The notes under the pieces were generated by a model. That model did no database searches. It saw nothing but the letters and a program-made list of their open reading frames with translations, and was not told the origin of the DNA. From Lentisphaeria bacterium (GTDB taxonomy: Bacteria; Verrucomicrobiota; Lentisphaeria; Victivallales; UBA1829), in NCBI GenBank assembly GCA_017615635.1, contig JAFZZR010000099.1:1-64000 (forward strand): DNA of 64,000 nucleotides, read 5' to 3'. The translations under genes were made by a program, and so were the position numbers. This document shows positions 1 through 64,000 of the stretch, one piece after another. The stretch's first letter is position 1. The number at the start of each line of letters is the position of its first letter.

Positions 1-136
1 GATGATCCCTCCGTTCCGGCCTTGCCGTTCGCATCCGGCGAAAGGCAGGGCCGCATGTTTTTTTGGGGCCAGGCCTCCGCAAATTTCCGGAAAAAAAACA
101 AAGAAAGCAGTTTCTTTTTGACTTGTTTTTCCCATT

Positions 137-529
137 TTGCACTGGAAAGGAAATTATTTTTCTCTTGGTGACGACGATGACATTCTCGCTTGGAAAGAGG
201 GATATGATAGACAATCCGTCTCTGATGAATGTGATTTCTCTATCAGCAGAATTGCTTGTTTCAATGGGAAGTTGCTGATTTTCGGGGAAAACAATGAGTT
301 CGCCATAGGCGAAATTCGGGTCAATGGATCTGGACAAAAGAAATCCATTCCCGCCAAGATTACTAAAAAAACCAAACCACCCAAAAAACCGAAACCAACT
401 CCTCAGGAGAACGCACAGACTGCTTTGGAAAATCTGGCGAATTCTTTGGAAAAACTGAACGATGAAATCAGAAAGAATCAAAGTCCTTTTGAAAACTTTT
501 TAGATGATATTTCTGACATTTTTAGTTAA
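137..529 (+). CDS. Hypothetical protein, possibly missing its N-terminus
   Basis: About 130 residues. I do not recognise the family. The N-terminal half is mixed and hydrophobic/acidic (an Asp run near residue 12). The middle is a Lys/Pro-rich linker (KTKPPKKPKPTP). The C-terminal ~45 residues (ENLANSLEKLNDEIRK) look like a short amphipathic helix or coiled coil. The frame opens just after a stop at 119 and its only early start is TTG at 137, with no clear ribosome binding site. It may therefore use a TTG start or be a 5'-truncated copy. It lies 18 bp upstream of the next small gene in the same direction. Confidence 0.4.
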   Translation: MHWKGNYFSLGDDDDILAWKEGYDRQSVSDECDFSISRIACFNGKLLIFGENNEFAIGEIRVNGSGQKKSIPAKITKKTKPPKKPKPTPQENAQTALENLANSLEKLNDEIRKNQSPFENFLDDISDIFS

Positions 530-547
530 AGAGGAAAGGAGTGAATC

Positions 548-766
548 ATGTTCAAATTCATTGATCTTCAGAAGAGGTGCTGCATCACCTGTCAGTATTT
601 CAGGGGGCAGCGGCGGGTCGAGGTGATCGGCCGTCAGACCTTCATAGACTACAACAGCACCATGGGAAGCTGCGGGATGTTCAACAACGTCCCGAAGCAG
701 GTCGGAGATCCGGCCGATATGACCAGCTACTGTCGTTACAAGCGCTGGATCGAGCTTCCGGACTGA
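548..766 (+). CDS. Small cysteine-rich protein
   Basis: 72 residues starting at ATG 548, with a good ribosome binding site (AGGAAAGGAG) just upstream. Cysteines at residues 11, 12, 15, 42 and 62, including a CCxxC arrangement, suggest a small metal-binding fold. The spacing matches no family I can name. It is followed at 783 by the first copy of the duplicated leader element, so it is probably transcribed with its neighbours. Confidence 0.6.
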   Translation: MFKFIDLQKRCCITCQYFRGQRRVEVIGRQTFIDYNSTMGSCGMFNNVPKQVGDPADMTSYCRYKRWIELPD

Positions 767-782
767 TCGTTTTTCCCAATCT

Positions 783-866
783 CGCGACAAAAATCCAATC
801 CTCCTGCGAATATAAGGTTGAACAAAATCTTGTTCACAGGAGTTTTTTATCGGCCTCCTGCGAAAA
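783..866 (+). promoter_or_regulatory. Duplicated leader element, copy 1 (terminator/attenuator-like)
   Basis: Near-identical to 1548-1630. CCTCCTG at 800-806 can pair with CAGGAG at 837-842, which is followed directly by six T (843-848). An inner stem GAACAA/TTGTTC lies in the loop. A second CCTCCTG at 854-860 could pair with the same CAGGAG and exclude the terminator stem. It sits just before the gene starting at 883. The structure is seen directly; an attenuator role is inferred. Confidence 0.6.
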
Positions 867-882
867 CAACTTACCTCAAACC

Positions 883-1533
883 ATGGAGAAAAACATGCGC
901 GACAAAGACATGCAGGAAATCAAAGACATGCTCGAGGATCTCAAAAACATGTCCGAAGAACTGGAGAAAACTCAAAAGGAATTTGACAAGTTCGAAGAAC
1001 AGATACGGCAGCTCGATGAAAATGGCAGACTCGATTTTCCGTATCGGCTGCCCGCGGATTATCCGGCACCGCGCGAGATTTTGCGTCAGCATTTCCCCCG
1101 GACAGCCAATCAATGCTGTTTCAAAGGCGGCTGGGGTTATGATTCCGGCGATGCAGTGGAAGTCCTCGAATTCGATCCGGAAATCAATCCCGATGAAAAG
1201 TTCGACGGCGTTTCGCTGGAATATGCGTTCATCGACAAACGCATTCGCGAAGAACTGATCTTCTCCCGGCCGGAAGGTGAACGCTTCGAACAGATCAGCC
1301 ATCAGCCGCTGGGACAGAGTCTGCATCACCTCGACGGCGTCCCGTATGATTTCATCGAAGTGGAAGTGACGGCTTATCCGGAAAAGGAATGGAACGAGCT
1401 CAAAGCCGACTGGGAAGCGCATGACGGTTACAAGGATGATCCGAAGGGGCGCGGAGCCAATCTCAAACGCAAAGAAGCGGTGAAGATCACCTACCGGACC
1501 GAATTCTGGTTCAACATCAAGGATTTCTTCTGA
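883..1533 (+). CDS. Hypothetical protein with N-terminal coiled coil
   Basis: 216 residues from ATG 883 (a second ATG lies at 895). A longer open frame upstream runs through the leader repeat, so the shorter start is preferred. Residues ~5-48 are strongly heptad-like (MLEDLKNMSEELEKTQKEF), predicting a coiled coil. The rest is an acidic alpha/beta domain rich in Tyr, Phe and Asp, ending in FWFNIKDFF. No signal peptide or membrane segment is seen. I do not recognise the family. It is flanked on both sides by copies of the same leader element. Confidence 0.6.
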   Translation: MEKNMRDKDMQEIKDMLEDLKNMSEELEKTQKEFDKFEEQIRQLDENGRLDFPYRLPADYPAPREILRQHFPRTANQCCFKGGWGYDSGDAVEVLEFDPEINPDEKFDGVSLEYAFIDKRIREELIFSRPEGERFEQISHQPLGQSLHHLDGVPYDFIEVEVTAYPEKEWNELKADWEAHDGYKDDPKGRGANLKRKEAVKITYRTEFWFNIKDFF

Positions 1534-1547
1534 AATATTCATCTTCC

Positions 1548-1630
1548 CGCGACAAAAATCCAATCCTCCTGCGAATAATCGGCTGAACAAACCTTGTTCA
1601 CAGGAGGTTTTTTATCGGCCTCCTGCAAAA
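1548..1630 (+). promoter_or_regulatory. Duplicated leader element, copy 2 (terminator/attenuator-like)
   Basis: Second copy of the 783-866 element, just before the gene at 1664. CCTCCTG (1565-1571) pairs perfectly with CAGGAGG (1601-1607), followed by T6 (1608-1613). The inner hairpin is GAACAA/TTGTTC. A second CCTCCTG at 1619-1625 is an alternative partner for CAGGAGG. Differences from copy 1 lie mainly in loops, and this copy has one extra stem pair. Confidence 0.6.
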
Positions 1631-1663
1631 AAATCAATCCCAAAGGAAAGAAAGGACCCGAAA

Positions 1664-2053
1664 ATGGAAGAAAGAGAAATCACCGTGCAGGAACTGATCG
1701 ATCAGCTTAACAAAATCGAAAACAAAAACATTCCAGTCGACATTATCATGCTGGACGAAGGGTTCATCAAAATCAAACCCGGGGACCACATTTGCTTCAC
1801 GGAACTGATTGAAAACAAATCCATACCAAGCGGAAAAACCGTTTCTGTCTCCATCGGTACAAACGGTCATTGGAAAGCGTTCGATAAATCGTTTGACGAC
1901 TTTGTGTCTGTGAGAGATTCGAACAACCCGTATGATAAACACATGCTTGAAAAGACGACAAAAGCAATGAATGGCGACACGGAACTTGCTATCCGTACAC
2001 TGGATCATCGTAAACGAGCCATTCTTGCAATGAATCATGGAACGACCCTGTGA
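1664..2053 (+). CDS. Hypothetical protein
   Basis: 129 residues. ATG 1664 is preceded by AAAGGA-type ribosome binding sequences. The first 20 residues (ITVQELIDQLNKIENK) form an amphipathic helix, followed by a small beta-rich domain. This resembles short cytoplasmic accessory proteins, but I cannot assign a family. It is the last gene before the large hairpin at 2055-2139. The leader element upstream suggests shared control with the gene at 883. Confidence 0.6.
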   Translation: MEEREITVQELIDQLNKIENKNIPVDIIMLDEGFIKIKPGDHICFTELIENKSIPSGKTVSVSIGTNGHWKAFDKSFDDFVSVRDSNNPYDKHMLEKTTKAMNGDTELAIRTLDHRKRAILAMNHGTTL

Positions 2054-2054
2054 T

Positions 2055-2139
2055 GACGGTCCCGCCAAAACTCGCGGCTGGACTTTCGGAGTCTCTCGAA
2101 AGTCCGAAATCCGGGTGCGCCACTTTTGGCAGGGCCGTC
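2055..2139. repeat. 85-nt imperfect palindrome able to form a long hairpin
   Basis: Outer arms GACGGTCCCGCCAAAA (2055-2070) and TTTTGGCAGGGCCGTC (2124-2139) pair at 15 of 16 positions, including one G-U. The apex stem GGACTTTCG (2080-2088) / CGAAAGTCC (2097-2105) is perfect with an 8-nt loop. It starts at the stop codon of the upstream gene and lacks an adjacent T run, so it is not a simple terminator. It could be a structured RNA, an mRNA-stabilising hairpin, or a remnant of a small palindromic mobile repeat. Confidence 0.55.
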
Positions 2140-2168
2140 TGTGATGATGAAGCAGAATTTTTTTAATT

Positions 2169-2234
2169 GACTGCCCCCGCAGAAAAACAAACCTGAACGC
2201 GCAGGCTCTTTTTCCCGCGGTGCAGTCATTTTTT
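2169..2234 (+). terminator. Possible terminator hairpin
   Basis: GACTGC (2169-2174) pairs with GCAGTC (2222-2227). Partly complementary CCCGC and GAAAAA / TTTTTC segments lie inside, and a T6 run (2229-2234) follows. The stem is long and imperfect. It would end transcription of the small-gene cluster before the Rrf2 promoter. Confidence 0.4.
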
Positions 2235-2288
2235 CTGCTGCCGGGATTCAAAAATCCTACTTTTTTCGTAGTTTTTTCTGCAGCGTGC

Positions 2289-2332
2289 TTGAAATTGTCG
2301 TTTACCCGTATATATTCCATCCCGTCAGGAAT
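2289..2332 (+). promoter_or_regulatory. Promoter and likely autoregulatory operator of the Rrf2 gene
   Basis: -35 TTGAAA (2289-2294), 16-bp spacer, -10 TATATT (2311-2316). An inverted repeat ATTCC (2314-2318), 9 bp, GGAAT (2328-2332) overlaps the -10 and the start region, as expected if the regulator represses itself. The operator role is inferred from position. Confidence 0.6.
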
Positions 2333-2355
2333 GTCAATCGGAGAAAGACGAAGCT

Positions 2356-2802
2356 ATGAAAATCTCTACCAAAGGGCGCTACGGACTGCGCATACTGATC
2401 GATCTGGCGACTCACGACCCGGAAAAACCCCGGATGCTCAAGGATATCGCCCGATCCCAGCAGATCTCCGAGAAATACATCAGCCGTCTGGTGATCGATC
2501 TGAGGCGGGCAAAGCTCGTCCGCTCGGTCCGTGGCGTCTACGGCGGGTTCCATCTGGCCAAACTCCCGGAGCAGATCACGCTTCTGGAGGTGCTGGAGAC
2601 GATGGAAGGGCCGATCTCGGTGGTGGACTGCGTCCGTTCGCCGGAAAAGTGCAAAAGGCAGACGCTGTGTCCGGCCCGTGGCATCTGGATGGATCTCAAC
2701 AACGGGATCCGGGAGCTGACCTCGAAGATCACGCTGGACGATATTCTGAACGCCTACCGGAAGCACAACGCGGAAAACGGGATCTGCGACTACTGCATCT
2801 GA
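2356..2802 (+). CDS. Rrf2 family transcriptional regulator (IscR-like)
   Basis: 148 residues, the normal length for Rrf2/IscR proteins. It begins MKISTKGRYGLRIL, the conserved winged-helix start of the family. The wing region (RGVYGGFHLAK) is at ~59-69. Three cysteines at 92, 99 and 105 in DCVRSPEKCKRQTLC match the Fe-S ligand cluster of IscR-type members almost exactly. Two further cysteines lie near the C-terminus (CDYCI). It is therefore a probable Fe-S or redox-sensing repressor. No isc/suf genes are next to it; thyX lies convergently 18 bp downstream. An inverted repeat over its own promoter suggests autoregulation. Confidence 0.9.
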   Translation: MKISTKGRYGLRILIDLATHDPEKPRMLKDIARSQQISEKYISRLVIDLRRAKLVRSVRGVYGGFHLAKLPEQITLLEVLETMEGPISVVDCVRSPEKCKRQTLCPARGIWMDLNNGIRELTSKITLDDILNAYRKHNAENGICDYCI

Positions 2803-2820
2803 CGGCAGCCGGGCTCCGTG

Positions 2821-3522
2821 TTACCAGGTCTGGCCTTTGGCCTCGAAATACTCCGCCACGTGGGGGACGATCGGCTTGATGAGTTTCTTGATGGCTTTCG
2901 CGTACTCGCGGATCTCCCACTGCGCGTGATCGCTGTCCCGCAGTTCCAGGAAGTGGAGAAGATTGCTCAGATCCACCGTTCCCCAGAAGGTGACCATCAT
3001 GTTCTGCGAGAGGACGCCCCGAGCCTGTTCGCGGCAGACGCCCGCGTCGAGAAGCTTCTGGTACGTCTCGTAGGAGGCCTTGTTCTGGCGGTCGATGAGC
3101 TCGCGGTACGCCTGATCGTCGAAATCCGGATCGGCGCAGGAGGCCTGGCGGTTGTTTTCAGCCTGACGCCGGAGCTTCGGCGGTGTATAGAACTCGATGT
3201 CGATCTCCGTGTAGCGGCGGGAAATCTCGTTGTAGGACCAGGTGCGGTGACGGTGCCACTGTCCGCGCACGAAGAGAGGACAATGCACGCTGAAGGTGAA
3301 AACGATATGCTCCAGCGGACTGGTGTGCCGGTTGTCGATAAGGTAGTGAAGCAGTTTGACATCCCGTTCATCCATATCCGTCTTGATCTTGCCGAAGGAA
3401 ACCCGTGCGGCGTTGACGATGGTGGATTCCGAGCCGAGGGTATCGATCAGGCCGACCCAGCCCTGTCCGTCCAGTACGGATACGTGATTTTCAGGCGGAA
3501 TGTTGATGTGCTGCTGCGCCAT
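2821..3522 (-). CDS. thyX: FAD-dependent thymidylate synthase ThyX
   Basis: 233 residues. ThyX methylates dUMP to dTMP using FAD and methylenetetrahydrofolate in the cytoplasm. The signature RHRxxSxNExSxR is intact as RHRTWSYNEISRR at residues 91-103. The family's upstream RHTSPLEH segment is present at 65-72. Length fits the family. It is a monocistronic-looking gene with its own promoter at 3574-3601, convergent with the Rrf2 regulator. Confidence 0.96.
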   Translation of the reverse strand: MAQQHINIPPENHVSVLDGQGWVGLIDTLGSESTIVNAARVSFGKIKTDMDERDVKLLHYLIDNRHTSPLEHIVFTFSVHCPLFVRGQWHRHRTWSYNEISRRYTEIDIEFYTPPKLRRQAENNRQASCADPDFDDQAYRELIDRQNKASYETYQKLLDAGVCREQARGVLSQNMMVTFWGTVDLSNLLHFLELRDSDHAQWEIREYAKAIKKLIKPIVPHVAEYFEAKGQTW

Positions 3523-3573
3523 GGGAAGAAGTCCTTTCTTGAGAAAATGCTGTTTATTCGGTATTCCGTGAGT

Positions 3574-3601
3574 ACATTAGACCGCCAACGGAAAAATTCA
3601 A
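3574..3601 (-). promoter_or_regulatory. Promoter of thyX
   Basis: Reading the minus strand: -35 TTGAAT (3601-3596), 16-bp spacer, -10 TAATGT (3579-3574), about 50 bp upstream of the thyX start codon. Confidence 0.55.
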
Positions 3602-3649
3602 GGGCGCGGAGAAGATTTCCGGATATCTTTTTGCAGACGGGTGCGCGGA

Positions 3650-4510
3650 TCATTTCCGGCGTTCCTGCCGGAAAGCAAGTGCGGTGCATCCGAAATGCTC
3701 CCGGAACACCCGGCAGAAATAGTACGGATAGCTGAATCCGCACTGCCGGGCGATCTCCGAAACGGAAAGTCCGGTCTGCGCCAGGAGACGCTTCCCCTTC
3801 TCCAGACGGAGCTCGAGAATATGATGGTTCACCGTCCTGTGCAGATTCTCCCGGAACAGTTTGCCCAGGGAGACCGCGCTGATCCCCGCGGCCCGGGCCG
3901 TATCCATCCGGGTCAGGGCCGGATTGCAGAACTGATTGTCGATATACTGCAGGGCGCGGCTCAAAGGCTCCGGCAGTCCCGTCCGGGCCGAGAACTGCTC
4001 CGCGGCCTCGTTCAGCAGACGGAACGCCATGGCCCCCAGCAGAACGTCGTCCGGTTCGCCATGTCTGCGCAGCACCCGCCGGATGTCTTCGAAACACCGT
4101 TTCAGGCGGACGGGATCCGGAGCCTGTCCCTTCGGCAGTCCGTTCGGGAAAAGACTGTCCAGCAGCTCGCGGAGGAAGCGGTTCACCCGGATCAACACGA
4201 AGTACCGCTCCAGATGCAGATTGTTTTTGAAGCGGGACGGAGTCAATTGATTCAAATCGGAAATGGAAAAATATCCCGCCTCCCGCACGCCCTGATCCCC
4301 GTCCGGATCGGTGAAAAGTTCCTTCCCGGAGAGAACCAGCGATACCAGAATGTAGGGCATGGCGGTCGATCTTCTGTCCCGGAAGCTCGGCATCAGCAGG
4401 GAGTGGCAGAAAGAATGAAGGCTGATCGCCTGCCGTTCCGGGACGAATTCCACTGTGTTCAGCAGATAATCCTCCCTGTATTCCGGAGCCAGCGAGCGTC
4501 GTTTTTTCAT
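3650..4510 (-). CDS. AraC family transcriptional regulator
   Basis: 286 residues. The C-terminal ~100 residues form the double helix-turn-helix AraC domain: first HTH around RMDTARAAGISAVSLGKLF, second around LSVSEIARQCGFSYPYYF, then the conserved FCRVFREHFG. The N-terminal ~180 residues would be the effector-binding or dimerisation domain; I cannot identify its ligand. It is divergent from the oxidoreductase gene at 4641, so it probably controls the 4641-13280 gene set. Confidence 0.9.
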   Translation of the reverse strand: MKKRRSLAPEYREDYLLNTVEFVPERQAISLHSFCHSLLMPSFRDRRSTAMPYILVSLVLSGKELFTDPDGDQGVREAGYFSISDLNQLTPSRFKNNLHLERYFVLIRVNRFLRELLDSLFPNGLPKGQAPDPVRLKRCFEDIRRVLRRHGEPDDVLLGAMAFRLLNEAAEQFSARTGLPEPLSRALQYIDNQFCNPALTRMDTARAAGISAVSLGKLFRENLHRTVNHHILELRLEKGKRLLAQTGLSVSEIARQCGFSYPYYFCRVFREHFGCTALAFRQERRK

Positions 4511-4575
4511 CGGGCTGATAGTCCTTTTATATTATTTTTATTTCTTTTTTTATTATCCGTTCCGATTGAAATATA

Positions 4576-4604
4576 TTGTCTTCTCCGGAAAAATCAAGTA
4601 TATT
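4576..4604 (+). promoter_or_regulatory. Promoter of the Gfo/Idh/MocA gene
   Basis: -35 TTGTCT (4576-4581), 17-bp spacer, -10 TATATT (4599-4604), with ATG at 4641. The motif TATATTGTC occurs twice here (4572-4580 and 4599-4607), a direct repeat that an AraC-type activator could use. Confidence 0.5.
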
Positions 4605-4640
4605 GTCGGCAGTTCCCTGAACAAAACGAGGATTTTTGCT

Positions 4641-5789
4641 ATGGACAAGATCAGATTCGGAGTTGTCGGCCTGGGACATCGCGGGCGGCTCATGGCGCGG
4701 CTCGCCGCGGAATCCTTCCCCTGCACGGAATTCGTCGCCGCATGCGACATCGATCCCCTGCTGTGGACCGAAACCCAATGGCGCGAGGACCGTCCGCTGA
4801 AAGACCGGTTCCCGAACGTCGTTTTTTTCGAGGATTATGAGAAGATGCTCGAGCAGAGCCGTCTTGATCTGATCCTGGTCGAGACCGGCGCCGACGTCCA
4901 CGCCGATTTCTGCATCAAAGCGCTCGGGAAGAACATCAATGTCTTCTCCGACATTCCCTCGGTGGCGAATCTGGACGAGGCCAAACGCCTGTGGGAGGCG
5001 GAGCAGGCATCGGAAGCGAAGCTGATGACCGGAGCCAACCCCAACGAGTGGGGCTTCATCAATACGCTGGCCGATCTGTATGAGAAAGGGCTGCTGGGCG
5101 AGCCCTACTACATGGAAGCCGAGTACATCCACTCCTCCCGGCTGAAGCCCTCCGAAAATCCGCTCCTGATCCACAGTCCCTGGCGGAAGACTCTCCCGCC
5201 CATCCGCTACTGCACCCACTCCCTGGGGCCGCTTCTCCGCATCATGAAGGAAGATCTCCGATATGCGATCTGCGTCGGCACCGGCGTGCATGTCGATCCC
5301 GAATCGCTGAAGGACGACATGCAGGCGGCCCTGTTCCAGACCGAATCCGGCGTGACGATCCGGCTTCTCCGCAACGGCTGCTGCCGCGCGTTCATCGGAC
5401 ACCATTCCTACCGCGTATTCGGAACCAAAGGCTATTACGAACGGATCGATTCCCGCGGCAAGACGCCCCCCGTGGTCCGCTTCCGCTCCGATGTCCTTTA
5501 CGGTGCAGACACGATCACTGAGCTCCCCGTCGACATGATGCCCCATGAATACGCCGACAATCCGGCGGCGTCCGGACACGGCGGTGCGGACTACGCGCTG
5601 TTGGACCACATGTTCAAGGCCATGCTGAACGGCGACAAGGAGTTTCCCATCACGCTGCGCGACGGTCTCTGCATGACCCTGCCGGGCATCTACGCGGCGG
5701 AGTCCGCAAAACTCGGCGGCAAAAAGCTCACGATCCATTATCCGTGGGAACCCGAGTTCGCCGCCGACATCGAACGTATGTCCAGGTAA
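4641..5789 (+). CDS. Gfo/Idh/MocA family oxidoreductase
   Basis: 382 residues from ATG 4641, where MDKIRFGVVGLGHRG begins the protein with a Rossmann strand and the NAD(P)-binding GxGxxG at 10-15. An in-frame ATG at 4566 would add 25 residues that break this pattern and overlap the promoter. The C-terminal part is the usual alpha/beta substrate domain. Members oxidise or reduce sugars and inositols; the substrate is not clear from sequence. It lacks a Tat or Sec signal, so it is cytoplasmic. Divergent from the AraC gene and first of a run of plus-strand glycan genes. Confidence 0.88.
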   Translation: MDKIRFGVVGLGHRGRLMARLAAESFPCTEFVAACDIDPLLWTETQWREDRPLKDRFPNVVFFEDYEKMLEQSRLDLILVETGADVHADFCIKALGKNINVFSDIPSVANLDEAKRLWEAEQASEAKLMTGANPNEWGFINTLADLYEKGLLGEPYYMEAEYIHSSRLKPSENPLLIHSPWRKTLPPIRYCTHSLGPLLRIMKEDLRYAICVGTGVHVDPESLKDDMQAALFQTESGVTIRLLRNGCCRAFIGHHSYRVFGTKGYYERIDSRGKTPPVVRFRSDVLYGADTITELPVDMMPHEYADNPAASGHGGADYALLDHMFKAMLNGDKEFPITLRDGLCMTLPGIYAAESAKLGGKKLTIHYPWEPEFAADIERMSR

Positions 5790-5808
5790 CCAATACCCGA
5801 GGTACTAA

Positions 5809-5818
5809 GAAACGTTTT
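5809..5818. promoter_or_regulatory. LacI-type operator-like site
   Basis: GAAACGTTTT is a near-palindrome with the central CG typical of LacI/GalR family operators, 36 bp upstream of the start at 5854. The same 10-mer recurs at 22046-22055. Function is inferred. Confidence 0.35.
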
Positions 5819-5853
5819 ACGATAAAAACAAGATTTCAGAAAGGAGAAACGCC

Positions 5854-6615
5854 GTGAGGAACAAAAAATTTACATTGATCGAACTGCTGGTCGTCATCGC
5901 CATCATCGCCGTGCTGGCGGGCATGCTCCTGCCTGCCCTGGGCAAGACGAAAAGCAAAGCGATGCTCATCTCGTGTGCGAGTCAGCTCAAACAGATCGGC
6001 GTCGGGATGCATGCCTACGCCAACGATTTCGAAGACTATCTGCCGCCCGTCAACCCAAAACCGATTCCGTCATATCTGATTTATTACGGATATGCGCCCG
6101 CTCCGCACGTCAGCAGCAGCACCACCGGCAAAATGGGATACTGCTATTTCGAGGGCCCAAGTCTGTATATCTGCCCGAGGGCGCTGGTCGGCTCGGAAAA
6201 ACTCAACCAGACGCCGTTCCTTCAGACGAATTACAGCATAACGTATGCGGAAAGGAATAATCAAAGTTCACGGTCATACGCAGCAACCGCGGACTCTTGT
6301 TCCTCCCCGAGTTTACCTGAAATATTCTCCAAAAAACTATCGAACATCAAGGGAGATGTCATCATGGGCGAACGGGAATTCTATTACGATGACGTCAACA
6401 GCGGCATAGAGGGGAAGAAAGTCCGGACCGCCCGCAAAAATTCTGTGAATCAACCGCAGATCATCTGGTGGGGAATGGATTACGCGGCAAGCAAAGAGTT
6501 CAAAAACGGCTATGTGCATGACCGGGGTGCGAACTGGCTGTTCAAAGACGGACATGTTGCCTATCATGAGGCTTCCTACCAGGGGCTCAAGTATACCTTC
6601 CGGTTCTCGAACTGA
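5854..6615 (+). CDS. Pseudopilin-like protein with type II secretion prepilin N-terminus
   Basis: 253 residues from a GTG start preceded by AAGGAG. The start [16 protein letters not shown] carries the type IV prepilin cleavage/methylation site, with Glu at the +5 position and a hydrophobic helix up to ~residue 28. The C-terminal part contains [13 protein letters not shown], the H-x9-DG style ending of short pseudopilins abundant in Lentisphaerota and Planctomycetota. It would be an inner-membrane or surface protein with a periplasmic globular domain. It sits directly before the exported DUF4838 protein, suggesting co-expression with glycan enzymes. Its exact role is unknown. Confidence 0.85.
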
Positions 6616-6649
6616 TCCTTTGCAGCAAATTCAAAAAGGAATGACATAC

Positions 6650-9076
6650 ATGAAGTGCATGTTGTCTTTACTGGCCGCCCTGACGATCCTGTCCGGCTGG
6701 TCTGCGGACTTCACCCTCGTTCGGAACAACCAGCCGAAGGCCTCCATCGTCTGCGGAGAGGACTCTTCCGCCCCGGTGAAAACCGCCGTGGCGAACTTCA
6801 ATGACACGCTCAACACCATCACGGGCACCCGGCTGCCGGTCGTTCCGGACGGGGCGGAGGGAAACCGGATCAAGCTCGTCGTGCGGAAGCCGGAATCCCT
6901 GCACACAGCGGACAACTTCACCATCCGTTTTCCGGATGAACGCACCATGGAGATCGAAGGAACGGAGCATTCGGTGCAGTGGGCATTCAACCACATCATC
7001 CGGGAGTTCGCCAAGGCGGAATGGGTGCTGCCGGAAGAGTGCGGACTCAGCTACACGCCGCTGAAAGACCTGACCGTTCCAACGCAGACGGTTGAAGTTA
7101 AAGATGTCTCCTGGCCCCTCAGCCGGACGCTCAGCGTTCATCATACGTGGTGGATGCAGAATCTGCGGGACGGCACGAAATTCAGTCACGAACTTCTGAC
7201 TTTTGCTTTTCCGCTTTCCAAGTACGGGAAGGATAATTCCTGGCCGGAAGCCATGATGCCAGTGCTGAACGGGAAGAAGATCACCGCCCTGCCGAATCCG
7301 GAACGTCCGCGGCTGTTCTGGCAGCCCTGCTATTCGAATCCGGAGACAGCGAAGATCGCGGTGGAAAACATTCTGGAATATATGAAAAGCCATCCGGATA
7401 CTCTGGCCGTCGGGCTGAGCGTCAACGACAATCAGGGGTACTGCGAATGCGGCGAATGTCTGAAGCTTGACAAGGAGCCCCGGCTCTGCCGTTCGGAATC
7501 CTATTACACGTTTGTCAACCGGGTGGCGGAGGAGCTCTGTAAGACATATCCGAACCTGCCGATCAAGGTGGGCGCGTACGACCGCACCTATCAGCCTCCG
7601 TCGTTCAAGCTGCATCCGAATGTGCTCGTGCGTATGACGATCGACTTCAACTCCTGCGTGAGCCCGAAAATGCTGGACTATCACAAGCGGATCATCGCCG
7701 AGTGGGGAAGCAAGGCCTCCATGCTGGGCGTGTGGGATTATTCGTGGGGCTATCCCTACCCGATGCCGAGGCTGTATGCACCCTATCATCTGGATATGCT
7801 GAAGTACCTGCATGAGCACAACGGCAGAGCCTATGATGCGGAATGCTGGACCAACGATGCCTATGAGGGCCCCAAGCATTATCTGATTTCCAAGTTCCTG
7901 TGGAACAGCGATCAGGATATGAAGAAACTGGAGGAGGAATGGTACGTCCGCTGCGTGGGCAAAAAGGCCGCGCCGTACCTGAAGGCCTACTATAAAATCT
8001 GGAATGACTACTTCACCGGGCCCGCCATGAAGACGCCGTGGGGAAAAAGCGCCACCGGTGTTTATATGGCCTATAACGACGTCTCCTGCGTCTACGCACT
8101 TCAGGAATCCGACATTCAGGCGGCGGACGAAGCTATGAAGCAGGTTGTCGCGCTGTCGGAGACAGCACAGGAACAGGCCCGCGCCGTCATCCTCATGCGT
8201 CTCTGGCGCCACACGTACCTGCGGCTGCGTCTTCTGGGCGCCGGGATCTACGACGACAAAGGGTCCATCCATACGCCGGACGCGGCGCTGAAACTGCTGG
8301 CGATCCTTTCGAAGTCGGCGGAGTACATCCGCGAATACGAGGCCCTCAGCGAAATTCTGATCGGAGATAAGAACCTGAGGCACTACTATCTCAGCAACTA
8401 CTACATACAGGAAGGAGGCACTCCGGTCGGCAGGAAATTCGACCGGAATCTTGACGGGCACATTCTGGCGGCATCAAAATTTGCAGACCAGCCCGAGGTA
8501 AAGGAGCGGATGCAAAAGATTTATGCCGATCAGCGTCTGCCCGGTTCCGTCCGGGCACTCTGCAAGCTGCTGATCAGCCCCGAATCATACCGGAATCATA
8601 TCCCGGAAGGCGATGCGGAATCCGGTGTGACGCCGGCCTTCTCCGCGAGTTCGATCCGGTATTTCGTGAAGGACGACAGTCCGGAGCTGGTGGAGCTCTC
8701 CGCAACGGAGGAATTTGCCGCGTCCGGGAAAAAATCCTTTCAGCTCGAACTGAATTCACACAACACCGTCTTCCGGGTCACCGTCCCCGGACTCAAGCCG
8801 GGGAAAAGATATGTTCTGACCTTCAAAGCGTTCATCGAAAAGCCCAGTGAGGAGGGGTATATTCAGGTATGGTGTCCGGGCCGGGATGCGATCTATCATG
8901 AATCCTCCAGGCTCATTCCCTTCAAGCTTTCCGGCAGCGTATGGCAGAACTGCACGGTTATGTCTTCTGCACTGCCCTCCGATAAATTGTTCATTCGGAT
9001 TTATCTGAGGAATTTTTCCAAAGGGGACAAGGTGTATCTGGACGACCTGAAACTCATGGAGATCGATGATCTGTAA
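6650..9076 (+). CDS. Secreted DUF4838 domain protein (putative glycosidase)
   Basis: 808 residues. ATG 6650 is chosen because AAAAAGGA lies 9 nt upstream; the ATG at 6641 directly abuts that site. Residues 1-22 form a Sec signal (KCMLSLLAALTILSGWSA). The N-terminal domain resembles the alpha/beta domain that precedes GH20 and GH67 barrels. The middle part (SVNDNQGYCECGECLKLDKE, near residue 260) is typical of DUF4838, a family related to alpha-glucuronidase/hexosaminidase barrels. The last ~150 residues look like a carbohydrate-binding beta-sandwich (FRVTVPGLKPGKRYVLTFKA). The substrate is unknown. It follows the pseudopilin gene by 34 bp. Confidence 0.8.
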   Translation: MKCMLSLLAALTILSGWSADFTLVRNNQPKASIVCGEDSSAPVKTAVANFNDTLNTITGTRLPVVPDGAEGNRIKLVVRKPESLHTADNFTIRFPDERTMEIEGTEHSVQWAFNHIIREFAKAEWVLPEECGLSYTPLKDLTVPTQTVEVKDVSWPLSRTLSVHHTWWMQNLRDGTKFSHELLTFAFPLSKYGKDNSWPEAMMPVLNGKKITALPNPERPRLFWQPCYSNPETAKIAVENILEYMKSHPDTLAVGLSVNDNQGYCECGECLKLDKEPRLCRSESYYTFVNRVAEELCKTYPNLPIKVGAYDRTYQPPSFKLHPNVLVRMTIDFNSCVSPKMLDYHKRIIAEWGSKASMLGVWDYSWGYPYPMPRLYAPYHLDMLKYLHEHNGRAYDAECWTNDAYEGPKHYLISKFLWNSDQDMKKLEEEWYVRCVGKKAAPYLKAYYKIWNDYFTGPAMKTPWGKSATGVYMAYNDVSCVYALQESDIQAADEAMKQVVALSETAQEQARAVILMRLWRHTYLRLRLLGAGIYDDKGSIHTPDAALKLLAILSKSAEYIREYEALSEILIGDKNLRHYYLSNYYIQEGGTPVGRKFDRNLDGHILAASKFADQPEVKERMQKIYADQRLPGSVRALCKLLISPESYRNHIPEGDAESGVTPAFSASSIRYFVKDDSPELVELSATEEFAASGKKSFQLELNSHNTVFRVTVPGLKPGKRYVLTFKAFIEKPSEEGYIQVWCPGRDAIYHESSRLIPFKLSGSVWQNCTVMSSALPSDKLFIRIYLRNFSKGDKVYLDDLKLMEIDDL

Positions 9077-9102
9077 CCGGAAGCAGGAAACAAGAAGGTA
9101 TC

Positions 9103-12078
9103 ATGTGGGACTATTACTACGACTTTGAGCGGGAGATCCAGCTTGCAGACTGGAAGATCCGGGAGAAACGTGCGGATGGCTCGATCCAGCTCGTCTGCGA
9201 AGTGACGCTGGAAAAAGAGGCGGAGAAGATCCTGCTGTGGACGAAGAATCCGCCGGGCGCAAATATCCATGCCCGCGTGCTGGAAGTCAACGGACGTCCC
9301 GTCCGGGAGATACCCGGTTTCTATATCGGATGCCACGCGGAACGGCAGGGTATGCGGCTCCGTCTTCCGGCGGGGAAGAACCGGATCGAGGCCAGCGTTC
9401 TGCCGGGGGCCGAAGGGATCGAAAATTTCCGGATGCAGCTGATCGACGTTCTTCCGTTTGTAGAGCCGAAAGAGTATTACCGGGCGTTCTCCGAATCGGA
9501 GAAAGAAGTCTTTCCCGAGGCTCCGGCCATCGGGATCGAGGGTCTGACGCCCGGAGCGGGACATAAGCCGTATCCGGGGCGGTTCGGCTTCGTAAAGGGG
9601 ACGGGTCTGCTGGACTGCTCCATGCACGCCTTCGGAAAGATCAGCAGGATGTATCTATGCGGCGATCCGAAAACAAAGGTCCCGTGGGCGTGGGGATACT
9701 CGCTGATCCAGGAAGAGAATACGGAGACCGAAGAAGCGGCGGGATCCGAAGAATATCAGGTAAGTCCGCTTGCCCTGCGCTGGAAACGGGGCGGGACGGA
9801 GTATCTCTGCTCCACGGCGTATCCCGGGATCGTGACGAAGTGTCCGAGCCAGCCGTATCTGAAGGTATCCGAACTCACCTTTGCGGGAAACTATCAATAT
9901 GTGCTGACCGCGGGCGAAGCCGCCTCCACCGGCCGTTTCAGCGGAAAGCTGACGGAAAACTGGCTGCTGCTCTTCGGCAGCACGGAATATCCGGATCTGC
10001 CCCTGATGCTGATCCCGGACCGTCCGCCGGAGAAGATCGAATTTCTGCGTAACGGCGAAAACCGTCTGACCGAAGTCCGGCTGTACGGATGTTCCCGTCT
10101 GACCACTCTGACGCCGTTCGGCTTCGAGCCGCTGGATCCGCAAAGTCCGGAAGATGAAGCGTTTCTCGCCGAGGCTATACGGAGGTGCCGGTTCTGGGCG
10201 CGGGCGTCGCTCGCCATCCCGACCGCCTGTCGGGAGTATTTCCGGAACGATTACGAGAAACAGGAGGTGCGGATCGTCCAGAAGTTCGAGTACGAGGAGT
10301 TCACGGACGGCTGGGACACGGAAAAACTGCATCTGGCACCGCTGCCGCCCGCGCTGGGACTGGATAAGGAAGGGACCGCCTCGCCGGGAGCGATGGATTT
10401 CCGTTTTCCGACCAAATACGGGCCGCTGACGGGCCGGATCGGACAGGACAGCGAATACACGCTGAAAATGGTATATCCCTACCGGAAATTCCCTCTGAAA
10501 CAGGATGGTTCCAAAGCGGAGAAGCTGATCGCACGGGATCTGGAAAACTTTTTCGAATTCCAGAGCCGGTTCCCGGACGATCTCCGGAGCTTCGCGTATC
10601 CGGGAGCGATCCTGGAAAGCTACGCCTACAGCGGAACCATGTTCAACTTCATGCCGAAGGAAAAACGCGACCTGCTGGCGAAGATCCTGCCGCCCCGCAT
10701 GAAGCTCTCCTGCGATCCGAAAGGCAGATACACGCTGAAGCTGACGGAATGGGCGCATCTTTTCCGGACCAGTCCGAACCGGGACGAGGTGGAACGCTAT
10801 TACAAAAGCGATGCCGTGCGGAGCATGGAGATGCTCAATCTGTATGACCGGACCGAACCGTTCACGGGCGCGTCCTACAAACTCTGCTATCTGAACTGCT
10901 CCATGCTTTTTGCGGGGGAGCTGAAAACGGGTACGCAGGAGGAAGTGGGGAAGTATCCAAAACCCTGCATCGAGATCGACTGGGGAATGGGCGTCTTCTT
11001 CTACATGCTCTATCTTTCGGCTCTGATCAGCGGGGATTTCTCCGCGGTCCGGGAAAACTGGTCCGTGCTGAAAAAGATCTTCGTCTACTTCGAAGTCTAC
11101 CACGACTGGGCGTGCATGGGCGCCGGATATGCGGAAAAAGCCTGTACCTGGGTGGAAGGCGCCGACTTCGGAGCGTTCACCGCCTTCACGCATCTGGCGC
11201 GGATCGTCGGAGATCATGAGGCGGCGGAACAGGCGGTCTATCTGACCGCGAAACTTCTGGTGCTGGACAAGAGCCGGTTCTTCGCGGGGCCGTTTTTCGC
11301 CGGGCTGTATCATGTGGAACCGTGGTACGGGCATCTGTTCTTTCAGGAGGAATACGATCTGCTGCATAATTTCCTGAGCGTTCCGAAAACGACCTCTCTG
11401 AGTCCGGGCGAACGGATCCGGCGAGGAGCGCTCCACGGTCTGATCACGGAAGGATTGTATCCCGAACTGTTCGAGGCATTCCGGAAAACCTCGCCGAAGG
11501 TCCACCGCATGACCATGAGCCGGTACCGCGAAGCCTACGGGAACGGATACGATTCGGAGAATCCGCCGCAGGGACGGCTTCAGTGCGATTTCAATTATCT
11601 GCTGGTCAACGATGCGCTCGATCCGGAAATTCCGCCGGACCGGACTCTTCGGCTGATCGAAAAGGCCAGATCGTACCGGAGGCTGATGGGCCAATGGCAC
11701 GACGTCCACCGATTCGAGAACAACACCCCGGCGGATTATCTGGAAGGTCAGCTCAACGCCTGGCTGGAGATGCGGGATCATCCGCTCTGGCTGGAGCACT
11801 GGGAGGATCTGCGGATCGTTTCGGCTCAGTGGCATCCGGCGGAGGCAGTCGCTGAAATCGAAGTCAGGATCACGGGAGAGAAACCGCTGCTGCGCTGCGG
11901 GATCAGAGTCGTTCCGGAAGGAGCCGTGCTCAACGGCAAAAATCTTCCGCGGGACACCGTGACCGACGGAATCATCGTATTTCATCCGTCCGCATCGGGA
12001 CTGCTTCGGATCAGCTTCCGCGCGGGCGAACAGAGAGTAATAGATAAAAAAGTAATATCCAAGGAGAAGATGGAATGA
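9103..12078 (+). CDS. Large protein of unknown family, possibly an alpha/alpha-toroid glycosidase
   Basis: 991 residues, ATG 9103 after GAAGG. No signal peptide or membrane helix is seen, so it is probably cytoplasmic. The first ~330 residues are beta-rich. The middle and C-terminal region (roughly 480-900) is helical and aromatic-rich (IDWGMGVFFYMLYLSALISG, YHDWACMGAGYAEKACTWVEG), resembling six-hairpin glycosidases. It ends in a small beta domain. I do not recognise a named family. It overlaps the next gene by 4 bp (ATGA), implying translational coupling. Confidence 0.7.
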   Translation: MWDYYYDFEREIQLADWKIREKRADGSIQLVCEVTLEKEAEKILLWTKNPPGANIHARVLEVNGRPVREIPGFYIGCHAERQGMRLRLPAGKNRIEASVLPGAEGIENFRMQLIDVLPFVEPKEYYRAFSESEKEVFPEAPAIGIEGLTPGAGHKPYPGRFGFVKGTGLLDCSMHAFGKISRMYLCGDPKTKVPWAWGYSLIQEENTETEEAAGSEEYQVSPLALRWKRGGTEYLCSTAYPGIVTKCPSQPYLKVSELTFAGNYQYVLTAGEAASTGRFSGKLTENWLLLFGSTEYPDLPLMLIPDRPPEKIEFLRNGENRLTEVRLYGCSRLTTLTPFGFEPLDPQSPEDEAFLAEAIRRCRFWARASLAIPTACREYFRNDYEKQEVRIVQKFEYEEFTDGWDTEKLHLAPLPPALGLDKEGTASPGAMDFRFPTKYGPLTGRIGQDSEYTLKMVYPYRKFPLKQDGSKAEKLIARDLENFFEFQSRFPDDLRSFAYPGAILESYAYSGTMFNFMPKEKRDLLAKILPPRMKLSCDPKGRYTLKLTEWAHLFRTSPNRDEVERYYKSDAVRSMEMLNLYDRTEPFTGASYKLCYLNCSMLFAGELKTGTQEEVGKYPKPCIEIDWGMGVFFYMLYLSALISGDFSAVRENWSVLKKIFVYFEVYHDWACMGAGYAEKACTWVEGADFGAFTAFTHLARIVGDHEAAEQAVYLTAKLLVLDKSRFFAGPFFAGLYHVEPWYGHLFFQEEYDLLHNFLSVPKTTSLSPGERIRRGALHGLITEGLYPELFEAFRKTSPKVHRMTMSRYREAYGNGYDSENPPQGRLQCDFNYLLVNDALDPEIPPDRTLRLIEKARSYRRLMGQWHDVHRFENNTPADYLEGQLNAWLEMRDHPLWLEHWEDLRIVSAQWHPAEAVAEIEVRITGEKPLLRCGIRVVPEGAVLNGKNLPRDTVTDGIIVFHPSASGLLRISFRAGEQRVIDKKVISKEKME

Positions 12079-13280
12079 TCGAAATCACCAGTCATCGTCA
12101 GGGCGCGATCCTGAACCGGCATCACGGAACGGAAAGCGCAAAGAGCTTGAAAATCACGGTACAGGGGATATCCGAATCGGGGCATCCGGTAAAAGTCAAC
12201 GGAGTCCCGGCGCAAATGGACGGCCGGAACTTCTCGGCGGAAGTCGAACTGACGAAGAAGGTGAATCCGGTCACGGCGTCGGTGATGACTCCGTACGGAA
12301 TCTATTCCCAGGAACTCGAACTGGTGTGGGACAAACAGTCGTTCCGTCGGTTCAACTGCTTTATCGACGACCACAGTTTCGTGTTCACGGAACTCACGAG
12401 ACAGCGTCCGAAACACGCCTTCAACCACTTCTATCTGGCGGGTCTGAAGAAGATCCATGAGGAAACCGGATTCAAGCTGACGCTGAACACGTTCTACCGC
12501 AACGACCACGACAAAAACGGCTTTCTGCTGAAGGAAATGCCGGACATCTGGAAATCCGAATTCGAGGAAAACTCCGACTGGCTGAAGATATCCTTCCACT
12601 CCTACAGCGAATTTCCGGACCGGCCGTATCTGGAATCCACCGCGGAAGAGTTCGGACATGATTACGATCTGGTCAAGAACGAGATCATCCGCTTTGCCGG
12701 GGAGAACACTTTCATTCCGCCGATCGTGCTCCACTGGGGCAATATTCACCCCGCGGCCGCCGCCGAACTCATCCGCCGGGGCTCCCGCTGCTACAGCAAG
12801 GGATTCCGTCCCCGGGTGATGGGCGGTCCCAGTCTGGCCGAGCGCCAGAAGGGCGGCGACATGGCGAAGGTGCAGAACCGCTCCCTGTCGGGAGAGGACA
12901 AGCAGGCACCCACGGACGGACTCAAGATGCACTACGGATTCCAGGAAGAAACCGAGTATCAGGAAAAATATCATGCCTTCTATGATCCGTCGCTGGATTT
13001 TCTGTTCTACCGGGGGACGATCTGCTGCAATCTGGTGCCGCTGGCGGAAATTCCGAAACGGTTCGAGGCGATCATGAAAGACGTTGAAGCACGCGGGATC
13101 GATGCGCTCAGCTTTGCCAGTCACGAGCAATACACCTTCCCGAGCTATCCGAACTATCTGCCGGATCATATGGAACGGATCGCGCTCACCGCCCGTCTTT
13201 ACGCGGAAAACGATTTCAAGCCGGTTTTCTTCAACGACGGACTGCTGGGCAATATGTCCTGGGAGAATCAGCCGGAATAA
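12075..13280 (+). CDS. Polysaccharide deacetylase-like / NodB-fold protein
   Basis: 401 residues, coupled by an ATGA overlap to the 991-aa gene. After an N-terminal Ig-like beta domain (~1-85), the sequence CFIDDHSFVF starts a barrel with the Asp-Asp-His signature expected of a NodB-like metal site. KISFHSYSEFPDRPY (~175) and LHWGNIHPAAAAEL (~220) provide further His residues. No signal peptide is seen. It could remove acyl groups from sugars or be a catalytically altered relative. The assignment rests on motif resemblance only. Confidence 0.55.
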   Translation: MIEITSHRQGAILNRHHGTESAKSLKITVQGISESGHPVKVNGVPAQMDGRNFSAEVELTKKVNPVTASVMTPYGIYSQELELVWDKQSFRRFNCFIDDHSFVFTELTRQRPKHAFNHFYLAGLKKIHEETGFKLTLNTFYRNDHDKNGFLLKEMPDIWKSEFEENSDWLKISFHSYSEFPDRPYLESTAEEFGHDYDLVKNEIIRFAGENTFIPPIVLHWGNIHPAAAAELIRRGSRCYSKGFRPRVMGGPSLAERQKGGDMAKVQNRSLSGEDKQAPTDGLKMHYGFQEETEYQEKYHAFYDPSLDFLFYRGTICCNLVPLAEIPKRFEAIMKDVEARGIDALSFASHEQYTFPSYPNYLPDHMERIALTARLYAENDFKPVFFNDGLLGNMSWENQPE

Positions 13281-13358
13281 CCTCGAAATCCACACCTGTC
13301 CCATTCAGCCGGACAGCGTTCGGACAGAAAGTTTTTTTCAAAAAAAACATTTTTCTGT

Positions 13359-13387
13359 TTGACAATGTACGCGAATGGAACTATATT
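13359..13387 (+). promoter_or_regulatory. Sigma-70 promoter of the TRL-like lipoprotein
   Basis: Perfect -35 TTGACA (13359-13364), 17-bp spacer, -10 TATATT (13382-13387). This is the best consensus promoter in the window and implies strong expression. Confidence 0.7.
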
Positions 13388-13473
13388 TACACCAAGAGCA
13401 ACGATCCGGAGGTACGGCGCATTCGGTTTGCGCTCACAACCCGGGTCAAAACGTTAACAGAAAGGTTTTTCGA

Positions 13474-13869
13474 ATGAAAAAGTCCCTTCTCCTCGCCGGC
13501 AGCGCCATGGTTGCTGCCCTCGTCATGACCGGCTGCGCCGCTGTCGCCACCAACAATGGTTCCGTCACCACCGCTTCCGTCGGCCCGAACTTCTACTCTC
13601 AGGTCTCCGCCAACGCCGTCATTCCGCAGTACGCTGCCGCCGGCGCCAAGATCGTGAAGCGCGATGTCACCGCCACCGCCACGCTGAAGAGCTTCTTCAC
13701 CTGCGTGAACCTGGGCGATGCCTCCTACGAGACCCTGAAGGCTGAAGCTCTCAAGCAGGCCGCAGGCGCCACCGATCTGACCAACGTCAAGATCGACTAC
13801 AAGCAGAACACCATCTGCGGCATCACCGAAATCACTGTCAAGCTGACCGCCGACGCTGTCAAGTATTGA
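13474..13869 (+). CDS. Small TRL-like lipoprotein
   Basis: 131 residues from ATG 13474. Residues 1-20 are a lipoprotein signal and the lipobox VMTGC places the lipidated Cys at 21. The mature part (PQYAAAGAKIVKRDVTATATLKS ... LGDASYETLKAEALKQAAG, quoted in pieces) resembles TRL-type or DUF6567-type small lipoproteins with a GDAS motif. It is bounded by a consensus promoter and a strong terminator, so it is a monocistronic and probably abundant envelope lipoprotein. Codon use is biased to C-ending codons relative to its neighbours, consistent with high expression. Confidence 0.8.
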   Translation: MKKSLLLAGSAMVAALVMTGCAAVATNNGSVTTASVGPNFYSQVSANAVIPQYAAAGAKIVKRDVTATATLKSFFTCVNLGDASYETLKAEALKQAAGATDLTNVKIDYKQNTICGITEITVKLTADAVKY

Positions 13870-13925
13870 TTTTGTGACGGGTTTCCGGATCGGCGAAGGC
13901 AACTCCGCCGATCCAGGATGCAAGG

Positions 13926-13958
13926 ACACCCTTCCCTTCCGGAAGGGTGTCTTTTTTT
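13926..13958 (+). terminator. Rho-independent terminator
   Basis: ACACCCTTCC (13926-13935) and GGAAGGGTGT (13941-13950) form a perfect 10-bp stem, followed by CTTTTTTT. It ends the lipoprotein transcript. Confidence 0.92.
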
Positions 13959-14101
13959 ATGCACGTTCGACAAAGACGCGGTGAGGAGGGGATAAGGGGA
14001 GAGAGGAAGGAGAATATCCGTGAAGGAGGGCCTGCTGCCGTGCGGTCATACCGCTGTTTCGGACCATTTATTTGTGAAATAAATATTCGGAAAAGAATGG
14101 A

Positions 14102-15484
14102 TCAGGGCGTCACATCTTCGCTCTGCCGGCGGAGCCGCTCTTCCAGATAGCGTATCTGTTCCGCCACGTTCCGCTGAAGTTCCGGATCGTTCTGAAGATC
14201 GGCAGGGGGACGGTAGTTCTGCCAGATCCGGAGGGCGCCCGCAAAATCCTTTGCCGTTTCCCGTTCACCCGAAAGCCGGAGCAGAACCGTCATTTCCGTT
14301 TTCCGCCGTTCGGCCGGATCGGAATCGGGAGTCGGCTGCCGCCCGGCATCCGGATCCGTCTTCGGTCCGGCGGGGACGGTGTTTTCCACCACATTCCCCT
14401 GCCCGGCGGCGGGAGCGGCCGTGCGGTTTTTCCGGATGAAGAAGATCAGTACCGAAAGAAGCACGGCCAGGATCAGGAGTCCGGTCACGGCGGCGAGGAG
14501 GAACTTTTTGCGGTGCGGAAAGGATTCGGAGGGCTTCGTCCCTTTTTTCACGGAATCTCCGTCCACATCCGCCAGGTCGGCAAGGGATATGGGGACGGTC
14601 TCGAACTGTGCCAGAAGCCTCGTCGTCCGCCGTTCGATCTCTTCCCAGCTGGCCGGCCTTCCCGCGGGATCCTTGGACATCATTTCATGGATCAGCGTGG
14701 ACGTTCCCGGAGTGACGGCGGCCTCCTTCCGGAGAATGGGCACCGGATTTTTGAGGTGCATGGATACAACGGACATGGCGTTCGGCGAGTCATACGGCGG
14801 ATGGCCGGACAGCAGATGATACATGGTGATCCCCAGAGAATAGATGTCCGACCGGAAATCGATCTCCTTGCTTCCCCGGGCCTGCTCGGGACTGATGTAG
14901 ACCGGAGATCCGATCATGACACCCGAAGAAGTGAGTTCCGTATGGCGGCCCGAAGGATTTATGATTTTGGATATGCCCACATCCAGCAGCTTCGTGCCGC
15001 CCGACCGGGTCCGCATGATATTGGCGGGCTTGATGTCCCTATGGACCATATTGAACTTGCTCCAGGCGTAGCCCATGGCCCGCGCCACATCGCGGGCGGC
15101 GGAGAGGACCTCTTTTTCGGTGAGCCGCTCCTGAATGGCCAGCTCCGTCCTCAGATCCCGGCCGTCCACATACTCCATGGCGAAGAAACAGGTCCACTTG
15201 TCCACGCCGGCCTCGATGGCCTGAACGATGTAAGGATTTTCCAGTTTTGCCAAAAGCCGGACTTCCCGGAAGAACCGCTCCGTGTATTCAGGCTGAGCGG
15301 AATAGTCGGCCCGGAGGATCTTGACGGCCACAAGCCGCTGCATGGAGATTTGTTTCGCCAGAAAAACGGAGCCCATACCGCCGGCGCCGATCATCTGTCC
15401 GAGGAGATAATCGCCGACTCTGCGTCCGGTGGCGCCGAACGCAGGGATGTCCGATCCTTTTTCCGGCCCCTTTTCTTCCGCCAC
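14102..15484 (-). CDS. Membrane-anchored eukaryotic-type Ser/Thr protein kinase
   Basis: 460 residues. The kinase domain (~24-300) has the Gly-rich loop GAGGMGSVF (33-41), ATP-binding Lys55 (VAVK), Glu74 in FFREV, catalytic HRDIKPAN with Asp150, and a metal-binding loop DVG (Asp168) in place of the usual DFG. APE is present as SPEQ. A juxtamembrane segment leads to one membrane helix (~336-356, LAAVTGLLILAVLLSVLIFF). A short charged C-terminal domain would be outside the membrane. The substrate is unknown. It is convergent with the lipoprotein terminator; folC lies 147 bp upstream. Confidence 0.93.
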   Translation of the reverse strand: MAEEKGPEKGSDIPAFGATGRRVGDYLLGQMIGAGGMGSVFLAKQISMQRLVAVKILRADYSAQPEYTERFFREVRLLAKLENPYIVQAIEAGVDKWTCFFAMEYVDGRDLRTELAIQERLTEKEVLSAARDVARAMGYAWSKFNMVHRDIKPANIMRTRSGGTKLLDVGISKIINPSGRHTELTSSGVMIGSPVYISPEQARGSKEIDFRSDIYSLGITMYHLLSGHPPYDSPNAMSVVSMHLKNPVPILRKEAAVTPGTSTLIHEMMSKDPAGRPASWEEIERRTTRLLAQFETVPISLADLADVDGDSVKKGTKPSESFPHRKKFLLAAVTGLLILAVLLSVLIFFIRKNRTAAPAAGQGNVVENTVPAGPKTDPDAGRQPTPDSDPAERRKTEMTVLLRLSGERETAKDFAGALRIWQNYRPPADLQNDPELQRNVAEQIRYLEERLRRQSEDVTP

Positions 15485-15631
15485 GATCCGTCTCCCGCCT
15501 CATGCAGAATTACAGAGATAATCCGGCCCGGTTATCCGAATCCGGAGAAAAAAAACAGAAGCAGGGTATCATAAACGCTCCAACACATCTGTTGTACGTT
15601 AAAGCCTGGGCGGCTTTGAAGTATTCATTGT

Positions 15632-16948
15632 TCAGAGGAATGAACTCCTGCTTCCTGATCCTACTATACACCGCTTTTTCAAAAAAGCAAGCGCCTCTCC
15701 GCACAGGTGCAGAGACCCGCACAGAATTTTATTTTCCCCGGGCCGCAGCAGCGCCTCCTCCAGCGTGGTTTCATCCCAGGGGATCCCCGGCGCACAGCCT
15801 GCAAGCTCGTCGCCCAGGGACCGTCCGCTCCGGCTGGCCCGGTCCGTGTCCTCGAGATGAAGGAAGGTGAAGGATTCGGCGAGGGGAGCCAGTCGGGACA
15901 GAGAGGGCATGGTGTCCTTATCGGAAAACGCGCCGAAGAGGAAATGGAATTTTCGGCCGGGATAGAGTTCTTCCAGCGTATCGGCCAGCGCCGCGATCCC
16001 TTCCGGATTGTGTCCGCCGTCGAGAAGGAGGCCGGGCAGGAACTGGAACCGGGCGTCCCACCGAACCGTCTGAAAAGCCTCCGCCGCCTTCTCCGGAGAA
16101 AAACCGAACACGGGAGCGAAATGGCAGAGAACCGTGTACGCCAATGCGGCATTGCGGCGCTGATGAGGCCCCGCCAGCGGCGTGGAGAGCCGTGTGCCGT
16201 CTTCCAGCCGGAAGGTCTGGAGAAATCCTTTGTCGCCTTCGGGCAGACGGATGGTCCGGTCTCCTTCGCGGATCGGAGCGGAAAGATAAAACGGCGAGTT
16301 CAGCGACTCCGCCCGGGCCCGGATGACATCCAGAGCCTCCTTCGGGGTGGCCGCCGCACAGAAGACCGGCTTTCCGGGCTTGATGATCCCGGCTTTCTCA
16401 AATGCGATCTTCGCCAGTGTGTCCCCCAGAAACTGCTGATGTTCCAGCGAGATCCCCGTAATGACCGCCGCACGGGTGTCCGGAACGTTGGTGGCGTCGA
16501 GGCGTCCGCCCATACCGGTCTCCCACAGAACGACCTGACAGGCCGCCTTCCGGAAAATCATGGCGGCCAGAACGGTGACGAGTTCGAAATACGTGGGGGC
16601 TTTCCCTTCGGCCTTCATGGCTTCCGCTTCGGGGAACAGCTGCTCCGCCGCCTCGTTCAGCTCGTCGGAGGAAACGGGTTCGCCATCGATCCGGAACCGT
16701 TCGCACGGCGAGATCAGATGAGGCGAACTGTAAAATCCCGTGCGGAGACCCGCCGAACGGAACGCGGCCTCCAGATATGCACAGACAGATCCCTTTCCGT
16801 TGCTCCCGGCCACGTGAAGGAAGAAAAGATCCCGTTCCGGACTGCCTGCCCGGCGAAACAGCTCACGGGTCCGCTCCAGTCCCATCCGGATCCCGATCAT
16901 GCCGATGGAGTTCAGCCACTCCTCGGCACCCGGGAAAGTGCCAGCCAT
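15632..16948 (-). CDS. folC: Bifunctional folylpolyglutamate synthase / dihydrofolate synthase
   Basis: 438 residues. It adds glutamate to folates (and to dihydropteroate) in the cytoplasm using ATP. The P-loop is GSNGKGS at 48-54, followed by the conserved SSPHL. Later motifs include WETGMGGRLDATN and the C-terminal domain DGGHNPEG. AAGGAGG precedes the ATG, and only 13 bp separate it from the end of tolB, so the two are probably one operon. Length is typical. Confidence 0.95.
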   Translation of the reverse strand: MAGTFPGAEEWLNSIGMIGIRMGLERTRELFRRAGSPERDLFFLHVAGSNGKGSVCAYLEAAFRSAGLRTGFYSSPHLISPCERFRIDGEPVSSDELNEAAEQLFPEAEAMKAEGKAPTYFELVTVLAAMIFRKAACQVVLWETGMGGRLDATNVPDTRAAVITGISLEHQQFLGDTLAKIAFEKAGIIKPGKPVFCAAATPKEALDVIRARAESLNSPFYLSAPIREGDRTIRLPEGDKGFLQTFRLEDGTRLSTPLAGPHQRRNAALAYTVLCHFAPVFGFSPEKAAEAFQTVRWDARFQFLPGLLLDGGHNPEGIAALADTLEELYPGRKFHFLFGAFSDKDTMPSLSRLAPLAESFTFLHLEDTDRASRSGRSLGDELAGCAPGIPWDETTLEEALLRPGENKILCGSLHLCGEALAFLKKRCIVGSGSRSSFL

Positions 16949-16961
16949 ACGTCCGCCTCCT

Positions 16962-18170
16962 TTATTTCTTCAGGAGAGGCGACCAGTCCGGCTGATTGAG
17001 TTTGCCGGATTTGGAAAACAGCGGTCTCTTTTTCCCGAGCCAGGTATCCACAATATAAATGACTCCGTTATCCGCCACCGCCACATGGCGTCCGTCCGGC
17101 GCCCAGACGGGCCCCTCCCCCGCAATGGAGGCGGGCTTTCCTTCGGGCCCCACCGTTTCCATGACCGGCTTCCCCGTTGTCATGTCCGCCACCGCCACGA
17201 CGTAATCCCGGCCCACCTTGGCGGAATAGGTCAGCTTGCCCAGGGGGGACCAGCAGGGTGTGACCCGTTCGCTGCCGGCCAGACCGCGCAGCGGTTCGGG
17301 ACGGCCACCGCGGAAGGGATCCACCGTGTAGAGAAGCGGACGGCCCGAGGAGTCGGAGACGAAGCAGAGCGTCTTGCCGTCCGGGGACCAGCAGGGGCTG
17401 GCTTCCACGGCCTTGTCACGGGTGATGCGCCGGAGATCCGAGCCCTCCAGTGAGCGGATGTAGAGATCCACCTGATTGTCCCGGTTGAGCACCAGGGCGA
17501 TGGTCTTCCCGTCCGGCGAAATGGCGCCTCCGGCATTGAGTCCGCTGTACTTGGAAAGACGGCGCGAAAGTTTTGTCACGGTATCGTACTGCACCAGACA
17601 AGTGCCGGCCCCCGTGAACAGAGAGTAGACGATGCTTTTCCCGTCGGGCGACCACACCGGATCCATGCACAGTTTCCGGTTGCTGGTGATCTTCCGGGGA
17701 TTCCGTCCGTCAAAACCGCAGACAACCAGTTCCCGGTTGCCTCCGCCCGTATCGACGGTAAAGACGATCTCGCTCCGGCAGATCCCGGGCACGCCGAAAA
17801 GTTCTTTCAGCACGGCGTCCACGCCCCCGTGCGCGGTGTCCGCCGGATCATCTCCCCGGGCACTGACGGTGGCGACTTCCGCCCCCGCCGAGTTTTCGAT
17901 CCGGAGCGTGACCGTACGGCCGTTTCCCTGACCGCGGATCGTGTAATCGCTTTTGACGCCGGGCTTATCCTTCAGCACGTCGAACCAGCCGCAGTACAGG
18001 AAGGAGGTCCGCAGCGCCTCGCTCAGCGCGGGATCGCCTTCCGTCCCCTGAAAGATCAGGGTCGGATTGGAGTTTCTGGCCGATTTTTCCACGACAATGG
18101 ATTCCGCCGCGAAAAGGTGCGGAACGACTGCGGCAAGAATGACAAAGAGAAGAGATTTCTTCAAAAACAT
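16962..18170 (-). CDS. tolB: TolB-like periplasmic beta-propeller protein
   Basis: 402 residues from the ATG at 18170. An upstream in-frame extension would overlap the promoter. A Sec signal (FLKKSLLFVILAAVVPHLFA) is followed by the N-terminal TolB domain and then WD40-like PD40 repeats: DPVWSPDGKSIVYSL, GGAISPDGKTIALVL, SPCWSPDGKTLCFVS, GPVWAPDGRHVAVAD. TolB works with Pal in outer-membrane maintenance. No tolA/Q/R or pal gene lies next to it here. It has its own promoter and is followed by folC. Confidence 0.88.
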   Translation of the reverse strand: MFLKKSLLFVILAAVVPHLFAAESIVVEKSARNSNPTLIFQGTEGDPALSEALRTSFLYCGWFDVLKDKPGVKSDYTIRGQGNGRTVTLRIENSAGAEVATVSARGDDPADTAHGGVDAVLKELFGVPGICRSEIVFTVDTGGGNRELVVCGFDGRNPRKITSNRKLCMDPVWSPDGKSIVYSLFTGAGTCLVQYDTVTKLSRRLSKYSGLNAGGAISPDGKTIALVLNRDNQVDLYIRSLEGSDLRRITRDKAVEASPCWSPDGKTLCFVSDSSGRPLLYTVDPFRGGRPEPLRGLAGSERVTPCWSPLGKLTYSAKVGRDYVVAVADMTTGKPVMETVGPEGKPASIAGEGPVWAPDGRHVAVADNGVIYIVDTWLGKKRPLFSKSGKLNQPDWSPLLKK

Positions 18171-18204
18171 GATCCTTTTTCCTTTCTGAATCTGTTTACC
18201 CGGA

Positions 18205-18233
18205 AGTATAGCGCATCTTTCCCTCTTTCGCAA
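18205..18233 (-). promoter_or_regulatory. Promoter of tolB-folC
   Basis: Minus strand -35 TTGCGA (18233-18228), 17-bp spacer, -10 TATACT (18210-18205). Confidence 0.5.
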
Positions 18234-18257
18234 GTGCCGAAATGATTATTTTCGCCC

Positions 18258-19748
18258 TTATTTTTCGTTTCTTTCCGGATATCGTTCCATTAAATGCCGA
18301 CGAAACAGCTCCCGGACACGGAACGGCGTATCCTCACCATGCTCGGCGGAGAGCTTCCGGAGAACCGGAAAACGTCCGCCCGCGCCGCTTGCATCGAAAG
18401 CGCTGAAGGCGATCCTGGCCGTTTTTCCCTCGGGCCAGGGGATCCCGTTGATCCGGAGCCTGCCCCGGACCTTCCCCTGCGGACCGGTCTCGTATTCCAG
18501 ACCGGATACGTGCAGGGCCGGGCCTTTCGCGGAAACGGACAGCTGTTCCTCGAGAATGGACCGGGTCTCTTTCTCCGTCAGAGTCAAAATCCGGACAAGA
18601 TTCTCATACGGCATCAGAAGAAAGATATCCCGTTCGGTGATTCTGCCGGGCCCGATGGAGACCTTCCCGGACACCGAGCAGAATGCCGCATCCGCACCGG
18701 TCCCCGTCCGTACGGCTTCCGCTGTCAGACCGGCCGCGGAACATGGCTTCCCGCCCTGCTTCGGCTTCAGTACAAAAGGGATGCAGGCAGCCGGTTTGTT
18801 CATGTATTTCCGGTTCTCGGTTTCCACGGGACGGAAAAAGTTCAAAAGCTCCGGATCCGGTTTTTCGTCCGCTGCACGGAAGAGGCGGGTCTGAAACACC
18901 AGATCGTCTTCCTGTTTTCGGACGGTGACCTCCGCAAGTCCGTCCGCCAGAGCGGGCGCCTGCGCATATACCGTATCCGGCCAGAACTTATCGAAAAGGA
19001 CCTCTTCGTGGGTATGTCCGCCCAGAATGATCCGGATCCCCGGAAATTTCCCTGGCAAAGCGGCGATCGTCGGTTCCGTCCGCTTCCCTCCCCTTAAACG
19101 TCCGGCGGTGAACCGGCCTTCATGAACGGCCAGAATGATAAGATCCGGTTTCGCACGCTCGATTTCCGGCATGACCTCAGCCACAGCCTCCTCCACGCTC
19201 TTCGTGCGGACTCCTTCCATTTGCGCGGGCGCCAGCCAGTGGGAAAGATACGGCGGGATGCATCCGATAACGGCGATCCGGAATCCTGCACGGTGAAAAA
19301 GCGCCCATTTCCGGCAGGGCGGCGGGTCCTTCTCGAAAATCAGGTTGGCGGCCAGAACGGTTCCCCGGAAACTCCGGATCCGGTCGGCAAGCACGGCCGT
19401 TCCGAAGTCGAAATCGTGATTGCCGGGCACCCACACATCGCATTTCAGGAGATTCAGCGCTTCGAGCATGCTCTCACCGCGGTCCTGTGCCGCGGAAAAC
19501 GTCCCCTGAAGAAGATCGCCGCAGTCGATGTACAGAACGTTCTCCCCGCCGTGCTCCTCCCGTTCCCGGCGGATGACCGAGGCCAGACGGATCACGCCGG
19601 ATTTTCTCGTGAAGAAGCCGGACTCGCCATGCAGATCCGTCGACTGGAGTATGCGCAGGATCTCCTTTTCAGCCGCGGAGGCAAGGCCCGGGATCAGAAG
19701 GAAGAGAAAGAGGAGAACGCGCAGAACCGCTTTTCCGGGAATCCGCAT
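18258..19748 (-). CDS. Secreted 5'-nucleotidase / UshA-type metallophosphoesterase
   Basis: 496 residues counted from ATG 19748. An in-frame ATG at 19805 would place the tsf terminator inside the coding region. A Sec signal (VLRVLLFLFLLIPGLASA) precedes the mature start. Metal-binding motifs are STDLHG (Asp38, His40), DCGDLLQG, GNHDFDFG and GGHTHEE, as in UshA-type enzymes. The C-terminal 5'-nucleotidase domain follows (~310-496; LLMPYENLVRILTLT). It would hydrolyse nucleotides or related phosphoesters in the periplasm. No clear ribosome binding site is seen at either start. Confidence 0.85.
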   Translation of the reverse strand: MRIPGKAVLRVLLFLFLLIPGLASAAEKEILRILQSTDLHGESGFFTRKSGVIRLASVIRREREEHGGENVLYIDCGDLLQGTFSAAQDRGESMLEALNLLKCDVWVPGNHDFDFGTAVLADRIRSFRGTVLAANLIFEKDPPPCRKWALFHRAGFRIAVIGCIPPYLSHWLAPAQMEGVRTKSVEEAVAEVMPEIERAKPDLIILAVHEGRFTAGRLRGGKRTEPTIAALPGKFPGIRIILGGHTHEEVLFDKFWPDTVYAQAPALADGLAEVTVRKQEDDLVFQTRLFRAADEKPDPELLNFFRPVETENRKYMNKPAACIPFVLKPKQGGKPCSAAGLTAEAVRTGTGADAAFCSVSGKVSIGPGRITERDIFLLMPYENLVRILTLTEKETRSILEEQLSVSAKGPALHVSGLEYETGPQGKVRGRLRINGIPWPEGKTARIAFSAFDASGAGGRFPVLRKLSAEHGEDTPFRVRELFRRHLMERYPERNEK

Positions 19749-19751
19749 ACG

Positions 19752-19787
19752 AAAAAAGCGGACCCGCCCGAAGGAGAGATCCGCTTT
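19752..19787 (-). terminator. Rho-independent terminator of rpsB-tsf
   Basis: On the minus strand AAAGCGGA (19787-19780) pairs with TCCGCTTT (19762-19755), with additional CTCC/GGGCGG pairs inside, followed by a T run. It ends 4 nt before the preferred ATG of the phosphoesterase gene. Confidence 0.75.
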
Positions 19788-19818
19788 GCTTTCGGAATGA
19801 TGCATCCGAAGGGAGGCG

Positions 19819-20637
19819 TCAGTTTTCCTCGCCGGCCACCCAGCGGGTGAAGCGAATGACGTTGACCTTGGGATAGAGCTTGGAAAGAGAACTCTTGTCG
19901 TTCTTGATCCAGGGCTGATCCACCAGGCAGACTTCGGCGAACCACTTGTGGATCTTGCCGTTGAGGATCTTTTCGATCATGGCGGCGGGCTTGCCCTGCT
20001 CGGCCAGCTGGGCCGCATTGATCTCTTTCTCCTTGGCGACGGCGGCTTCGGGAACTTCGGAGCTGCGGACGTACATGGGCTTGAAAGCCGCAATGTGCAT
20101 GCAGATGTCATGCTTCAGGGCATCGTCGAACTCGCCGCCGATTTCCACCAGCAGACCGATCTTGCCGTTCCCGTAGAGATAGGGAGCGATCACCGCGCCG
20201 TCCTGCGCTTCGAAGCGGACAGCCCGGCGGATCATCATCTTTTCGCCGAACTTGGCAAACAGGGCGCCGAGTTCTTCGGCTTCCTGCGTACGGGCGATCT
20301 CGGTGACGTCGCCGTTACCGCTGGTGGCATCGAACGTCCGCTTCGCCGCGCCGTTGGCGAATTCCAGGAACTGCTCGTTCTTGGCAACGAAGTCGGTCTC
20401 ACAGAGGACTTCCAGCATCACGGCGGCCTTGCCTTCGCCGGAGACGCAGATCACGCCTTCCTTGGTGGCGCGGTCCTGACGGTTTTCCGCCTTGGCGATA
20501 CAGGCCTTGCGGAGGGCTTCCACCGCCGCCTGCATGTCGCCGTCGTTTTCGACCAGAGCCTTCTTGCACTCATTCATTCCCGCGCTGGTTTTGTCGCGGA
20601 GTTCCTTCACCATCTGGGCTGTAATTGTCACGGCCAT
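19819..20637 (-). CDS. tsf: Translation elongation factor Ts
   Basis: 272 residues, beginning MAVTITAQMVKELRDKT. The UBA-like N-terminus (ELRDKTSAGMNECKKAL) and the conserved core CETDFVAKN are present. It recycles EF-Tu by exchanging GDP for GTP. It lies 40 bp downstream of rpsB in the usual rpsB-tsf operon order and ends at a strong terminator. Length is typical. Confidence 0.97.
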   Translation of the reverse strand: MAVTITAQMVKELRDKTSAGMNECKKALVENDGDMQAAVEALRKACIAKAENRQDRATKEGVICVSGEGKAAVMLEVLCETDFVAKNEQFLEFANGAAKRTFDATSGNGDVTEIARTQEAEELGALFAKFGEKMMIRRAVRFEAQDGAVIAPYLYGNGKIGLLVEIGGEFDDALKHDICMHIAAFKPMYVRSSEVPEAAVAKEKEINAAQLAEQGKPAAMIEKILNGKIHKWFAEVCLVDQPWIKNDKSSLSKLYPKVNVIRFTRWVAGEEN

Positions 20638-20677
20638 GGTATGTTTTCCTTCTTTTCGTATGTCCTGTTGTTGATGC

Positions 20678-21661
20678 TCACTCGGCAGTGGGGGCCACAT
20701 CCGACTTCTTGATCTCGGAGAGGCTCTTCACTTCCTTCTTCGCCGCGGGTTTGCGACGGGGAGCGGCCTTCTTCACGGGCTCCTTTTCCGCAGGCTCCGG
20801 ATTGCCGGCCGTCTTTTCGACAGCTTCGCCGTCGGCGTTCTTGGCGATGCGTTTCGCGGGAGCGCGGCGGCTGGCAGCGCTTCTGGGGGCCTTCTTGGGC
20901 GCGGCCTCTTCGGCGCCTTCGGCTTTCGCCTTGGCCTTTTCATCGTCCTCTTTGGCTTTCTCTTCGGCGGCTTTCGCCTTGTAGAGCTCGGAAGCGTCCT
21001 TGATGGCTTCCACCAGCGTATCGACAATGATCTTGATGGACTTCACGGCATCGTCGTTGGCGGCGATCGGATAGTCGATCAGCTCGGGGTTCGCGTTGGT
21101 ATCCACAATGGCCACCACGGGGATATTCAGCTTGCGCGCTTCGCTTACGGCGATGCTGTCATGGCAGACGTCGATGACCACGACCACATCGGGCAGCTTC
21201 TTCATGTCGGCAATGCCGTCCAGGTCGCGATGCAGTTTCACCGCCGCGCGCTGCATGATGGCGATCTCGTTCTTCTTGAGACCGGCCGCATTGTCGCCGC
21301 CGATGGTCTCATCGATGTCGCGCATCTTGCGGATGGATTTCTTGATGGTCTCGATATTGGTCAGGGTGCCGCCCATCCACCGCTCGGACATGTAGAACAT
21401 GCCGGTGGCTTCCGCGGTTTCCTTGACGATCTGCTGCGCCTGACGCTTGGTCCCCACAAAGAGGATCCGCGCGCCGTCCATCACTTCACGCTGAAGAAAA
21501 TTGCAGGCCTCGCCGATCTGACGGATCGTCTTCGTGAGGTCGATAATGGAGATTCCGTTCTTCGCCCCGTAGACAAAGTCCTTCATCTTCGGGTTCCAGC
21601 GTCTCGTCTGATGTCCAAAATGGCATCCGGCTTCCAACAGGTCTTTGACTGTGATCGGCAT
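20678..21661 (-). CDS. rpsB: 30S ribosomal protein S2 with long basic C-terminal tail
   Basis: 327 residues. Residues 1-~230 are canonical S2 (LLEAGCHFGHQTRRWNPKM, GTKRQAQQIV, ERWMGGTLTN, IVDTNANPELIDYPI). From ~232 on there is an extra ~95-residue tail rich in Lys, Ala, Glu and Pro (KAKAEGAEEAAPKKAPRS), predicted disordered. Such extensions occur in some bacterial phyla but are absent from the E. coli-type protein. First gene of the rpsB-tsf operon. Confidence 0.96.
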   Translation of the reverse strand: MPITVKDLLEAGCHFGHQTRRWNPKMKDFVYGAKNGISIIDLTKTIRQIGEACNFLQREVMDGARILFVGTKRQAQQIVKETAEATGMFYMSERWMGGTLTNIETIKKSIRKMRDIDETIGGDNAAGLKKNEIAIMQRAAVKLHRDLDGIADMKKLPDVVVVIDVCHDSIAVSEARKLNIPVVAIVDTNANPELIDYPIAANDDAVKSIKIIVDTLVEAIKDASELYKAKAAEEKAKEDDEKAKAKAEGAEEAAPKKAPRSAASRRAPAKRIAKNADGEAVEKTAGNPEPAEKEPVKKAAPRRKPAAKKEVKSLSEIKKSDVAPTAE

Positions 21662-21801
21662 TTTTCTGCCCTTTCCTTCGTTTCGGCCCTTTCAACCGCG
21701 GGTTCCTGAAGCCCGTGCGGCAAGTCGGCCTTTTTGTTTAAGTGTTCTCTTCCGGTCCGCCGGTTGGTTGATTTGCGGCCCGGACGAGTGTGAAATCCCA
21801 T

Positions 21802-21829
21802 AAAATAGCACGCTTTCCGAAAAAATCAA
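21802..21829 (-). promoter_or_regulatory. Promoter of rpsB-tsf
   Basis: Minus strand -35 TTGATT (21829-21824), 16-bp spacer, -10 TATTTT (21807-21802). It leaves an untranslated leader of about 135 nt before rpsB, long enough for leader-based control of ribosomal protein synthesis; I could not identify a known leader motif. Confidence 0.5.
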
Positions 21830-21995
21830 GAATTTTTTGAAAAAAGATCCGGGGTTTACTCGTCTCCGCTAATAATTCTGGGGAAGACGTGATCCTCCCA
21901 CCTTCCTTCAGAATCGTCCCATAATCTTTTTCTCAGATCCGGCGAAGCAGAAAATGAAAAAGGAGATAGTGGAGAATAAACGAGGAATCTCAATT

Positions 21996-22106
21996 ATGAC
22001 AAAGAATCGACTCATAGAGTTTTTCAAAACGTTCCATATCTCCCTGAAACGTTTTGCAGAAAAGTACAAAATCATACATGATCAGACTCGATATCCGCAG
22101 GAATAA
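21996..22106 (+). CDS. Possible 36-residue small protein
   Basis: ATG 21996 with GAGGAA about 8 nt upstream opens a 36-codon frame (starting MTKNRLIEFFKTFHISLKRF). It is basic and amphipathic and overlaps the 3' end of the FkbM gene on the other strand. The inverted repeat CAAAACGTT (22025-22033) / AACGTTTTG (22048-22056) lies within it. It may be chance or a gene remnant. The rest of 21841-22071 shows nothing I can identify. Confidence 0.2.
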   Translation: MTKNRLIEFFKTFHISLKRFAEKYKIIHDQTRYPQE

Positions 22107-22899
22107 AAAGGAAATTCGTATCCGATATTTTCCGATAAACATACCGGTGTTTCTTGAAGAACTGGATCAATCGTTTCAAAGATTTACTGTCAAGTGCTTC
22201 ACACCACACAATGGGATTATCTCTTGAAATCGTTTTTTCCGCACCGAGAAGAACATCTGTTTCCGCTCCCTCTACATCTATTTTTATGAAATCGACTTTT
22301 CCGATATTCAAAGAATCGAATGTCTCAACGGGAGTATTTCCATTATCATCCGGAATAAATGAGGTCCCACCCCAGTTCTCCGGATCAAAATTATTGATGG
22401 ACAACATTCCTTTTTTGCATCCCAGTGCAAAATTAGAAAGTGTCACTCCCTCACAGTGGTTGAGTTCAGTATTTTTCTGAAGAATCCTGAATATTTCCTT
22501 CTGCGGTTCGAAAGAATAAATCTGTTTTGCTTTGCAGATTTTCGAGAAAAAAACGGTATGATTGCCGATATTCGCTCCAATATCAACATAGACCATTCCC
22601 TCTTTCAAGTACGACCTAACCTTCTGCAGCAGATCAATTTCATAAAAGCTGTTTGTCGTTATGATGATACTCTGAATTGCATCATAACAAGCATAGGGGA
22701 GAAAAAAACGGCACAATTGGTCTTCGTACAAAAAATCAGTTGTCTTGTCTTTACAGTCCGACCGAGCAAAAAGCATTGCGGCAAGGATCATTTTATTTTG
22801 TCCTTTCAACTCAATCAGATATTGTGCAATCCGCTCTCTTTGACGATATGCAGGGTTCAGCATCAGTAATTTGTTCATAAAATGGAACATCTTGTTCAT
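22072..22899 (-). CDS. FkbM family methyltransferase
   Basis: 275 residues. The SAM-binding motif VYVDIGANIGNHTVFF is at ~103-118, followed by SFEPQKEIFRILQKN and FIKIDVEGAETDVLLGAE, the typical FkbM signature. These enzymes O-methylate sugars on polysaccharides or glycolipids. Last gene of the A+T-richer glycan cluster. It overlaps the preceding gene by ATGA (22896-22899). Confidence 0.9.
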   Translation of the reverse strand: MNKMFHFMNKLLMLNPAYRQRERIAQYLIELKGQNKMILAAMLFARSDCKDKTTDFLYEDQLCRFFLPYACYDAIQSIIITTNSFYEIDLLQKVRSYLKEGMVYVDIGANIGNHTVFFSKICKAKQIYSFEPQKEIFRILQKNTELNHCEGVTLSNFALGCKKGMLSINNFDPENWGGTSFIPDDNGNTPVETFDSLNIGKVDFIKIDVEGAETDVLLGAEKTISRDNPIVWCEALDSKSLKRLIQFFKKHRYVYRKISDTNFLFIPADIESDHV

Positions 22900-24125
22900 C
22901 CTTTCATCGGTTTTGTGTTTTCCTTGATTCTTTTGGATGCGGGCATAACTTCTTTGAAGTTGCTTAATGATTGCAAGTCTATATCGTTTGCCAGCAGGGA
23001 AAGTCCCTCAATGATTCTGTCATACTCCTGCTCATCTTGCTGAATTGTCTTCAACAGCCCATCCAGCATATTCTCCCGGTATATGACCGCATTTTGGCAG
23101 GTGAACCCATATTCTTCAGCAAATCTCTCCTCTACAATCAACGGGACATTCATTCCGATGGATAACTGCCGGATCCCGCTGGTGACTCCGCTGAGATAAT
23201 GGCGCTGCTCCTCCGAAGAAGGGTCCAGCATGGCCAGAATATAATCCATCTCCGAAGTTAAACGATAAAAATCGCGAAACGGAAGATCAAACAGGAATTC
23301 CATGCTTTCCCTCAAATCTTCCGGAATCTCCGGCGGATAAAGCCGTCCCACGATATAAAAACGGCATGTCCTTGGGTTTGCCGACAGAAACTCTCTCGCC
23401 GCCTGATAGAACTTTTTCCATACATCCGGCGGCTTCCAGCCTGCGATCAAAATGCGCCTGGTGCCTTCCCGCCGTTCCCGTTTCAAGGGATGAGAACCGA
23501 AGAAGACAGGACAAAGCATGGGGATTTCCGGATGCTCACGAAGGGAAAACACGTGCACTCTGTCATTCATGATATTTCTGATTTTCTTCATATTTTCTTC
23601 ACCGGTATAGTGCAGCATGATCAATGTGCCACAGTTACCCGAGGGCATAAAGCCGAGCCAGTCCCAGTAAAACTGATTAACGAATCCCTCTCGGGAAAAA
23701 AGTTCCGTCGTTAAAAACACATATTCGTATTTTTTCATTTCTTTTCTTTTCAGCCTCCGTTTCATCAAAAATGACGAACAGGGATATATCTCCGGTTTTT
23801 TTGGGCATTGGCAAAAAGGATCCGCCTTGTCGTTTTTGTGCCGGATGAAGAGATCGACATGCCAGCCCGCTTTTTCCAGACAGGAGAAGATGCCTGGGAG
23901 GATTTCGCCATGTTGCGCATTAGGTTCAACCATCAGAATACTGCCTTGGTGGATTTCACAGGGAAGCCATTTCCTTGCTGCAATATCCTCAAACAGCTCC
24001 ATCACAAGTGTCATCCTCGCCTTAAGGATTTGCTTTAAGCGGGAAATATGGACACGCACACTTCCTTGTTTCAACAGACTCATTTCCTCCGGATAATCTC
24101 CATAGTGACAACTGCTCTTCCTCAC
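22896..24125 (-). CDS. Glycosyltransferase-like protein (GT-B C-terminal half)
   Basis: 409 residues. The C-terminal half (ILIAGWKPPDVWKKFYQAA, RFYIVGRLYPPEIPEDL, SGIRQLSIGMNVPLIVEE) resembles the nucleotide-sugar-binding half of a GT-B glycosyltransferase. The N-terminal half is not recognisable. No signal or membrane helix is seen. It overlaps both neighbours by 4 bp (ATGA), so it is made with them. The donor and acceptor are unknown. Confidence 0.6.
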   Translation of the reverse strand: MRKSSCHYGDYPEEMSLLKQGSVRVHISRLKQILKARMTLVMELFEDIAARKWLPCEIHQGSILMVEPNAQHGEILPGIFSCLEKAGWHVDLFIRHKNDKADPFCQCPKKPEIYPCSSFLMKRRLKRKEMKKYEYVFLTTELFSREGFVNQFYWDWLGFMPSGNCGTLIMLHYTGEENMKKIRNIMNDRVHVFSLREHPEIPMLCPVFFGSHPLKRERREGTRRILIAGWKPPDVWKKFYQAAREFLSANPRTCRFYIVGRLYPPEIPEDLRESMEFLFDLPFRDFYRLTSEMDYILAMLDPSSEEQRHYLSGVTSGIRQLSIGMNVPLIVEERFAEEYGFTCQNAVIYRENMLDGLLKTIQQDEQEYDRIIEGLSLLANDIDLQSLSNFKEVMPASKRIKENTKPMKG

Positions 24126-25756
24126 GTTTTCCGCAAAACTATCCGAAGAATGCGTTTTCCAAAGTGGTATATGCTTCGCAAAGTTTCATATCCGAAACGA
24201 TACAGCTTTTTCAGTGTTGGGTTCAGCGTGATCCGCAACCGGACCTTCAGCAGGAAAACGGACATGGGGTGTTGCTGGACCTGAAGTATCCATCCGTCGT
24301 CAAGAAGAATTTTGAATGCCTGATTCATCCGGTCCAGGTTCTCCTGTTTCGAGGAGATCCCGTGTTCGTCATTTCCTGTCTGATAGGCAATCTCCTGGGT
24401 GGAACCGTATAGCTCCGGCGTATTATCCGGATGCGGCGGGACGATGGTCGGGATTCCCCGTTTCTGGAGCTGCCTGGAAAACGACATATCCTCGGCGGCA
24501 CGCTTCATTATGCGAACGGATTCCGGAGCAGAGAAGAGATCCTTCAACCACTCTTTCCGGAAAAACCAGCTGTGCCCGACGAAATCGACTTCCTGTGCAA
24601 TCGGGAGATGTCCGTCCCGCGGCCAGCCGATCCGGTAGTATCCGCCCCGTGGATAGGATTTTGTGTCTTGGGCCATAATGCCGACAGCACCATACAGTGC
24701 CTCGCGCTTCATCATTTCCGCGTGGCAGTTCTCCAGCCAGCGGTTCCCCGGAACAGTGTCGTCATCGAACACGCAGACAAAGGGGGATACGGCGGTCCGT
24801 TCCGCAAACAGGAAACGCCCCCAGACGCCTACATTCTCCGGACTGATCTCATATTTATCGAACCGTTTCAGTATCTCCTCGGGGATCTGGACGGGCGGGC
24901 CATCAGTTACACCATCCTGAAAAAGCAGGATCTCCTTCGGCTTGAGACTCTGCTGCTCCAGCGCATCGAGCTGCACCCGCAGCATTTCCGGGCGTTTATG
25001 CGCGGTAAGAACCACGCTGACATCTAAACAGAACGAAGGATCATCGTCAATCTGGCAATTCCGGATCGCGTAGGTATTTCCCGGAATCATGTACGGACGG
25101 GTCTTCACCTCACGATAGAAGCCGTCCAAGGAGGATCCGAAGTCGATATAGCAGTTATACGGATTGTTCCGAAACAAATCGGCTATGATCGGATTGGAGA
25201 GCGGTCCCGCGGAAACGGCGAACAGCAGGTTTTTCCGATCCCCGAAATCTTTTTTTATCTGCGTCAGAAGTCCCAGTGCATCGTGTTCCCAGAACCCGAT
25301 ACAGTCATCCGAAACCGGATAATGTTTCAGAATATTCAGGTTCCCGATTTGTTTTCCCGCGGCACGATAATTGGCGATCAGGACGGTGTCCCTTTTCAGC
25401 TCGGAAAACTTTTCTTTGAAAAGCGGGTAATTGACATTGACCCAGATATTCGAAAACGTGAAATTGTGGCCGGACGTATGTGTCCGGTACCAGTAATAGG
25501 CCTCCCGGTCGCAACAGGGACAGGATATCCCGTAGAAAAAACGCGGGTCGTCAATGATCAGACTGTCCCGCAGGGCATATCCCAGGGAAGAAATGGAATC
25601 GGGTGACTGCCAGCCCTCTTGGGCGGTCACACTGCGCCCCCGCATGATGGCGTATTCTCCATCTGCGCTCCGGCACAGCGTGAAATTCTCATTTCTTTCC
25701 AGCTTCCGCCAGAAGAACTGAAATTCGTCGTTCAGATATCTCTGGTGAAAATTCAT
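24122..25756 (-). CDS. Two-domain glycosyltransferase: GT-D (DUF1792)-like plus GT2
   Basis: 544 residues from ATG 25756, which overlaps the end of wecB as ATGA. A longer open frame to 26083 is inside wecB and is not used. The N-terminal ~230 residues carry CRSADGEYAIMRG, similar to the R-x-x-DGE motif of GT-D (DUF1792) transferases. The second part begins SVVLTAHKRPEMLRVQLDAL, has DDDT (a DXD-type metal site) in VCVFDDDTVPGNRW, and is a GT-A family 2-like domain. A bifunctional enzyme adding two sugars is likely. Cytoplasmic. Confidence 0.75.
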   Translation of the reverse strand: MNFHQRYLNDEFQFFWRKLERNENFTLCRSADGEYAIMRGRSVTAQEGWQSPDSISSLGYALRDSLIIDDPRFFYGISCPCCDREAYYWYRTHTSGHNFTFSNIWVNVNYPLFKEKFSELKRDTVLIANYRAAGKQIGNLNILKHYPVSDDCIGFWEHDALGLLTQIKKDFGDRKNLLFAVSAGPLSNPIIADLFRNNPYNCYIDFGSSLDGFYREVKTRPYMIPGNTYAIRNCQIDDDPSFCLDVSVVLTAHKRPEMLRVQLDALEQQSLKPKEILLFQDGVTDGPPVQIPEEILKRFDKYEISPENVGVWGRFLFAERTAVSPFVCVFDDDTVPGNRWLENCHAEMMKREALYGAVGIMAQDTKSYPRGGYYRIGWPRDGHLPIAQEVDFVGHSWFFRKEWLKDLFSAPESVRIMKRAAEDMSFSRQLQKRGIPTIVPPHPDNTPELYGSTQEIAYQTGNDEHGISSKQENLDRMNQAFKILLDDGWILQVQQHPMSVFLLKVRLRITLNPTLKKLYRFGYETLRSIYHFGKRILRIVLRKT

Positions 25757-26886
25757 CCTATTTGTCTTCCGTAAAAATTCAGAATTGCTTTTGCTATACG
25801 CTCCGAGGCATGCCCATCCCCATACGGATTCACAGCGCGAAATCTCCGGTCTGCTTTCCCTGAAAGAATCGCATCTGCCTTCTGAACGATCCGTTCTTCG
25901 TCCGTCCCGATAAGTTCCGCACACCCGGCATCGATCCCCTCCATCCTCTCCGTCTTTTCCCGCAGGACCAGCAGCGGAACACCAAAGCAGGGAGCTTCCT
26001 CCTGAATACCTCCGCTGTCGGTAAGGATCAGGGCGGATCGCCGGATAACGGAAAGAAGCGATACGTAATCCATCGGCGCGCAAAGGCAGATATTACTCCG
26101 TCCATTCAGACAAGCTGTTACACGGTCGTGAACGGCAGGATTCGGGTGAACCGGCAGAACAAAGCGGCAATCGGAATGTTTCTCCGCAATGACGGAAATT
26201 GCGGAGAGGATCGAATTCATCCTCGCCCCGTGATTCTCCCGCCGATGAACGGTAATAAGGACGGTTTTGTCATGATTCAGGATCCCTTTCCGGATCAGTT
26301 CCTGTTCCGCCCGACCAAGACGGTCAGAATCAATCATCTTCAGAGCATCGATAATGGTATTGCCGGTCAGTATGACGGAGGCTGGATCAATGTGTTCCCG
26401 CTCCAGCGCCAGAACCGCGGATTCCGTCGGGGCGAAATGCAGCGATGCCATCCGTGTGATCATTTGTCTGAAGCCCTCTTCCGGCCAGGGCTCCAAAAGA
26501 TCGTAAGACCGAAGGCCCGCCTCCACATGAAAAACCGGTATTTTATGATAGAAGGCGGAAAGAGCGCCCGTGTATGCGCTCATGGTGTCTCCCTGAACCA
26601 AGACCCCATCGAAATCATAGCTGTTCAGGAGATTTTGAAGAGAGATCAGAAGACCGGCCTGCAGTTCCGCCAGAGATTGATTCGGACGCATTGCCTTCAA
26701 ATCGAAATCACTGCGAAGAGAAAAGCAGCTTAATACCGGTGCCGTCAGATCTTTCTGCTGCCCCGTGTCGCAGAGTCGGCAGGGAATCCCCTGCGTCCGG
26801 AAAAAACGGACCAGCGGTGCAATTTTGATCGCTTCCGGCCTGGTACCATATACGAACAGAAATTCCTTATTACGCAACGGGTTCAT
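25753..26886 (-). CDS. wecB: UDP-N-acetylglucosamine 2-epimerase (non-hydrolysing)
   Basis: 377 residues from ATG 26886, which has AGAGG 7 nt upstream; the ATG at 26892 is too close. It interconverts UDP-GlcNAc and UDP-ManNAc. Family motifs: VYGTRPEAIKIAPL at the N-terminus, VQGDTMSAYTGAL, FHVEAGLRS, VHRRENHG, and LTDSGGIQEEAP. Length is typical. No wecC-type dehydrogenase is seen nearby, so ManNAc itself may be used by the cluster. Confidence 0.94.
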   Translation of the reverse strand: MNPLRNKEFLFVYGTRPEAIKIAPLVRFFRTQGIPCRLCDTGQQKDLTAPVLSCFSLRSDFDLKAMRPNQSLAELQAGLLISLQNLLNSYDFDGVLVQGDTMSAYTGALSAFYHKIPVFHVEAGLRSYDLLEPWPEEGFRQMITRMASLHFAPTESAVLALEREHIDPASVILTGNTIIDALKMIDSDRLGRAEQELIRKGILNHDKTVLITVHRRENHGARMNSILSAISVIAEKHSDCRFVLPVHPNPAVHDRVTACLNGRSNICLCAPMDYVSLLSVIRRSALILTDSGGIQEEAPCFGVPLLVLREKTERMEGIDAGCAELIGTDEERIVQKADAILSGKADRRFRAVNPYGDGHASERIAKAILNFYGRQIG

Positions 26887-26916
26887 TGACATGCCTCTTA
26901 CACGGGCTCTTCTGCG

Positions 26917-27885
26917 TCATCTGTGCAGTCTCCTGTACAAAAGGCTCAGAAGCATGCCGTACATGCCGGGAGCACACAGGGCAAGAGAAAAAACGAGAGC
27001 TCTTTTTTTGTTTTCCGCCCGCGTTACGGATATTTTTCGCCGGTATTTCCCGGCATTTGTGAGAAGAGTTCTCCGGTACGTTTCGCTTTTGTATCTGTCA
27101 GCCTGCATATTGTTGAAGACCCCCATGACGGCGAAAAAGGCTTTTTCGTAAATAATGTTTTCCAGCCTCGGGAATTTATTCAGAAGAATAGGAAGGAGTC
27201 TTTCGTATGCTTCGACCTGATCCATTTTCAAAGGGGAAAATGCGCTTCTTGTAACGCTGGCCGGATGCTGCCTGTAGAAATACAGCGGCAGATCACTGTA
27301 AATGACCTTCTCGGCGTTGGCGCACACCTGAGGAATGAATACGATATCTTCGTAGTAGATGTCGACCGGGTACTCTCCCGTATTCTGAAGGATATCTTTT
27401 CTGAAGATTTTGTTGCAGGAGAATGCACCGAAGGAAGGATCCGTCAGAAAACATCGGGCCGCATCTTCTCCATCAAAAATACGTACCCGGATATCCTTCT
27501 GCTCACGGAATTCAGGCTCTGTCTGGAGCCGGCAGACGGCAATCTGTGCATCATACGCATATATTTCCCCCATCAGGATCTGCAGCATGTCACGCCGGAT
27601 CACGTCATCGGCATCGACAAAGGCTACGTAATCGCCGGAGGAATTTTCAATGCCGTAATTCCGTCTGGCTCCCTGTCCCTGCTGATCGTCGAAGCGGATA
27701 TACCAGATTCTCCGGTCCATTTCCGCATGCTTCCTGCATATCGCATCGGTTTCATCCGTCGAGCCGTCGTCAAGCAGAATGATTTCCAGGTCACGCCAGG
27801 TCTGATTCTCCACCGAGCACAGGCATTCGTCCAGATACGGAGCTGCATTATGGGCAGGGATGATCACGCTGATCCGATCGTTCAT
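26917..27885 (-). CDS. Family 2 glycosyltransferase
   Basis: 322 residues. The start SVIIPAHNAAPYLDECLCSV and ILLDDGSTDETDAIC are the classical GT-A family 2 opening. VAFVDADDVIRRDM carries the DxD metal site at ~88-90. Soluble and cytoplasmic, acting at the inner membrane on a polysaccharide or lipid-linked acceptor. It is the first enzyme gene of the cluster, 27 bp after the XRE regulator. Confidence 0.93.
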   Translation of the reverse strand: MNDRISVIIPAHNAAPYLDECLCSVENQTWRDLEIILLDDGSTDETDAICRKHAEMDRRIWYIRFDDQQGQGARRNYGIENSSGDYVAFVDADDVIRRDMLQILMGEIYAYDAQIAVCRLQTEPEFREQKDIRVRIFDGEDAARCFLTDPSFGAFSCNKIFRKDILQNTGEYPVDIYYEDIVFIPQVCANAEKVIYSDLPLYFYRQHPASVTRSAFSPLKMDQVEAYERLLPILLNKFPRLENIIYEKAFFAVMGVFNNMQADRYKSETYRRTLLTNAGKYRRKISVTRAENKKRALVFSLALCAPGMYGMLLSLLYRRLHR

Positions 27886-27912
27886 GACAGACTCCCTTGT
27901 CCTTCTGCATCC

Positions 27913-28125
27913 TTACTGTTTTTCCGCGGGAATGCACGGGGAGAAATCGTCGATCAGATCTCTCCAATCACAGCTGAGGGCTTCCGCGTACAGCCGAGCC
28001 GTCCTCAACGACCGGATCCCGCGCTTTTCCTGCTGCTGGACCGTCTGCGCCGTAATCCCCAGCCTCTCGCCGACTTCCCTTAACCGCAGGCCCATCTTCC
28101 GTCTCTGGATCGTCAACTTGGTCAT
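27913..28125 (-). CDS. Small XRE family DNA-binding protein
   Basis: 70 residues, almost entirely one helix-turn-helix domain (LREVGERLGITAQTVQQQEKRG). It is located 27 bp before the GT2 gene, so it is probably the promoter-proximal gene of the glycan operon. The promoter it shares with the divergent XRE gene carries operator-like palindromes, suggesting autoregulation. Alternatively it is a relic of a prophage or element. Confidence 0.8.
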   Translation of the reverse strand: MTKLTIQRRKMGLRLREVGERLGITAQTVQQQEKRGIRSLRTARLYAEALSCDWRDLIDDFSPCIPAEKQ

Positions 28126-28145
28126 CGCTTCACCGCTATTATTTT

Positions 28146-28267
28146 ATCGTTAAGTTGCGTAGAATATAATCGCGTAAAGACGATTTTCAAGCCTTTTTCT
28201 GAAAACTTTTAAGTTTTTTTATTGATTTATCGCGTTTCGGCGATAGTTTAAGCAAAAATACTTAAAC
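28146..28267. promoter_or_regulatory. Divergent promoter region with multiple operator-like palindromes
   Basis: Minus promoter: TTGAAA (28190-28185), 16 bp, TATATT (28168-28163). Plus promoter: TTGATT (28222-28227), 16 bp, TAGTTT (28244-28249). Each spacer is filled or nearly filled by one site: ATCGCGTAAAGACGAT (28169-28184) and ATCGCGTTTCGGCGAT (28229-28244). A degenerate third copy ATCGTTAAGTTGCGTA lies at 28146-28161. Two unrelated palindromes are GTTTAAG-8-CTTAAAC (28246-28267) and AAAACTT-2-AAGTTTT (28202-28217). Confidence 0.75.
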
Positions 28268-28278
28268 GGGACATAAGA

Positions 28279-28620
28279 ATGTTGACTCAAGATGAATTTA
28301 AGCAGGCGCTGGAGGCGGAGATCCGGAAGGCGGGATCGCAAACTGCTCTGGCCGAAAAGCTGGGAATGACGCAAAGTCAGATTTCGGACTATCTTCGGGG
28401 GCGCTTTCAGGTGGAGAATATAACGATCGGAAATCTCTATAAACTTTTCCCGAATACGCAGATCAAGTTATCAGGATCAATCACTGCAGAGCCTATTGCA
28501 AAGTCCGTGGAAGATCAATTATTGGAAGTCTACCGGAGACTAACACCCGAAGAAAAAGTCAGATGCCTGGCCATCGTCATCGCCAACTTCCCCGACAAAA
28601 TCAGGAAGCGGATGACATGA
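28279..28620 (+). CDS. XRE/Cro-like repressor
   Basis: 113 residues, starting MLTQDEFKQALEAEIRKAG. The helix-turn-helix is QTALAEKLGMTQSQISDYLRGR at ~20-41. The C-terminal ~45 residues are helical (EDQLLEVYRRLTPEEKVRCLA) and probably mediate dimerisation. It is divergent from the 70-residue XRE gene. Its start codon lies just after the palindrome GTTTAAG-8-CTTAAAC. The arrangement resembles a phage-type repressor pair. Confidence 0.8.
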   Translation: MLTQDEFKQALEAEIRKAGSQTALAEKLGMTQSQISDYLRGRFQVENITIGNLYKLFPNTQIKLSGSITAEPIAKSVEDQLLEVYRRLTPEEKVRCLAIVIANFPDKIRKRMT

Positions 28621-28698
28621 CGATTATAAATGCCGCCGGATACACACCATAACCTTGCTCCCGCCGATAACAAAGCAGATTCCTGTTGTGCGGAGCAA

Positions 28699-28823
28699 TG
28701 CTTCATCTGCCTAGGCGAGTAATTTGTTATGAAGCAGCGCTTCGCGCTATGAAGCGTGCCTTCGGCACATGAAGCGCTTTGCGGCGCCGCCGCAAAGCAT
28801 GAAGCGAAGCCTTGACAGGCTTC
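28699..28823. repeat. Array of ATGAAGC-linked hairpins
   Basis: Four copies of ATGAAGC (28729, 28749, 28769, 28799) are each followed at once by a perfect but different hairpin: AGCGC-TTC-GCGCT, GTGCC-TTC-GGCAC, GCTTTGCGGC-GCC-GCCGCAAAGC (10-bp stem) and GAAGCC-TTGACA-GGCTTC. An opening segment TGCTTCAT (28699-28706) is the inverted form of the motif and can pair with the first ATGAAGCA. Stems differ while the linker is constant. It lies between the XRE gene and tRNA-Pro. Confidence 0.8.
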
Positions 28824-28826
28824 ATT

Positions 28827-28855
28827 GACCATTTTTGCTCAGCAAAAAAATGGTC
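28827..28855 (-). terminator. Hairpin overlapping the tRNA-Pro 3' end
   Basis: On the minus strand GACCA plus a T run and GC pairs with GCAAAAATGGTC across a TGA loop. The left arm starts inside the tRNA (its last G and ACCA), so the mature CCA end would be base-paired in the precursor. It may be a terminator or a processing signal. Confidence 0.45.
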
Positions 28856-28927
28856 GGAGCAGAGGGATTCGAACCCTCGGCCTATTGGTCCCAAACCAAT
28901 CGCGCTACCAGGCTGCGCTATGCTCCG
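28851..28927 (-). tRNA. tRNA-Pro (anticodon TGG)
   Basis: 77 nt on the minus strand. Acceptor arms CGGAGCA / TGCTCCG, D-arm GCGCAGCCTGGTAGCGC, anticodon stem-loop GATTGGTTTGGGACCAATAGG read as anticodon TGG (quoted with flanks), and T-arm GAGGGTTCGAATCCCTC are all present. CCA is encoded at the 3' end (28853-28851). Confidence 0.95.
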
Positions 28928-28951
28928 ATCTAGGAGAGAAATCTGCCGGAT

Positions 28952-28979
28952 AATGTAGCATGAAACAGGCTGATTTCAA
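28952..28979 (-). promoter_or_regulatory. Promoter of tRNA-Pro
   Basis: Minus strand -35 TTGAAA (28979-28974), 16-bp spacer, -10 TACATT (28957-28952), about 25 bp before the tRNA 5' end. Confidence 0.6.
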
Positions 28980-29039
28980 GAGCGGCCCGACAAGAATAAC
29001 GAAATAACAGGAGGATGCCGATTTTTTTAGAGACGGCGC

Positions 29040-29067
29040 TTGCCTTCATGTGAAAAGGCTGTATATT
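29040..29067 (+). promoter_or_regulatory. Promoter of tRNA-Met
   Basis: -35 TTGCCT (29040-29045), 16-bp spacer, -10 TATATT (29062-29067), 11 bp before the tRNA 5' end. Confidence 0.6.
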
Positions 29068-29078
29068 ACGGACAGGCT

Positions 29079-29155
29079 GGATCCTTAGCTCAGTCGGTCA
29101 GAGCAGGTGACTCATAATCACTTGGTCGGCGGTTCAAGTCCGTCAGGATCCACCA
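29079..29155 (+). tRNA. tRNA-Met (anticodon CAT), integration target
   Basis: 77 nt. Acceptor arms GGATCCT and AGGATCC, D-arm AGCTCAGTCGGTCAGAGCA, anticodon loop CTCATAA, T-arm with GGTTCAAGTCC, encoded CCA. The CAT anticodon could also mark an Ile2 tRNA, but the loop CTCATAA fits elongator Met. Its last 46 nt are repeated at 32740-32785, so the gene was regenerated by an integrating element. Confidence 0.93.
29110..29155 (+). repeat. Left attachment site (att repeat)
   Basis: 46 bp from the anticodon loop to the CCA end of tRNA-Met, identical to 32740-32785. Typical of tyrosine-recombinase integration into a tRNA 3' end. Confidence 0.92.
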
Positions 29156-29733
29156 ATTTATTCCCAGCTCAAAATCCCCATAGCATTCATCGTTTCAGCC
29201 TCATTTTCTCTTTTGACGACCCGTCTTGAGTTCTCTACGCGGGCTTCCTCTCCTTTTCTCTCTCTTTGCGTTCTTTTCCGACTGTCCGAGACAAAATGAA
29301 TAACAAATGAATAACAAGTTTTTCAAGGCTCGGACACTGACGGCATAAGATATCCCGTCCCGCCGATTTTGCAAGTCGGGACAACAGGTTCCCGGTAATC
29401 GCGTGTCTCCAGACAGCGGATTCCCCCCGGCCCGATCATTGCTGCTGCCGTCATGGCATCCCCCCCTTTCTCTTTACCCTTCTTTACCCTCTTCTACCCC
29501 TTATACCGCTGATGATGGCCCGGCATTCCGGGCTTTTGCAGTGCGTTTGTCGCTGCATCACCCCCTTTCCTGCCACCATGAGATAAAGGCATACCGGTCC
29601 GGAACAGATCGTAGAAAGACCGAATGCGCCTCAAAAAGACAGCAGAAATGAAAAAAACGCTTTTTCATTTTACGCATCTGCAATGGTAGAACGCTTCTCT
29701 TAACCCACGCGTTCGGAAAGGTTGATACAACTT
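29156..29733. other. Gene-free stretch with inverted and direct repeats
   Basis: No convincing gene. It contains TGTCCGAG (29283-29290) / CTCGGACA (29329-29336) enclosing two direct copies of ATGAATAACAA, then GTCCCG (29357-29362) / CGGGAC (29377-29382). Such clusters beside an att site could bind the integrase/excisionase or be a replication or regulatory region; this is inference. A pyrimidine-rich stretch follows at ~29400-29520. Confidence 0.45.
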
Positions 29734-30015
29734 ATGAAAGAGACATCACTTGCTCTCATTCGCACCGTCCTGGACGGAGACAACACCGTAACCAAAGAAC
29801 AGAACGACCACATCATGCGCACCTGCAAGCACCCCATCATGCGGCGTAAACTGATCAATGCAAAACAGGCCATGAGCATTCTGGAAGTGTGTCGTCCGAC
29901 ACTTCTGGCTTATGTAAAGCGCGGACGCCTGACGCAAATCAACATCTCACCCCGCAAGGTCCGGTTTGATGAAGCAGAGGTCCGCAATCTGGCATACCGT
30001 GGAGTAACCGACTAA
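29734..30015 (+). CDS. Excisionase-like MerR-type DNA-binding protein
   Basis: 93 residues from ATG 29734, with GGAAAGG 12 nt upstream; a TTG at 29722 is less likely. The C-terminal half KLINAKQAMSILEVCRPTLL then YVKRGRLTQINI and RKVRFDEAEV is the helix-turn-helix with wing of excisionase/HTH_17 proteins (sequence quoted in parts). It is the natural partner of the integrase in the same element and would bind near the left att site to direct excision. Confidence 0.8.
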   Translation: MKETSLALIRTVLDGDNTVTKEQNDHIMRTCKHPIMRRKLINAKQAMSILEVCRPTLLAYVKRGRLTQINISPRKVRFDEAEVRNLAYRGVTD

Positions 30016-30144
30016 CCAAATCACTCCATCCATGCTGTCCCTCCATCCGTTTTTTCAGATATCAGGGGGGACAGCGCGGCTGGAGAAAAGACATCGTATA
30101 GTAAGATAAATTAACGGTGGAAATCCCACCAGAAAGGACACTAT

Positions 30145-30294
30145 ATGAACAACCAAATTCAAGCCGTCACATCAGCTGCGGCGACCGACACCCCATTCTT
30201 TTGGAGAAACGTAACCGAAGAGAATGTCTGGGATGCCATTTCCGGCTCCTTCCTCGAAACCATCTGCAAGGCTTCTGCTGCAAGATGCTTATAG
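30145..30294 (+). pseudogene. 5' remnant of a gene cut by the reverse-transcriptase insertion
   Basis: ATG 30145 follows AGAAAGGA. The frame reads MNNQIQAVTSAAATDTPFFW onward for about 40 residues before entering sequence antisense to the reverse transcriptase and stopping at 30292. The start context and composition look genuine, so a gene of the element was probably interrupted near 30265-30285. Its function is unknown. Confidence 0.5.
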
Positions 30295-31076
30295 ATCTTT
30301 GCAACAAGTCTATCATGGGGAACATTGTCGAAGAACGCTTTCAAGTCCAGTATGATTCCGAACTTATATCCCTCGGCTCTGATCTTGTCCACTTCGGCAA
30401 TCGCATCAGCCACGCGACGGTTCTTCCGGTATGCATAGGAGTACTCACTCCAAGTGTCCTCCGGCGTATTCTTAGTGACAGCCAGCAGGATCATGTTTTG
30501 TACCACCCGGTCCAGAACCGTAGCGATTCCCAGTTTACGTTTCTTCCCATTAGCCTTCGGTATCTCAGTAATACGCACCTCATGAGGCACATACTTCCCT
30601 TGCAGGATCCGTTGCCGGATTTTTTCCCTGGCTTCCGGGTCATTCAATAGCGGCACACAAACCTCTCTGACAGTCTTGCGATCGCATCCTACAGCCTTTC
30701 GGGGTTCAGAATTGACCTTTACCAAGGCCGCATTAAAGTTCGTGTCGGCAACAATCTGCTCAAGCAGATTTGGAACATTGACAGTCGGAATTGGATGTTT
30801 GCCCAACCAGGGATCATATACCCCGTACAGGCCACTCCGACCGTTTGAAAATGCGGCCTTGTTCCGACCGCCAGTGAAGGATCTGGCATCAGTCAGACCG
30901 ACTTGTAGACGCGGAGCTGTTGCAGTACCTTGTTCTCCTTTCTTGTGCTGCAGGGTGCGAACCGTGTCCGGTTTATGCTGACTGGGGTCCTGCTTTTCAG
31001 CATGTGCGCTACAGCCAGCATGAGTTTTGTAATTTGATGTGTGTTTGTTGTTGGTCTTCTTATTATGCGTCTTCAT
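30159..31076 (-). pseudogene. Truncated group II intron-type reverse transcriptase
   Basis: 305 codons. The N-terminal ~85 residues are basic and low-complexity. From ~100 the sequence is a group II intron-like RT: PHEVRITEIPKANGKKRKLG, IATVLDRVVQNMILL, SEYSYAYRKNRRVADAI, and domain 3 IILDLKAFFDNVPHDRL (~241-257) with the first catalytic Asp. Homology stops near residue 265. The catalytic YxDD box, thumb and maturase domains are missing, and the remaining ~40 codons are antisense to the broken gene at 30145. No intron domain V was found. It cannot be an active RT by itself. Confidence 0.85.
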
Positions 31077-31179
31077 CTGAACTGTTCCTTTCTATTTTTT
31101 CAGATGGTTTTCATTGTTCTGGTTCCGTATGGATCGTCTCTTTACCATACATCAACCGTAAATGAAGACGCGTCAAGAA

Positions 31180-32598
31180 TCATGAATCAAGAGTAAGTCC
31201 CGCTCCCTCCTTCCGGATAATATCGAATATAGCATGGAGCTTGTCATCCGGAAGGGTTGTGATTGCAGCCGCCAGTTTTTCGCGGTTTATCGGCGAAACA
31301 CCTTGTGCTTGAAAAACGGGCAGCCTTTTTATCGCTTTTTCCTTTGCTTCGTCAGAAATATGGGCATAGTGCCGAGTCATGGCAATGCTTCCATGTCCGA
31401 CGATGGCGCCGACAACATCCAACGGGACTCCGGCATTGGCACAGAAGGAGACGAACGTGTGCCGGAAGCTGTGCAAACTGTAGAGATTCGCCCGAAGAGC
31501 CCGATGCCCCTTGTCTTCAGAGGAAGTGGTGTCCTGCCCGGTGGCGCACATGATAATCTTCTGGACATCACCCTGAACACCGCTGTGGTTCCGTTTATAG
31601 CGCTCCGCGACAGAGGGAATGATGTAGTCCTCATGCGGACGGTTTCTGTTTTTGAAGGCGGAGGCTTCCTTGAGGGCGCCAGCCAGTTCCGGATGCAATG
31701 GCAGCGATACTGCCCGGTTATTGGTCTTTCTGGCGGTCTTATGGGGGATATAGGTTATCGTCCCCTGTTCCATATTGACATTCGACCAGCGCATCAGACA
31801 GCCGTCCTGTCCTCGGCAGCCCGTCCAGCAGCAGAGCATCAGCAATATGCGCATTTCATCTTTGTACAGCGGCTCATATTGCAAGGTGCGCTCTACCATG
31901 ACATGTTTCCGGCCCTTTTCCATTCGCATGACCTTTGTTTTGTAGAAGAACCCTGTCCTGAAACCATCGAATATTGCCTTGACCTGTTCTTCCGTAAATG
32001 CCAGACGGCTCTCCGTGTCAGTCGGTTTTCCGGTGATATGTGCAAATGGGTTTTCTTCCAGTCCTGCCGGTTCGAGGATATGGGAAAAGATCAGCTTCAG
32101 GGCTTGGCGGTAACAGTTATAGGTCCTGCCGGAGACCTTCCTTTCATTCCATATATGAGAGAAGTAGCTGCCAGCTTCATCTGGAGTAATCTGTGCGGCA
32201 TGCTGGATTTCAGGCCGTTCCCGCTCCAACCAGTTGATGAAACGCCGAAGCGCGGCTTCATACCCATTCAGAGTCTCTTTCCCGCTATCCGGACGGGTGT
32301 ACTGCTTCAGATACACCTGCCATATCTCCTGGATGGGGATTGACCCTTCATGCCTCAGCTTTTTGGCTTTTGCAATGTGAAGAGCGATCTCTTCCTTCTG
32401 TTCCGCCCGGAGTACCGGACGGAGAAGTGCGGCAGCTGCCTCCGCATCTTTGCGTGTCGTTACGGGCTTGTCGTCTTTGCCGCGCAAAGTGGTGGTCTTT
32501 GTTTTCCCGCCTGTTGTAAGTTTCAGACAGAAATGGCTGCCGGACTTGACGATGGTGCCAGTCCCCTTTTCACGAATCAATCTTCTGGTACGAGACAT
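31180..32598 (-). CDS. Tyrosine recombinase / integrase of the element
   Basis: 472 residues. An N-terminal AP2-like arm-binding region (GTIVKSGSHFCLKLTTGGK) and a SAM-like core-binding domain (LNGYEAALRRFINWLERE) precede the catalytic domain. Catalytic residues visible: Arg in CWTGCRGQDG, HSFRHTF (H-x-x-R), GH in VGHGSI, and Tyr in RHYAHIS. It would integrate the element into tRNA-Met. The gene reads inward from the right att site, its start 141 bp from it. Confidence 0.95.
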   Translation of the reverse strand: MSRTRRLIREKGTGTIVKSGSHFCLKLTTGGKTKTTTLRGKDDKPVTTRKDAEAAAALLRPVLRAEQKEEIALHIAKAKKLRHEGSIPIQEIWQVYLKQYTRPDSGKETLNGYEAALRRFINWLERERPEIQHAAQITPDEAGSYFSHIWNERKVSGRTYNCYRQALKLIFSHILEPAGLEENPFAHITGKPTDTESRLAFTEEQVKAIFDGFRTGFFYKTKVMRMEKGRKHVMVERTLQYEPLYKDEMRILLMLCCWTGCRGQDGCLMRWSNVNMEQGTITYIPHKTARKTNNRAVSLPLHPELAGALKEASAFKNRNRPHEDYIIPSVAERYKRNHSGVQGDVQKIIMCATGQDTTSSEDKGHRALRANLYSLHSFRHTFVSFCANAGVPLDVVGAIVGHGSIAMTRHYAHISDEAKEKAIKRLPVFQAQGVSPINREKLAAAITTLPDDKLHAIFDIIRKEGAGLTLDS

Positions 32599-32619
32599 AG
32601 TTGCATATCCTCTTTTCGA

Positions 32620-32650
32620 ACAGATTCTTTGCGATTTGTTGCGAATCTGT
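32620..32650. promoter_or_regulatory. Inverted repeat upstream of the integrase
   Basis: ACAGATTC (32620-32627) and GAATCTGT (32643-32650) form a perfect 8-bp inverted repeat with TTGCGA repeated inside, 22 bp upstream of the integrase start and 90 bp from the att site. Likely an operator or recombinase arm site. Confidence 0.45.
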
Positions 32651-32739
32651 CGTCAAAAGAGTCAATGCGTAAAAAATGAATACTATAACTTCTATGCCTT
32701 TTGGAAAAATTGAGCGTATTTATAACAAAAAACGGCCTA

Positions 32740-32785
32740 ACTCATAATCACTTGGTCGGCGGTTCAAGTCCGTCAGGATCCACCA
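32740..32785 (+). repeat. Right attachment site (att repeat)
   Basis: Perfect 46-bp copy of the tRNA-Met 3' end (29110-29155). It lacks the 5' half of the tRNA and so is not a functional tRNA. Confidence 0.92.
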
Positions 32786-33105
32786 CCTTCTTTTTTCTTG
32801 CTACTCATTTGCGAGCAATGATTTACTGAATGACGCAACACCCCTTCTCTTCTGGTTTTGCTTTCTCTTGTTTTTCCCGTTTTTCCGTTATTTTCCGAGG
32901 GTGAGGAGGAGCGATGCGTCCCACATTCGTCCCCCCGCTTTTTCTTCCCGCCTGGTGAATGCAGCATCGCCGGCGACACGCGTATATCCCCCGTGACAGC
33001 AGAGGCTTTTCCGGTATCCAAGGTACCACTGTATGGTAAGAACAATAGAGGGACAGCATACGAACGGGAAAGCCGCATCGCGTTTCCCCGGCAAAGATAA
33101 CCGTT
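32786..33105. other. Gene-free stretch between the element and the GH operon
   Basis: I see no convincing gene, promoter or terminator here. It is the original chromosomal sequence downstream of tRNA-Met and leads to the stop codon of the GH20 gene. Confidence 0.5.
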
Positions 33106-34512
33106 TTACCAGATGAATTCGCAGCCCGCGTCACGCTGACGGGCATCGCGCCGGACAAACGATGTCCATTCCTTCTGACGCGGATCGCCGCAACAGACTT
33201 CAGCCAAGGCGGTCAGTCGGGGCAAAATTTTGTTGAGCAGCCGCCGTTCGGGCAGATATTCGCCCCACGAACAGCATTCCACGCCCAGGATCTGACTTCG
33301 GAAATCTTCGTGCCCGGTATAAGGGTCATACAGATAGTTGTCCTGCACGCCGAGATAATTCTGAAATTCCGCGAACTGGAGTTCCCAGTCGAACAGGCGG
33401 TCGGTGTAACACCGTCCGCAGGGGGACATGATGACCGGATTTCCGTTTTTCAGGTTTTCCAGACGGTTCTTTTCTACCCAGATCTGCACGATCACGTCGG
33501 CCGGATAAATGCCCGCATCATTCCAGACGATAGCCTGACGTCCCGAATCCTGCACCTGCCGGATCAATGACAGCACGAATTCGTGTTCCAGCTCCCGCAC
33601 CGAGTTCAAGGCGCGCTCAAGGAGCGCCTTCTGACAGTCCGGACAGGCCTCCCAGTGTTTGGAATCGGCTTCGTCGCCGCCGAGGTGGATCTCGGTGCTT
33701 TCCGGAAAGAGTTCCATCACTTCGTTCAGCAGTTCTCCGACTTTGTCGCGCACACACTTCTTTCCGAGGCAGACTTCATCGCCCGCTCCGGAGGCGCACC
33801 CCATTTCTGGCAGAACCCGGATCAGACGGCGGCTGTGTCCCGGCAGATCGAATTCGGGCACGATCCGTATGTCGAGAGCCCGGGCCTCCTCCCGGATCTC
33901 GGCGATGTCCTCATACGAATAGGCGCCATCATGCAGTTCGCCGCGGCCGGAGAGTTCCGGTGCGACGTGCGAAGGGAGACGCCAGCCTTCGTTGTCGGTC
34001 AGATGCCAGTGAAAGACATTGCAGCGGAAGTGCGCCATGATCCGCAGAAGTTTGATAATCGTCTCCCGGCTGCGGAAATGACGCGCCGAATCCAGCATGA
34101 AACCCCGCCAGGGAAATCGGGGCACAGCTTCGGCTGTACCGCAGGTCATGGCGAGAAACCGGCCTTTCCCGGCTGACGTCGCCACCGCCAGCATCTGGAT
34201 CAGCGCCGCCGCTGCGTAACTCATGCCGGCGTGGTTCGACGCCCGGAGCGTGATTTCCTGCGGCGCAACGCTGATTTTCCAGCCGTCGGCGGGCAGCGAA
34301 GGGTCTTCGGCAAGCCGGATGATCTGACTGCCCGGTCCGTTTGTCATATCAAAATACGCCATGGCCTTTTTCAGCCGTTCCGCCTGAAATGCGTATTGAC
34401 CGGGTGCATCGACCGCCACCGGGGCGTTCATTTCGAACGAGCCCTCCGCCGGAGTGATCTTCTCCGGCTGAGGGAGGATCTCGTAAAAGCAGTTGTGCTC
34501 GCGGAGGAGCAT
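33106..34512 (-). CDS. GH20 beta-N-acetylhexosaminidase
   Basis: 468 residues. The N-terminal ~130 residues are the GH20 accessory domain; the barrel starts WRGFMLDSARHFRS. Motifs: FHWHLTDNEGWRL (~167-179) and the catalytic pair Asp280-Glu281 in HLGGDEAD. It releases terminal GlcNAc or GalNAc by substrate-assisted catalysis. No signal peptide is seen, so it probably acts in the cytoplasm on imported oligosaccharides. Last gene of the LacI-controlled operon, 5 bp after GH10. Confidence 0.94.
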   Translation of the reverse strand: MLLREHNCFYEILPQPEKITPAEGSFEMNAPVAVDAPGQYAFQAERLKKAMAYFDMTNGPGSQIIRLAEDPSLPADGWKISVAPQEITLRASNHAGMSYAAAALIQMLAVATSAGKGRFLAMTCGTAEAVPRFPWRGFMLDSARHFRSRETIIKLLRIMAHFRCNVFHWHLTDNEGWRLPSHVAPELSGRGELHDGAYSYEDIAEIREEARALDIRIVPEFDLPGHSRRLIRVLPEMGCASGAGDEVCLGKKCVRDKVGELLNEVMELFPESTEIHLGGDEADSKHWEACPDCQKALLERALNSVRELEHEFVLSLIRQVQDSGRQAIVWNDAGIYPADVIVQIWVEKNRLENLKNGNPVIMSPCGRCYTDRLFDWELQFAEFQNYLGVQDNYLYDPYTGHEDFRSQILGVECCSWGEYLPERRLLNKILPRLTALAEVCCGDPRQKEWTSFVRRDARQRDAGCEFIW

Positions 34513-34517
34513 GGGAT

Positions 34518-35846
34518 TCAGTTCTCCTCGTTATTCAACTCGATTTCAAAACGGTTCTCGGAATCTTTGCTGAGAGAAATTTCCCGGCGGAAGGTTCCGA
34601 AGTCCGTGCGGATCTCCAGTTCATAAGTCCCGTAGAAGCCGTGGAACTTGTTGACTTTTTCCCCGTTGTACGCCAGCGTTTCTTCCGTATGCCATTCCTT
34701 TTTGATGAGCCGTTCCAGCGTGTCCCAGGCGGGTTTGCAAGAGAAATCCCTCCGCAGAAGTCCGCCCTTCGCCTCGTTTTCATTGCAGGCGACTCCGATG
34801 TAGGCACAGTCGTCCACCAGATTCCAGTAGAAAATGCCGTTGACGGCGGGATGGGAGAAGAAAAGCCGGTAAAGCCTTTCCAGCACCTTTTCCTGATAGT
34901 CGTCTCCCAGGTATCCGTTGATGGTCAGCTCGGAGATGTTGACGGGGATCCCGAGTCTGCCCAGGGCGTCCAGTGCCCGGAGTTTCCGCATGGCGTTGAG
35001 CGTGACGGCGTGAGCGGGCCGCATCATGGCCTCGAAATCGGTTTTTGAATTCCAGGCCTGGTGGAGGAACGTGCCGATCCCATCGATTTTGCATCCCCTG
35101 TTCCGCAGGTTTTCGGTAAGCAGGAGAGGCATGGAGTAACACTGTCTCTGGGGCCAGAAACTGTCATTGTGGAGCAGTTCACAGCCGGGAAAATACTTTT
35201 CCGCCAGCTTGAAGGCCAGCTCATAATGGTTTTCCGGCATGTCCTGATTCAGCAAGTTGTACATCCAGCCGTCCTGATAGGAGTTGATCTCGTTGACCAC
35301 ATCCCACACCCGAATGTCGGAGGAATACCGTTCGCCGATCTCCCGGAAACGCTTTTCGATCTGTTCCGCCAGAATTTTCCGGTCACTTGAGGCCCACTTC
35401 GGCATGGTGGTCTGCCAGAGAAGACAGTGCCCTTTCATGCCGATCCCGTGCGCCTTGCAGAACTCCACGCAGAGATCGGGCGCGGGTCTGCGGTAGATAT
35501 TAGGGGAATCTTTGGCAAAACGGGGCTTCCCCTGTTCCGGCTCCAGGTCGGACCAGAAGAACGGGACCGTGGCGAAATTGAAGAGCGAGGCGAACCGTTC
35601 CCGGTAGGCGGCATTCTCCTCTCCGGAAGGAAACTGATCCAGAATGAAGCAGTTGGCACCGAAACGGAACTGGTGGCTCTTCTGACGGCATACCACCTCC
35701 GCACGGGAAATCTTCTTCCCGTTCCGGAAGAGTTTCAGATTCGCAAACCCTTTCCGGTTCGCCTCGATCCCGGAAGTGATCCGGAATTCGACCTCCGGAT
35801 CCTCCCGGAAGAGATACTTCGTCAGCCGTTCCGCGATGTCATTCAT
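34518..35846 (-). CDS. GH10 endo-beta-1,4-xylanase-like enzyme
   Basis: 442 residues from ATG 35846, which overlaps the end of GH9 by 8 bp; a longer frame would lie inside GH9. An N-terminal beta domain (~20-60) precedes the barrel. GH10 features: KGHCLLWQTTMPKW (~138-151), acid/base Glu186 in VWDVVNE, and nucleophile Glu306 in NISELTI. It cleaves xylan-type beta-1,4 linkages. It lacks a signal peptide, unlike its GH9 neighbour, so it may act on imported oligomers. Confidence 0.9.
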   Translation of the reverse strand: MNDIAERLTKYLFREDPEVEFRITSGIEANRKGFANLKLFRNGKKISRAEVVCRQKSHQFRFGANCFILDQFPSGEENAAYRERFASLFNFATVPFFWSDLEPEQGKPRFAKDSPNIYRRPAPDLCVEFCKAHGIGMKGHCLLWQTTMPKWASSDRKILAEQIEKRFREIGERYSSDIRVWDVVNEINSYQDGWMYNLLNQDMPENHYELAFKLAEKYFPGCELLHNDSFWPQRQCYSMPLLLTENLRNRGCKIDGIGTFLHQAWNSKTDFEAMMRPAHAVTLNAMRKLRALDALGRLGIPVNISELTINGYLGDDYQEKVLERLYRLFFSHPAVNGIFYWNLVDDCAYIGVACNENEAKGGLLRRDFSCKPAWDTLERLIKKEWHTEETLAYNGEKVNKFHGFYGTYELEIRTDFGTFRREISLSKDSENRFEIELNNEEN

Positions 35847-38682
35847 GGGTGACTTCCTTTTTTTTGAAGTGCTCTTCCGCGGAAAGAATGGCTTCGATCG
35901 CCCGCAGAGCCTCTCCGTTGACCGACTCCCAGACCTCCTGACAGCCGATCGAACCGGCCATCGGGAAATCCCCGGCAATCATCATGGCCGGATAGTTCGC
36001 CGGATGGTCAACTGCATAATCCGCTTTCCCTCCGCTGAGGTAGGCAGGGAGAATCCTGCGGCTGCCGGTACCGCATGAAATGCCTTTGAGGACCGCGCCC
36101 TTCAGCACCGTGCCGTCGGCATGGCCCGGAATGGCGTTCAGGGCGATCCAGGTGGCCACCGTTTTATGTCCGAAACCGGAAATCTGACTGGCGCCCAGAT
36201 CATTGATCCCGGTGATGAAGTGGAAATTGTTCTGCGCCTGGACCAGATACTCCTTCCGGTCGAAAACGATCGACGCCCGGGCCATCAGCGTGGCTATGGC
36301 GAGATTCTGCAGAGAAAGATGTGTGGCGGACATTTTCGGGTAAGGCCAGTTTGTCAGCTCCACGGTCCTCAGCGGCGCCCCGTCCAGATTTTTGAAAATC
36401 TCTTCGACAAGCGGCTTCAGCACTGTCCGGACCCGTTCCGCCAGAGGCTCCTCCGGAAACGATGCGGCATATTCCAACGGTATGATCGCCCAGCTCCACA
36501 GATAGTAATGCATTTCGGAAATGCCGCTCCAGTGTTTTTCCCGGATACGGGAATCGACCTCATCCAGGATGGCGTTCAAATGCGGCTTTAACTCTTCAAG
36601 ATATTTCCGGTCTCCGGTCAGACGGTAATACGTCATCATGCACTGTACCAGCACGGGGCCCATTTGATGGCTGAACCGGGCCGACCGGAGGAAGGGCGAC
36701 TTGAGGAAGTCCTCATAGATCAGCATGGAGGTCTTCAGGTATTTCTCCCGTTCTTCCGGATCGCCGCAGGCAAGCGCGTATTCCGCCAGACTCCACGGCA
36801 CGAAAATATCATGACCCGTGCCGACCGTGACCCGGTCGTCCGCCGTGCCGGGGATGTTATCCGTTTCGCTTTCCGGAGGACAAAGGTCGATGATGACCTG
36901 TCCGTTTTCCGCCAGACGTTCCACCTTGTAATAGATTCGGCCGTTCGGGTCGGCGAGTTTATTCATCCATCTGGCGCCCCATTCCGCCTCGTTCAGAAGT
37001 GTCCGCGATTTCAGTCGTTTGCCCAGCCGTGAGAAAAAAACGACCGGCTTGGCCGCAGCCCCCGGATATTTGTCGAAATCGCCTGCGTCATGCCAGCCGC
37101 CCGAAACATCATGATGTCCGGTGACTTTTCCGCCTGCGAGCAGATTGGTTTTGCTGCGCAGCTGACCGTCGTCAAGATGGCAGGCCGGATGGAAGCCGGG
37201 AATGTCGAATCCGCACCGCATATGGAACATGAAATCGCGGCTGGACTCCACAATGGATTCATAGAAATCGTTTCGAATGGCGAACGGCCTGCTCTCGAAC
37301 GGACCGGAGGAACTCAAAAGCCGGAACGTATAGACACCCGGGGCGGTGTACGGGGTGAAATCCGCCTCGTAATTGCTGCATTGCCAGATATCAGATCCGC
37401 GGTCGGAAAGCGGCCCGGAGAAAACAGTTCTGCCGGCTTCATCCAGAAGTTCAAAAGTCCCGTTCAGGGGCTCGCGGCTCCGGATGAACACCTTTTTACT
37501 GCCGCTCGCCGGATATCCCAGCTGACTTGCCAGAATTTCCAGCGGCGCATTGCCGAATCCATCGAATTCCAGATCATCGATCCAGATCGTGCCGCGATTG
37601 TTGATACTGTATACCCGGAACGTTACCAGATTGGCACCCGCCGGCGGTTTCATCGTGACATCGAATTTCTTCCAGTCGTGCGTACCCGCCGTGACAGCCG
37701 TGCGGTAGACGCCGACCGTATCCGCACGGTTGTAAACCCTGTTCAGATCGTTGCCCGCCTCGCTGCCGATGCCGCAGGGGGCCCAGGAACGCAGGAATTT
37801 AACTTCCAGAAACGTATTGCCGGTGGCGTTCTGCGCCTTGATCCATCCCGAGAAGGTGAATTCCCTGGTATAGTCGATGATGGAGGTCACGGTGCTTTCG
37901 ATCCCGGCAATGGAATCCCGGCTGCCGCTCAGCCGTATGCTGTACTCGCCGGAGTGCCGGACCGAGCTGTCCAGCGCCATGTCGAGCTGCGCCTTCAGCG
38001 ACATATTCAGCGGATGCGTCTCGAAAAAGGGGATCCAGTTTTTAGGCTCGCCCGCATTGATGATCTCGAAGTTGCCGTTGGAGACCAGATTGGTCGGAGT
38101 CGAATCGAAATTCAGTTCGGCATTGGCGGTGCTGAACGCCTGCGGATCCTGACGCAGAAACACATCTTTCAGGGCAAAATCGGCTTCCGCCGTCTCATTG
38201 AAAATAAAGTACAGCCGCAGACTCTTTACCGGTTTCGGCGGCAGCCAGGAAGTGGCTTCCCGGCTCCAGGCACCCGACTGAAAGCGGAAGATGAAATGCG
38301 TGGCACTCCAGCCTTCGGTGGTCCCGTCCATGTAGACTACCTGATCCAGTACCAGCCCGTGATGATAGGAGACGGGGAAGCATTTTCCCTGAAAGGTAAC
38401 GCCGTAGCGCAAAGTCACGGGCTTCTCCTGATTGAGAACGATCTCCCGGCTGATCAGAGCGATCGTGGTCTGGGCGGGCAGCTTTACCGAGAATCCGCCA
38501 TTCGCCAGCGGCTGCATGAAGTTTGCCGCCGTACCGATTTCCCAGCCGTCGAGCTTGCCGTCGGCAAAGATCAGTCCGGGATTGGGCGCCAGGTTGCCGT
38601 TCTCCGCCGCATGAGCCGGAAAGACGACCGTCAGCATCCCTATTGCGGCGAATATCATAGTCGGAAAGATGCGGATTTTCAT
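35839..38682 (-). CDS. Secreted GH9 family glycoside hydrolase with binding domains
   Basis: 947 residues. Sec signal at 1-25 (FAAIGMLTVVFPAHA). Two beta-sandwich, CBM-like regions follow (~30-180 and ~195-375, the second with GEYSIRLSG and WIDDLEFDG). An Ig-like cellulase N-domain spans ~382-470 (LEILASQLGYPASGSKKVFI), then the alpha/alpha-barrel. The GH9 catalytic motif GGWHDAGDFDKY has Asp532 and Asp535. The C-terminal part carries Glu residues in CQEVWESVNGEAL where the acid is expected. It would cut beta-glucans outside the cytoplasm. Located between the pseudopilin and GH10. Confidence 0.88.
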   Translation of the reverse strand: MKIRIFPTMIFAAIGMLTVVFPAHAAENGNLAPNPGLIFADGKLDGWEIGTAANFMQPLANGGFSVKLPAQTTIALISREIVLNQEKPVTLRYGVTFQGKCFPVSYHHGLVLDQVVYMDGTTEGWSATHFIFRFQSGAWSREATSWLPPKPVKSLRLYFIFNETAEADFALKDVFLRQDPQAFSTANAELNFDSTPTNLVSNGNFEIINAGEPKNWIPFFETHPLNMSLKAQLDMALDSSVRHSGEYSIRLSGSRDSIAGIESTVTSIIDYTREFTFSGWIKAQNATGNTFLEVKFLRSWAPCGIGSEAGNDLNRVYNRADTVGVYRTAVTAGTHDWKKFDVTMKPPAGANLVTFRVYSINNRGTIWIDDLEFDGFGNAPLEILASQLGYPASGSKKVFIRSREPLNGTFELLDEAGRTVFSGPLSDRGSDIWQCSNYEADFTPYTAPGVYTFRLLSSSGPFESRPFAIRNDFYESIVESSRDFMFHMRCGFDIPGFHPACHLDDGQLRSKTNLLAGGKVTGHHDVSGGWHDAGDFDKYPGAAAKPVVFFSRLGKRLKSRTLLNEAEWGARWMNKLADPNGRIYYKVERLAENGQVIIDLCPPESETDNIPGTADDRVTVGTGHDIFVPWSLAEYALACGDPEEREKYLKTSMLIYEDFLKSPFLRSARFSHQMGPVLVQCMMTYYRLTGDRKYLEELKPHLNAILDEVDSRIREKHWSGISEMHYYLWSWAIIPLEYAASFPEEPLAERVRTVLKPLVEEIFKNLDGAPLRTVELTNWPYPKMSATHLSLQNLAIATLMARASIVFDRKEYLVQAQNNFHFITGINDLGASQISGFGHKTVATWIALNAIPGHADGTVLKGAVLKGISCGTGSRRILPAYLSGGKADYAVDHPANYPAMMIAGDFPMAGSIGCQEVWESVNGEALRAIEAILSAEEHFKKKEVTHE

Positions 38683-38716
38683 TTTTTTTCACCATCAGGT
38701 ATTGACGTTACATGGA

Positions 38717-39433
38717 TTATTTTATGTTGAACCACATCTGCCCTTGCTGATTGTACAACAGCGTGGTGCGGGAATCATCTGCGCTTTCCACATGTCCGTC
38801 GGCAAAAAGGACATTGACATTCCTTTTGTGCGGATAGTTCGGAATAAAATACTGATCCGTGTTCTTGAATTTAGAGCCCCAGAAAGAATAAGCGGTATCC
38901 GTGATATCGTTGGCTGTGTACGAATAGTTTCCGCCTTCCGTGAGCAGACCGATTCTGCTGGCGGAATAGAGTTTGCCTGCGCGTAATTTCACCAGCGGAT
39001 CGTTGTGATTGCTGGCCGCTTTGAAATCTTTCGGCGAGAAGGCTGTGTTGTATACGTAATTGGCCAGAAAGGTTTTTCCCGAAAGCGTTCTATTGTATTC
39101 CGGATAATAATGGTTGTAGATGTTGGCAGAACAAAGCAGCACATTGGCTTTTTCATCGACTTCGGGCAGTTGTCCGCCATACATCAGAATACACGCCCAG
39201 GGCACATTTTGGCCGTTGATCGTTGTCCAACCATTGGGGTAATAATCGTCGTTTGCGTCATTGTACATGGTAAACGAAAGTCCCAGCTGCTTGAGATTGG
39301 ATTGGCAGGCCGTGGCCTGCGCCTGGGACTTGACCGAGCCCAATGCGGGGAGCAGCATTCCGGCAAGGATGGCGATGATCGCAATAACCACGAGCAACTC
39401 GATCAGGGTAAAACTCTTGGACCTGTCTTTCAT
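38717..39433 (-). CDS. Pseudopilin-like protein with prepilin N-terminus
   Basis: 238 residues from ATG 39433, which overlaps the stop of the GH2 gene (ATGA). The start [16 protein letters not shown] is a prepilin peptidase site with Glu at +5, and the helix runs to ~32. [15 protein letters not shown] near the C-terminus is the DG signature shared with the protein at 5854. It lies between GH2 and GH9 in a glycosidase operon. Role unknown. Confidence 0.86.
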
Positions 39434-41733
39434 GTTGTTTCCTTTCTCTTGTTTTGTGCCTCTTCCGTGTATCGCGTGAAATTCTCCATGCACCGGCGGT
39501 ATGCGTCGAAATCGTACGGCGCAGTACCCAGCAGTGCGTGATTGTAATACGTCTCTCTGCCGTCATCCCATTCCAGCAGAAGGATCTGCATGGACTTCGG
39601 GCGGTGATCGAACCATTTGAGTTCACAGCTTCCGCCGGAGGGGACAGAGTATCCGCCTTCCGCCAGCACTTCGCCGGAGGCCAGATCGAGCACACGCCAG
39701 GATCCGGCGGCTGCATCGCCGCGGTCATTGACCATGACCGGGACCGCCCGCCAGCTGACAGGCTCCGGCAGAATCAGACAGAGCTCCTGCTGGGCGCGTT
39801 TGACATAATCGAACGCCTTTTTGCGCTCCATATAGAAATCGATGAGCGCCTCCGAGCATTGCGGCCAGCCGTCCAGCAGATTCCAAAGCATCAGTCCGCC
39901 TTTTGAACCGCGATGGATGCGGAACATTTCCACAAACGTCTTCATGGCTTCGGCGTGAACGATCTGCGATTTCTCGATCAGTTCCCCGAAAGTCTCCGGA
40001 GTCCCGCCGAACGACCGTTCCGCCAGTTTCAGCAGCAGCGGGACCCGGAAAGAGAACGAGGGATGTTCCGCATTAAAGGGAGCCGTGGCATGAACGTGCC
40101 AGGCAGAGACATTGTCCCGTACAGCCGAGACGGACAAGGCGCTTTCCGGCAGGTACCGTTTCAGGGAGGAGAGCGGATTCATGCCAGGGTATCCCACTTC
40201 ACTGATGAATGCGCAGCGGAAGGAATCATGATAGTAATCCGATTTCCAGTCGTAGCGGTCGCCCCAGGGATGAAGTTCCGGCGGCAGGAATCGTCCGGAA
40301 GCCCGCCATACCTCATCGCTGAGGAAAGGCGAGCTGGGGATGTATGCGGTTTCCGGCGCATATTCTCCCACGGCCTCCGGAAGGATCCGGCGCGTAACGG
40401 CATTGTGCGAGGGCGGCAGGTACGGCGAGCTGCTCCTGTGGATCACATCGCATTCGTTGTCGCCGCACAGCAGGGCCAGAGACGGATGATTGCGAAGTTT
40501 TTTCAGGATGGATGCGGCCTCTTCTGCGACTTCATGCAGGAACCAATCATCGTGAGGGGGACATTCGCAGGCAAACATGAAATCCTGCCAGACCATCATG
40601 CCATGCCGGTCGCACCAGTCGTAGAAATCGTCATCCTCATATACACCGCCGCCCCAGATCCGCACCATATTGCAGTGCAGTTCCCGCGCGGCCTCCAGAG
40701 CCTCGAACCGCCGGTCCGCGTTTTCGCCGTGCAGCGCGTTCACCGGTACGTGATTGATGCCTCGTATGTAGATTTTCCGCCCGTTGACAATGAAGTCGAA
40801 CCGGTCCTCCGCTGCCCCCTGTGCTTTCTCCCGGTAATCCAGCGTGATCGTGCGTACGGCGGTATGGAATTTCCGGACTGCTGCACACCGTCCCCGCAGA
40901 AATAGTGTCAACTCCGCTTCGTAAAGAGGCGCATCGCCGCTTCCTGCCGGCCACCAGAGTTTCGGATCCGGCAGGAAAAAGTAGGTTTTGCCGCAGACGA
41001 AACGAGGCGTGAATCGGTGCGTGAAGCGCTGTTCGCCGCATGTGAGTACAAGCTCCGCCGAAAAGTCATCCAGCTCCGCCTCGTCGGTCCGGAGGCTCCA
41101 GTTGAGATAAAAAAGCGCTCCCTCCGGCAGGATCTGAATCGTCCGGAGATAAAGCTCTTCCCAGTCCGTAGGCGAATTGATCTCGATCCGTACAGGACGC
41201 CACAGCCCGGCGCCGGGCAGACGAGGCAGGATGTCCCATCCAAAACTGTGCCGGGCTTTCCGCAGATAGAGAGCTTCGTAGTTGTAGTCCTGCGCCCGGG
41301 CATGGGCGGGAACGCGAAAACGCCGTGCATAGTTCACCGGGGACTGGAGAAGGACTTTCAGTGTATGCGTTCTGCCGGGCGCAGTATATGCGGTAATGTC
41401 AAGCCGCTGTTCCACGAACATATTGCGGCTCTGAGCTATCCGTTCTCCGTCCAATATGTACTCTGCTATGGTGTCCACTCCGCCGAACACCAACTCCACG
41501 CGTTCGCCGTCGGCAAAATCAGGTGTGGCAAAAGTACTGGTATATTCAAAGTCCAAGTATTCGAACGGACGGAACGCCAGGGCGTTTTCTCCATTGAACG
41601 GATCCTCCGCCTTTCCGGCGCGGACGATGTCGGCAAGGACGTTGCCGGGCACCCGTGCCGGGATCTCGACGGGCTGTCCGTCCTGCGGCGTGTATTTCAG
41701 CCGCCAGGGAGACGTCCACGGTATCACCTTCAT
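39430..41733 (-). CDS. GH2 family enzyme, beta-mannosidase type
   Basis: 767 residues from ATG 41733. The N-terminal sugar-binding domain ([31 protein letters not shown]) is typical of beta-mannosidases. The barrel has [20 protein letters not shown] and [11 protein letters not shown]. The acid/base appears as CGDNECD (usually GNNE) and the nucleophile Glu lies in FISEVGYPG. No signal peptide, so cytoplasmic. First gene of the operon, with the LacI operators over its promoter. Confidence 0.9.
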
Positions 41734-41758
41734 TTTCAGCCTCGTTCGGTTGCGGAAA

Positions 41759-41814
41759 ATTATCTTGCGCAAAATAATCCTCAGCTAATATACAATATGT
41801 TGCGCAAATTTCAA
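41759..41814 (-). promoter_or_regulatory. GH operon promoter with paired LacI operators
   Basis: Minus strand -35 TTGAAA (41814-41809), 16-bp spacer, -10 TATATT (41792-41787). One TTGCGCAA (41800-41807) is within the spacer. A second (41765-41772), in the 20-bp near-palindrome 41759-41778, is just past the start site. Centre-to-centre spacing is 35 bp. This is the expected layout for repression by the divergent LacI protein. Confidence 0.75.
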
Positions 41815-41900
41815 GACTCCCCGACATTTTTTGTTGAAAAAATCCGTTTCGAGAGTATTTTACCTGCAATCTGATCGATACGGAACAGGAAGTCTTCTTT

Positions 41901-42923
41901 ATGGCGCGAAGAGCAGGAAAAGTCAGTATTCTCACCATGGCCGGGGAACTGGGGGTCTCCCCCTCCACGATCTCCCGCGTCCTCAATAATCGTGCCGGGG
42001 TGGGCGAGGCGACCCGGAGTGCGGTACTGGAGCTTGTGCGGAAATACGATTTCAAGCTGAACTACCCGCAGCGGCATCAGCCGCAGATTGCCACAGTGGT
42101 GAGTTCCAGAAGCGGCATCTCCGGCTATACCAGCCGGGTCCTGACCGGGATCTACGAGTATTTTTCCAGACATACGTTCCGGGTCAATACCATCGTCCTC
42201 AATCCGGAGAGCGACAGTTCCATTCTCGAAGCCGTGCGGGAACAGCAATGCTCGGGCGTCATCCTGATCCAGCCGATGTATTTTTCCGGACAGCTGCCGC
42301 AGCTGGTCGCCAGCGGTCTGCCGGTTATGGAAATCGACAGCGATTCCGGAATCCCCGGGATCGGCTGTATCGATAACGACGCCTATTCCGGCGCGGTCGA
42401 ACTGACCCGTCATCTTCTGGATCTTGGACACCGTAAAATCGGATTCCTGCTGCGGTGGCCGGACAGCCTCAACCATATTCAGCGGCTCAAAGGCTACAGA
42501 GAAACACTGGCGGAAGCGGGAATCACCGGTATGGATAAATGGGTGGTGTCCGATACGAAATTTTCCGTTGAACCGGGAGAGAATGCGGGGGCCATGCTGG
42601 AGGAGCTTCTGCGTCGGGAGCCCGGTATCACGGCGGTGATCGGGGTCAACGACGAGCTGGCGCTGGGCGCCATGCACCGCGCCGTCCGATCAGGCATGAG
42701 GGTCCCGGAAGATCTGTCTGTTGCCGGATTCGACGACACGGATTTCTGCCGTCTGACCATTCCGGAAATGACCTCAGTGACACACCCCTGCCGGGAAGCG
42801 GGGCTCCGCGCTGCGGCTGCGATAACCGCCTATATCGAATCCAACGGCAAGACAGCGCTGCCGCGAGAGGTTTTGTCCACGCACCTGGTCCCCCGCCGAT
42901 CCACCGGACCGGCACCTCACTGA
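41901..42923 (+). CDS. LacI family transcriptional regulator
   Basis: 340 residues. The N-terminal HTH and hinge (ILTMAGELGVSPSTISRVL, then NNRAGVGEATRSAV) is standard LacI. A periplasmic-binding-protein-like sensor domain follows (IGCIDNDAYSGAVELTRHLL, GHRKIGFL, VIGVNDELALGAM, LSVAGFDDTDF). It is divergent from the GH2-GH9-GH10-GH20 operon with paired TTGCGCAA sites between them, so it most likely represses that operon until a released sugar binds. Confidence 0.95.
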   Translation: MARRAGKVSILTMAGELGVSPSTISRVLNNRAGVGEATRSAVLELVRKYDFKLNYPQRHQPQIATVVSSRSGISGYTSRVLTGIYEYFSRHTFRVNTIVLNPESDSSILEAVREQQCSGVILIQPMYFSGQLPQLVASGLPVMEIDSDSGIPGIGCIDNDAYSGAVELTRHLLDLGHRKIGFLLRWPDSLNHIQRLKGYRETLAEAGITGMDKWVVSDTKFSVEPGENAGAMLEELLRREPGITAVIGVNDELALGAMHRAVRSGMRVPEDLSVAGFDDTDFCRLTIPEMTSVTHPCREAGLRAAAAITAYIESNGKTALPREVLSTHLVPRRSTGPAPH

Positions 42924-43057
42924 CGGGAGAAAAGATTGTCCAGAAGAATTTTGGAAAATCGCGGATAATCATTTCTTTTGTCAGTTGAACGAAACATGCA
43001 CACGAAAAGACAGTTAAGCCACCGGCGGGATACGGCAGGACGAGGCAGGCACACCCG

Positions 43058-44569
43058 TTATTTTCCGATCAGGATCCGGGCCCCGTGGCGGGGAAGATTC
43101 ATTTTCAGTTCCGCGCTCCGGCCGATGTCCCGCCGCTGCCAGGGATCGTACAGAAGAGTTTCGTCCGGCAGACGGAACTCCAGAAGCTGGGCGGAGTCGG
43201 ACAGGTTGAAAAATCCGTAGGCGGCCCGGCCGCCGGCCAGAGGTTTGCGGTAGATGCGGATCTCCCGGATCACATTGCCGTTGTTGTCATAATCGGTCTC
43301 ATTGCGGATCATGACGGTGCGGCCGGAAACATCCTGATTGACGGCGAGCATATCCTCGTTGGAGAAGAGGTCCAGCGTGAATTCGTCGATCTGCTCGAAA
43401 TTGCAGCTGAGCTGAACGGGACTGGAAAGGAGAGTCCATGCGGAGAAGCAGAAGATCATTTCGTCGCGTGTCAGTTCGGATTTGAATGCGTAGGGATGGA
43501 CCGGTCCCAGAGCCAGCATATCCAGATCGTACCAGGCGCCGGGTCCGGTATGGGGCAGCCAGGCGTCGGAGGTGCGCAGCGTGGCCTGAATGGAATCCCA
43601 GCAGGTGAGATTGTCGTTGTTGTCGCGGAACATATTGGCATACTTTTTATATTCGTCGGCCATCTGCGGGGGACAGTGAGTGGTCAGAGAATAAACGAAA
43701 TCGCGTTCGGTGGCAAGGAGAGCCTCCTTCATCCGGCGAACGTGTTCCAGATCGCACTCCGGCCAGTCATATTTGAGATAATCGAATCCCCACTGAGCCC
43801 ACTGCGCGGCGTCTTCCTTTTCCCGTCCGTTTATGCCGATGCCTCCGAAATTTCCGTTTTTGCCGATGCCCTTGGCGTAGCCCCGTTCGTCGGTCTGCAT
43901 CCAGAGGGAAAGATCGATCGGATAGTCCGTGCTGCCGCGGAAAAGCTCTTCCGGATTGGATCCCCAGGCGATCACCATGGGCGTGGAATAAATTCCCGCC
44001 TTCAGCCCGAGCGAATGGATCTCCTTCACCATGGCGCCCATATCCGGAAAGCGCTCGTTGGGGATCAGCGCCAGCGTATCCAGACGGCGTTTGCCGCCCT
44101 GCCAGCCGGAATCGAGATTCACATAGGCATAGCCGCGGGCCGCCAGCCCCAGCTGTTTTATATAGTGCGCCTGCTTCAGAATTTTTTCCTGATTCAGCCA
44201 GCGGTCCATGGCGTTCCACGAACTCCAGCCCAGAAGCGGAGACAATCCGGTCATGCCCGGATGCACCTTCAGAATAAAATCCTTTTCGTCCGCGCCGTGC
44301 CGGTTGACGGCGCGGATCCGGAGCGGATAATCGCCCTCTTCCGAAGTCTTCCCGGTCAGCTGTCCGGAAACGGGATCGAGCGTGATCCCATCCGGCAGGC
44401 GCCCTTCCGCCTGAAAACGAACGGGCGCTTCCCCGCGGACGGGGAACACATAGAAGCAGATCTTGCCGGGAGTCAGACCGAAGACAGAGGGGCCGTTGAT
44501 ATGGGGCTCCCCCTGATCGAACGGAAGGCGGGACGAGACGGATACGGTATCGGACAACAGATTCTTCAT
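43058..44569 (-). CDS. GH27 alpha-galactosidase with N-terminal Ig-like domain
   Basis: 503 residues from ATG 44569. Residues ~25-103 form a putative Ig (He_PIG-like) domain (LPDGITLDPVSGQLTGKT). The GH27 barrel begins PLLGWSSWNAMDRW (~111), with YAYVNLDSGWQ (~148) and the catalytic nucleophile Asp268 in YLKYDWPECD. The C-terminal domain is a beta-sandwich. No signal peptide is seen at this start. It cleaves terminal alpha-galactose. It reads away from the brnT-brnA module and has its own promoter. Confidence 0.92.
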   Translation of the reverse strand: MKNLLSDTVSVSSRLPFDQGEPHINGPSVFGLTPGKICFYVFPVRGEAPVRFQAEGRLPDGITLDPVSGQLTGKTSEEGDYPLRIRAVNRHGADEKDFILKVHPGMTGLSPLLGWSSWNAMDRWLNQEKILKQAHYIKQLGLAARGYAYVNLDSGWQGGKRRLDTLALIPNERFPDMGAMVKEIHSLGLKAGIYSTPMVIAWGSNPEELFRGSTDYPIDLSLWMQTDERGYAKGIGKNGNFGGIGINGREKEDAAQWAQWGFDYLKYDWPECDLEHVRRMKEALLATERDFVYSLTTHCPPQMADEYKKYANMFRDNNDNLTCWDSIQATLRTSDAWLPHTGPGAWYDLDMLALGPVHPYAFKSELTRDEMIFCFSAWTLLSSPVQLSCNFEQIDEFTLDLFSNEDMLAVNQDVSGRTVMIRNETDYDNNGNVIREIRIYRKPLAGGRAAYGFFNLSDSAQLLEFRLPDETLLYDPWQRRDIGRSAELKMNLPRHGARILIGK

Positions 44570-44623
44570 GTTCACATTCCCCGGGTAAAAAGGACGGTAA
44601 ATACGGAAAAGTCTCTTCCGTTC

Positions 44624-44665
44624 AATATAGCCCGGATTCGCCGTTATGCAACCGGACCGGTCCGG
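44624..44665 (-). promoter_or_regulatory. GH27 promoter with adjacent perfect palindrome
   Basis: Minus strand -35 TTGCAT (44651-44646), 16-bp spacer, -10 TATATT (44629-44624). The perfect 14-bp palindrome CCGGACCGGTCCGG (44652-44665) abuts the -35 and could be an operator. On the plus strand it is followed by T5 and could act as a terminator. Confidence 0.5.
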
Positions 44666-44666
44666 A

Positions 44667-44701
44667 TTTTTACGGGAAACGCCAGCAGACCGTGCTGCGG
44701 A
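44667..44701. repeat. 35-bp direct repeat, left copy
   Basis: Identical over 35 bp to 45423-45457, starting TTTTTACGGGAAACGCCAGC. Here it stands outside any gene, although its minus strand would still encode the residues STVCWRFP plus stop found at the end of the VWA protein. It marks the far edge of the brnT-brnA module. Confidence 0.9.
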
Positions 44702-44799
44702 TACGATGGACGGCCGTATTCCCCCTTCGGCGGAACCCTTCCTGCCGTAAGACGCGTTGCGCCTGAGCATTGAAAAAACTCTTTTCTATTCGAAATAAT

Positions 44800-44827
44800 T
44801 TGCAATGTTCTGTATGTATGCTATATT
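44800..44827 (+). promoter_or_regulatory. Promoter of brnT-brnA
   Basis: -35 TTGCAA (44800-44805), 16-bp spacer, -10 TATATT (44822-44827), 33 bp before ATG 44861. Confidence 0.65.
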
Positions 44828-44860
44828 TACAGTTGAACAAAATAACTCCGGATGGTGTCA

Positions 44861-45142
44861 ATGGATTTTGTTTGGGATGAAAGCAAGGCTGAACTGAATC
44901 TTCGCAAGCACGGCGTCAGCTTCCAGGAAGCCTCGACGGTTTTTGAAGATTATGATGCCCTGCAGATTTATGATCCCGATCATTCCGAGGAGGAAGACCG
45001 GTTTATCATGCTGGGAATGAGTTCAGCCTTGCGGATTTTGGTGGTCTGCCACTGTTACAGGGAGAACGAGGGGCAGATCCGAATCATTTCCGCGAGGAAA
45101 GCGACCAGAAAAGAAACAGCCACTTACAACGGGAGGAAATAA
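44861..45142 (+). CDS. brnT: BrnT family toxin
   Basis: 93 residues from ATG 44861 (an in-frame ATG at 44852 adds three residues). Starts MDFVWDESKAELNLRKHGV, the BrnT signature, followed by FEDYDALQIYDPDHSEEEDR and ending IRIISARKATRKE. BrnT is a RelE-fold ribonuclease toxin that blocks growth when free. It is followed 2 bp later by its antitoxin. The pair sits inside a segment bounded by 35-bp direct repeats. Confidence 0.93.
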   Translation: MDFVWDESKAELNLRKHGVSFQEASTVFEDYDALQIYDPDHSEEEDRFIMLGMSSALRILVVCHCYRENEGQIRIISARKATRKETATYNGRK

Positions 45143-45144
45143 AC

Positions 45145-45354
45145 ATGCGCAGAGAGTATGATTTTTCAAAGGGGATCAAGAATCCCTATGTGAGACAGAA
45201 GAAAACGGCAGTGACCATTCGTCTGGATCCGACGGCTGTTTCGTATTTCAAGCAGCTTTCCGAGCAGATGAATCTGCCGTATCAGACGCTGATCAATCTG
45301 TACCTGACCGACTGCGCACAGCGCCAGGTCAAGCCGAATATCTCCTGGCAGTAA
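45145..45354 (+). CDS. brnA: BrnA family antitoxin
   Basis: 69 residues. Begins MRREYDFSKGIKNPY; the C-terminal ribbon-helix-helix-like part VTIRLDPTAVSYFKQLSEQM and PYQTLINLYLTDCA is typical of BrnA. It neutralises BrnT and represses the operon promoter in known systems. Close coupling with brnT supports the call. Confidence 0.93.
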   Translation: MRREYDFSKGIKNPYVRQKKTAVTIRLDPTAVSYFKQLSEQMNLPYQTLINLYLTDCAQRQVKPNISWQ

Positions 45355-45422
45355 TCTCCGCCCCAGGTGCATATCGCCCATAAGGATCCGGGCCTTGTCC
45401 GCCGGGAAGTCGAGTCAACAGC

Positions 45423-45457
45423 TTTTTACGGGAAACGCCAGCAGACCGTGCTGCGGA
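45423..45457. repeat. 35-bp direct repeat, right copy in the VWA gene 3' end
   Basis: Identical to 44667-44701, offset 756 bp. It overlaps the last codons of the VWA gene (residues STVCWRFP and the stop). The two copies enclose 721 bp containing only brnT-brnA and its promoter. Confidence 0.9.
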
Positions 45458-46466
45458 GAGCCAGTCCCAGAAGCATGAATCCCGCGGCGCACCAGGCCAT
45501 TGTGGGATAATACTCCTTCCAGACAGTCATGGCGGGCTGTTCTGCGCCGGTTTTTTCCAGCTTGTCGATGGCCCGCATAGCCTGCGTCATGCCGTCCCCG
45601 TCGGCCGCGTGATAGTATTTTCCGCCGGTGATGGAAGCGATCTCGCGAAGCAGCTTTTCATCGAACTGTTCCGGATAGGGCTCGTATCCGAAAGGCGACG
45701 GCACATACGCATTGCCGGAACCGATGCCCACGGTATAGATGGTGACCTTGAACGTATCCGCCAGCTTCGCCGCCTCCTCCGGGGTGATCTGCATGGGAAC
45801 CGTGTTGGCGCCGTCGGTGAACAACACGACGATGCGGCTCTTGGAATCCATGTCCTTCAGGCGGTTGACCGCGCTGGCGATGGGCCCGGCGATTCCGGTG
45901 CCGTCGCCGATCATCTGGGGCTGCATCCGGAAGAGGTTGGCCAGCAGGAAAGCATGATCCAGCGTGGGCGGACAGATCACATAGGGGCGGTCCGCAAAGG
46001 CGATGAGGCCGATCCTGTCCCCGGGTCTGGATTCGATGAACCGGGCGATCGCCTGTTTCGAAGCCTCCAGCCGGTTTTTGAGCTTTTCCTTGCGCAGGGC
46101 GTCTTCCGTCTGGGCTCGGGAGTAATGCTGCGGGACATCGATGGCCGACATGCTGCCGGAGAGGTCCACGGCCAGAACGATATCGATCCCATCCGATTTC
46201 GCCCGGATCGTCTCCAGACCTTTCCGGGGTCTGGCCAGTCCGGCGATCAGGAAAACGCCCGCCGCGGCAAAAGCGAGAAAGACAAAAAGTTTCCGCAGAT
46301 CCGCACGCGGTCTGTCCTCCTCGCCTTCCGCCAGACGGAACGGCAGAAGCGAAGGCACGGTGAGAGACGGCTCCTTCCGGCGCCAGGCGAAAAACAGGAT
46401 CGCCGCGTACGGGATCAGCAGAAGAAGGAGCCAGGGATATTCGAACTCGAAAGGAAACGCAGTCAT
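45426..46466 (-). CDS. VWA domain membrane protein (BatA-like)
   Basis: 346 residues. Two N-terminal membrane helices (~10-27, WLLLLLIPYAAILFF; ~58-77), a von Willebrand A domain with MIDAS motif DLSGS (~100) and FTDGAN, and a C-terminal helix (~322-337). This is the BatA layout of aerotolerance-type operons with MoxR and DUF58. The C-terminal residues STVCWRFP are encoded by the 35-bp repeat. No BatB or BatC follows; the brnT-brnA module does. It overlaps the previous gene by 4 bp. Confidence 0.88.
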   Translation of the reverse strand: MTAFPFEFEYPWLLLLLIPYAAILFFAWRRKEPSLTVPSLLPFRLAEGEEDRPRADLRKLFVFLAFAAAGVFLIAGLARPRKGLETIRAKSDGIDIVLAVDLSGSMSAIDVPQHYSRAQTEDALRKEKLKNRLEASKQAIARFIESRPGDRIGLIAFADRPYVICPPTLDHAFLLANLFRMQPQMIGDGTGIAGPIASAVNRLKDMDSKSRIVVLFTDGANTVPMQITPEEAAKLADTFKVTIYTVGIGSGNAYVPSPFGYEPYPEQFDEKLLREIASITGGKYYHAADGDGMTQAMRAIDKLEKTGAEQPAMTVWKEYYPTMAWCAAGFMLLGLALRSTVCWRFP

Positions 46467-47473
46467 GATCTCTTCTCTCCCCCTTCCAGCGGATCCGGGC
46501 CGGGCCCGGCAATCAGCTTTTCCGCCCGAAACGCCGCATTTTCGAAGATATCCGAATCCGCGGTAAACCGGGCAAATTTAACCATATCGGCGGCTTCCAG
46601 AAAGCTCCGGAGGAACTTCCGGTCCGACTCCGTCACAGGGGAATCCGCCCGGTTCAGCTCCCGGAGGAACTCGCCGGTCGTCTGCCGTTCCGCACGGAGG
46701 TGATACTGCTCTTCCAGAAAGTGCCGGACGATGTCCGTAAGCTCCGCCATTGCCGCGGCGGCGGATTCCCGGCTCTGCTCCACCCGCTGCCGAAGCTGGC
46801 GGATGGCGTCCAGGGCGATGTCGCGCAGGCTCATGGCGGGAGCGGCATTCTTTCCGCGCCGCCGGAACAGGAAGACGGCCAGGACGGCCAGAAGGATCAG
46901 GACCGCGCCTCCGATCACGAAAAGAAGGATAGGATGCTTCTTCTCCTTTTCCGCGATTTCCCCGGCGGTAAGAAGCTCGTCCGCGTTATCGCCCGTATCG
47001 ATCTCGCTCACGTCCAGCGCCGGGATCTCCTCTTCGAACATGGTGAGATTCCCGTCCGGCCCGCGCACCGAAAACCGGAGCGTCCCCTTCCCCGTCTCGC
47101 CCGTCCGATAAGGCTGCAGCGGAAATTCAAGAGTCCAGTCCGTGGCGCCCCAGGTGATCTTCCCGGACCGGCAGACCGGATCGGAGATCAGCTGGACGCC
47201 GTCGCCGGGCGTCAGATCGGGCTTCTGCGGGAGCGATCCCCAGGGAGCCCGGACCACGACCGTGCAGAGGGCGGGCGATCCCAGAGCGACCTTGTCGCCG
47301 CCGGGAAATCCGGCAGGCTGAATCAGGACCGGGGGGGGCGGATTTTTAGAGATCCGGACATACTCGATGAGGCAGACGGCGCCGGCCAGGAGCGACAGGA
47401 TGAAGACACCCAGCACGGCATAAAAAAGGATCCGGAAGAAAGTATGGGATCTTCTGCGTTCTCCGTTCTTCAT
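46463..47473 (-). CDS. Two-helix membrane protein of the Bat-like operon
   Basis: 336 residues. A membrane helix at ~15-37, a periplasmic beta-rich domain (~45-165), a second helix at ~182-203 (ILLFVIGGAVLILLAVLAVFLF), then a cytoplasmic helical domain (~215-336, ELTDIVRHFLEEQYHLRAER). This matches the DUF4381/BatD-like partner commonly found between DUF58 and VWA genes; the family is inferred from position. Four bp separate it from DUF58. Confidence 0.65.
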   Translation of the reverse strand: MKNGERRRSHTFFRILFYAVLGVFILSLLAGAVCLIEYVRISKNPPPPVLIQPAGFPGGDKVALGSPALCTVVVRAPWGSLPQKPDLTPGDGVQLISDPVCRSGKITWGATDWTLEFPLQPYRTGETGKGTLRFSVRGPDGNLTMFEEEIPALDVSEIDTGDNADELLTAGEIAEKEKKHPILLFVIGGAVLILLAVLAVFLFRRRGKNAAPAMSLRDIALDAIRQLRQRVEQSRESAAAAMAELTDIVRHFLEEQYHLRAERQTTGEFLRELNRADSPVTESDRKFLRSFLEAADMVKFARFTADSDIFENAAFRAEKLIAGPGPDPLEGGEKRS

Positions 47474-47476
47474 TGC

Positions 47477-48358
47477 TCAGCTCCTTCCCCTGTGGTGTCT
47501 CCGGCTCCGGAAGAAGCCGATAAGCGGCCGGACGATGTCCTCTCCGGTGGTCAGATCCACCATATCCACGCCGATCCGGCGGAATGTCTCCTCGGTCTTT
47601 TTCCGGAGCGAAAGCTGCGCCGCAGCATATTTTGCGGAGGGAGCTCCGGCGGAGAAGAGCCGTCCGGTTTCGGAGTCTCTCAAATTCAGATGCATCCGGG
47701 CGAGAGCAAGTTTTTCCTCGAAGGGGTCATGCACGCGGAAGACGGCGGCATCGTGTTTCCGGTTCAGCAGTTTCAGACTGCGTTCGAAATCGCCGCTTTC
47801 CGCGAAATCGCCGATGAGGAATACGACGGCCCGCTTCTTCTGGGCGCGGGAGATGAATTCCAGGGGACAGGCCAGATCCGTTTTCCGGTTCGGCTCGGGC
47901 TCCCGTGCCACCAGTTCCCGGAGGATCCGCAGAACGTGACGGCGTCCGGCGCGCGGCGGGAGGAAGAATTCGATCTTATCGGAAAAGAGGATCAGTCCCA
48001 CCTTGTCATGGTTCCGGATGGCGCTGAAAGCCAGGAGCGCGGCGGCCGAGGCGGCGGTTTCCGCCTTGGTCTCTTCGCCGGATCCGAAGCGCATGGAGGA
48101 GGAGACGTCCACGGCGAGGAGCACGGTCAGCTCCCGCTCCTCCACATACTTCTTGATGTGAGCGGTCCCCGTCCGCGCCGTGACATTCCAGTCGATATCG
48201 CGCACGTCGTCCTCCGGTGCGTAGGCCCGGACTTCGCTGAACTCGATACCCCGGCCTTTGAACATGCTGTGATAGGCGCCGCCTATGATGTCCTCGACCG
48301 TTTTCCGGGTCCGGATCTCGATCTTCCGCACCCGGGCGATCAGTTCTCTGGTCTGCAT
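47477..48358 (-). CDS. DUF58 domain protein
   Basis: 293 residues. The DUF58 core FSEVRAYAPEDDVRDIDWNV (~40-59) and VLLAVDVSSSMRFG (a VWA-like DxSxS site) are intact. It is cytoplasmic, without membrane helices. In MoxR-DUF58-VWA operons it is thought to act with the AAA ATPase in assembling membrane or periplasmic complexes. It lies 21 bp after moxR. Confidence 0.92.
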   Translation of the reverse strand: MQTRELIARVRKIEIRTRKTVEDIIGGAYHSMFKGRGIEFSEVRAYAPEDDVRDIDWNVTARTGTAHIKKYVEERELTVLLAVDVSSSMRFGSGEETKAETAASAAALLAFSAIRNHDKVGLILFSDKIEFFLPPRAGRRHVLRILRELVAREPEPNRKTDLACPLEFISRAQKKRAVVFLIGDFAESGDFERSLKLLNRKHDAAVFRVHDPFEEKLALARMHLNLRDSETGRLFSAGAPSAKYAAAQLSLRKKTEETFRRIGVDMVDLTTGEDIVRPLIGFFRSRRHHRGRS

Positions 48359-48379
48359 GACCCGTTCCCCCCTGCCGGG

Positions 48380-49402
48380 TTACGGCGTTCTAAGTTCATC
48401 GAGGATGGTCTGGATCAGGTTGTCCGGAGTCACGTTTTCGGCCTCGGCCTCATAGCTGGGAACGATTCTGTGACGGAGCACATCCGGCGCGACATCCTTC
48501 ACATCCTGCGGGACCACATAGCAGCGGCCCTCCAGGAAGGCCAGGCCCTTGGCGGCCAGAGTCAGGGCGATGCCGGCCCGGGGCGAAGCGCCGAATTGGA
48601 TCAGTTCCGACAGATTGCCCAGACGCACGCCCTGCTGACGACCGGAAAGGGATCCGGCATATCCGGGCCGCGTGGCAATGACGATATCCAGGATGTATTC
48701 CAGGATCTTGTCGTCGGCATAGACTTTATCGACCCAGCCGCGCGCCTGGACGATCTCTTCCAGCTTTGCCACGGGCATGGCCCGCACGTCGAGCTGAGGA
48801 TGGGCCATGCGCTCGATGACCGTTTTTTCCGCATCGCGGGCGGGATATCCGACCTGCAGTTTGAACATAAAGCGGTCCACCTGTGCCTCGGGAAGCGGAT
48901 AGGTTCCCTCCTGCTCGATGGGGTTCTGCGTGGCCAGGACAAGGAAGGGCGAAGGCATTTTCCGGGTCTCGCCGGAGATGGTGGCCTGACGTTCCTGCAT
49001 GCACTCCAGAAGGGCACTCTGAACTTTTGCCGGCGCGCGGTTGATCTCGTCGGCCAGAACCAGATTGGCGAAAACCGGCCCTTCCTTCAGCTGGAACGTG
49101 TGGTCGTTCTGATTGTAAATCATGGTACCCGTCACGTCCGAAGGCAGAAGGTCCGGCGTAAACTGGATCCTCGAAAACGTTCCGTCGAGCGCCTGCGCCA
49201 GCGTTTTCACCAGCAGAGTCTTGGCCAGGCCGGGGACACCTTCCAGAAGAACATGTCCGTCTGCAATCAGCGCCAGAAGCATACGGTCCAGCAGTTTTTC
49301 CTGTCCGGCCAGGAACCGGTTGACTTCCGTCCGGAGCGGGCGGATAAATGCGGCGGCATCCGCGATTTTCGACTGGAGATCCCGCAGTTCTTCCTGATTC
49401 AT
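48380..49402 (-). CDS. MoxR family AAA ATPase
   Basis: 340 residues from ATG 49402, with GGAGG 6-7 nt upstream. Walker A GVPGLAKTLLVKT (~55), Walker B LVLADEINRAP, the sensor region FLVLATQNPIEQEG, and the C-terminal lid domain are typical of MoxR. It is first in the operon MoxR - DUF58 - membrane protein - VWA. A chaperone-like ATPase role is known for the family. Confidence 0.95.
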   Translation of the reverse strand: MNQEELRDLQSKIADAAAFIRPLRTEVNRFLAGQEKLLDRMLLALIADGHVLLEGVPGLAKTLLVKTLAQALDGTFSRIQFTPDLLPSDVTGTMIYNQNDHTFQLKEGPVFANLVLADEINRAPAKVQSALLECMQERQATISGETRKMPSPFLVLATQNPIEQEGTYPLPEAQVDRFMFKLQVGYPARDAEKTVIERMAHPQLDVRAMPVAKLEEIVQARGWVDKVYADDKILEYILDIVIATRPGYAGSLSGRQQGVRLGNLSELIQFGASPRAGIALTLAAKGLAFLEGRCYVVPQDVKDVAPDVLRHRIVPSYEAEAENVTPDNLIQTILDELRTP

Positions 49403-49513
49403 GATAATCGCCTCCATTTTCTGATTGTGTTTCATTACGATGAATCTTCCGGGCAGAATAGACAACGCACCGGTGAAAATGTTCCCACGGCGATGCGCCC
49501 GCACCTCATCCGT

Positions 49514-49542
49514 TTGAAAAGAGCCCGCATCCGGAGTATATT
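49514..49542 (+). promoter_or_regulatory. Promoter of the histidine phosphatase gene
   Basis: -35 TTGAAA (49514-49519), 17-bp spacer, -10 TATATT (49537-49542), 64 bp before the ATG at 49606. Confidence 0.55.
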
Positions 49543-49605
49543 ACCGGAGCGCCGGAGAAGAAGATCCGGTACGCACAGCACGATTCGCAGGAAAGCTTTG
49601 TTTTT

Positions 49606-50259
49606 ATGGATCCATCTCGCGATACAGTATTCACGGCAGTCCGACACGGTCAGACCGGCGCCAATCTTTCGGGCGTTCTTCAGGGGCATCTGGATACCCC
49701 GCTGGACGAAATCGGACGCGCCCAGGCGCGGATCGCGGCGGAACGGCTGAAGCAGGAAACCTTCGACCTTTTTTATACCAGCGATCTGTCCCGGGCACTT
49801 GAAACGGCACGGATCATCGGCGAAGCGCTGAAGATGGAGCCCGTTCCCCTGCCGGATCTGCGGGAATGGCATCTGGGCGAGCTGGAAGGACGGCCTCACG
49901 ATGAACTCAAGAACGAGTTCCCGGAAGTCATCCGGTCCTTCCGGCACGACATAACCGACGACATCCCGGTCCCCGGCGGCGAATCCCGGAACGAATTTTT
50001 CGCCCGGGTGGCGAACAGTCTGGACCGGCTCCGGCTGGAAAATCCGGGGGCGCGCATTCTGCTCGTCACGCACGGCGGGACCCTGCGCGCCGTCTACCGG
50101 CATATTGCGGGCGTGATCGATCCCGGGTGCCTGATCCCCCAGCCCGTCAATGCGGGGATCAGCCGGTTCCGCTACCATGAGGGCTCCTGGCAGATGCTCA
50201 GCTGGAACGAGACCGCCCATCTGGCGGGGATCGGACAGAAGGAAAGCCTGGCATTCTGA
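49606..50259 (+). CDS. Histidine phosphatase family protein
   Basis: 217 residues. The phosphate-binding RHG motif is TAVRHGQTGANL with His14 as the likely phospho-acceptor. Further motifs are YTSDLSRALETARII, LREWHLGELEGR and the second catalytic His in LLVTHGGTLRAVYRH. Phosphoglycerate mutase/CobC-like; the substrate is unclear. Cytoplasmic. Divergent from the MoxR operon. Confidence 0.92.
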   Translation: MDPSRDTVFTAVRHGQTGANLSGVLQGHLDTPLDEIGRAQARIAAERLKQETFDLFYTSDLSRALETARIIGEALKMEPVPLPDLREWHLGELEGRPHDELKNEFPEVIRSFRHDITDDIPVPGGESRNEFFARVANSLDRLRLENPGARILLVTHGGTLRAVYRHIAGVIDPGCLIPQPVNAGISRFRYHEGSWQMLSWNETAHLAGIGQKESLAF

Positions 50260-50411
50260 TGATTTTCCGAAAATCCGGAAAAAAGAAAGGATTTTGATTT
50301 GTATTTCCACGAATCGCAGGTGATATTAACGGACCGCAATGCTTCGGACGGGCCGTCGGGCGCCATCCGGACGATTTGCGTGCCAAGCCATCAACACGAG
50401 GAACCGAAGAT

Positions 50412-50897
50412 ATGAAAAAAGCTGCTCCCTTTTCCGTTCTCTGCCGATATTTTCTCCTCCTTGCATCCGCACTTCTGACCGGATCCGCCCTCCTCTCCTG
50501 CGCAAGCGACGGCAAGCCCGAACTGGATCCCTCCTACACGCCCGGCCCGAACGACAAGCTGACGCGGAGCGAACTCATTACTCTCATCAACGCCGGACAG
50601 GAATTCGCGGTCCATTCGGAATCCGTGAAAAAGCGTCTGACACCGGAGCAGTGCCGCTATGTCCGGAACACGCAGCCTTCCGTGCGGGAAGTCTATTATG
50701 CGCCGAAGTACGGACTGCTGGAGATGCGCTGGAAAATCTCCAAACACTCGGTACTCATTCTACGATCCCGGGGTTATCTGAACAGAGACAAGCAGAACTG
50801 GGAGCTGGAGATCTGCACCGTCCAGGAAACCGCGCCCGTTCCCGAGGGACTCCTTTCCCCGGAACTGGAGAAGAGTCTCGCGCTCCCGCCGAAGTGA
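50412..50897 (+). CDS. Small lipoprotein of unknown function
   Basis: 161 residues from ATG 50412. A lipoprotein signal ends at LLSC with Cys30. The mature domain (LTRSELITLINAGQEFAVHS, EVYYAPKYGLLEMRWKI) is alpha/beta and not recognised. A possible promoter is TTGTAT (50299-50304) and GATATT (50322-50327). It ends at a short CCGGATCCGG palindrome followed by T7 (50899-50917), a weak terminator. Confidence 0.75.
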   Translation: MKKAAPFSVLCRYFLLLASALLTGSALLSCASDGKPELDPSYTPGPNDKLTRSELITLINAGQEFAVHSESVKKRLTPEQCRYVRNTQPSVREVYYAPKYGLLEMRWKISKHSVLILRSRGYLNRDKQNWELEICTVQETAPVPEGLLSPELEKSLALPPK

Positions 50898-50930
50898 CCC
50901 GGATCCGGTGTTTTTTTCGCGGACGGATGC

Positions 50931-50999
50931 TTGAATAATCGGAGACACGTGCTACTGTAACGGAGACGAAAACGGGCCCGGCAGATGCCGGGTCTTTTT
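50931..50999 (+). promoter_or_regulatory. Promoter followed at once by a terminator hairpin (possible attenuator)
   Basis: -35 TTGAAT (50931-50936), 16 bp, -10 TACTGT (50953-50958). About 15 bp further, CCCGGCA (50977-50983) and TGCCGGG (50986-50992) form a tight hairpin followed by TCTTTTT. The MBL gene starts 40 bp later. Either the hairpin ends upstream transcription and the promoter call is wrong, or the leader is attenuated. Confidence 0.5.
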
Positions 51000-51038
51000 C
51001 ATGTACCGGAAGAAGGAAAAAACAGGAGAAGATCAATC

Positions 51039-51905
51039 ATGGCTGAAATTCAGGTTCTGGGAAGTGCGGCGGCGGAAGGCATTCCCGCCATTTTCTGCAA
51101 CTGCCGCGTCTGCCGCGAAGCGTGGAAAAACGGCGGCAAGGACATCCGTCTGCGCACCGCATACAAGCTGAGCGACGCGGTCCGCGTGGATTTCGGGCCG
51201 GACACGCTGTCGCAGGAGTATCGGTATCAGCTTCATTCCGAACGGCTGAAGCATCTCTTCATCACGCACAGCCATGAAGATCACTGCGTTCCGGACCTGC
51301 TTTCCTACCGGATGCCCGGATTCTCCAAGGTGGAGGAAGACAACATCCTGAACATTTACGGGAATGCCGGAATTATCCATAAACTGCAGAAGTTTTTCTG
51401 GAGCAAACCGTTTCCCTATTTCAACGGCGATTACACACGTTTTCGGCTGAACCTGGTCACGCTGGAAGCATATAAGCCCGTCATTCTGGAAGAGGAGAAT
51501 ATGGAATTCCTGCCTGTCCCCGCCGACCATCAGATCGGAATGCCAGGTGAACTGCCGCAGATCTTCGTGATCCGCGACGGATCTTCCCGGGCTCTGATCG
51601 CCAACGACACGGGTTTCCTCCGGGAAGAAGCCTGGCAGTTCCTGGAAGAGAAGAAGTTCAAGTTCGATCTGGTTATTTCCGACTGCACCGGAGGTCTCAA
51701 GGACAACGAACGGGGCCACATGAGCGGGAAATTCGTTCTGGAGACAAAGGCCCGGCTGGAAAAGATGGGCAGCGTCACGGATTCCACAAAGTACTTCATC
51801 AATCACTTCTCCCACAACGGACAGGCCACCCACGCGGAGCTGGAAGCACATTACAATCCGTACGGGATCCAAGTGGCATACGACGGCCTGACCATTTCGT
51901 ACTGA
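51039..51905 (+). CDS. MBL-fold metallohydrolase (PhnP/PqqB-like)
   Basis: 288 residues from ATG 51039, preceded by AGGAGA. It starts IQVLGSAAAEGIPAIFCNC, like PhnP/PqqB-type proteins with an N-terminal Cys pair motif (CNCRVC). The metal motif HSHEDH is at ~79-84, with further ligands in VPADHQIG and ANDTGF. Cytoplasmic. The substrate may be a cyclic phosphodiester or a related compound; not determined. Confidence 0.88.
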   Translation: MAEIQVLGSAAAEGIPAIFCNCRVCREAWKNGGKDIRLRTAYKLSDAVRVDFGPDTLSQEYRYQLHSERLKHLFITHSHEDHCVPDLLSYRMPGFSKVEEDNILNIYGNAGIIHKLQKFFWSKPFPYFNGDYTRFRLNLVTLEAYKPVILEEENMEFLPVPADHQIGMPGELPQIFVIRDGSSRALIANDTGFLREEAWQFLEEKKFKFDLVISDCTGGLKDNERGHMSGKFVLETKARLEKMGSVTDSTKYFINHFSHNGQATHAELEAHYNPYGIQVAYDGLTISY

Positions 51906-51942
51906 AGAGGCGGCCGCCTTCCGGTCCGGCGGTCCGGGTCTG

Positions 51943-52719
51943 TTATAAACCCCAGTCCGCCGGATCCGCGGAAGATTCCAGCTTCTGTTCCTGCTCGTCG
52001 GGCAGACCGCTGAAGAAATCGCAGCCGGTCCGCTTTTCCACTTCGTCCACGGTCACGATGAAGCTGCCCAGTCTTTTTTTCGTGGTCTCGTTCGGAATGA
52101 TGAAGCCGATCATCTTTTCCGGAGGCGTCGTATCCAGAACGACCTTGTAAAAGGACTGCGGGATCCGGATCCCCGTATCTTTCAGGAATCTGTCGTCCGC
52201 CGAAAAGATCGGGCCGGTGATAACGCAGATCCGCCCTTCCTTCCGGGCCCAGTTCCGCACCTGCTGCTCCAGCCGTTTCCAGATACCCCGGTTGCAGCCC
52301 GGCATCTGCGGCGATATATTGCTCATATAAAAGCTGTTCCGCATAGTCTCCTCCGAATACGTGAAATCCGCCGCCGGCGCCAGATGGCCCTTGTCGTAGC
52401 CGGTCTTCCGGTAGTCCCGGGGATACACAGGGTTTTCCACCAGAGGATCCGGACGGAACATGTTGGACCGCGCCACCCGGGGCAGCTCCAGTGTCTCCGC
52501 GGTCAATATGTAGCAGACCCAGATGGCCTGTCTTTCCTTTTTGCCGTATCCGATGGAGAATCCCCTGCGGGAGAGGAGCTGATCCGGAGGACTGGGGATG
52601 CCGTAGGAGAGATTTACGGACGCATCGTCAGGCGGCAGTCCGCGCAGAACGCCGCTGAGCATCAGCGTTGCGAACAGAAGAGAAAACATCACTCTGCGCC
52701 ATGATCTGAGGAACGGCAT
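51943..52719 (-). CDS. Secreted DNA/RNA non-specific endonuclease
   Basis: 258 residues from ATG 52719, which has GGAGG in place; a longer frame to 53058 overlaps the divergent gene. Residues 1-27 are a signal sequence. The beta-beta-alpha-metal motif is DKGHLAPAAD (usually DRGH), with catalytic His and downstream Asn in SNISPQMPGCNRGIW. The enzyme would degrade nucleic acids outside the cytoplasm. The Lys in place of Arg is conservative. Confidence 0.9.
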   Translation of the reverse strand: MPFLRSWRRVMFSLLFATLMLSGVLRGLPPDDASVNLSYGIPSPPDQLLSRRGFSIGYGKKERQAIWVCYILTAETLELPRVARSNMFRPDPLVENPVYPRDYRKTGYDKGHLAPAADFTYSEETMRNSFYMSNISPQMPGCNRGIWKRLEQQVRNWARKEGRICVITGPIFSADDRFLKDTGIRIPQSFYKVVLDTTPPEKMIGFIIPNETTKKRLGSFIVTVDEVEKRTGCDFFSGLPDEQEQKLESSADPADWGL

Positions 52720-52756
52720 TCGACCTCCCTGCATATTGTTGTCGATCCTGTAACGT

Positions 52757-52785
52757 AGTATACCCCCTATGCGTGAAAAAAGCAA
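52757..52785 (-). promoter_or_regulatory. Promoter of the nuclease gene
   Basis: Minus strand -35 TTGCTT (52785-52780), 17-bp spacer, -10 TATACT (52762-52757). Confidence 0.5.
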
Positions 52786-52829
52786 ACGGCGGAACGGGAA
52801 TATCTTCGGATAAAAAGAGAGCGGGGCTC

Positions 52830-52857
52830 TTGACTTTGGCATCTTGCGTGATATGTT
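52830..52857 (+). promoter_or_regulatory. Promoter of the MGH1-like glycosidase gene
   Basis: -35 TTGACT (52830-52835), 16-bp spacer, -10 TATGTT (52852-52857), 46 bp before ATG 52904. Divergent from the nuclease promoter. Confidence 0.55.
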
Positions 52858-52903
52858 TTCTCCATTCCTCAAAAAAGTATGATACCAACGGGAGAATCTC
52901 CGC

Positions 52904-54178
52904 ATGATGAATATGGAATCCGCAACTTCTTCCCCGAACAGGACGAACGACTCTTTCGAAAAAGCCTTCCGGACGGTCCACGACCATATCGTGGAGATCA
53001 TGCCGAAGATCCGCCGGGAACCTACGGGATGTCTTCGCGCGCCCTTTCTGACCGTCACCTGGGGCGCCTGCTACGCGGGCGTCTACGGATGGGACGATCA
53101 TTTCATGACGCTGCGTTTTGCCGCGGACGGGAAAATCGAAGAGCTGAAGAACTATCTGACGAATATGCTCTCCAGTCAGAGGGAGGACGGCTATATTCCG
53201 AACATCTACAACGACAGGGGACCGACGCGTCTGGCGTTTCATGCGCAGCCGTTTCTTGCGCAGAATGCGGCTGTTTATCTTTCCCTGGGGGGCGAGGAAG
53301 ATTTTGTGCGGGGGCTTTTTCCGAAGTTCACGGCCTATCTGAACTACTACTATCAGGCCATGCACTGGGAAAAAGGGCTCTGCTGCTGGCCGGAAACATA
53401 CATGTCGGGGATCGACAATGAAATTTCCGGCACGCTCTATCCCATCAATACCATGCTGGCGGCCGACCTGAACGCCTATCTGTATCTGGAATGCAAAGCC
53501 ATGAAGTATCTGGCGGACCGGCTCGGGCTCCCCGCGGGCGAAAACGAACCGCGTGCCGCCGCGCTGGCCGAAGCGGTCAATGCCTGTCTCTGGGATGAAG
53601 AGTACGGCTTCTACGGGAATTACAATACACAGTCCGGAGCGGTTCAGCTGGCTCTGTTCCGCGGGCGCCCCGACGGAGTGGGGAAATACAGTTTTCTGAG
53701 CGGAGTGGCCATCCCGGTCCTGTATGCCGGGCTTGCGTCTCCGGAGCGCGCCGAACGGATGGTGCGCGGATATCTTATGGATCCGAAGCACTTCCTCAGC
53801 GATTACGGATTCCGCAGTCTTTCCCGGTCCAGCGAATACTACAACAACGCCGTATGGGGCAATCCGCCCCGGTTCGGCAATCCGGCCCGGCTCACCAATT
53901 CAAACTGGCAGGGACCCGTCTGGGTCGTCCAGAATTATCAGGCGATCCTCGGACTTCTCCGGTACGGATACAGGGACGAGGCACGGCTGGTGACGGAACG
54001 GCTGATCCGTGCCCTGGCCGCCGGCATCGAAAAATACGGATTCATGCGGGAGAATATGGATGCGGAAACCGGCGAACCGCTGTATGCGGATAAATTCGCG
54101 TCCTGGAACCTGCTGGCCGACCTGCTTCCGAGCTTCGTCGAAGGGAAACCGCCGTTCCGGAACTTCCCCTGGGAGTAA
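52904..54178 (+). CDS. MGH1-like / GH63-type glycoside hydrolase
   Basis: 424 residues, no signal peptide. The alpha/alpha-toroid is marked by VYGWDDHFMTLRFAA (~62-76) with the catalytic-type Asp pair, QREDGYIPNIYNDRGPT, and the late motifs SNWQGPVWVVQNYQ and ADKFASWNLLADLLPSF. This matches mannosylglycerate-hydrolase/GH63 enzymes, which cleave alpha-linked sugars. The substrate is not certain. It is convergent with the esterase, sharing a terminator. Confidence 0.82.
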   Translation: MMNMESATSSPNRTNDSFEKAFRTVHDHIVEIMPKIRREPTGCLRAPFLTVTWGACYAGVYGWDDHFMTLRFAADGKIEELKNYLTNMLSSQREDGYIPNIYNDRGPTRLAFHAQPFLAQNAAVYLSLGGEEDFVRGLFPKFTAYLNYYYQAMHWEKGLCCWPETYMSGIDNEISGTLYPINTMLAADLNAYLYLECKAMKYLADRLGLPAGENEPRAAALAEAVNACLWDEEYGFYGNYNTQSGAVQLALFRGRPDGVGKYSFLSGVAIPVLYAGLASPERAERMVRGYLMDPKHFLSDYGFRSLSRSSEYYNNAVWGNPPRFGNPARLTNSNWQGPVWVVQNYQAILGLLRYGYRDEARLVTERLIRALAAGIEKYGFMRENMDAETGEPLYADKFASWNLLADLLPSFVEGKPPFRNFPWE

Positions 54179-54210
54179 GAGAAAGGCGGAGCAGTCCGCG
54201 GAGACAAAGG

Positions 54211-54253
54211 AAAGAGCCGTGCGGGAGACTCGCTTCCCGACATGGCTCTTTTC
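54211..54253. terminator. Bidirectional terminator
   Basis: AAAGAGCC (54211-54218) pairs with GGCTCTTT (54244-54251), with inner CGGGA/TCCCG pairs, giving a hairpin with A and T tracts on both sides, between convergent genes. Confidence 0.8.
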
Positions 54254-54276
54254 GTTTCTAAATCCGTTCGAACGTC

Positions 54277-55302
54277 TTACGATTTCAAAAACAGATCCAT
54301 GGCCGACCAGGCATCGGCCTTGTAGAACCGGTGGCCGCCATTTCCGACCACCAGACGGCAGCGGTCCGGACAACCGGCGGCCCGATAGGCCTCCTGCGCC
54401 CGGCGGAACTCCTCCTCTGCGGGGCCCAGGGGGAAGATCGTGTCGTCCCTGCCGTTGATGATCACCAGGTATTTCGGAGCACACAGGGCCGCCAGATCTC
54501 CCATGTCGCCCCATTCCAGCATACCGGGGAAGTAGTTGCAGTGACAATGCGGAACGGCCAGGATCGAATCGCGATAGGTGGAGAAGCAGCAGGACGGCAT
54601 GACGTGAGTAAGCCGGTCCAGAATCGCGCCGGAATAGATGGACGCGGTGCCGCCTCCGGAATTGCCGGTCACGCCGATCAGATCCTTCCGCAGGTCGGAT
54701 CGGGTATAAATGAAATCGATGGCCCGGTCGATATCGAAAACACGGTTTCCGATCAGCGTTTCGCCGAACATGAACGCATGGGGAGCCTGGATCGCGCATC
54801 CCGGCGTACGGTCCGAATTCACGCTGTTCTCGCCGAATGCGCGCTGTTCGATGCAGATCGCCGCATACCCCTTTTCCAGACACTGCAGAGCCAGATCACG
54901 GTCTCCGGTCTCGGTCCGGGGCGTGGTCTCGTCCTGCCATTTCACTTTCAGCGATACATGCATGCCCGTTCCGTGTCCCTGCACACAGATCCAGACGGGG
55001 AACGGCCCCTGCCCTTCGGGGATGCAAAGATAAATGGGGAAAGAGTATCCCTTTTCGGCCTGCAGCGTCATCTTGGTGACGGTCCCGTTTTCCACTTTGC
55101 GCTGCCACAGGATTTTCGGCGAAAGAGGCACGCGCTCCGCAAAGAATTTTCGGGTGAGGCCCAGGCGGTCCATCAGATCGGCGCGGGCCGATTTCTTCCA
55201 CTCTTCGAAGGGGACGTCCGGACGGAACCGGAAGGCGCCCGTTATGGTTTTTTGCCGTTCGATGGAAACTTTGTCCGGATACTGGATCAATTCGTCGCTC
55301 AT
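54277..55302 (-). CDS. Alpha/beta-hydrolase, acetylxylan esterase-like
   Basis: 341 residues. The nucleophile elbow GVTGNSGGGTASIYSG (GxSxG form GNSGG) is near ~227. An oxyanion-type stretch is VWICVQGHGTGMH (~102-114). The acid and His lie in INGRDDTIFPL and NGGHRFY. This layout matches the dienelactone hydrolase/acetyl xylan esterase group that deacylates glycans. No signal peptide. Own promoter upstream. Confidence 0.82.
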   Translation of the reverse strand: MSDELIQYPDKVSIERQKTITGAFRFRPDVPFEEWKKSARADLMDRLGLTRKFFAERVPLSPKILWQRKVENGTVTKMTLQAEKGYSFPIYLCIPEGQGPFPVWICVQGHGTGMHVSLKVKWQDETTPRTETGDRDLALQCLEKGYAAICIEQRAFGENSVNSDRTPGCAIQAPHAFMFGETLIGNRVFDIDRAIDFIYTRSDLRKDLIGVTGNSGGGTASIYSGAILDRLTHVMPSCCFSTYRDSILAVPHCHCNYFPGMLEWGDMGDLAALCAPKYLVIINGRDDTIFPLGPAEEEFRRAQEAYRAAGCPDRCRLVVGNGGHRFYKADAWSAMDLFLKS

Positions 55303-55343
55303 GAAAACTCTCCTGTATTTTTGCGGCCGGGGGCCGTTTCCGT

Positions 55344-55372
55344 ACTATACACTCGCCGTACGATTTTTGCAA
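55344..55372 (-). promoter_or_regulatory. Promoter of the esterase gene
   Basis: Minus strand -35 TTGCAA (55372-55367), 17-bp spacer, -10 TATAGT (55349-55344). Confidence 0.55.
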
Positions 55373-55411
55373 GAATTCAGCATTCGGAAGGGTTCCGTTT
55401 CCGATTTTTCT

Positions 55412-55439
55412 TTGGAATCGGGAAAAAGCATGCTATATT
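55412..55439 (+). promoter_or_regulatory. Promoter of the PNPOx-like gene
   Basis: -35 TTGGAA (55412-55417), 16-bp spacer, -10 TATATT (55434-55439). GGAAGGAG precedes the ATG at 55498. Confidence 0.6.
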
Positions 55440-55497
55440 AGACTTGAAGTCAGCGAAAAAACGGAGTCTGAACAATTACGGAAGGAGTTCACAAATC

Positions 55498-56001
55498 ATG
55501 AATCTGAAAAAAACGATCGCCTCGTTTCTCGCGCTCGGCAGTCTCTGCTTCTGCGGCATGGGAAATCTCTCCGCGGACGACGCCGCGTCGGCCCCGGAAC
55601 CGAAAACGGTGGAGGACGTCTGCGCCTTTCTGAAGAAAACGGGCGTGTACTATCTGGCCACAGTGGACGGGGATCAGCCCCGGGTGCGTCCCTTCGGCAC
55701 CGTGATGCTGTTCGAGGGGAAGCTGTACATTCAGACGGGGAAGAAAAAGAACGTATCCCATCAGATCGCGAAAAACGGAAAAGTGGAACTCTGCGCCTTC
55801 GACGGGTCCACGTGGCTCCGGCTCTCCGGGACACTGGTGGACGACGACCGGCGCGAGCCCAAGGCCGCCATGCTGGACGCCTATCCCAATCTGAAGAAAA
55901 TGTACAGTCCGGACGACGGGAACACGCAGGTTCTGTACTTCAAAGACGCCACGGCCGTCTTCAATTCCTTCAGCCGTCCGCCTGTCACCGTAACATTCTG
56001 A
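55498..56001 (+). CDS. Exported pyridoxamine 5'-phosphate oxidase-like flavoprotein
   Basis: 167 residues from ATG 55498. Residues 1-~27 look like a Sec signal (LKKTIASFLALGSLCFCGMG). The remainder is a split-barrel PNPOx-like domain: FLKKTGVYYLATVDGDQPRV (quoted to 20), RPFGTVMLFEGKLYI, TGKKKNVSHQIAKNGKVELC. Such domains usually bind FMN or F420 in the cytoplasm, so an export signal is odd. It lies 32 bp before GH38. Confidence 0.8.
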   Translation: MNLKKTIASFLALGSLCFCGMGNLSADDAASAPEPKTVEDVCAFLKKTGVYYLATVDGDQPRVRPFGTVMLFEGKLYIQTGKKKNVSHQIAKNGKVELCAFDGSTWLRLSGTLVDDDRREPKAAMLDAYPNLKKMYSPDDGNTQVLYFKDATAVFNSFSRPPVTVTF

Positions 56002-56033
56002 TTTTTCTCTTATAAAAGAACGGTCACGCACAA

Positions 56034-58343
56034 ATGAAAAAACTGTATATCATCTGCAATTCCCATCTGGATCCCGTATGGCTCTGGAACCTGAGCTGCG
56101 GACGGAGCGCATGGATCAACACCGTGCACTCCGTCGTCCGGATGATGGACGAGATCCCCGAGCTGAAATTCACCTGTTCCACCGCCGCGCAGTACCGCTG
56201 GATCGAAGAGACGGATCCGGGTCTTTTCCGGAAAATCGCCGCATTGGTCGAGCAGGGACGCTGGGAAATCACGGGCGGCTGGGAAGTGCAGTCCGACGCG
56301 GTGATCGCCCGTCCGGAGACGCTGGTCCGGCAGGCCCTGCACGGCAAAGAGTATTTCCGGCGCAAATTCGGAGTCGAAGTGACAACGGCGTACTGCGTGG
56401 ACTCGTTCGGACATGGCGCGGATCTGCCGAAAATCCTGAAGGAAACGGGATTCACCCATTATGTCTGTCTCCGGATGCACGATCTTCCCCCGCTTTTCAC
56501 GTGGAAGGCGGACGACGGGTCCGGCGTGACCGTGCTCCGGATCAACTCCTCCTACGGGACCGGCGGAGTCACCCTCGCCTGGCTCGATGATTTTCTTCAG
56601 GAACATGTGAAAAGTCCGCTGGAACGGCAGGCGATGTTTTTCGGGGTGGGCGACCACGGAGGCGGACTCTCCCGCATCCAGCTGCGCTGGCTTCAGGAAG
56701 CGAGGGAGAAATACGATATTGTCTTTTCGACGCTCCAGGAGTATTTCCGGGACGTGGCGGATCTGCCGCTGCCGACGGTCACAGGCGAACTCGGACCGGT
56801 CTTCCGCGGCTGCTATACCAGCTGCCACGAGGTCAAGCGGAAGATCGCGCGGGCGACCCGGCGCCTGATCGCGGCGGAGAAACTGGGTGTCCCGGCCGCG
56901 GAACTGGATTCCGCCTGGAAGGACCTTCTCTTCTTCCATTTTCACGATTCTCTGCCGGGCACCTCCACAAGGCCGGTTTACGAACGCGATGTCTTCCCCG
57001 GACTCGGCGGCGTGGAAAGCACGGCGGACCGCCTGATCGACCGGGAAATGCACCGCCGGGGTGCCGCGCTGGATACCCGGTTCATGGGACAGGGCGGCGT
57101 GCTGTGCCGGAATCCGCATCCGGAAGAGCATAACGCCATCCTTGCGCATACGGGTTTTGCCGATCCCAACGGAACGGGCCGTTACTTCAACGCGCTCAGG
57201 GATGAATCGGGAAAGGAGTATCCGCTGCAGATCCTGCCCCCGCCCTCGACGTTCGGCCCCGCCGGCATGGCCTGGGGTGTGCTGACCGCAGTGGTGAAGC
57301 TACCTGCCTGGTCCTCCCGCTCTTTCGCCTATGCGTACGCGGAAAAGGAGTATCCCGCCCTGGGATTTGCAGTCCAGCGGGCGCTCCTGGACAAACTGTC
57401 CTTCGAGGTGTATTTCGATGACACCCACAGCTGGGGTTTCGGACTGGAAAAATTCAGCTCGCTCTCGGGACGGGCGGAACGGATCCGGACGGAGGAGTAT
57501 GTGAACGGCCCCGTCTGCAGCATCCTGCGGTCGGAATGGAAATACGGCGAATCCGGCATCACGCTCGATCTGATCCGCTATGCCGGGATCCCCGAAACGG
57601 GCGTCCGGATCCGTCTGGACTGGCATGAGATCAAGTGCGCGCTGAAGCTCGTGTGCCGCCACGGACTGCAGAAGCCCGAATTCCTCACGGGCAGCGGCGT
57701 CACCGCCAGCCGGCGCCTGACCGGAAGCAGTTACGACGAGGTGATCTCCTGCGACTGGCGTCACGGGAAACTCTGCTCCAGATATCCCGGAAGCGGCGAA
57801 TACTCCATGATCGACTGGTGCGCCGCGTGCTCGGAGTCCGCATCCTTCGCCGTCTACGCTCCGGATATACACTCCTGCGACCACGCGGACAACATGCTCC
57901 GCATTACGCTGGCCCGTCCGATCCTCTACGCGGATCATGCACCCTTCCCGCCCGACGACTATTACGGATGGACGGAACAGGGTGTTTCCGAACGCCGTCT
58001 CTGGCTGGCGGAACTCGGACCCGTCTCCCCGGAGGAGCTGCCCGGAATGGCCGCGGCGCGGCTCGTCAATGCCGAATCCTGCGAGATCACGGCCCACGAG
58101 CCGGGCCGGGACCTGTATCCCGTCCGGGATCTGCCGCCCGTACAGATCCGTCCGGCGCTTCTCGAAGCCTACCGTTTCAACGAAGACGGAGATTGCGAGA
58201 TCCACGTGAGGAATCCGCGCGGCGAAGCGGTGGAGATCACCCTGCCGGAACCGGCCGGGAAACAGACGATCCCGCCCCGTTCCCTGAAAATCATAACCTG
58301 GCGTCCGAAAGAAAACGCCCAATCGAAGGTGCATGCATCATGA
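56034..58343 (+). CDS. GH38 family alpha-mannosidase-like enzyme
   Basis: 769 residues. GH38 motifs: NSHLDPVWLW (His11, Asp13 zinc ligands), RWEITGGWEVQSDA (~76-89), nucleophile-type Asp123 in YCVDSFGHGADLPKIL, and GVGDHGGG further on. The C-terminal half is beta-sandwich domains. No signal peptide. It removes alpha-mannose from glycans. It overlaps the start of the repeat-protein gene by ATGA. Confidence 0.9.
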   Translation: MKKLYIICNSHLDPVWLWNLSCGRSAWINTVHSVVRMMDEIPELKFTCSTAAQYRWIEETDPGLFRKIAALVEQGRWEITGGWEVQSDAVIARPETLVRQALHGKEYFRRKFGVEVTTAYCVDSFGHGADLPKILKETGFTHYVCLRMHDLPPLFTWKADDGSGVTVLRINSSYGTGGVTLAWLDDFLQEHVKSPLERQAMFFGVGDHGGGLSRIQLRWLQEAREKYDIVFSTLQEYFRDVADLPLPTVTGELGPVFRGCYTSCHEVKRKIARATRRLIAAEKLGVPAAELDSAWKDLLFFHFHDSLPGTSTRPVYERDVFPGLGGVESTADRLIDREMHRRGAALDTRFMGQGGVLCRNPHPEEHNAILAHTGFADPNGTGRYFNALRDESGKEYPLQILPPPSTFGPAGMAWGVLTAVVKLPAWSSRSFAYAYAEKEYPALGFAVQRALLDKLSFEVYFDDTHSWGFGLEKFSSLSGRAERIRTEEYVNGPVCSILRSEWKYGESGITLDLIRYAGIPETGVRIRLDWHEIKCALKLVCRHGLQKPEFLTGSGVTASRRLTGSSYDEVISCDWRHGKLCSRYPGSGEYSMIDWCAACSESASFAVYAPDIHSCDHADNMLRITLARPILYADHAPFPPDDYYGWTEQGVSERRLWLAELGPVSPEELPGMAAARLVNAESCEITAHEPGRDLYPVRDLPPVQIRPALLEAYRFNEDGDCEIHVRNPRGEAVEITLPEPAGKQTIPPRSLKIITWRPKENAQSKVHAS

Positions 58344-58765
58344 AACACGTAAAAGTTCTTCTGACGGCAGGCGCCGTCTCCCTTCTCGCCCTCGCACTCG
58401 AAGCGAACGACACCGCGACCTTCCGGGACAGTCAGGGCCGAACGATCGGAACCGAAACGAAAATGGGCAACACGTCGGTCTACCGGGATGCGCAGGGCCG
58501 GACCACCGCCACGACCATCACCAACGGCAATATCACCACCTGCCGGGATGCGCAGGGCCGGACCCTCGGAACAAAAACCGTACAGGGCAATCAGGCGGTC
58601 TATCGGGACGCGCAGGGCCGGGTCGTGAGGACGGAAACCATCAACGGCAACACGTCCACCTGGCGGGACGCGAACGGACGGACCGTCGGAACAACGACAC
58701 AGGATCCCTCCGGCGCCACGACGCTGCGGGACGATCAGGGGCGCACGGTCGGCACAAAACGCTGA
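58340..58765 (+). CDS. Secreted tandem-repeat protein (RDAQGRT repeats)
   Basis: 141 residues from ATG 58340, coupled to GH38 by ATGA. Signal-like N-terminus (LLTAGAVSLLALALEA). The mature part is six repeats with period 20 (five exact spacings): RDAQGRTxGTxTxxGNxSxx, with repeats starting near residues 29, 49, 69, 89, 109 and 130. The period matches a beta-solenoid or YD-type beta-hairpin repeat. The function is unknown. Confidence 0.78.
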   Translation: MKHVKVLLTAGAVSLLALALEANDTATFRDSQGRTIGTETKMGNTSVYRDAQGRTTATTITNGNITTCRDAQGRTLGTKTVQGNQAVYRDAQGRVVRTETINGNTSTWRDANGRTVGTTTQDPSGATTLRDDQGRTVGTKR

Positions 58766-58798
58766 ACAAAAAACGTTTTCCGGCGTTTTCGGAGGTCT

Positions 58799-60040
58799 TC
58801 AGGCGCGGAGCTGACCGTTCCCCACGGCAACCCATTTATAGGTGCACAGCTCGGCCGGCCCCACGGGTCCCCGGGCGTGCAGGCGGTCGGTACTGATCCC
58901 GACCACGGCGCCCAGTCCGTAGTCGCCGCCGCCGGAAAGCCGGGTGGAGGCATTGACGAGGACGGAGGCGGAATCCACGCCTGCGATGAACCGGCGGGAA
59001 AGCTCCAGAGATGAGGTTATGATCCCGTCGGTATGCCCCGAACCGTGTCGGGCGATGTGCGCCATGGCTTCCTCGATCCCGTGCACGATCCGGATGGAGA
59101 GGATCGGCGCCAGATATTCGGTATCCCAGTCCTGCTCCGTTGCGGGGAGACAGTCGGGCAGGATGGCCCGAGTTTCGGGACAGCCCCGGAGCTCCACGCC
59201 CTGTTTTTTCAGAGCCTCGGCCACCAGCGGCAGGATCCGGGTGGCAGACGCCGCATCCGCCAGAAGGGTTTCCAGGGCGTTGCAGACTTCCACCCGCTGG
59301 CATTTTGAATTGACCGTCAGGGAGACGGCCATATCCGGATCCGCATCTTCGGCAATGTAGAGATGGCAGATCCCGTCGTAGTGCTTGAGCACGGGGATCC
59401 GCGTCCCTTCCGATACGGCCCGGATCAGGCTCTTCCCTCCGCGCGGAATGATCAGATCGATGAATTCCTCCTGCCGGAGAAGCTCCCGGACCGCTTTGTG
59501 ATCCGCGCTGTCCAGAAGCTGAACCGCATCTTCCGGGAGACCCGCTTCCACGGCGGCGGACCGCATGGCCCCGGCCAGCACGCGATTGGTCCGCAGAGAT
59601 TCCGAACCGCCTTTGAGGATGACCGTATTGCCGCTTTTCAGCGCCACGGCGGCCGCATCGGTCGTGACATTGGGTCTTGCTTCATAGATCATGGCAACGA
59701 CACCGATGGGGACGGCGATCTTCTCGACCCGAAGCCCGGAAGGCATGACGCGCCCTTCCAGCACACGGCCCACGGGATCGGGCAAGGCGGCGGCCTCGCG
59801 GAGACGGTTCACCATGTAATCGAAGATTTTATCCGTGATCCGCAGCCGTTTTTTCATGGGTTCCGAAAGATCCGGCGCCGCCTTCAAATCCTCCGCATTG
59901 GCGGCCATGACCTCGTCTTTCACCCGGATCAGCGCGCCGGCCATGCGTTTGAGAGCATCCGCCCGGCAGGCGCCGGAAACGGTTTTAAGTATCTGGGAGG
60001 CGGCAGCGGCCCGGCGGGCCATTTCCTGGATCGGGATCAT
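58799..60040 (-). CDS. proA: Glutamate-5-semialdehyde dehydrogenase
   Basis: 413 residues. It reduces gamma-glutamyl phosphate to the semialdehyde in proline synthesis (NADPH). Motifs include IGVVAMIYEARPNVT (~115), VILKGGSES, LIIPRGGKSLIR, the catalytic Cys in NSKCQRVEVCNALETLL, and GSGHTDGI near the C-terminus. Length typical. No proB next to it. Last gene after DUF3089, 50 bp away. Confidence 0.97.
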   Translation of the reverse strand: MIPIQEMARRAAAASQILKTVSGACRADALKRMAGALIRVKDEVMAANAEDLKAAPDLSEPMKKRLRITDKIFDYMVNRLREAAALPDPVGRVLEGRVMPSGLRVEKIAVPIGVVAMIYEARPNVTTDAAAVALKSGNTVILKGGSESLRTNRVLAGAMRSAAVEAGLPEDAVQLLDSADHKAVRELLRQEEFIDLIIPRGGKSLIRAVSEGTRIPVLKHYDGICHLYIAEDADPDMAVSLTVNSKCQRVEVCNALETLLADAASATRILPLVAEALKKQGVELRGCPETRAILPDCLPATEQDWDTEYLAPILSIRIVHGIEEAMAHIARHGSGHTDGIITSSLELSRRFIAGVDSASVLVNASTRLSGGGDYGLGAVVGISTDRLHARGPVGPAELCTYKWVAVGNGQLRA

Positions 60041-60090
60041 GATTTTTTCTCCGGAAGCTGTTGTTGATAAAAAGTTTGTCCGTTATTCTG

Positions 60091-61149
60091 TCAGGGTTCG
60101 GTTTTCTCCGTCTGCCCTTTTCCATGCGTCTGACGCCAGGCCCGGATCCGCAGATTCGCATTGGCACGGAGATTTTCCGCAAAGAACCAGATGTCGTTCA
60201 TGTGGAATACCCCGACGCCCATAAAGCCTTTTGCGTCAAATCGGCTCCGGACGGGCAGATCCACGATCAGCGCGCCCTTTGCCGGATCGATCACGGCGCC
60301 GCAGAAATGCGCGGTCCGCTCGGTCTTCCCGGTCCGGTAATCGTAGAAGACAGCGCCCAGATTCGCTTCCGGGCCGGCCGGTTCCGAATCGGTCCGCCAG
60401 TTCAGCGGATTGATGCACAGAGTGCCCGGGCACGTGAAAAACGGATTTTTCGCACCGGGCGCCTGGGTGTTCCATACCACGACCACGCCCAGATCCTCCG
60501 CCCCTTTCGCCGGCTTGACGGCCCGTCCGCTGAAGTCCCGCGCAAAGGCCGTCTCCGTGACGCGGGGGAGCCCGATGAGATAGGCGGCAACGAACCCTTT
60601 TTCCGGGGAGACGTCGCGGCGGTTCTTCAGCAGGCAGTAGAGATCGACGGCCCCCTGACTGTGTCCCAGCAGGATGAAGGGACGTCCGCCATTCACATTC
60701 CGAAGGTACCAGTCGAAGGCATCCAGCGTGTCCCGGATCCCGTGCTTCAACTCCGTCTGTTCCGGCGGGATCCTGTTGTCCTTCAGCGCCATGTCGCAGC
60801 GGGTGTATTCCAGCTGCCGTACGAACGGCGCGAAGATCCGGGCGTCCGACTGGAAGATCCCCCGGGTCTGGGCCTCGGCGAAGGCGCGCACCTTCTTTTC
60901 CGTTTTCGGATCCGCCCAGTCCATCAGAGGCGTCTTGAGAGAAGACGTCAAAGTCGGACAGATATAGAAAATATCCCAGTCTCCGGTCTGCCCCGAATCG
61001 CGGATCGCCCAGTTATCCGGCTGCGAATAATCCACGGCCCCGGAGACATCCTGCGCCCCCAGCATTCCGGCAAATGCGAGAAGGAGGAGAAGAGCGAGAA
61101 CCGGAACATGACGCCGAAAACTATCTGCGCTGCAAGTTGTTCTGAACAC
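60091..61149 (-). CDS. Secreted DUF3089 domain alpha/beta-hydrolase
   Basis: 352 residues using GTG 61149, with AGAGGTG before it. The longer open frame to 61284 overlaps manC. Signal-like helix at ~15-32 (VPVLALLLLLAFAGMLGA). DUF3089 features: FYICPTLTSS (~58), then the nucleophile elbow LLGHSQGAVDLY (~150), and the C-terminal VGVFHMNDIWFF with His. A serine hydrolase of unknown substrate. Confidence 0.82.
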   Translation of the reverse strand: MFRTTCSADSFRRHVPVLALLLLLAFAGMLGAQDVSGAVDYSQPDNWAIRDSGQTGDWDIFYICPTLTSSLKTPLMDWADPKTEKKVRAFAEAQTRGIFQSDARIFAPFVRQLEYTRCDMALKDNRIPPEQTELKHGIRDTLDAFDWYLRNVNGGRPFILLGHSQGAVDLYCLLKNRRDVSPEKGFVAAYLIGLPRVTETAFARDFSGRAVKPAKGAEDLGVVVVWNTQAPGAKNPFFTCPGTLCINPLNWRTDSEPAGPEANLGAVFYDYRTGKTERTAHFCGAVIDPAKGALIVDLPVRSRFDAKGFMGVGVFHMNDIWFFAENLRANANLRIRAWRQTHGKGQTEKTEP

Positions 61150-61217
61150 GGCACACCTCTTTTTTTTCGATTTGCCGGAAGGCAGGGCCGACAGTCCGGA
61201 AGGACCTGAATTCCGTC

Positions 61218-62267
61218 TTATTTGTACTCCTTCTTCAGCATTTGAAGAAGCTGTTTCACTTTCTGCTCGCAGGAGAGCGGACAAACCAGCACGCCGTCGC
61301 CCGATTTTATCACGGCCGTGTCCTTCATGCCGATAACGCCGATCAGCGTGTCGTCTTCGGAGAACACCACGTTCCCGGAGGATTCCATCAGCACGGCGTT
61401 GCCGCTTACGGCGTTGCCGTTCTTGTCACAGGGGAGGACAGTCCGGAGGGAGTTCCAGCTGCCGATGTCGTTCCACTCGAAGGGGGCATCGCCCGCGATC
61501 ACGCAGTCGGATTTTTCCATGACGGCGTAATCGATGGAGATCTTCCGGCATTCGGCGAAATCCTTTGTGAAATCGCCGCCCGAGGCCCAGAGGTCCAGTT
61601 TTTCGCCCAGATCGGGAGCGTGACGGCGGAACTCCCTGGAAATGACATCGGCGCGCCAGATAAAGATACCGCTGTTCCAACGGTACTCCCCGGTCCGCAG
61701 AAACTGTTCCGCCGTTTCCGCATCCGGTTTTTCCCGGAATTCCAGAACACGGTGAAAACCGGGTGCAAATGATTCGCCCAGATGAAGATAACCGTATCCT
61801 GTGGCCGCAAATACGGGCGGGATCCCCAGCGTTACCAGAACTCCTTTCTGCGCTTCCGCCGCGGCTGAGATCAGGGTCTCCTGAAACGCCTTCGCGGGAC
61901 GGATCAGATGATCCGCGGGAAGCAGGATCATGGTCCCTTCGGGATCCTTCCGGCGGACAAGCGCGGCGGCCAGGGCGGCACAGGGGGCCGTATCCCGTCC
62001 TTCCGGTTCGCCGATCACATTTTCCGGCGGGATCGGCAGGACATTCCGGATCTCCCCGACGTAAAGCCGGTTGGTAATGACGAAGACCCGTTCCGGAGGG
62101 ATCAGCGGGAAAAGACGGAAAACCGTCTCTTCGATCATGGTCTTTCCTCCGGTCAGGGAGAGAAGCTGCTTGGGACGCGAAGCCCGACCCGCGGGCCAGA
62201 AGCGCTCGCCCTTCCCTCCGGCCATGACGACCGCATACAGATTCAAATTCTGATTACTTACGCTCAT
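61218..62267 (-). CDS. manC: Mannose-1-phosphate guanylyltransferase
   Basis: 349 residues. It makes GDP-mannose from mannose-1-phosphate and GTP. Signature VMAGGKGERFWPAGR at ~15-29, RPKQLLSL (~31-38), LLPADHLI with metal-binding Asp, GYGYLHLG, FREKPDAETAE and WNSGIFIWRAD. It has only the nucleotidyltransferase part, without a PMI cupin domain. It lies 45 bp after the YRGSSTSG repeat gene. Confidence 0.94.
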   Translation of the reverse strand: MSVSNQNLNLYAVVMAGGKGERFWPAGRASRPKQLLSLTGGKTMIEETVFRLFPLIPPERVFVITNRLYVGEIRNVLPIPPENVIGEPEGRDTAPCAALAAALVRRKDPEGTMILLPADHLIRPAKAFQETLISAAAEAQKGVLVTLGIPPVFAATGYGYLHLGESFAPGFHRVLEFREKPDAETAEQFLRTGEYRWNSGIFIWRADVISREFRRHAPDLGEKLDLWASGGDFTKDFAECRKISIDYAVMEKSDCVIAGDAPFEWNDIGSWNSLRTVLPCDKNGNAVSGNAVLMESSGNVVFSEDDTLIGVIGMKDTAVIKSGDGVLVCPLSCEQKVKQLLQMLKKEYK

Positions 62268-62312
62268 TTTTCAATATCTTGCAACCTTTGGTGAATGCCG
62301 CCGCCATGATCT

Positions 62313-62819
62313 TTATTCGCCGAGAAGGATCACAACAAACATCAGCATCGGTTTCGGCATTTCATCCCATTGTTCAACGACCGCGATGGCCGACCCGGAA
62401 GTTCCGTTTCCCCGGTAAATACGGAGAAGCGGCCCCTGATATTCCAGCGTGTAGGCGGCCGACCCCGATGTACTGCTGCCCCGGTAGATCCTGGGCGTCG
62501 ATCCGTGCTCCCAGACATAGCAGGCCGATCCGGAGGTGGAAGATCCATGGTACATCCGGATCAGGGAGCCGCTGTATTCGAAACAGTATGCCGTTTCTCC
62601 GGACGTGGAACTTCCACGGTAGATCCTAGGCGTGTTCCCCGGTTCGTACGTGAATATGGCGCTGCCGGAGGTGGAACTGCCCCGATAAAGACGCTTTTCG
62701 GACGGAGGATAGTTGTATACGGCGGAACCGGAGGTGGAACTGCCCCGATAAAAAACGGCACCCTGCAGCGAAGGGATCGCCAGCAGACAGGCGAACAGCA
62801 TAACATATCTCAAAAGCAT
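62313..62819 (-). CDS. Secreted tandem-repeat protein (YRGSSTSGSA repeats)
   Basis: 168 residues. Signal peptide 1-~20 (YVMLFACLLAIPSLQG). Six repeats of 21-23 residues follow, beginning Y24, Y45, Y67, Y90, Y112 and Y135: YRGSSTSGSAxYxxExxxxxRI. The last is diverged (YRGNGTSGSA) and leads into a hydrophobic C-terminus (MLMFVVILLGE). The DNA is equally repetitive. I do not recognise the family. It has its own promoter and is followed by manC. Confidence 0.8.
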   Translation of the reverse strand: MLLRYVMLFACLLAIPSLQGAVFYRGSSTSGSAVYNYPPSEKRLYRGSSTSGSAIFTYEPGNTPRIYRGSSTSGETAYCFEYSGSLIRMYHGSSTSGSACYVWEHGSTPRIYRGSSTSGSAAYTLEYQGPLLRIYRGNGTSGSAIAVVEQWDEMPKPMLMFVVILLGE

Positions 62820-62873
62820 CGGATCACCCTCAATTTTCGTACAGATTCCTTATCCCGGGATCTGACAACGGTA

Positions 62874-62902
62874 AATATACAGCAGCGGAGCGAAGAAATC
62901 AA
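62874..62902 (-). promoter_or_regulatory. Promoter of the YRGSSTSG repeat gene
   Basis: Minus strand -35 TTGATT (62902-62897), 17-bp spacer, -10 TATATT (62879-62874). Confidence 0.55.
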
Positions 62903-63013
62903 CTCCCATGAAGGACTTTCCTCAGAAAAGGACCGGAATGTGCGGTGAGGATCCCGCCCTGCAGTTCCATGAAAAACCTTTCCGATTCGATGGAGGGTGC
63001 TCAAACAGGCGTC

Positions 63014-64000
63014 TCAAAGCAGTTCCTCGTCCTGGACCACCAACGGTTCGCGCACAATTGGCTGATCCGTCGCTTCCTCCTTGCGCACGTATTCATCGAT
63101 CCGGAAGCGTTTGACCAGGAACCGGACGATGGAGGGCACGGGGATCGTGGTGATGACCGAGAGGATAATGATGGAGTTGAAGAACTGGGCGGAAAGCATT
63201 CCCAGGTCCTTGCCGATGGCCGCCGCCGCCAGAGTCGCGGAAAGCTGAGGCACGGTCATAAGTCCGGCCACCACGGCTTCCGGGTTGCGGAATCCGGTGA
63301 CCTTCATAGCGATGAATCCGGAAACGACTTTGGAAATCACCAACCCGCCCACGGTCAGCAGGATGAGGATGAAATTACCGCCTTGTGCAAACGCGGAAAA
63401 ATCGGTTTTCATGCCGATGGAGACGAAGAGGAAGGGAATGAGGAATCCGTATCCGATGCTTTCGAAACGGCGGAACAGCATCTTATCCTCCCCCTGGACC
63501 ACGCGGGAAAGACCGAGCCCGGCAATAAAGGCGCCGACCACCAGGTTGATTCCCAGGATCTCCCCGATCAGGACCGTGCAGAAGATGACCAGCAGAAGGA
63601 TCGTGATGAGCATATCCTCGCCGGGCTGGAAGATCCGCAGAAGAAACTTTCCCGTTTTATTGGTCACCCAGATGGAAATCCCCAGATAGGCGAGAACGAT
63701 CAGCAGGAAGACGGGTGTGAAGCTGTTCCCGAGAAGCGACCCATCGATGTGGTTGAAAATCGAAAGCGTGTCGCTGGCCATCATGTGGGAAGTCTGCATG
63801 TTCTGCCGGTAAAGCTGCACGGAGACCGCCAGAAGGATGATACTGGAAATATCGGTGATGACCGTGGAGATCAGAACCGCCGCACCGAACCGGGACTGGG
63901 AAAGCTTCAGCTCGCGGATGACCGGGAATACGATGCCCACGGAGTGCGACGCGAAAAGAGATGCATAGAGAAGTTTGCCGGGCAGATCGTCCGGACAGAA
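63014..64000 (-). CDS. Cation:proton antiporter, CPA2/Kef type (partial)
   Basis: The gene runs off the window end. Reading upstream of an internal GTG at 63940 still gives a continuous hydrophobic frame (LLYASLFASHSVG), so the N-terminus lies beyond 64000. About eight membrane segments are seen in the visible ~328 residues (VLISTVITDISSIILLAVSV, LITILLLVIFCTVLIG, GAFIAGLGLS). It ends in a short acidic tail without a TrkA-N domain. Function: exchange of Na+ or K+ for H+ at the inner membrane. Confidence 0.85.
   Translation of the reverse strand, partial: FCPDDLPGKLLYASLFASHSVGIVFPVIRELKLSQSRFGAAVLISTVITDISSIILLAVSVQLYRQNMQTSHMMASDTLSIFNHIDGSLLGNSFTPVFLLIVLAYLGISIWVTNKTGKFLLRIFQPGEDMLITILLLVIFCTVLIGEILGINLVVGAFIAGLGLSRVVQGEDKMLFRRFESIGYGFLIPFLFVSIGMKTDFSAFAQGGNFILILLTVGGLVISKVVSGFIAMKVTGFRNPEAVVAGLMTVPQLSATLAAAAIGKDLGMLSAQFFNSIIILSVITTIPVPSIVRFLVKRFRIDEYVRKEEATDQPIVREPLVVQDEELL

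Follow-up and report, generated by a model that had tools for sequence, protein, structure and literature searches.

A short array of hairpins, each preceded by the constant linker ATGAAGC, is probably a non-autonomous mobile repeat, present here as a slightly truncated copy and read by its structure and by the linker as a tag; that this mobile repeat is selected for structure we consider very likely. The array adjoins a tRNA-Pro gene in a 64,000-nucleotide stretch of contig JAFZZR010000099.1 from a Lentisphaeria bacterium (hereafter the window). Its linker words, at 28729, 28749, 28769 and 28799, are each followed directly by a hairpin, and an inverted TGCTTCAT at 28699-28706 opens it. The parts of the array and of its surroundings are as follows.

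28689-28836 (approximate), minus strand: the repeat copy, 97% identical to positions 26145-26292 of contig C187 of the same genome; the tRNA-proximal arm is intact and the distal arm is a stub
28700-28706, minus strand: last linker left in the distal arm, ATGAAGC on the minus strand, able to pair with the linkers of the proximal arm
28707-28728, no strand assigned: central segment between the arms, CTGCCTAGG in the window
28729-28748, minus strand: unit 1, ATGAAGC linker and hairpin AGCGC-TTC-GCGCT (5 bp), with the loop GAA on the minus strand
28749-28768, minus strand: unit 2, ATGAAGC linker and hairpin GTGCC-TTC-GGCAC (5 bp)
28769-28798, minus strand: unit 3, ATGAAGC linker and 10-bp hairpin GCTTTGCGGC-GCC-GCCGCAAAGC
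28799-28823, minus strand: unit 4, ATGAAGC linker and terminal hairpin GAAGCCT-TGAC-AGGCTTC (7 bp)
28827-28855, no strand assigned: junction palindrome GACCATTTTT / AAAAATGGTC, an inverted copy of the tRNA-Pro 3' end (GACCA) and T-run trailer, joining the array to the tRNA
28851-28927, minus strand: tRNA-Pro (TGG) with encoded CCA, the host site of the array
29137-32785: integrated element of ~3.6 kb in the 3' end of tRNA-Met, with perfect 19-bp att repeats at 29137-29155 and 32767-32785
29722-30015: small HTH/excisionase-like ORF, named by eye
30159-31076, minus strand: truncated reverse-transcriptase-like ORF, named by eye
31180-32598, minus strand: tyrosine-integrase-like ORF, named by eye

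The array is confirmed not to be a chance arrangement. Three ATGAAGC-hairpin-ATGAAGC units with perfect 5-bp outer stems stand in the window; every other 7-mer of the window forms at most one such unit, and in simulations (20 windows, first-order Markov) the best count for any 7-mer was 0 or 1. The word itself occurs 22 times in the window against 9.4 expected, and the folding z-scores of the array are -3.8 on the plus strand and -5.2 on the minus strand. An earlier, sequence-only reading had placed the linker words, an opening inverted copy and stems of 5, 5, 10 and 6 bp between 28699 and 28823. The words, the inverted copy and the first three stems are as it described them, but the last stem is 7 bp (GAAGCCT/AGGCTTC), and the boundaries have to be moved: comparison with C187 puts the repeated copy at about 28689-28836, followed by the junction palindrome. 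A 100-residue ORF (28530-28832, minus strand) crosses the array and is probably spurious.

Selection on the hairpins can be read from the spacers between linkers, which are self-complementary hairpins of 13-23 nt. We compared 51 distinct 13-nt spacers lying between GCTTCAT words, the linker as it reads on the other strand, picked regardless of pairing. All 51 have at least four of five Watson-Crick pairs, through 25 different stems; 96.9% of the cells are paired, against 57% after shuffling, and 115 cells are changed on both sides, against 38. The covariation score is 1.041, compared with 0.272 for the shuffled spacers (reached in 0 of 500 shuffles) and 0.05-0.17 for slid registers. Because the units are partly related by descent, the shuffles overstate the significance, a weakness of which the slid control is free. 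The stems evolve by compensatory change. What had been proposed from the window array, a constant linker with variable yet self-complementary stems and a selection or copying mechanism acting on structure, is thus borne out by these 51 units, by covariation above both controls and by the dispersal of the repeat in the manner of a mobile element. The triloops are polar, with GNA in 35 of 66 and TNC in 2 of 66 on the GCTTCAT strand; C-GNA-G triloops form very stable DNA mini-hairpins.

Arrays of this kind are scattered in many copies through genomes of gut Lentisphaeria, Kiritimatiellae and Clostridia. The genome of the window itself (3.72 Mb in 204 contigs, 88.7% complete) also holds the 148-bp copy on C187, 97% identical and directly behind tRNA-Pro (GGG), and diverged copies with other stems on contigs C63, C114 and C169, a copy number that is a lower bound. 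Measured against the copies on C187 and C114, that of the window lacks most of the distal arm. On C114 the array is separated by ~0.9 kb from an intact tRNA-Ser and adjoins a duplicate of the end of this tRNA (CTCCGCCATTT), as though an island had entered between tRNA gene and array. Among 36 genomes of the family the pattern of two linkers is common, and its reversed control is nearly absent; among 388 genomes of the phylum, abundance is confined to particular genera, with 162 linker pairs in G294, 30 in G197, 26 in G200 and 47 in G395, a member of another class. In a scan of 84,980 species genomes, the hairpin arrays among the matches listed came almost only from gut Lentisphaeria, one Kiritimatiellae MAG from the rumen (217 linker pairs in 1.8 Mb) and gut Clostridia MAGs (5 to 28 linker pairs each). 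The sequence-only reading had staked itself on the existence of other arrays with the same linker; these are present, with different stems, in its own genome and in relatives, and on this point it is not refuted. Copies are often found at contig ends, as expected because repeats break assembly.

Two other sources of the pattern were rejected. Many public three-linker matches are tandem repeats without hairpins, and coding tandem repeats were accordingly set aside; a viral origin finds no counterpart in the 120 viral loci with the pattern, none of which has hairpins on both sides (the viral control for pairing gave 2 of 196), and a phage match sought for the window array was not found. In the Kiritimatiellae, the arrays at L544-L563 share their intergenic space with another repeat (..GTAAGACGGGGACGTCTTACAGCCCAGTTA..) and often start with a hairpin, CTAAATTCG-TGTC-CGAATTTAG, which at L551 is replaced by a palindrome with local T-rich sequence.

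The preferred sites are directly 3' of tRNA and 5S genes, with another version in prepilin genes. Among 28 sampled tRNA-type loci, about 17 abut an intact tRNA (Pro, Val, Ser, Glu, Phe, Ala), five a short 3' tRNA remnant and one a 5S rRNA gene, as judged by eye. Read on the tRNA strand, a complete tRNA-type element begins with the tRNA-CCA, the T-run trailer, an inverted copy of the trailer and a GAAGCC..GGCTTC hairpin; four GCTTCAT words with three hairpins between them and the central segment follow, and at the far end ATGAAGC words with longer hairpins lead to a terminus near AATGAGAG. The T-run trailer (TTTTTTTGCC) is also carried by array-less tRNAs of the same genomes and is therefore native, implying that the inner arm of the junction is the inverted copy of the target. 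Such a copy is found at every one (19 of 19) of the array loci whose tRNA is intact. At nine array loci it includes a further 5-7 nt of the tRNA itself, and these nucleotides agree with the tRNA concerned (Pro GACCA, Val CACCA, Ser CGCCA, Ala TCCACCA). A few array-less tRNA trailers carry an inverted copy too, so that the junction rule is strong, yet not exclusive.

Most tRNAs are without an array (in the window's own genome, 2 of the tRNAs read), and occupancy differs between relatives. At tRNA-Pro (TGG) the array is present in G008 and absent in G007, with 388 bp upstream 89% identical, a comparison of presence and absence only, in which the far flank is not alignable. At tRNA-Ala (CGC), the flank shared by G007 and G005 picks up again right at the distal end of the element in G005. 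No clean target-site duplication was seen in these two comparisons, both of which involve partial empty sites. A different palindromic repeat (TCCTTCGCT..GCGGATGGC or GCTACGGATGGC..) lies directly behind tRNA-Ala or tRNA-Val at L379, L367, L401 and L411; these genomes appear to have a repeat hot spot at their tRNA 3' ends. At L323 (G006:C196), regular tandem repeats lie past the array, with one frame reading a repeated FETPIKLHYSQT; by eye they are CRISPR-like.

The second version resides within genes. Many prepilin genes of G294 hold a related array, in each case at one and the same codon of the FTLIELLV motif. All 23 of the 23 loci read, from G294 and other Lentisphaeria records, are in-frame insertions at one codon, and the reading frame through the insertion is open in every one. 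These insertions (~64 codons, ..SKTCQTGVLPLYYLKKENKKMPYYACEAS..; L479-L504 in G294, and L092, L105, L107, L115, L139 and L310) contain the same hairpin array and duplicate the FTLIELLV motif, the stretch between its two copies being 64 codons in 11 of 12 complete cases. The right junction is again a palindrome with the target, here with its codons (TCGATCAGCG-TTCA-CGCTGATCGA).

Why is the linker constant? In two-armed elements the linkers of opposite arms are complementary, and in predicted folds linker pairs with linker and the hairpins project at four-way junctions; forbidding the linker pairing costs 13-40 kcal/mol. Complete tRNA-type elements are predicted to fold into a ladder of such junctions. 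The central segment of the C187 copy also contains CTGTCAAGG, complementary to CCTTGACAG of the terminal hairpin, whereas the window version is imperfectly so. A variant found at tRNA-Val (CAC) and tRNA-Ala (CGC) has CTTCAC for every linker of one arm and GTGAAG for every linker of the other, a joint change that is expected if linkers pair. As the full reason for a constant linker, however, pairing is insufficient: the one-armed arrays of the Kiritimatiellae and of the prepilin version keep the linker too, so that pairing cannot be its sole role and the linker must also be a recognition word.

Some of these features would suit a functional RNA, transcribed as the 3' trailer of the tRNA and then freed as a multi-hairpin RNA with a protein partner, for which the linker would be the binding motif (compare the GGA repeats of CsrB), or with a role in regulating mRNAs. 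We regard this as improbable. The tight 3' linkage to tRNA and 5S genes, the polarity of the loops toward the tRNA-sense strand and the lack of a terminator-like site before the array on the tRNA strand all favour it, but the same modules stand in frame in prepilin coding sequences, between genes in Kiritimatiellae and in Clostridia away from tRNAs, and the array is missing at most tRNAs. Stem mismatches, which bear on RNA versus DNA, do not clearly favour G.U (8) over A.C (5), and a search of the window against Rfam 15 returned only two tRNAs above the gathering score, with no match for the array.

Less probable again is a structural or terminator element of the BIME type, whose hairpins would end transcription, shield 3' termini or be bound by chromosome proteins where stable RNA genes end. 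Such a role would fit the position at the 3' ends of stable RNA genes and the resemblance, in many copies, of the array-strand terminal hairpin and T-run to a tRNA-facing terminator; it would leave the constant linker and the target-specific inverted copies unexplained, presence is sporadic between close relatives, and a scan found no terminator-like sites in the window array. We consider it most unlikely that the array is the remnant of an integrative element that inserts at tRNA 3' ends, either one of its ends or its attachment region, and so belongs to an island. Several arrays do lie beside 3' tRNA remnants displaced by insertions (L305, L311, L319, L326, L329), and two G007 arrays have a four-helix-bundle-like gene as common neighbour. 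Most, however, stand immediately next to intact tRNAs, in the displaced cases an island seems to have entered between tRNA and array, and the window island uses tRNA-Met with its own att repeats. This adjoining element, which the sequence-only reading had noticed, is real, with its 19-bp repeats, tRNA-Met site and integrase, and is separate from the array.

For the preferred reading, a mobile repeat recognised by structure and linker, we propose the following mechanism. The body of the repeat is a series of modules in which a 7-nt linker, constant in sequence and reading GCTTCAT on the tRNA strand and ATGAAGC on the opposite one, is followed by a short hairpin whose sequence is free. An enzyme acting in trans would read single-stranded DNA, or possibly RNA, by the linker tag and the hairpin shape; since such an enzyme would read shape and not stem sequence, the stems could drift while still paired. 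The element would be joined to its target either through base pairs between the two or through fold-back copying of the target. Recognition as single-stranded DNA by an HUH-like or other hairpin-reading enzyme is a tentative proposal, somewhat short of an even chance, and copying of the target by fold-back is doubtful. The analysis found no mobilising enzyme, and a Y1/RAYT transposase was rejected as the mover: PF01797 (Y1_Tnp) is absent from 13 of 21 array-rich genomes, including that of the window, and no array units lie near Y1 loci at the 35 such loci inspected. The suggestions that the array is a decoy or the substrate of a hairpin-adding transposase likewise go unsupported, the Y1 transposase not being resident in most array-rich genomes. 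No shared gene is carried beside the arrays, except at L311 and L312 in G007, where both arrays are followed by a homologous small four-helix-bundle gene (S23/IVP-like by eye).

The nearest relatives in behaviour are REP, BIME and REPIN sequences, short hairpins whose 5' foot bears a constant unpaired tag and whose many dispersed copies are intergenic; they form arrays and inverted pairs and occasionally lie within genes (PMC3733652, PMC6006769). Our hairpins are likewise short, perfect, dispersed, multi-copy and extragenic (intragenic in the prepilin version). Their tag, however, is GCTTCAT or CTTCAC rather than GTAG, GTGG or CGTC (as defined in PMC3733652 and PMC6006769), and it flanks the 51 units invariantly, as GCTTCAT, on both sides; stem sequence is free and not conserved in the family, each arm has 3-4 units with a fixed linker, the targets are tRNA ends or prepilin codons, and the cognate RAYT/TnpA-REP transposase is missing from most carriers, as the Y1 counts above indicate. 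The array thus works like a REP or BIME and is not one, because it differs in tag and transposase. Miniature elements derived from IS200/IS605, in which a single-strand hairpin with a short foot guide pairs with the target (PMC6006769), provide the nearest mechanistic model, although no TnpA was found near the array, which has several hairpins per arm and an end complementary to 7-20 nt of target rather than 4.

MITEs resemble the array in being short, non-coding, non-autonomous, palindromic and of high copy number. In the array we recognised neither shared terminal inverted repeats linked to a DDE transposase nor a direct target duplication; the distal end ..AATGAGAG(TT) recurs, and the other end is target-derived. 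Rickettsia palindromic elements are palindromic repeats that insert in frame into protein-coding genes. Only the prepilin version shares this property with them (they are mentioned in PMC3733652), and it hits one codon of one gene family, in other hosts and with modular arrays. A CRISPR array, with constant repeats, unstructured unique spacers and cas genes, was rejected, since the spacers here are self-complementary hairpins.

A more far-reaching reading, which we think unlikely, is that these arrays form a new class of mobile element read by shape, in which an enzyme acting in trans would take the tag and any hairpin, each insertion would copy its target back inverted (tRNA 3' end, 5S trailer, prepilin FTLIE codons) with the ends adapting to new targets, and modules would have spread between gut Lentisphaeria, Kiritimatiellae and Clostridia.

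Finally, these arrays constitute an abundant repeat family in uncultured gut bacteria, of which we found no earlier description in the open-access literature, only papers on REP-type sequences. They account for odd predicted proteins, the prepilins with in-frame 64-codon insertions, and for assembly breaks beside tRNA genes in these genomes, and they could give rise to spurious proteins in databases. Should the junction copying prove real, it would point to insertion by copying the target back instead of by cutting it and leaving a direct duplication. The arrays are, moreover, a natural record of selection on nucleic-acid structure, in which the stem sequence is almost unconstrained.
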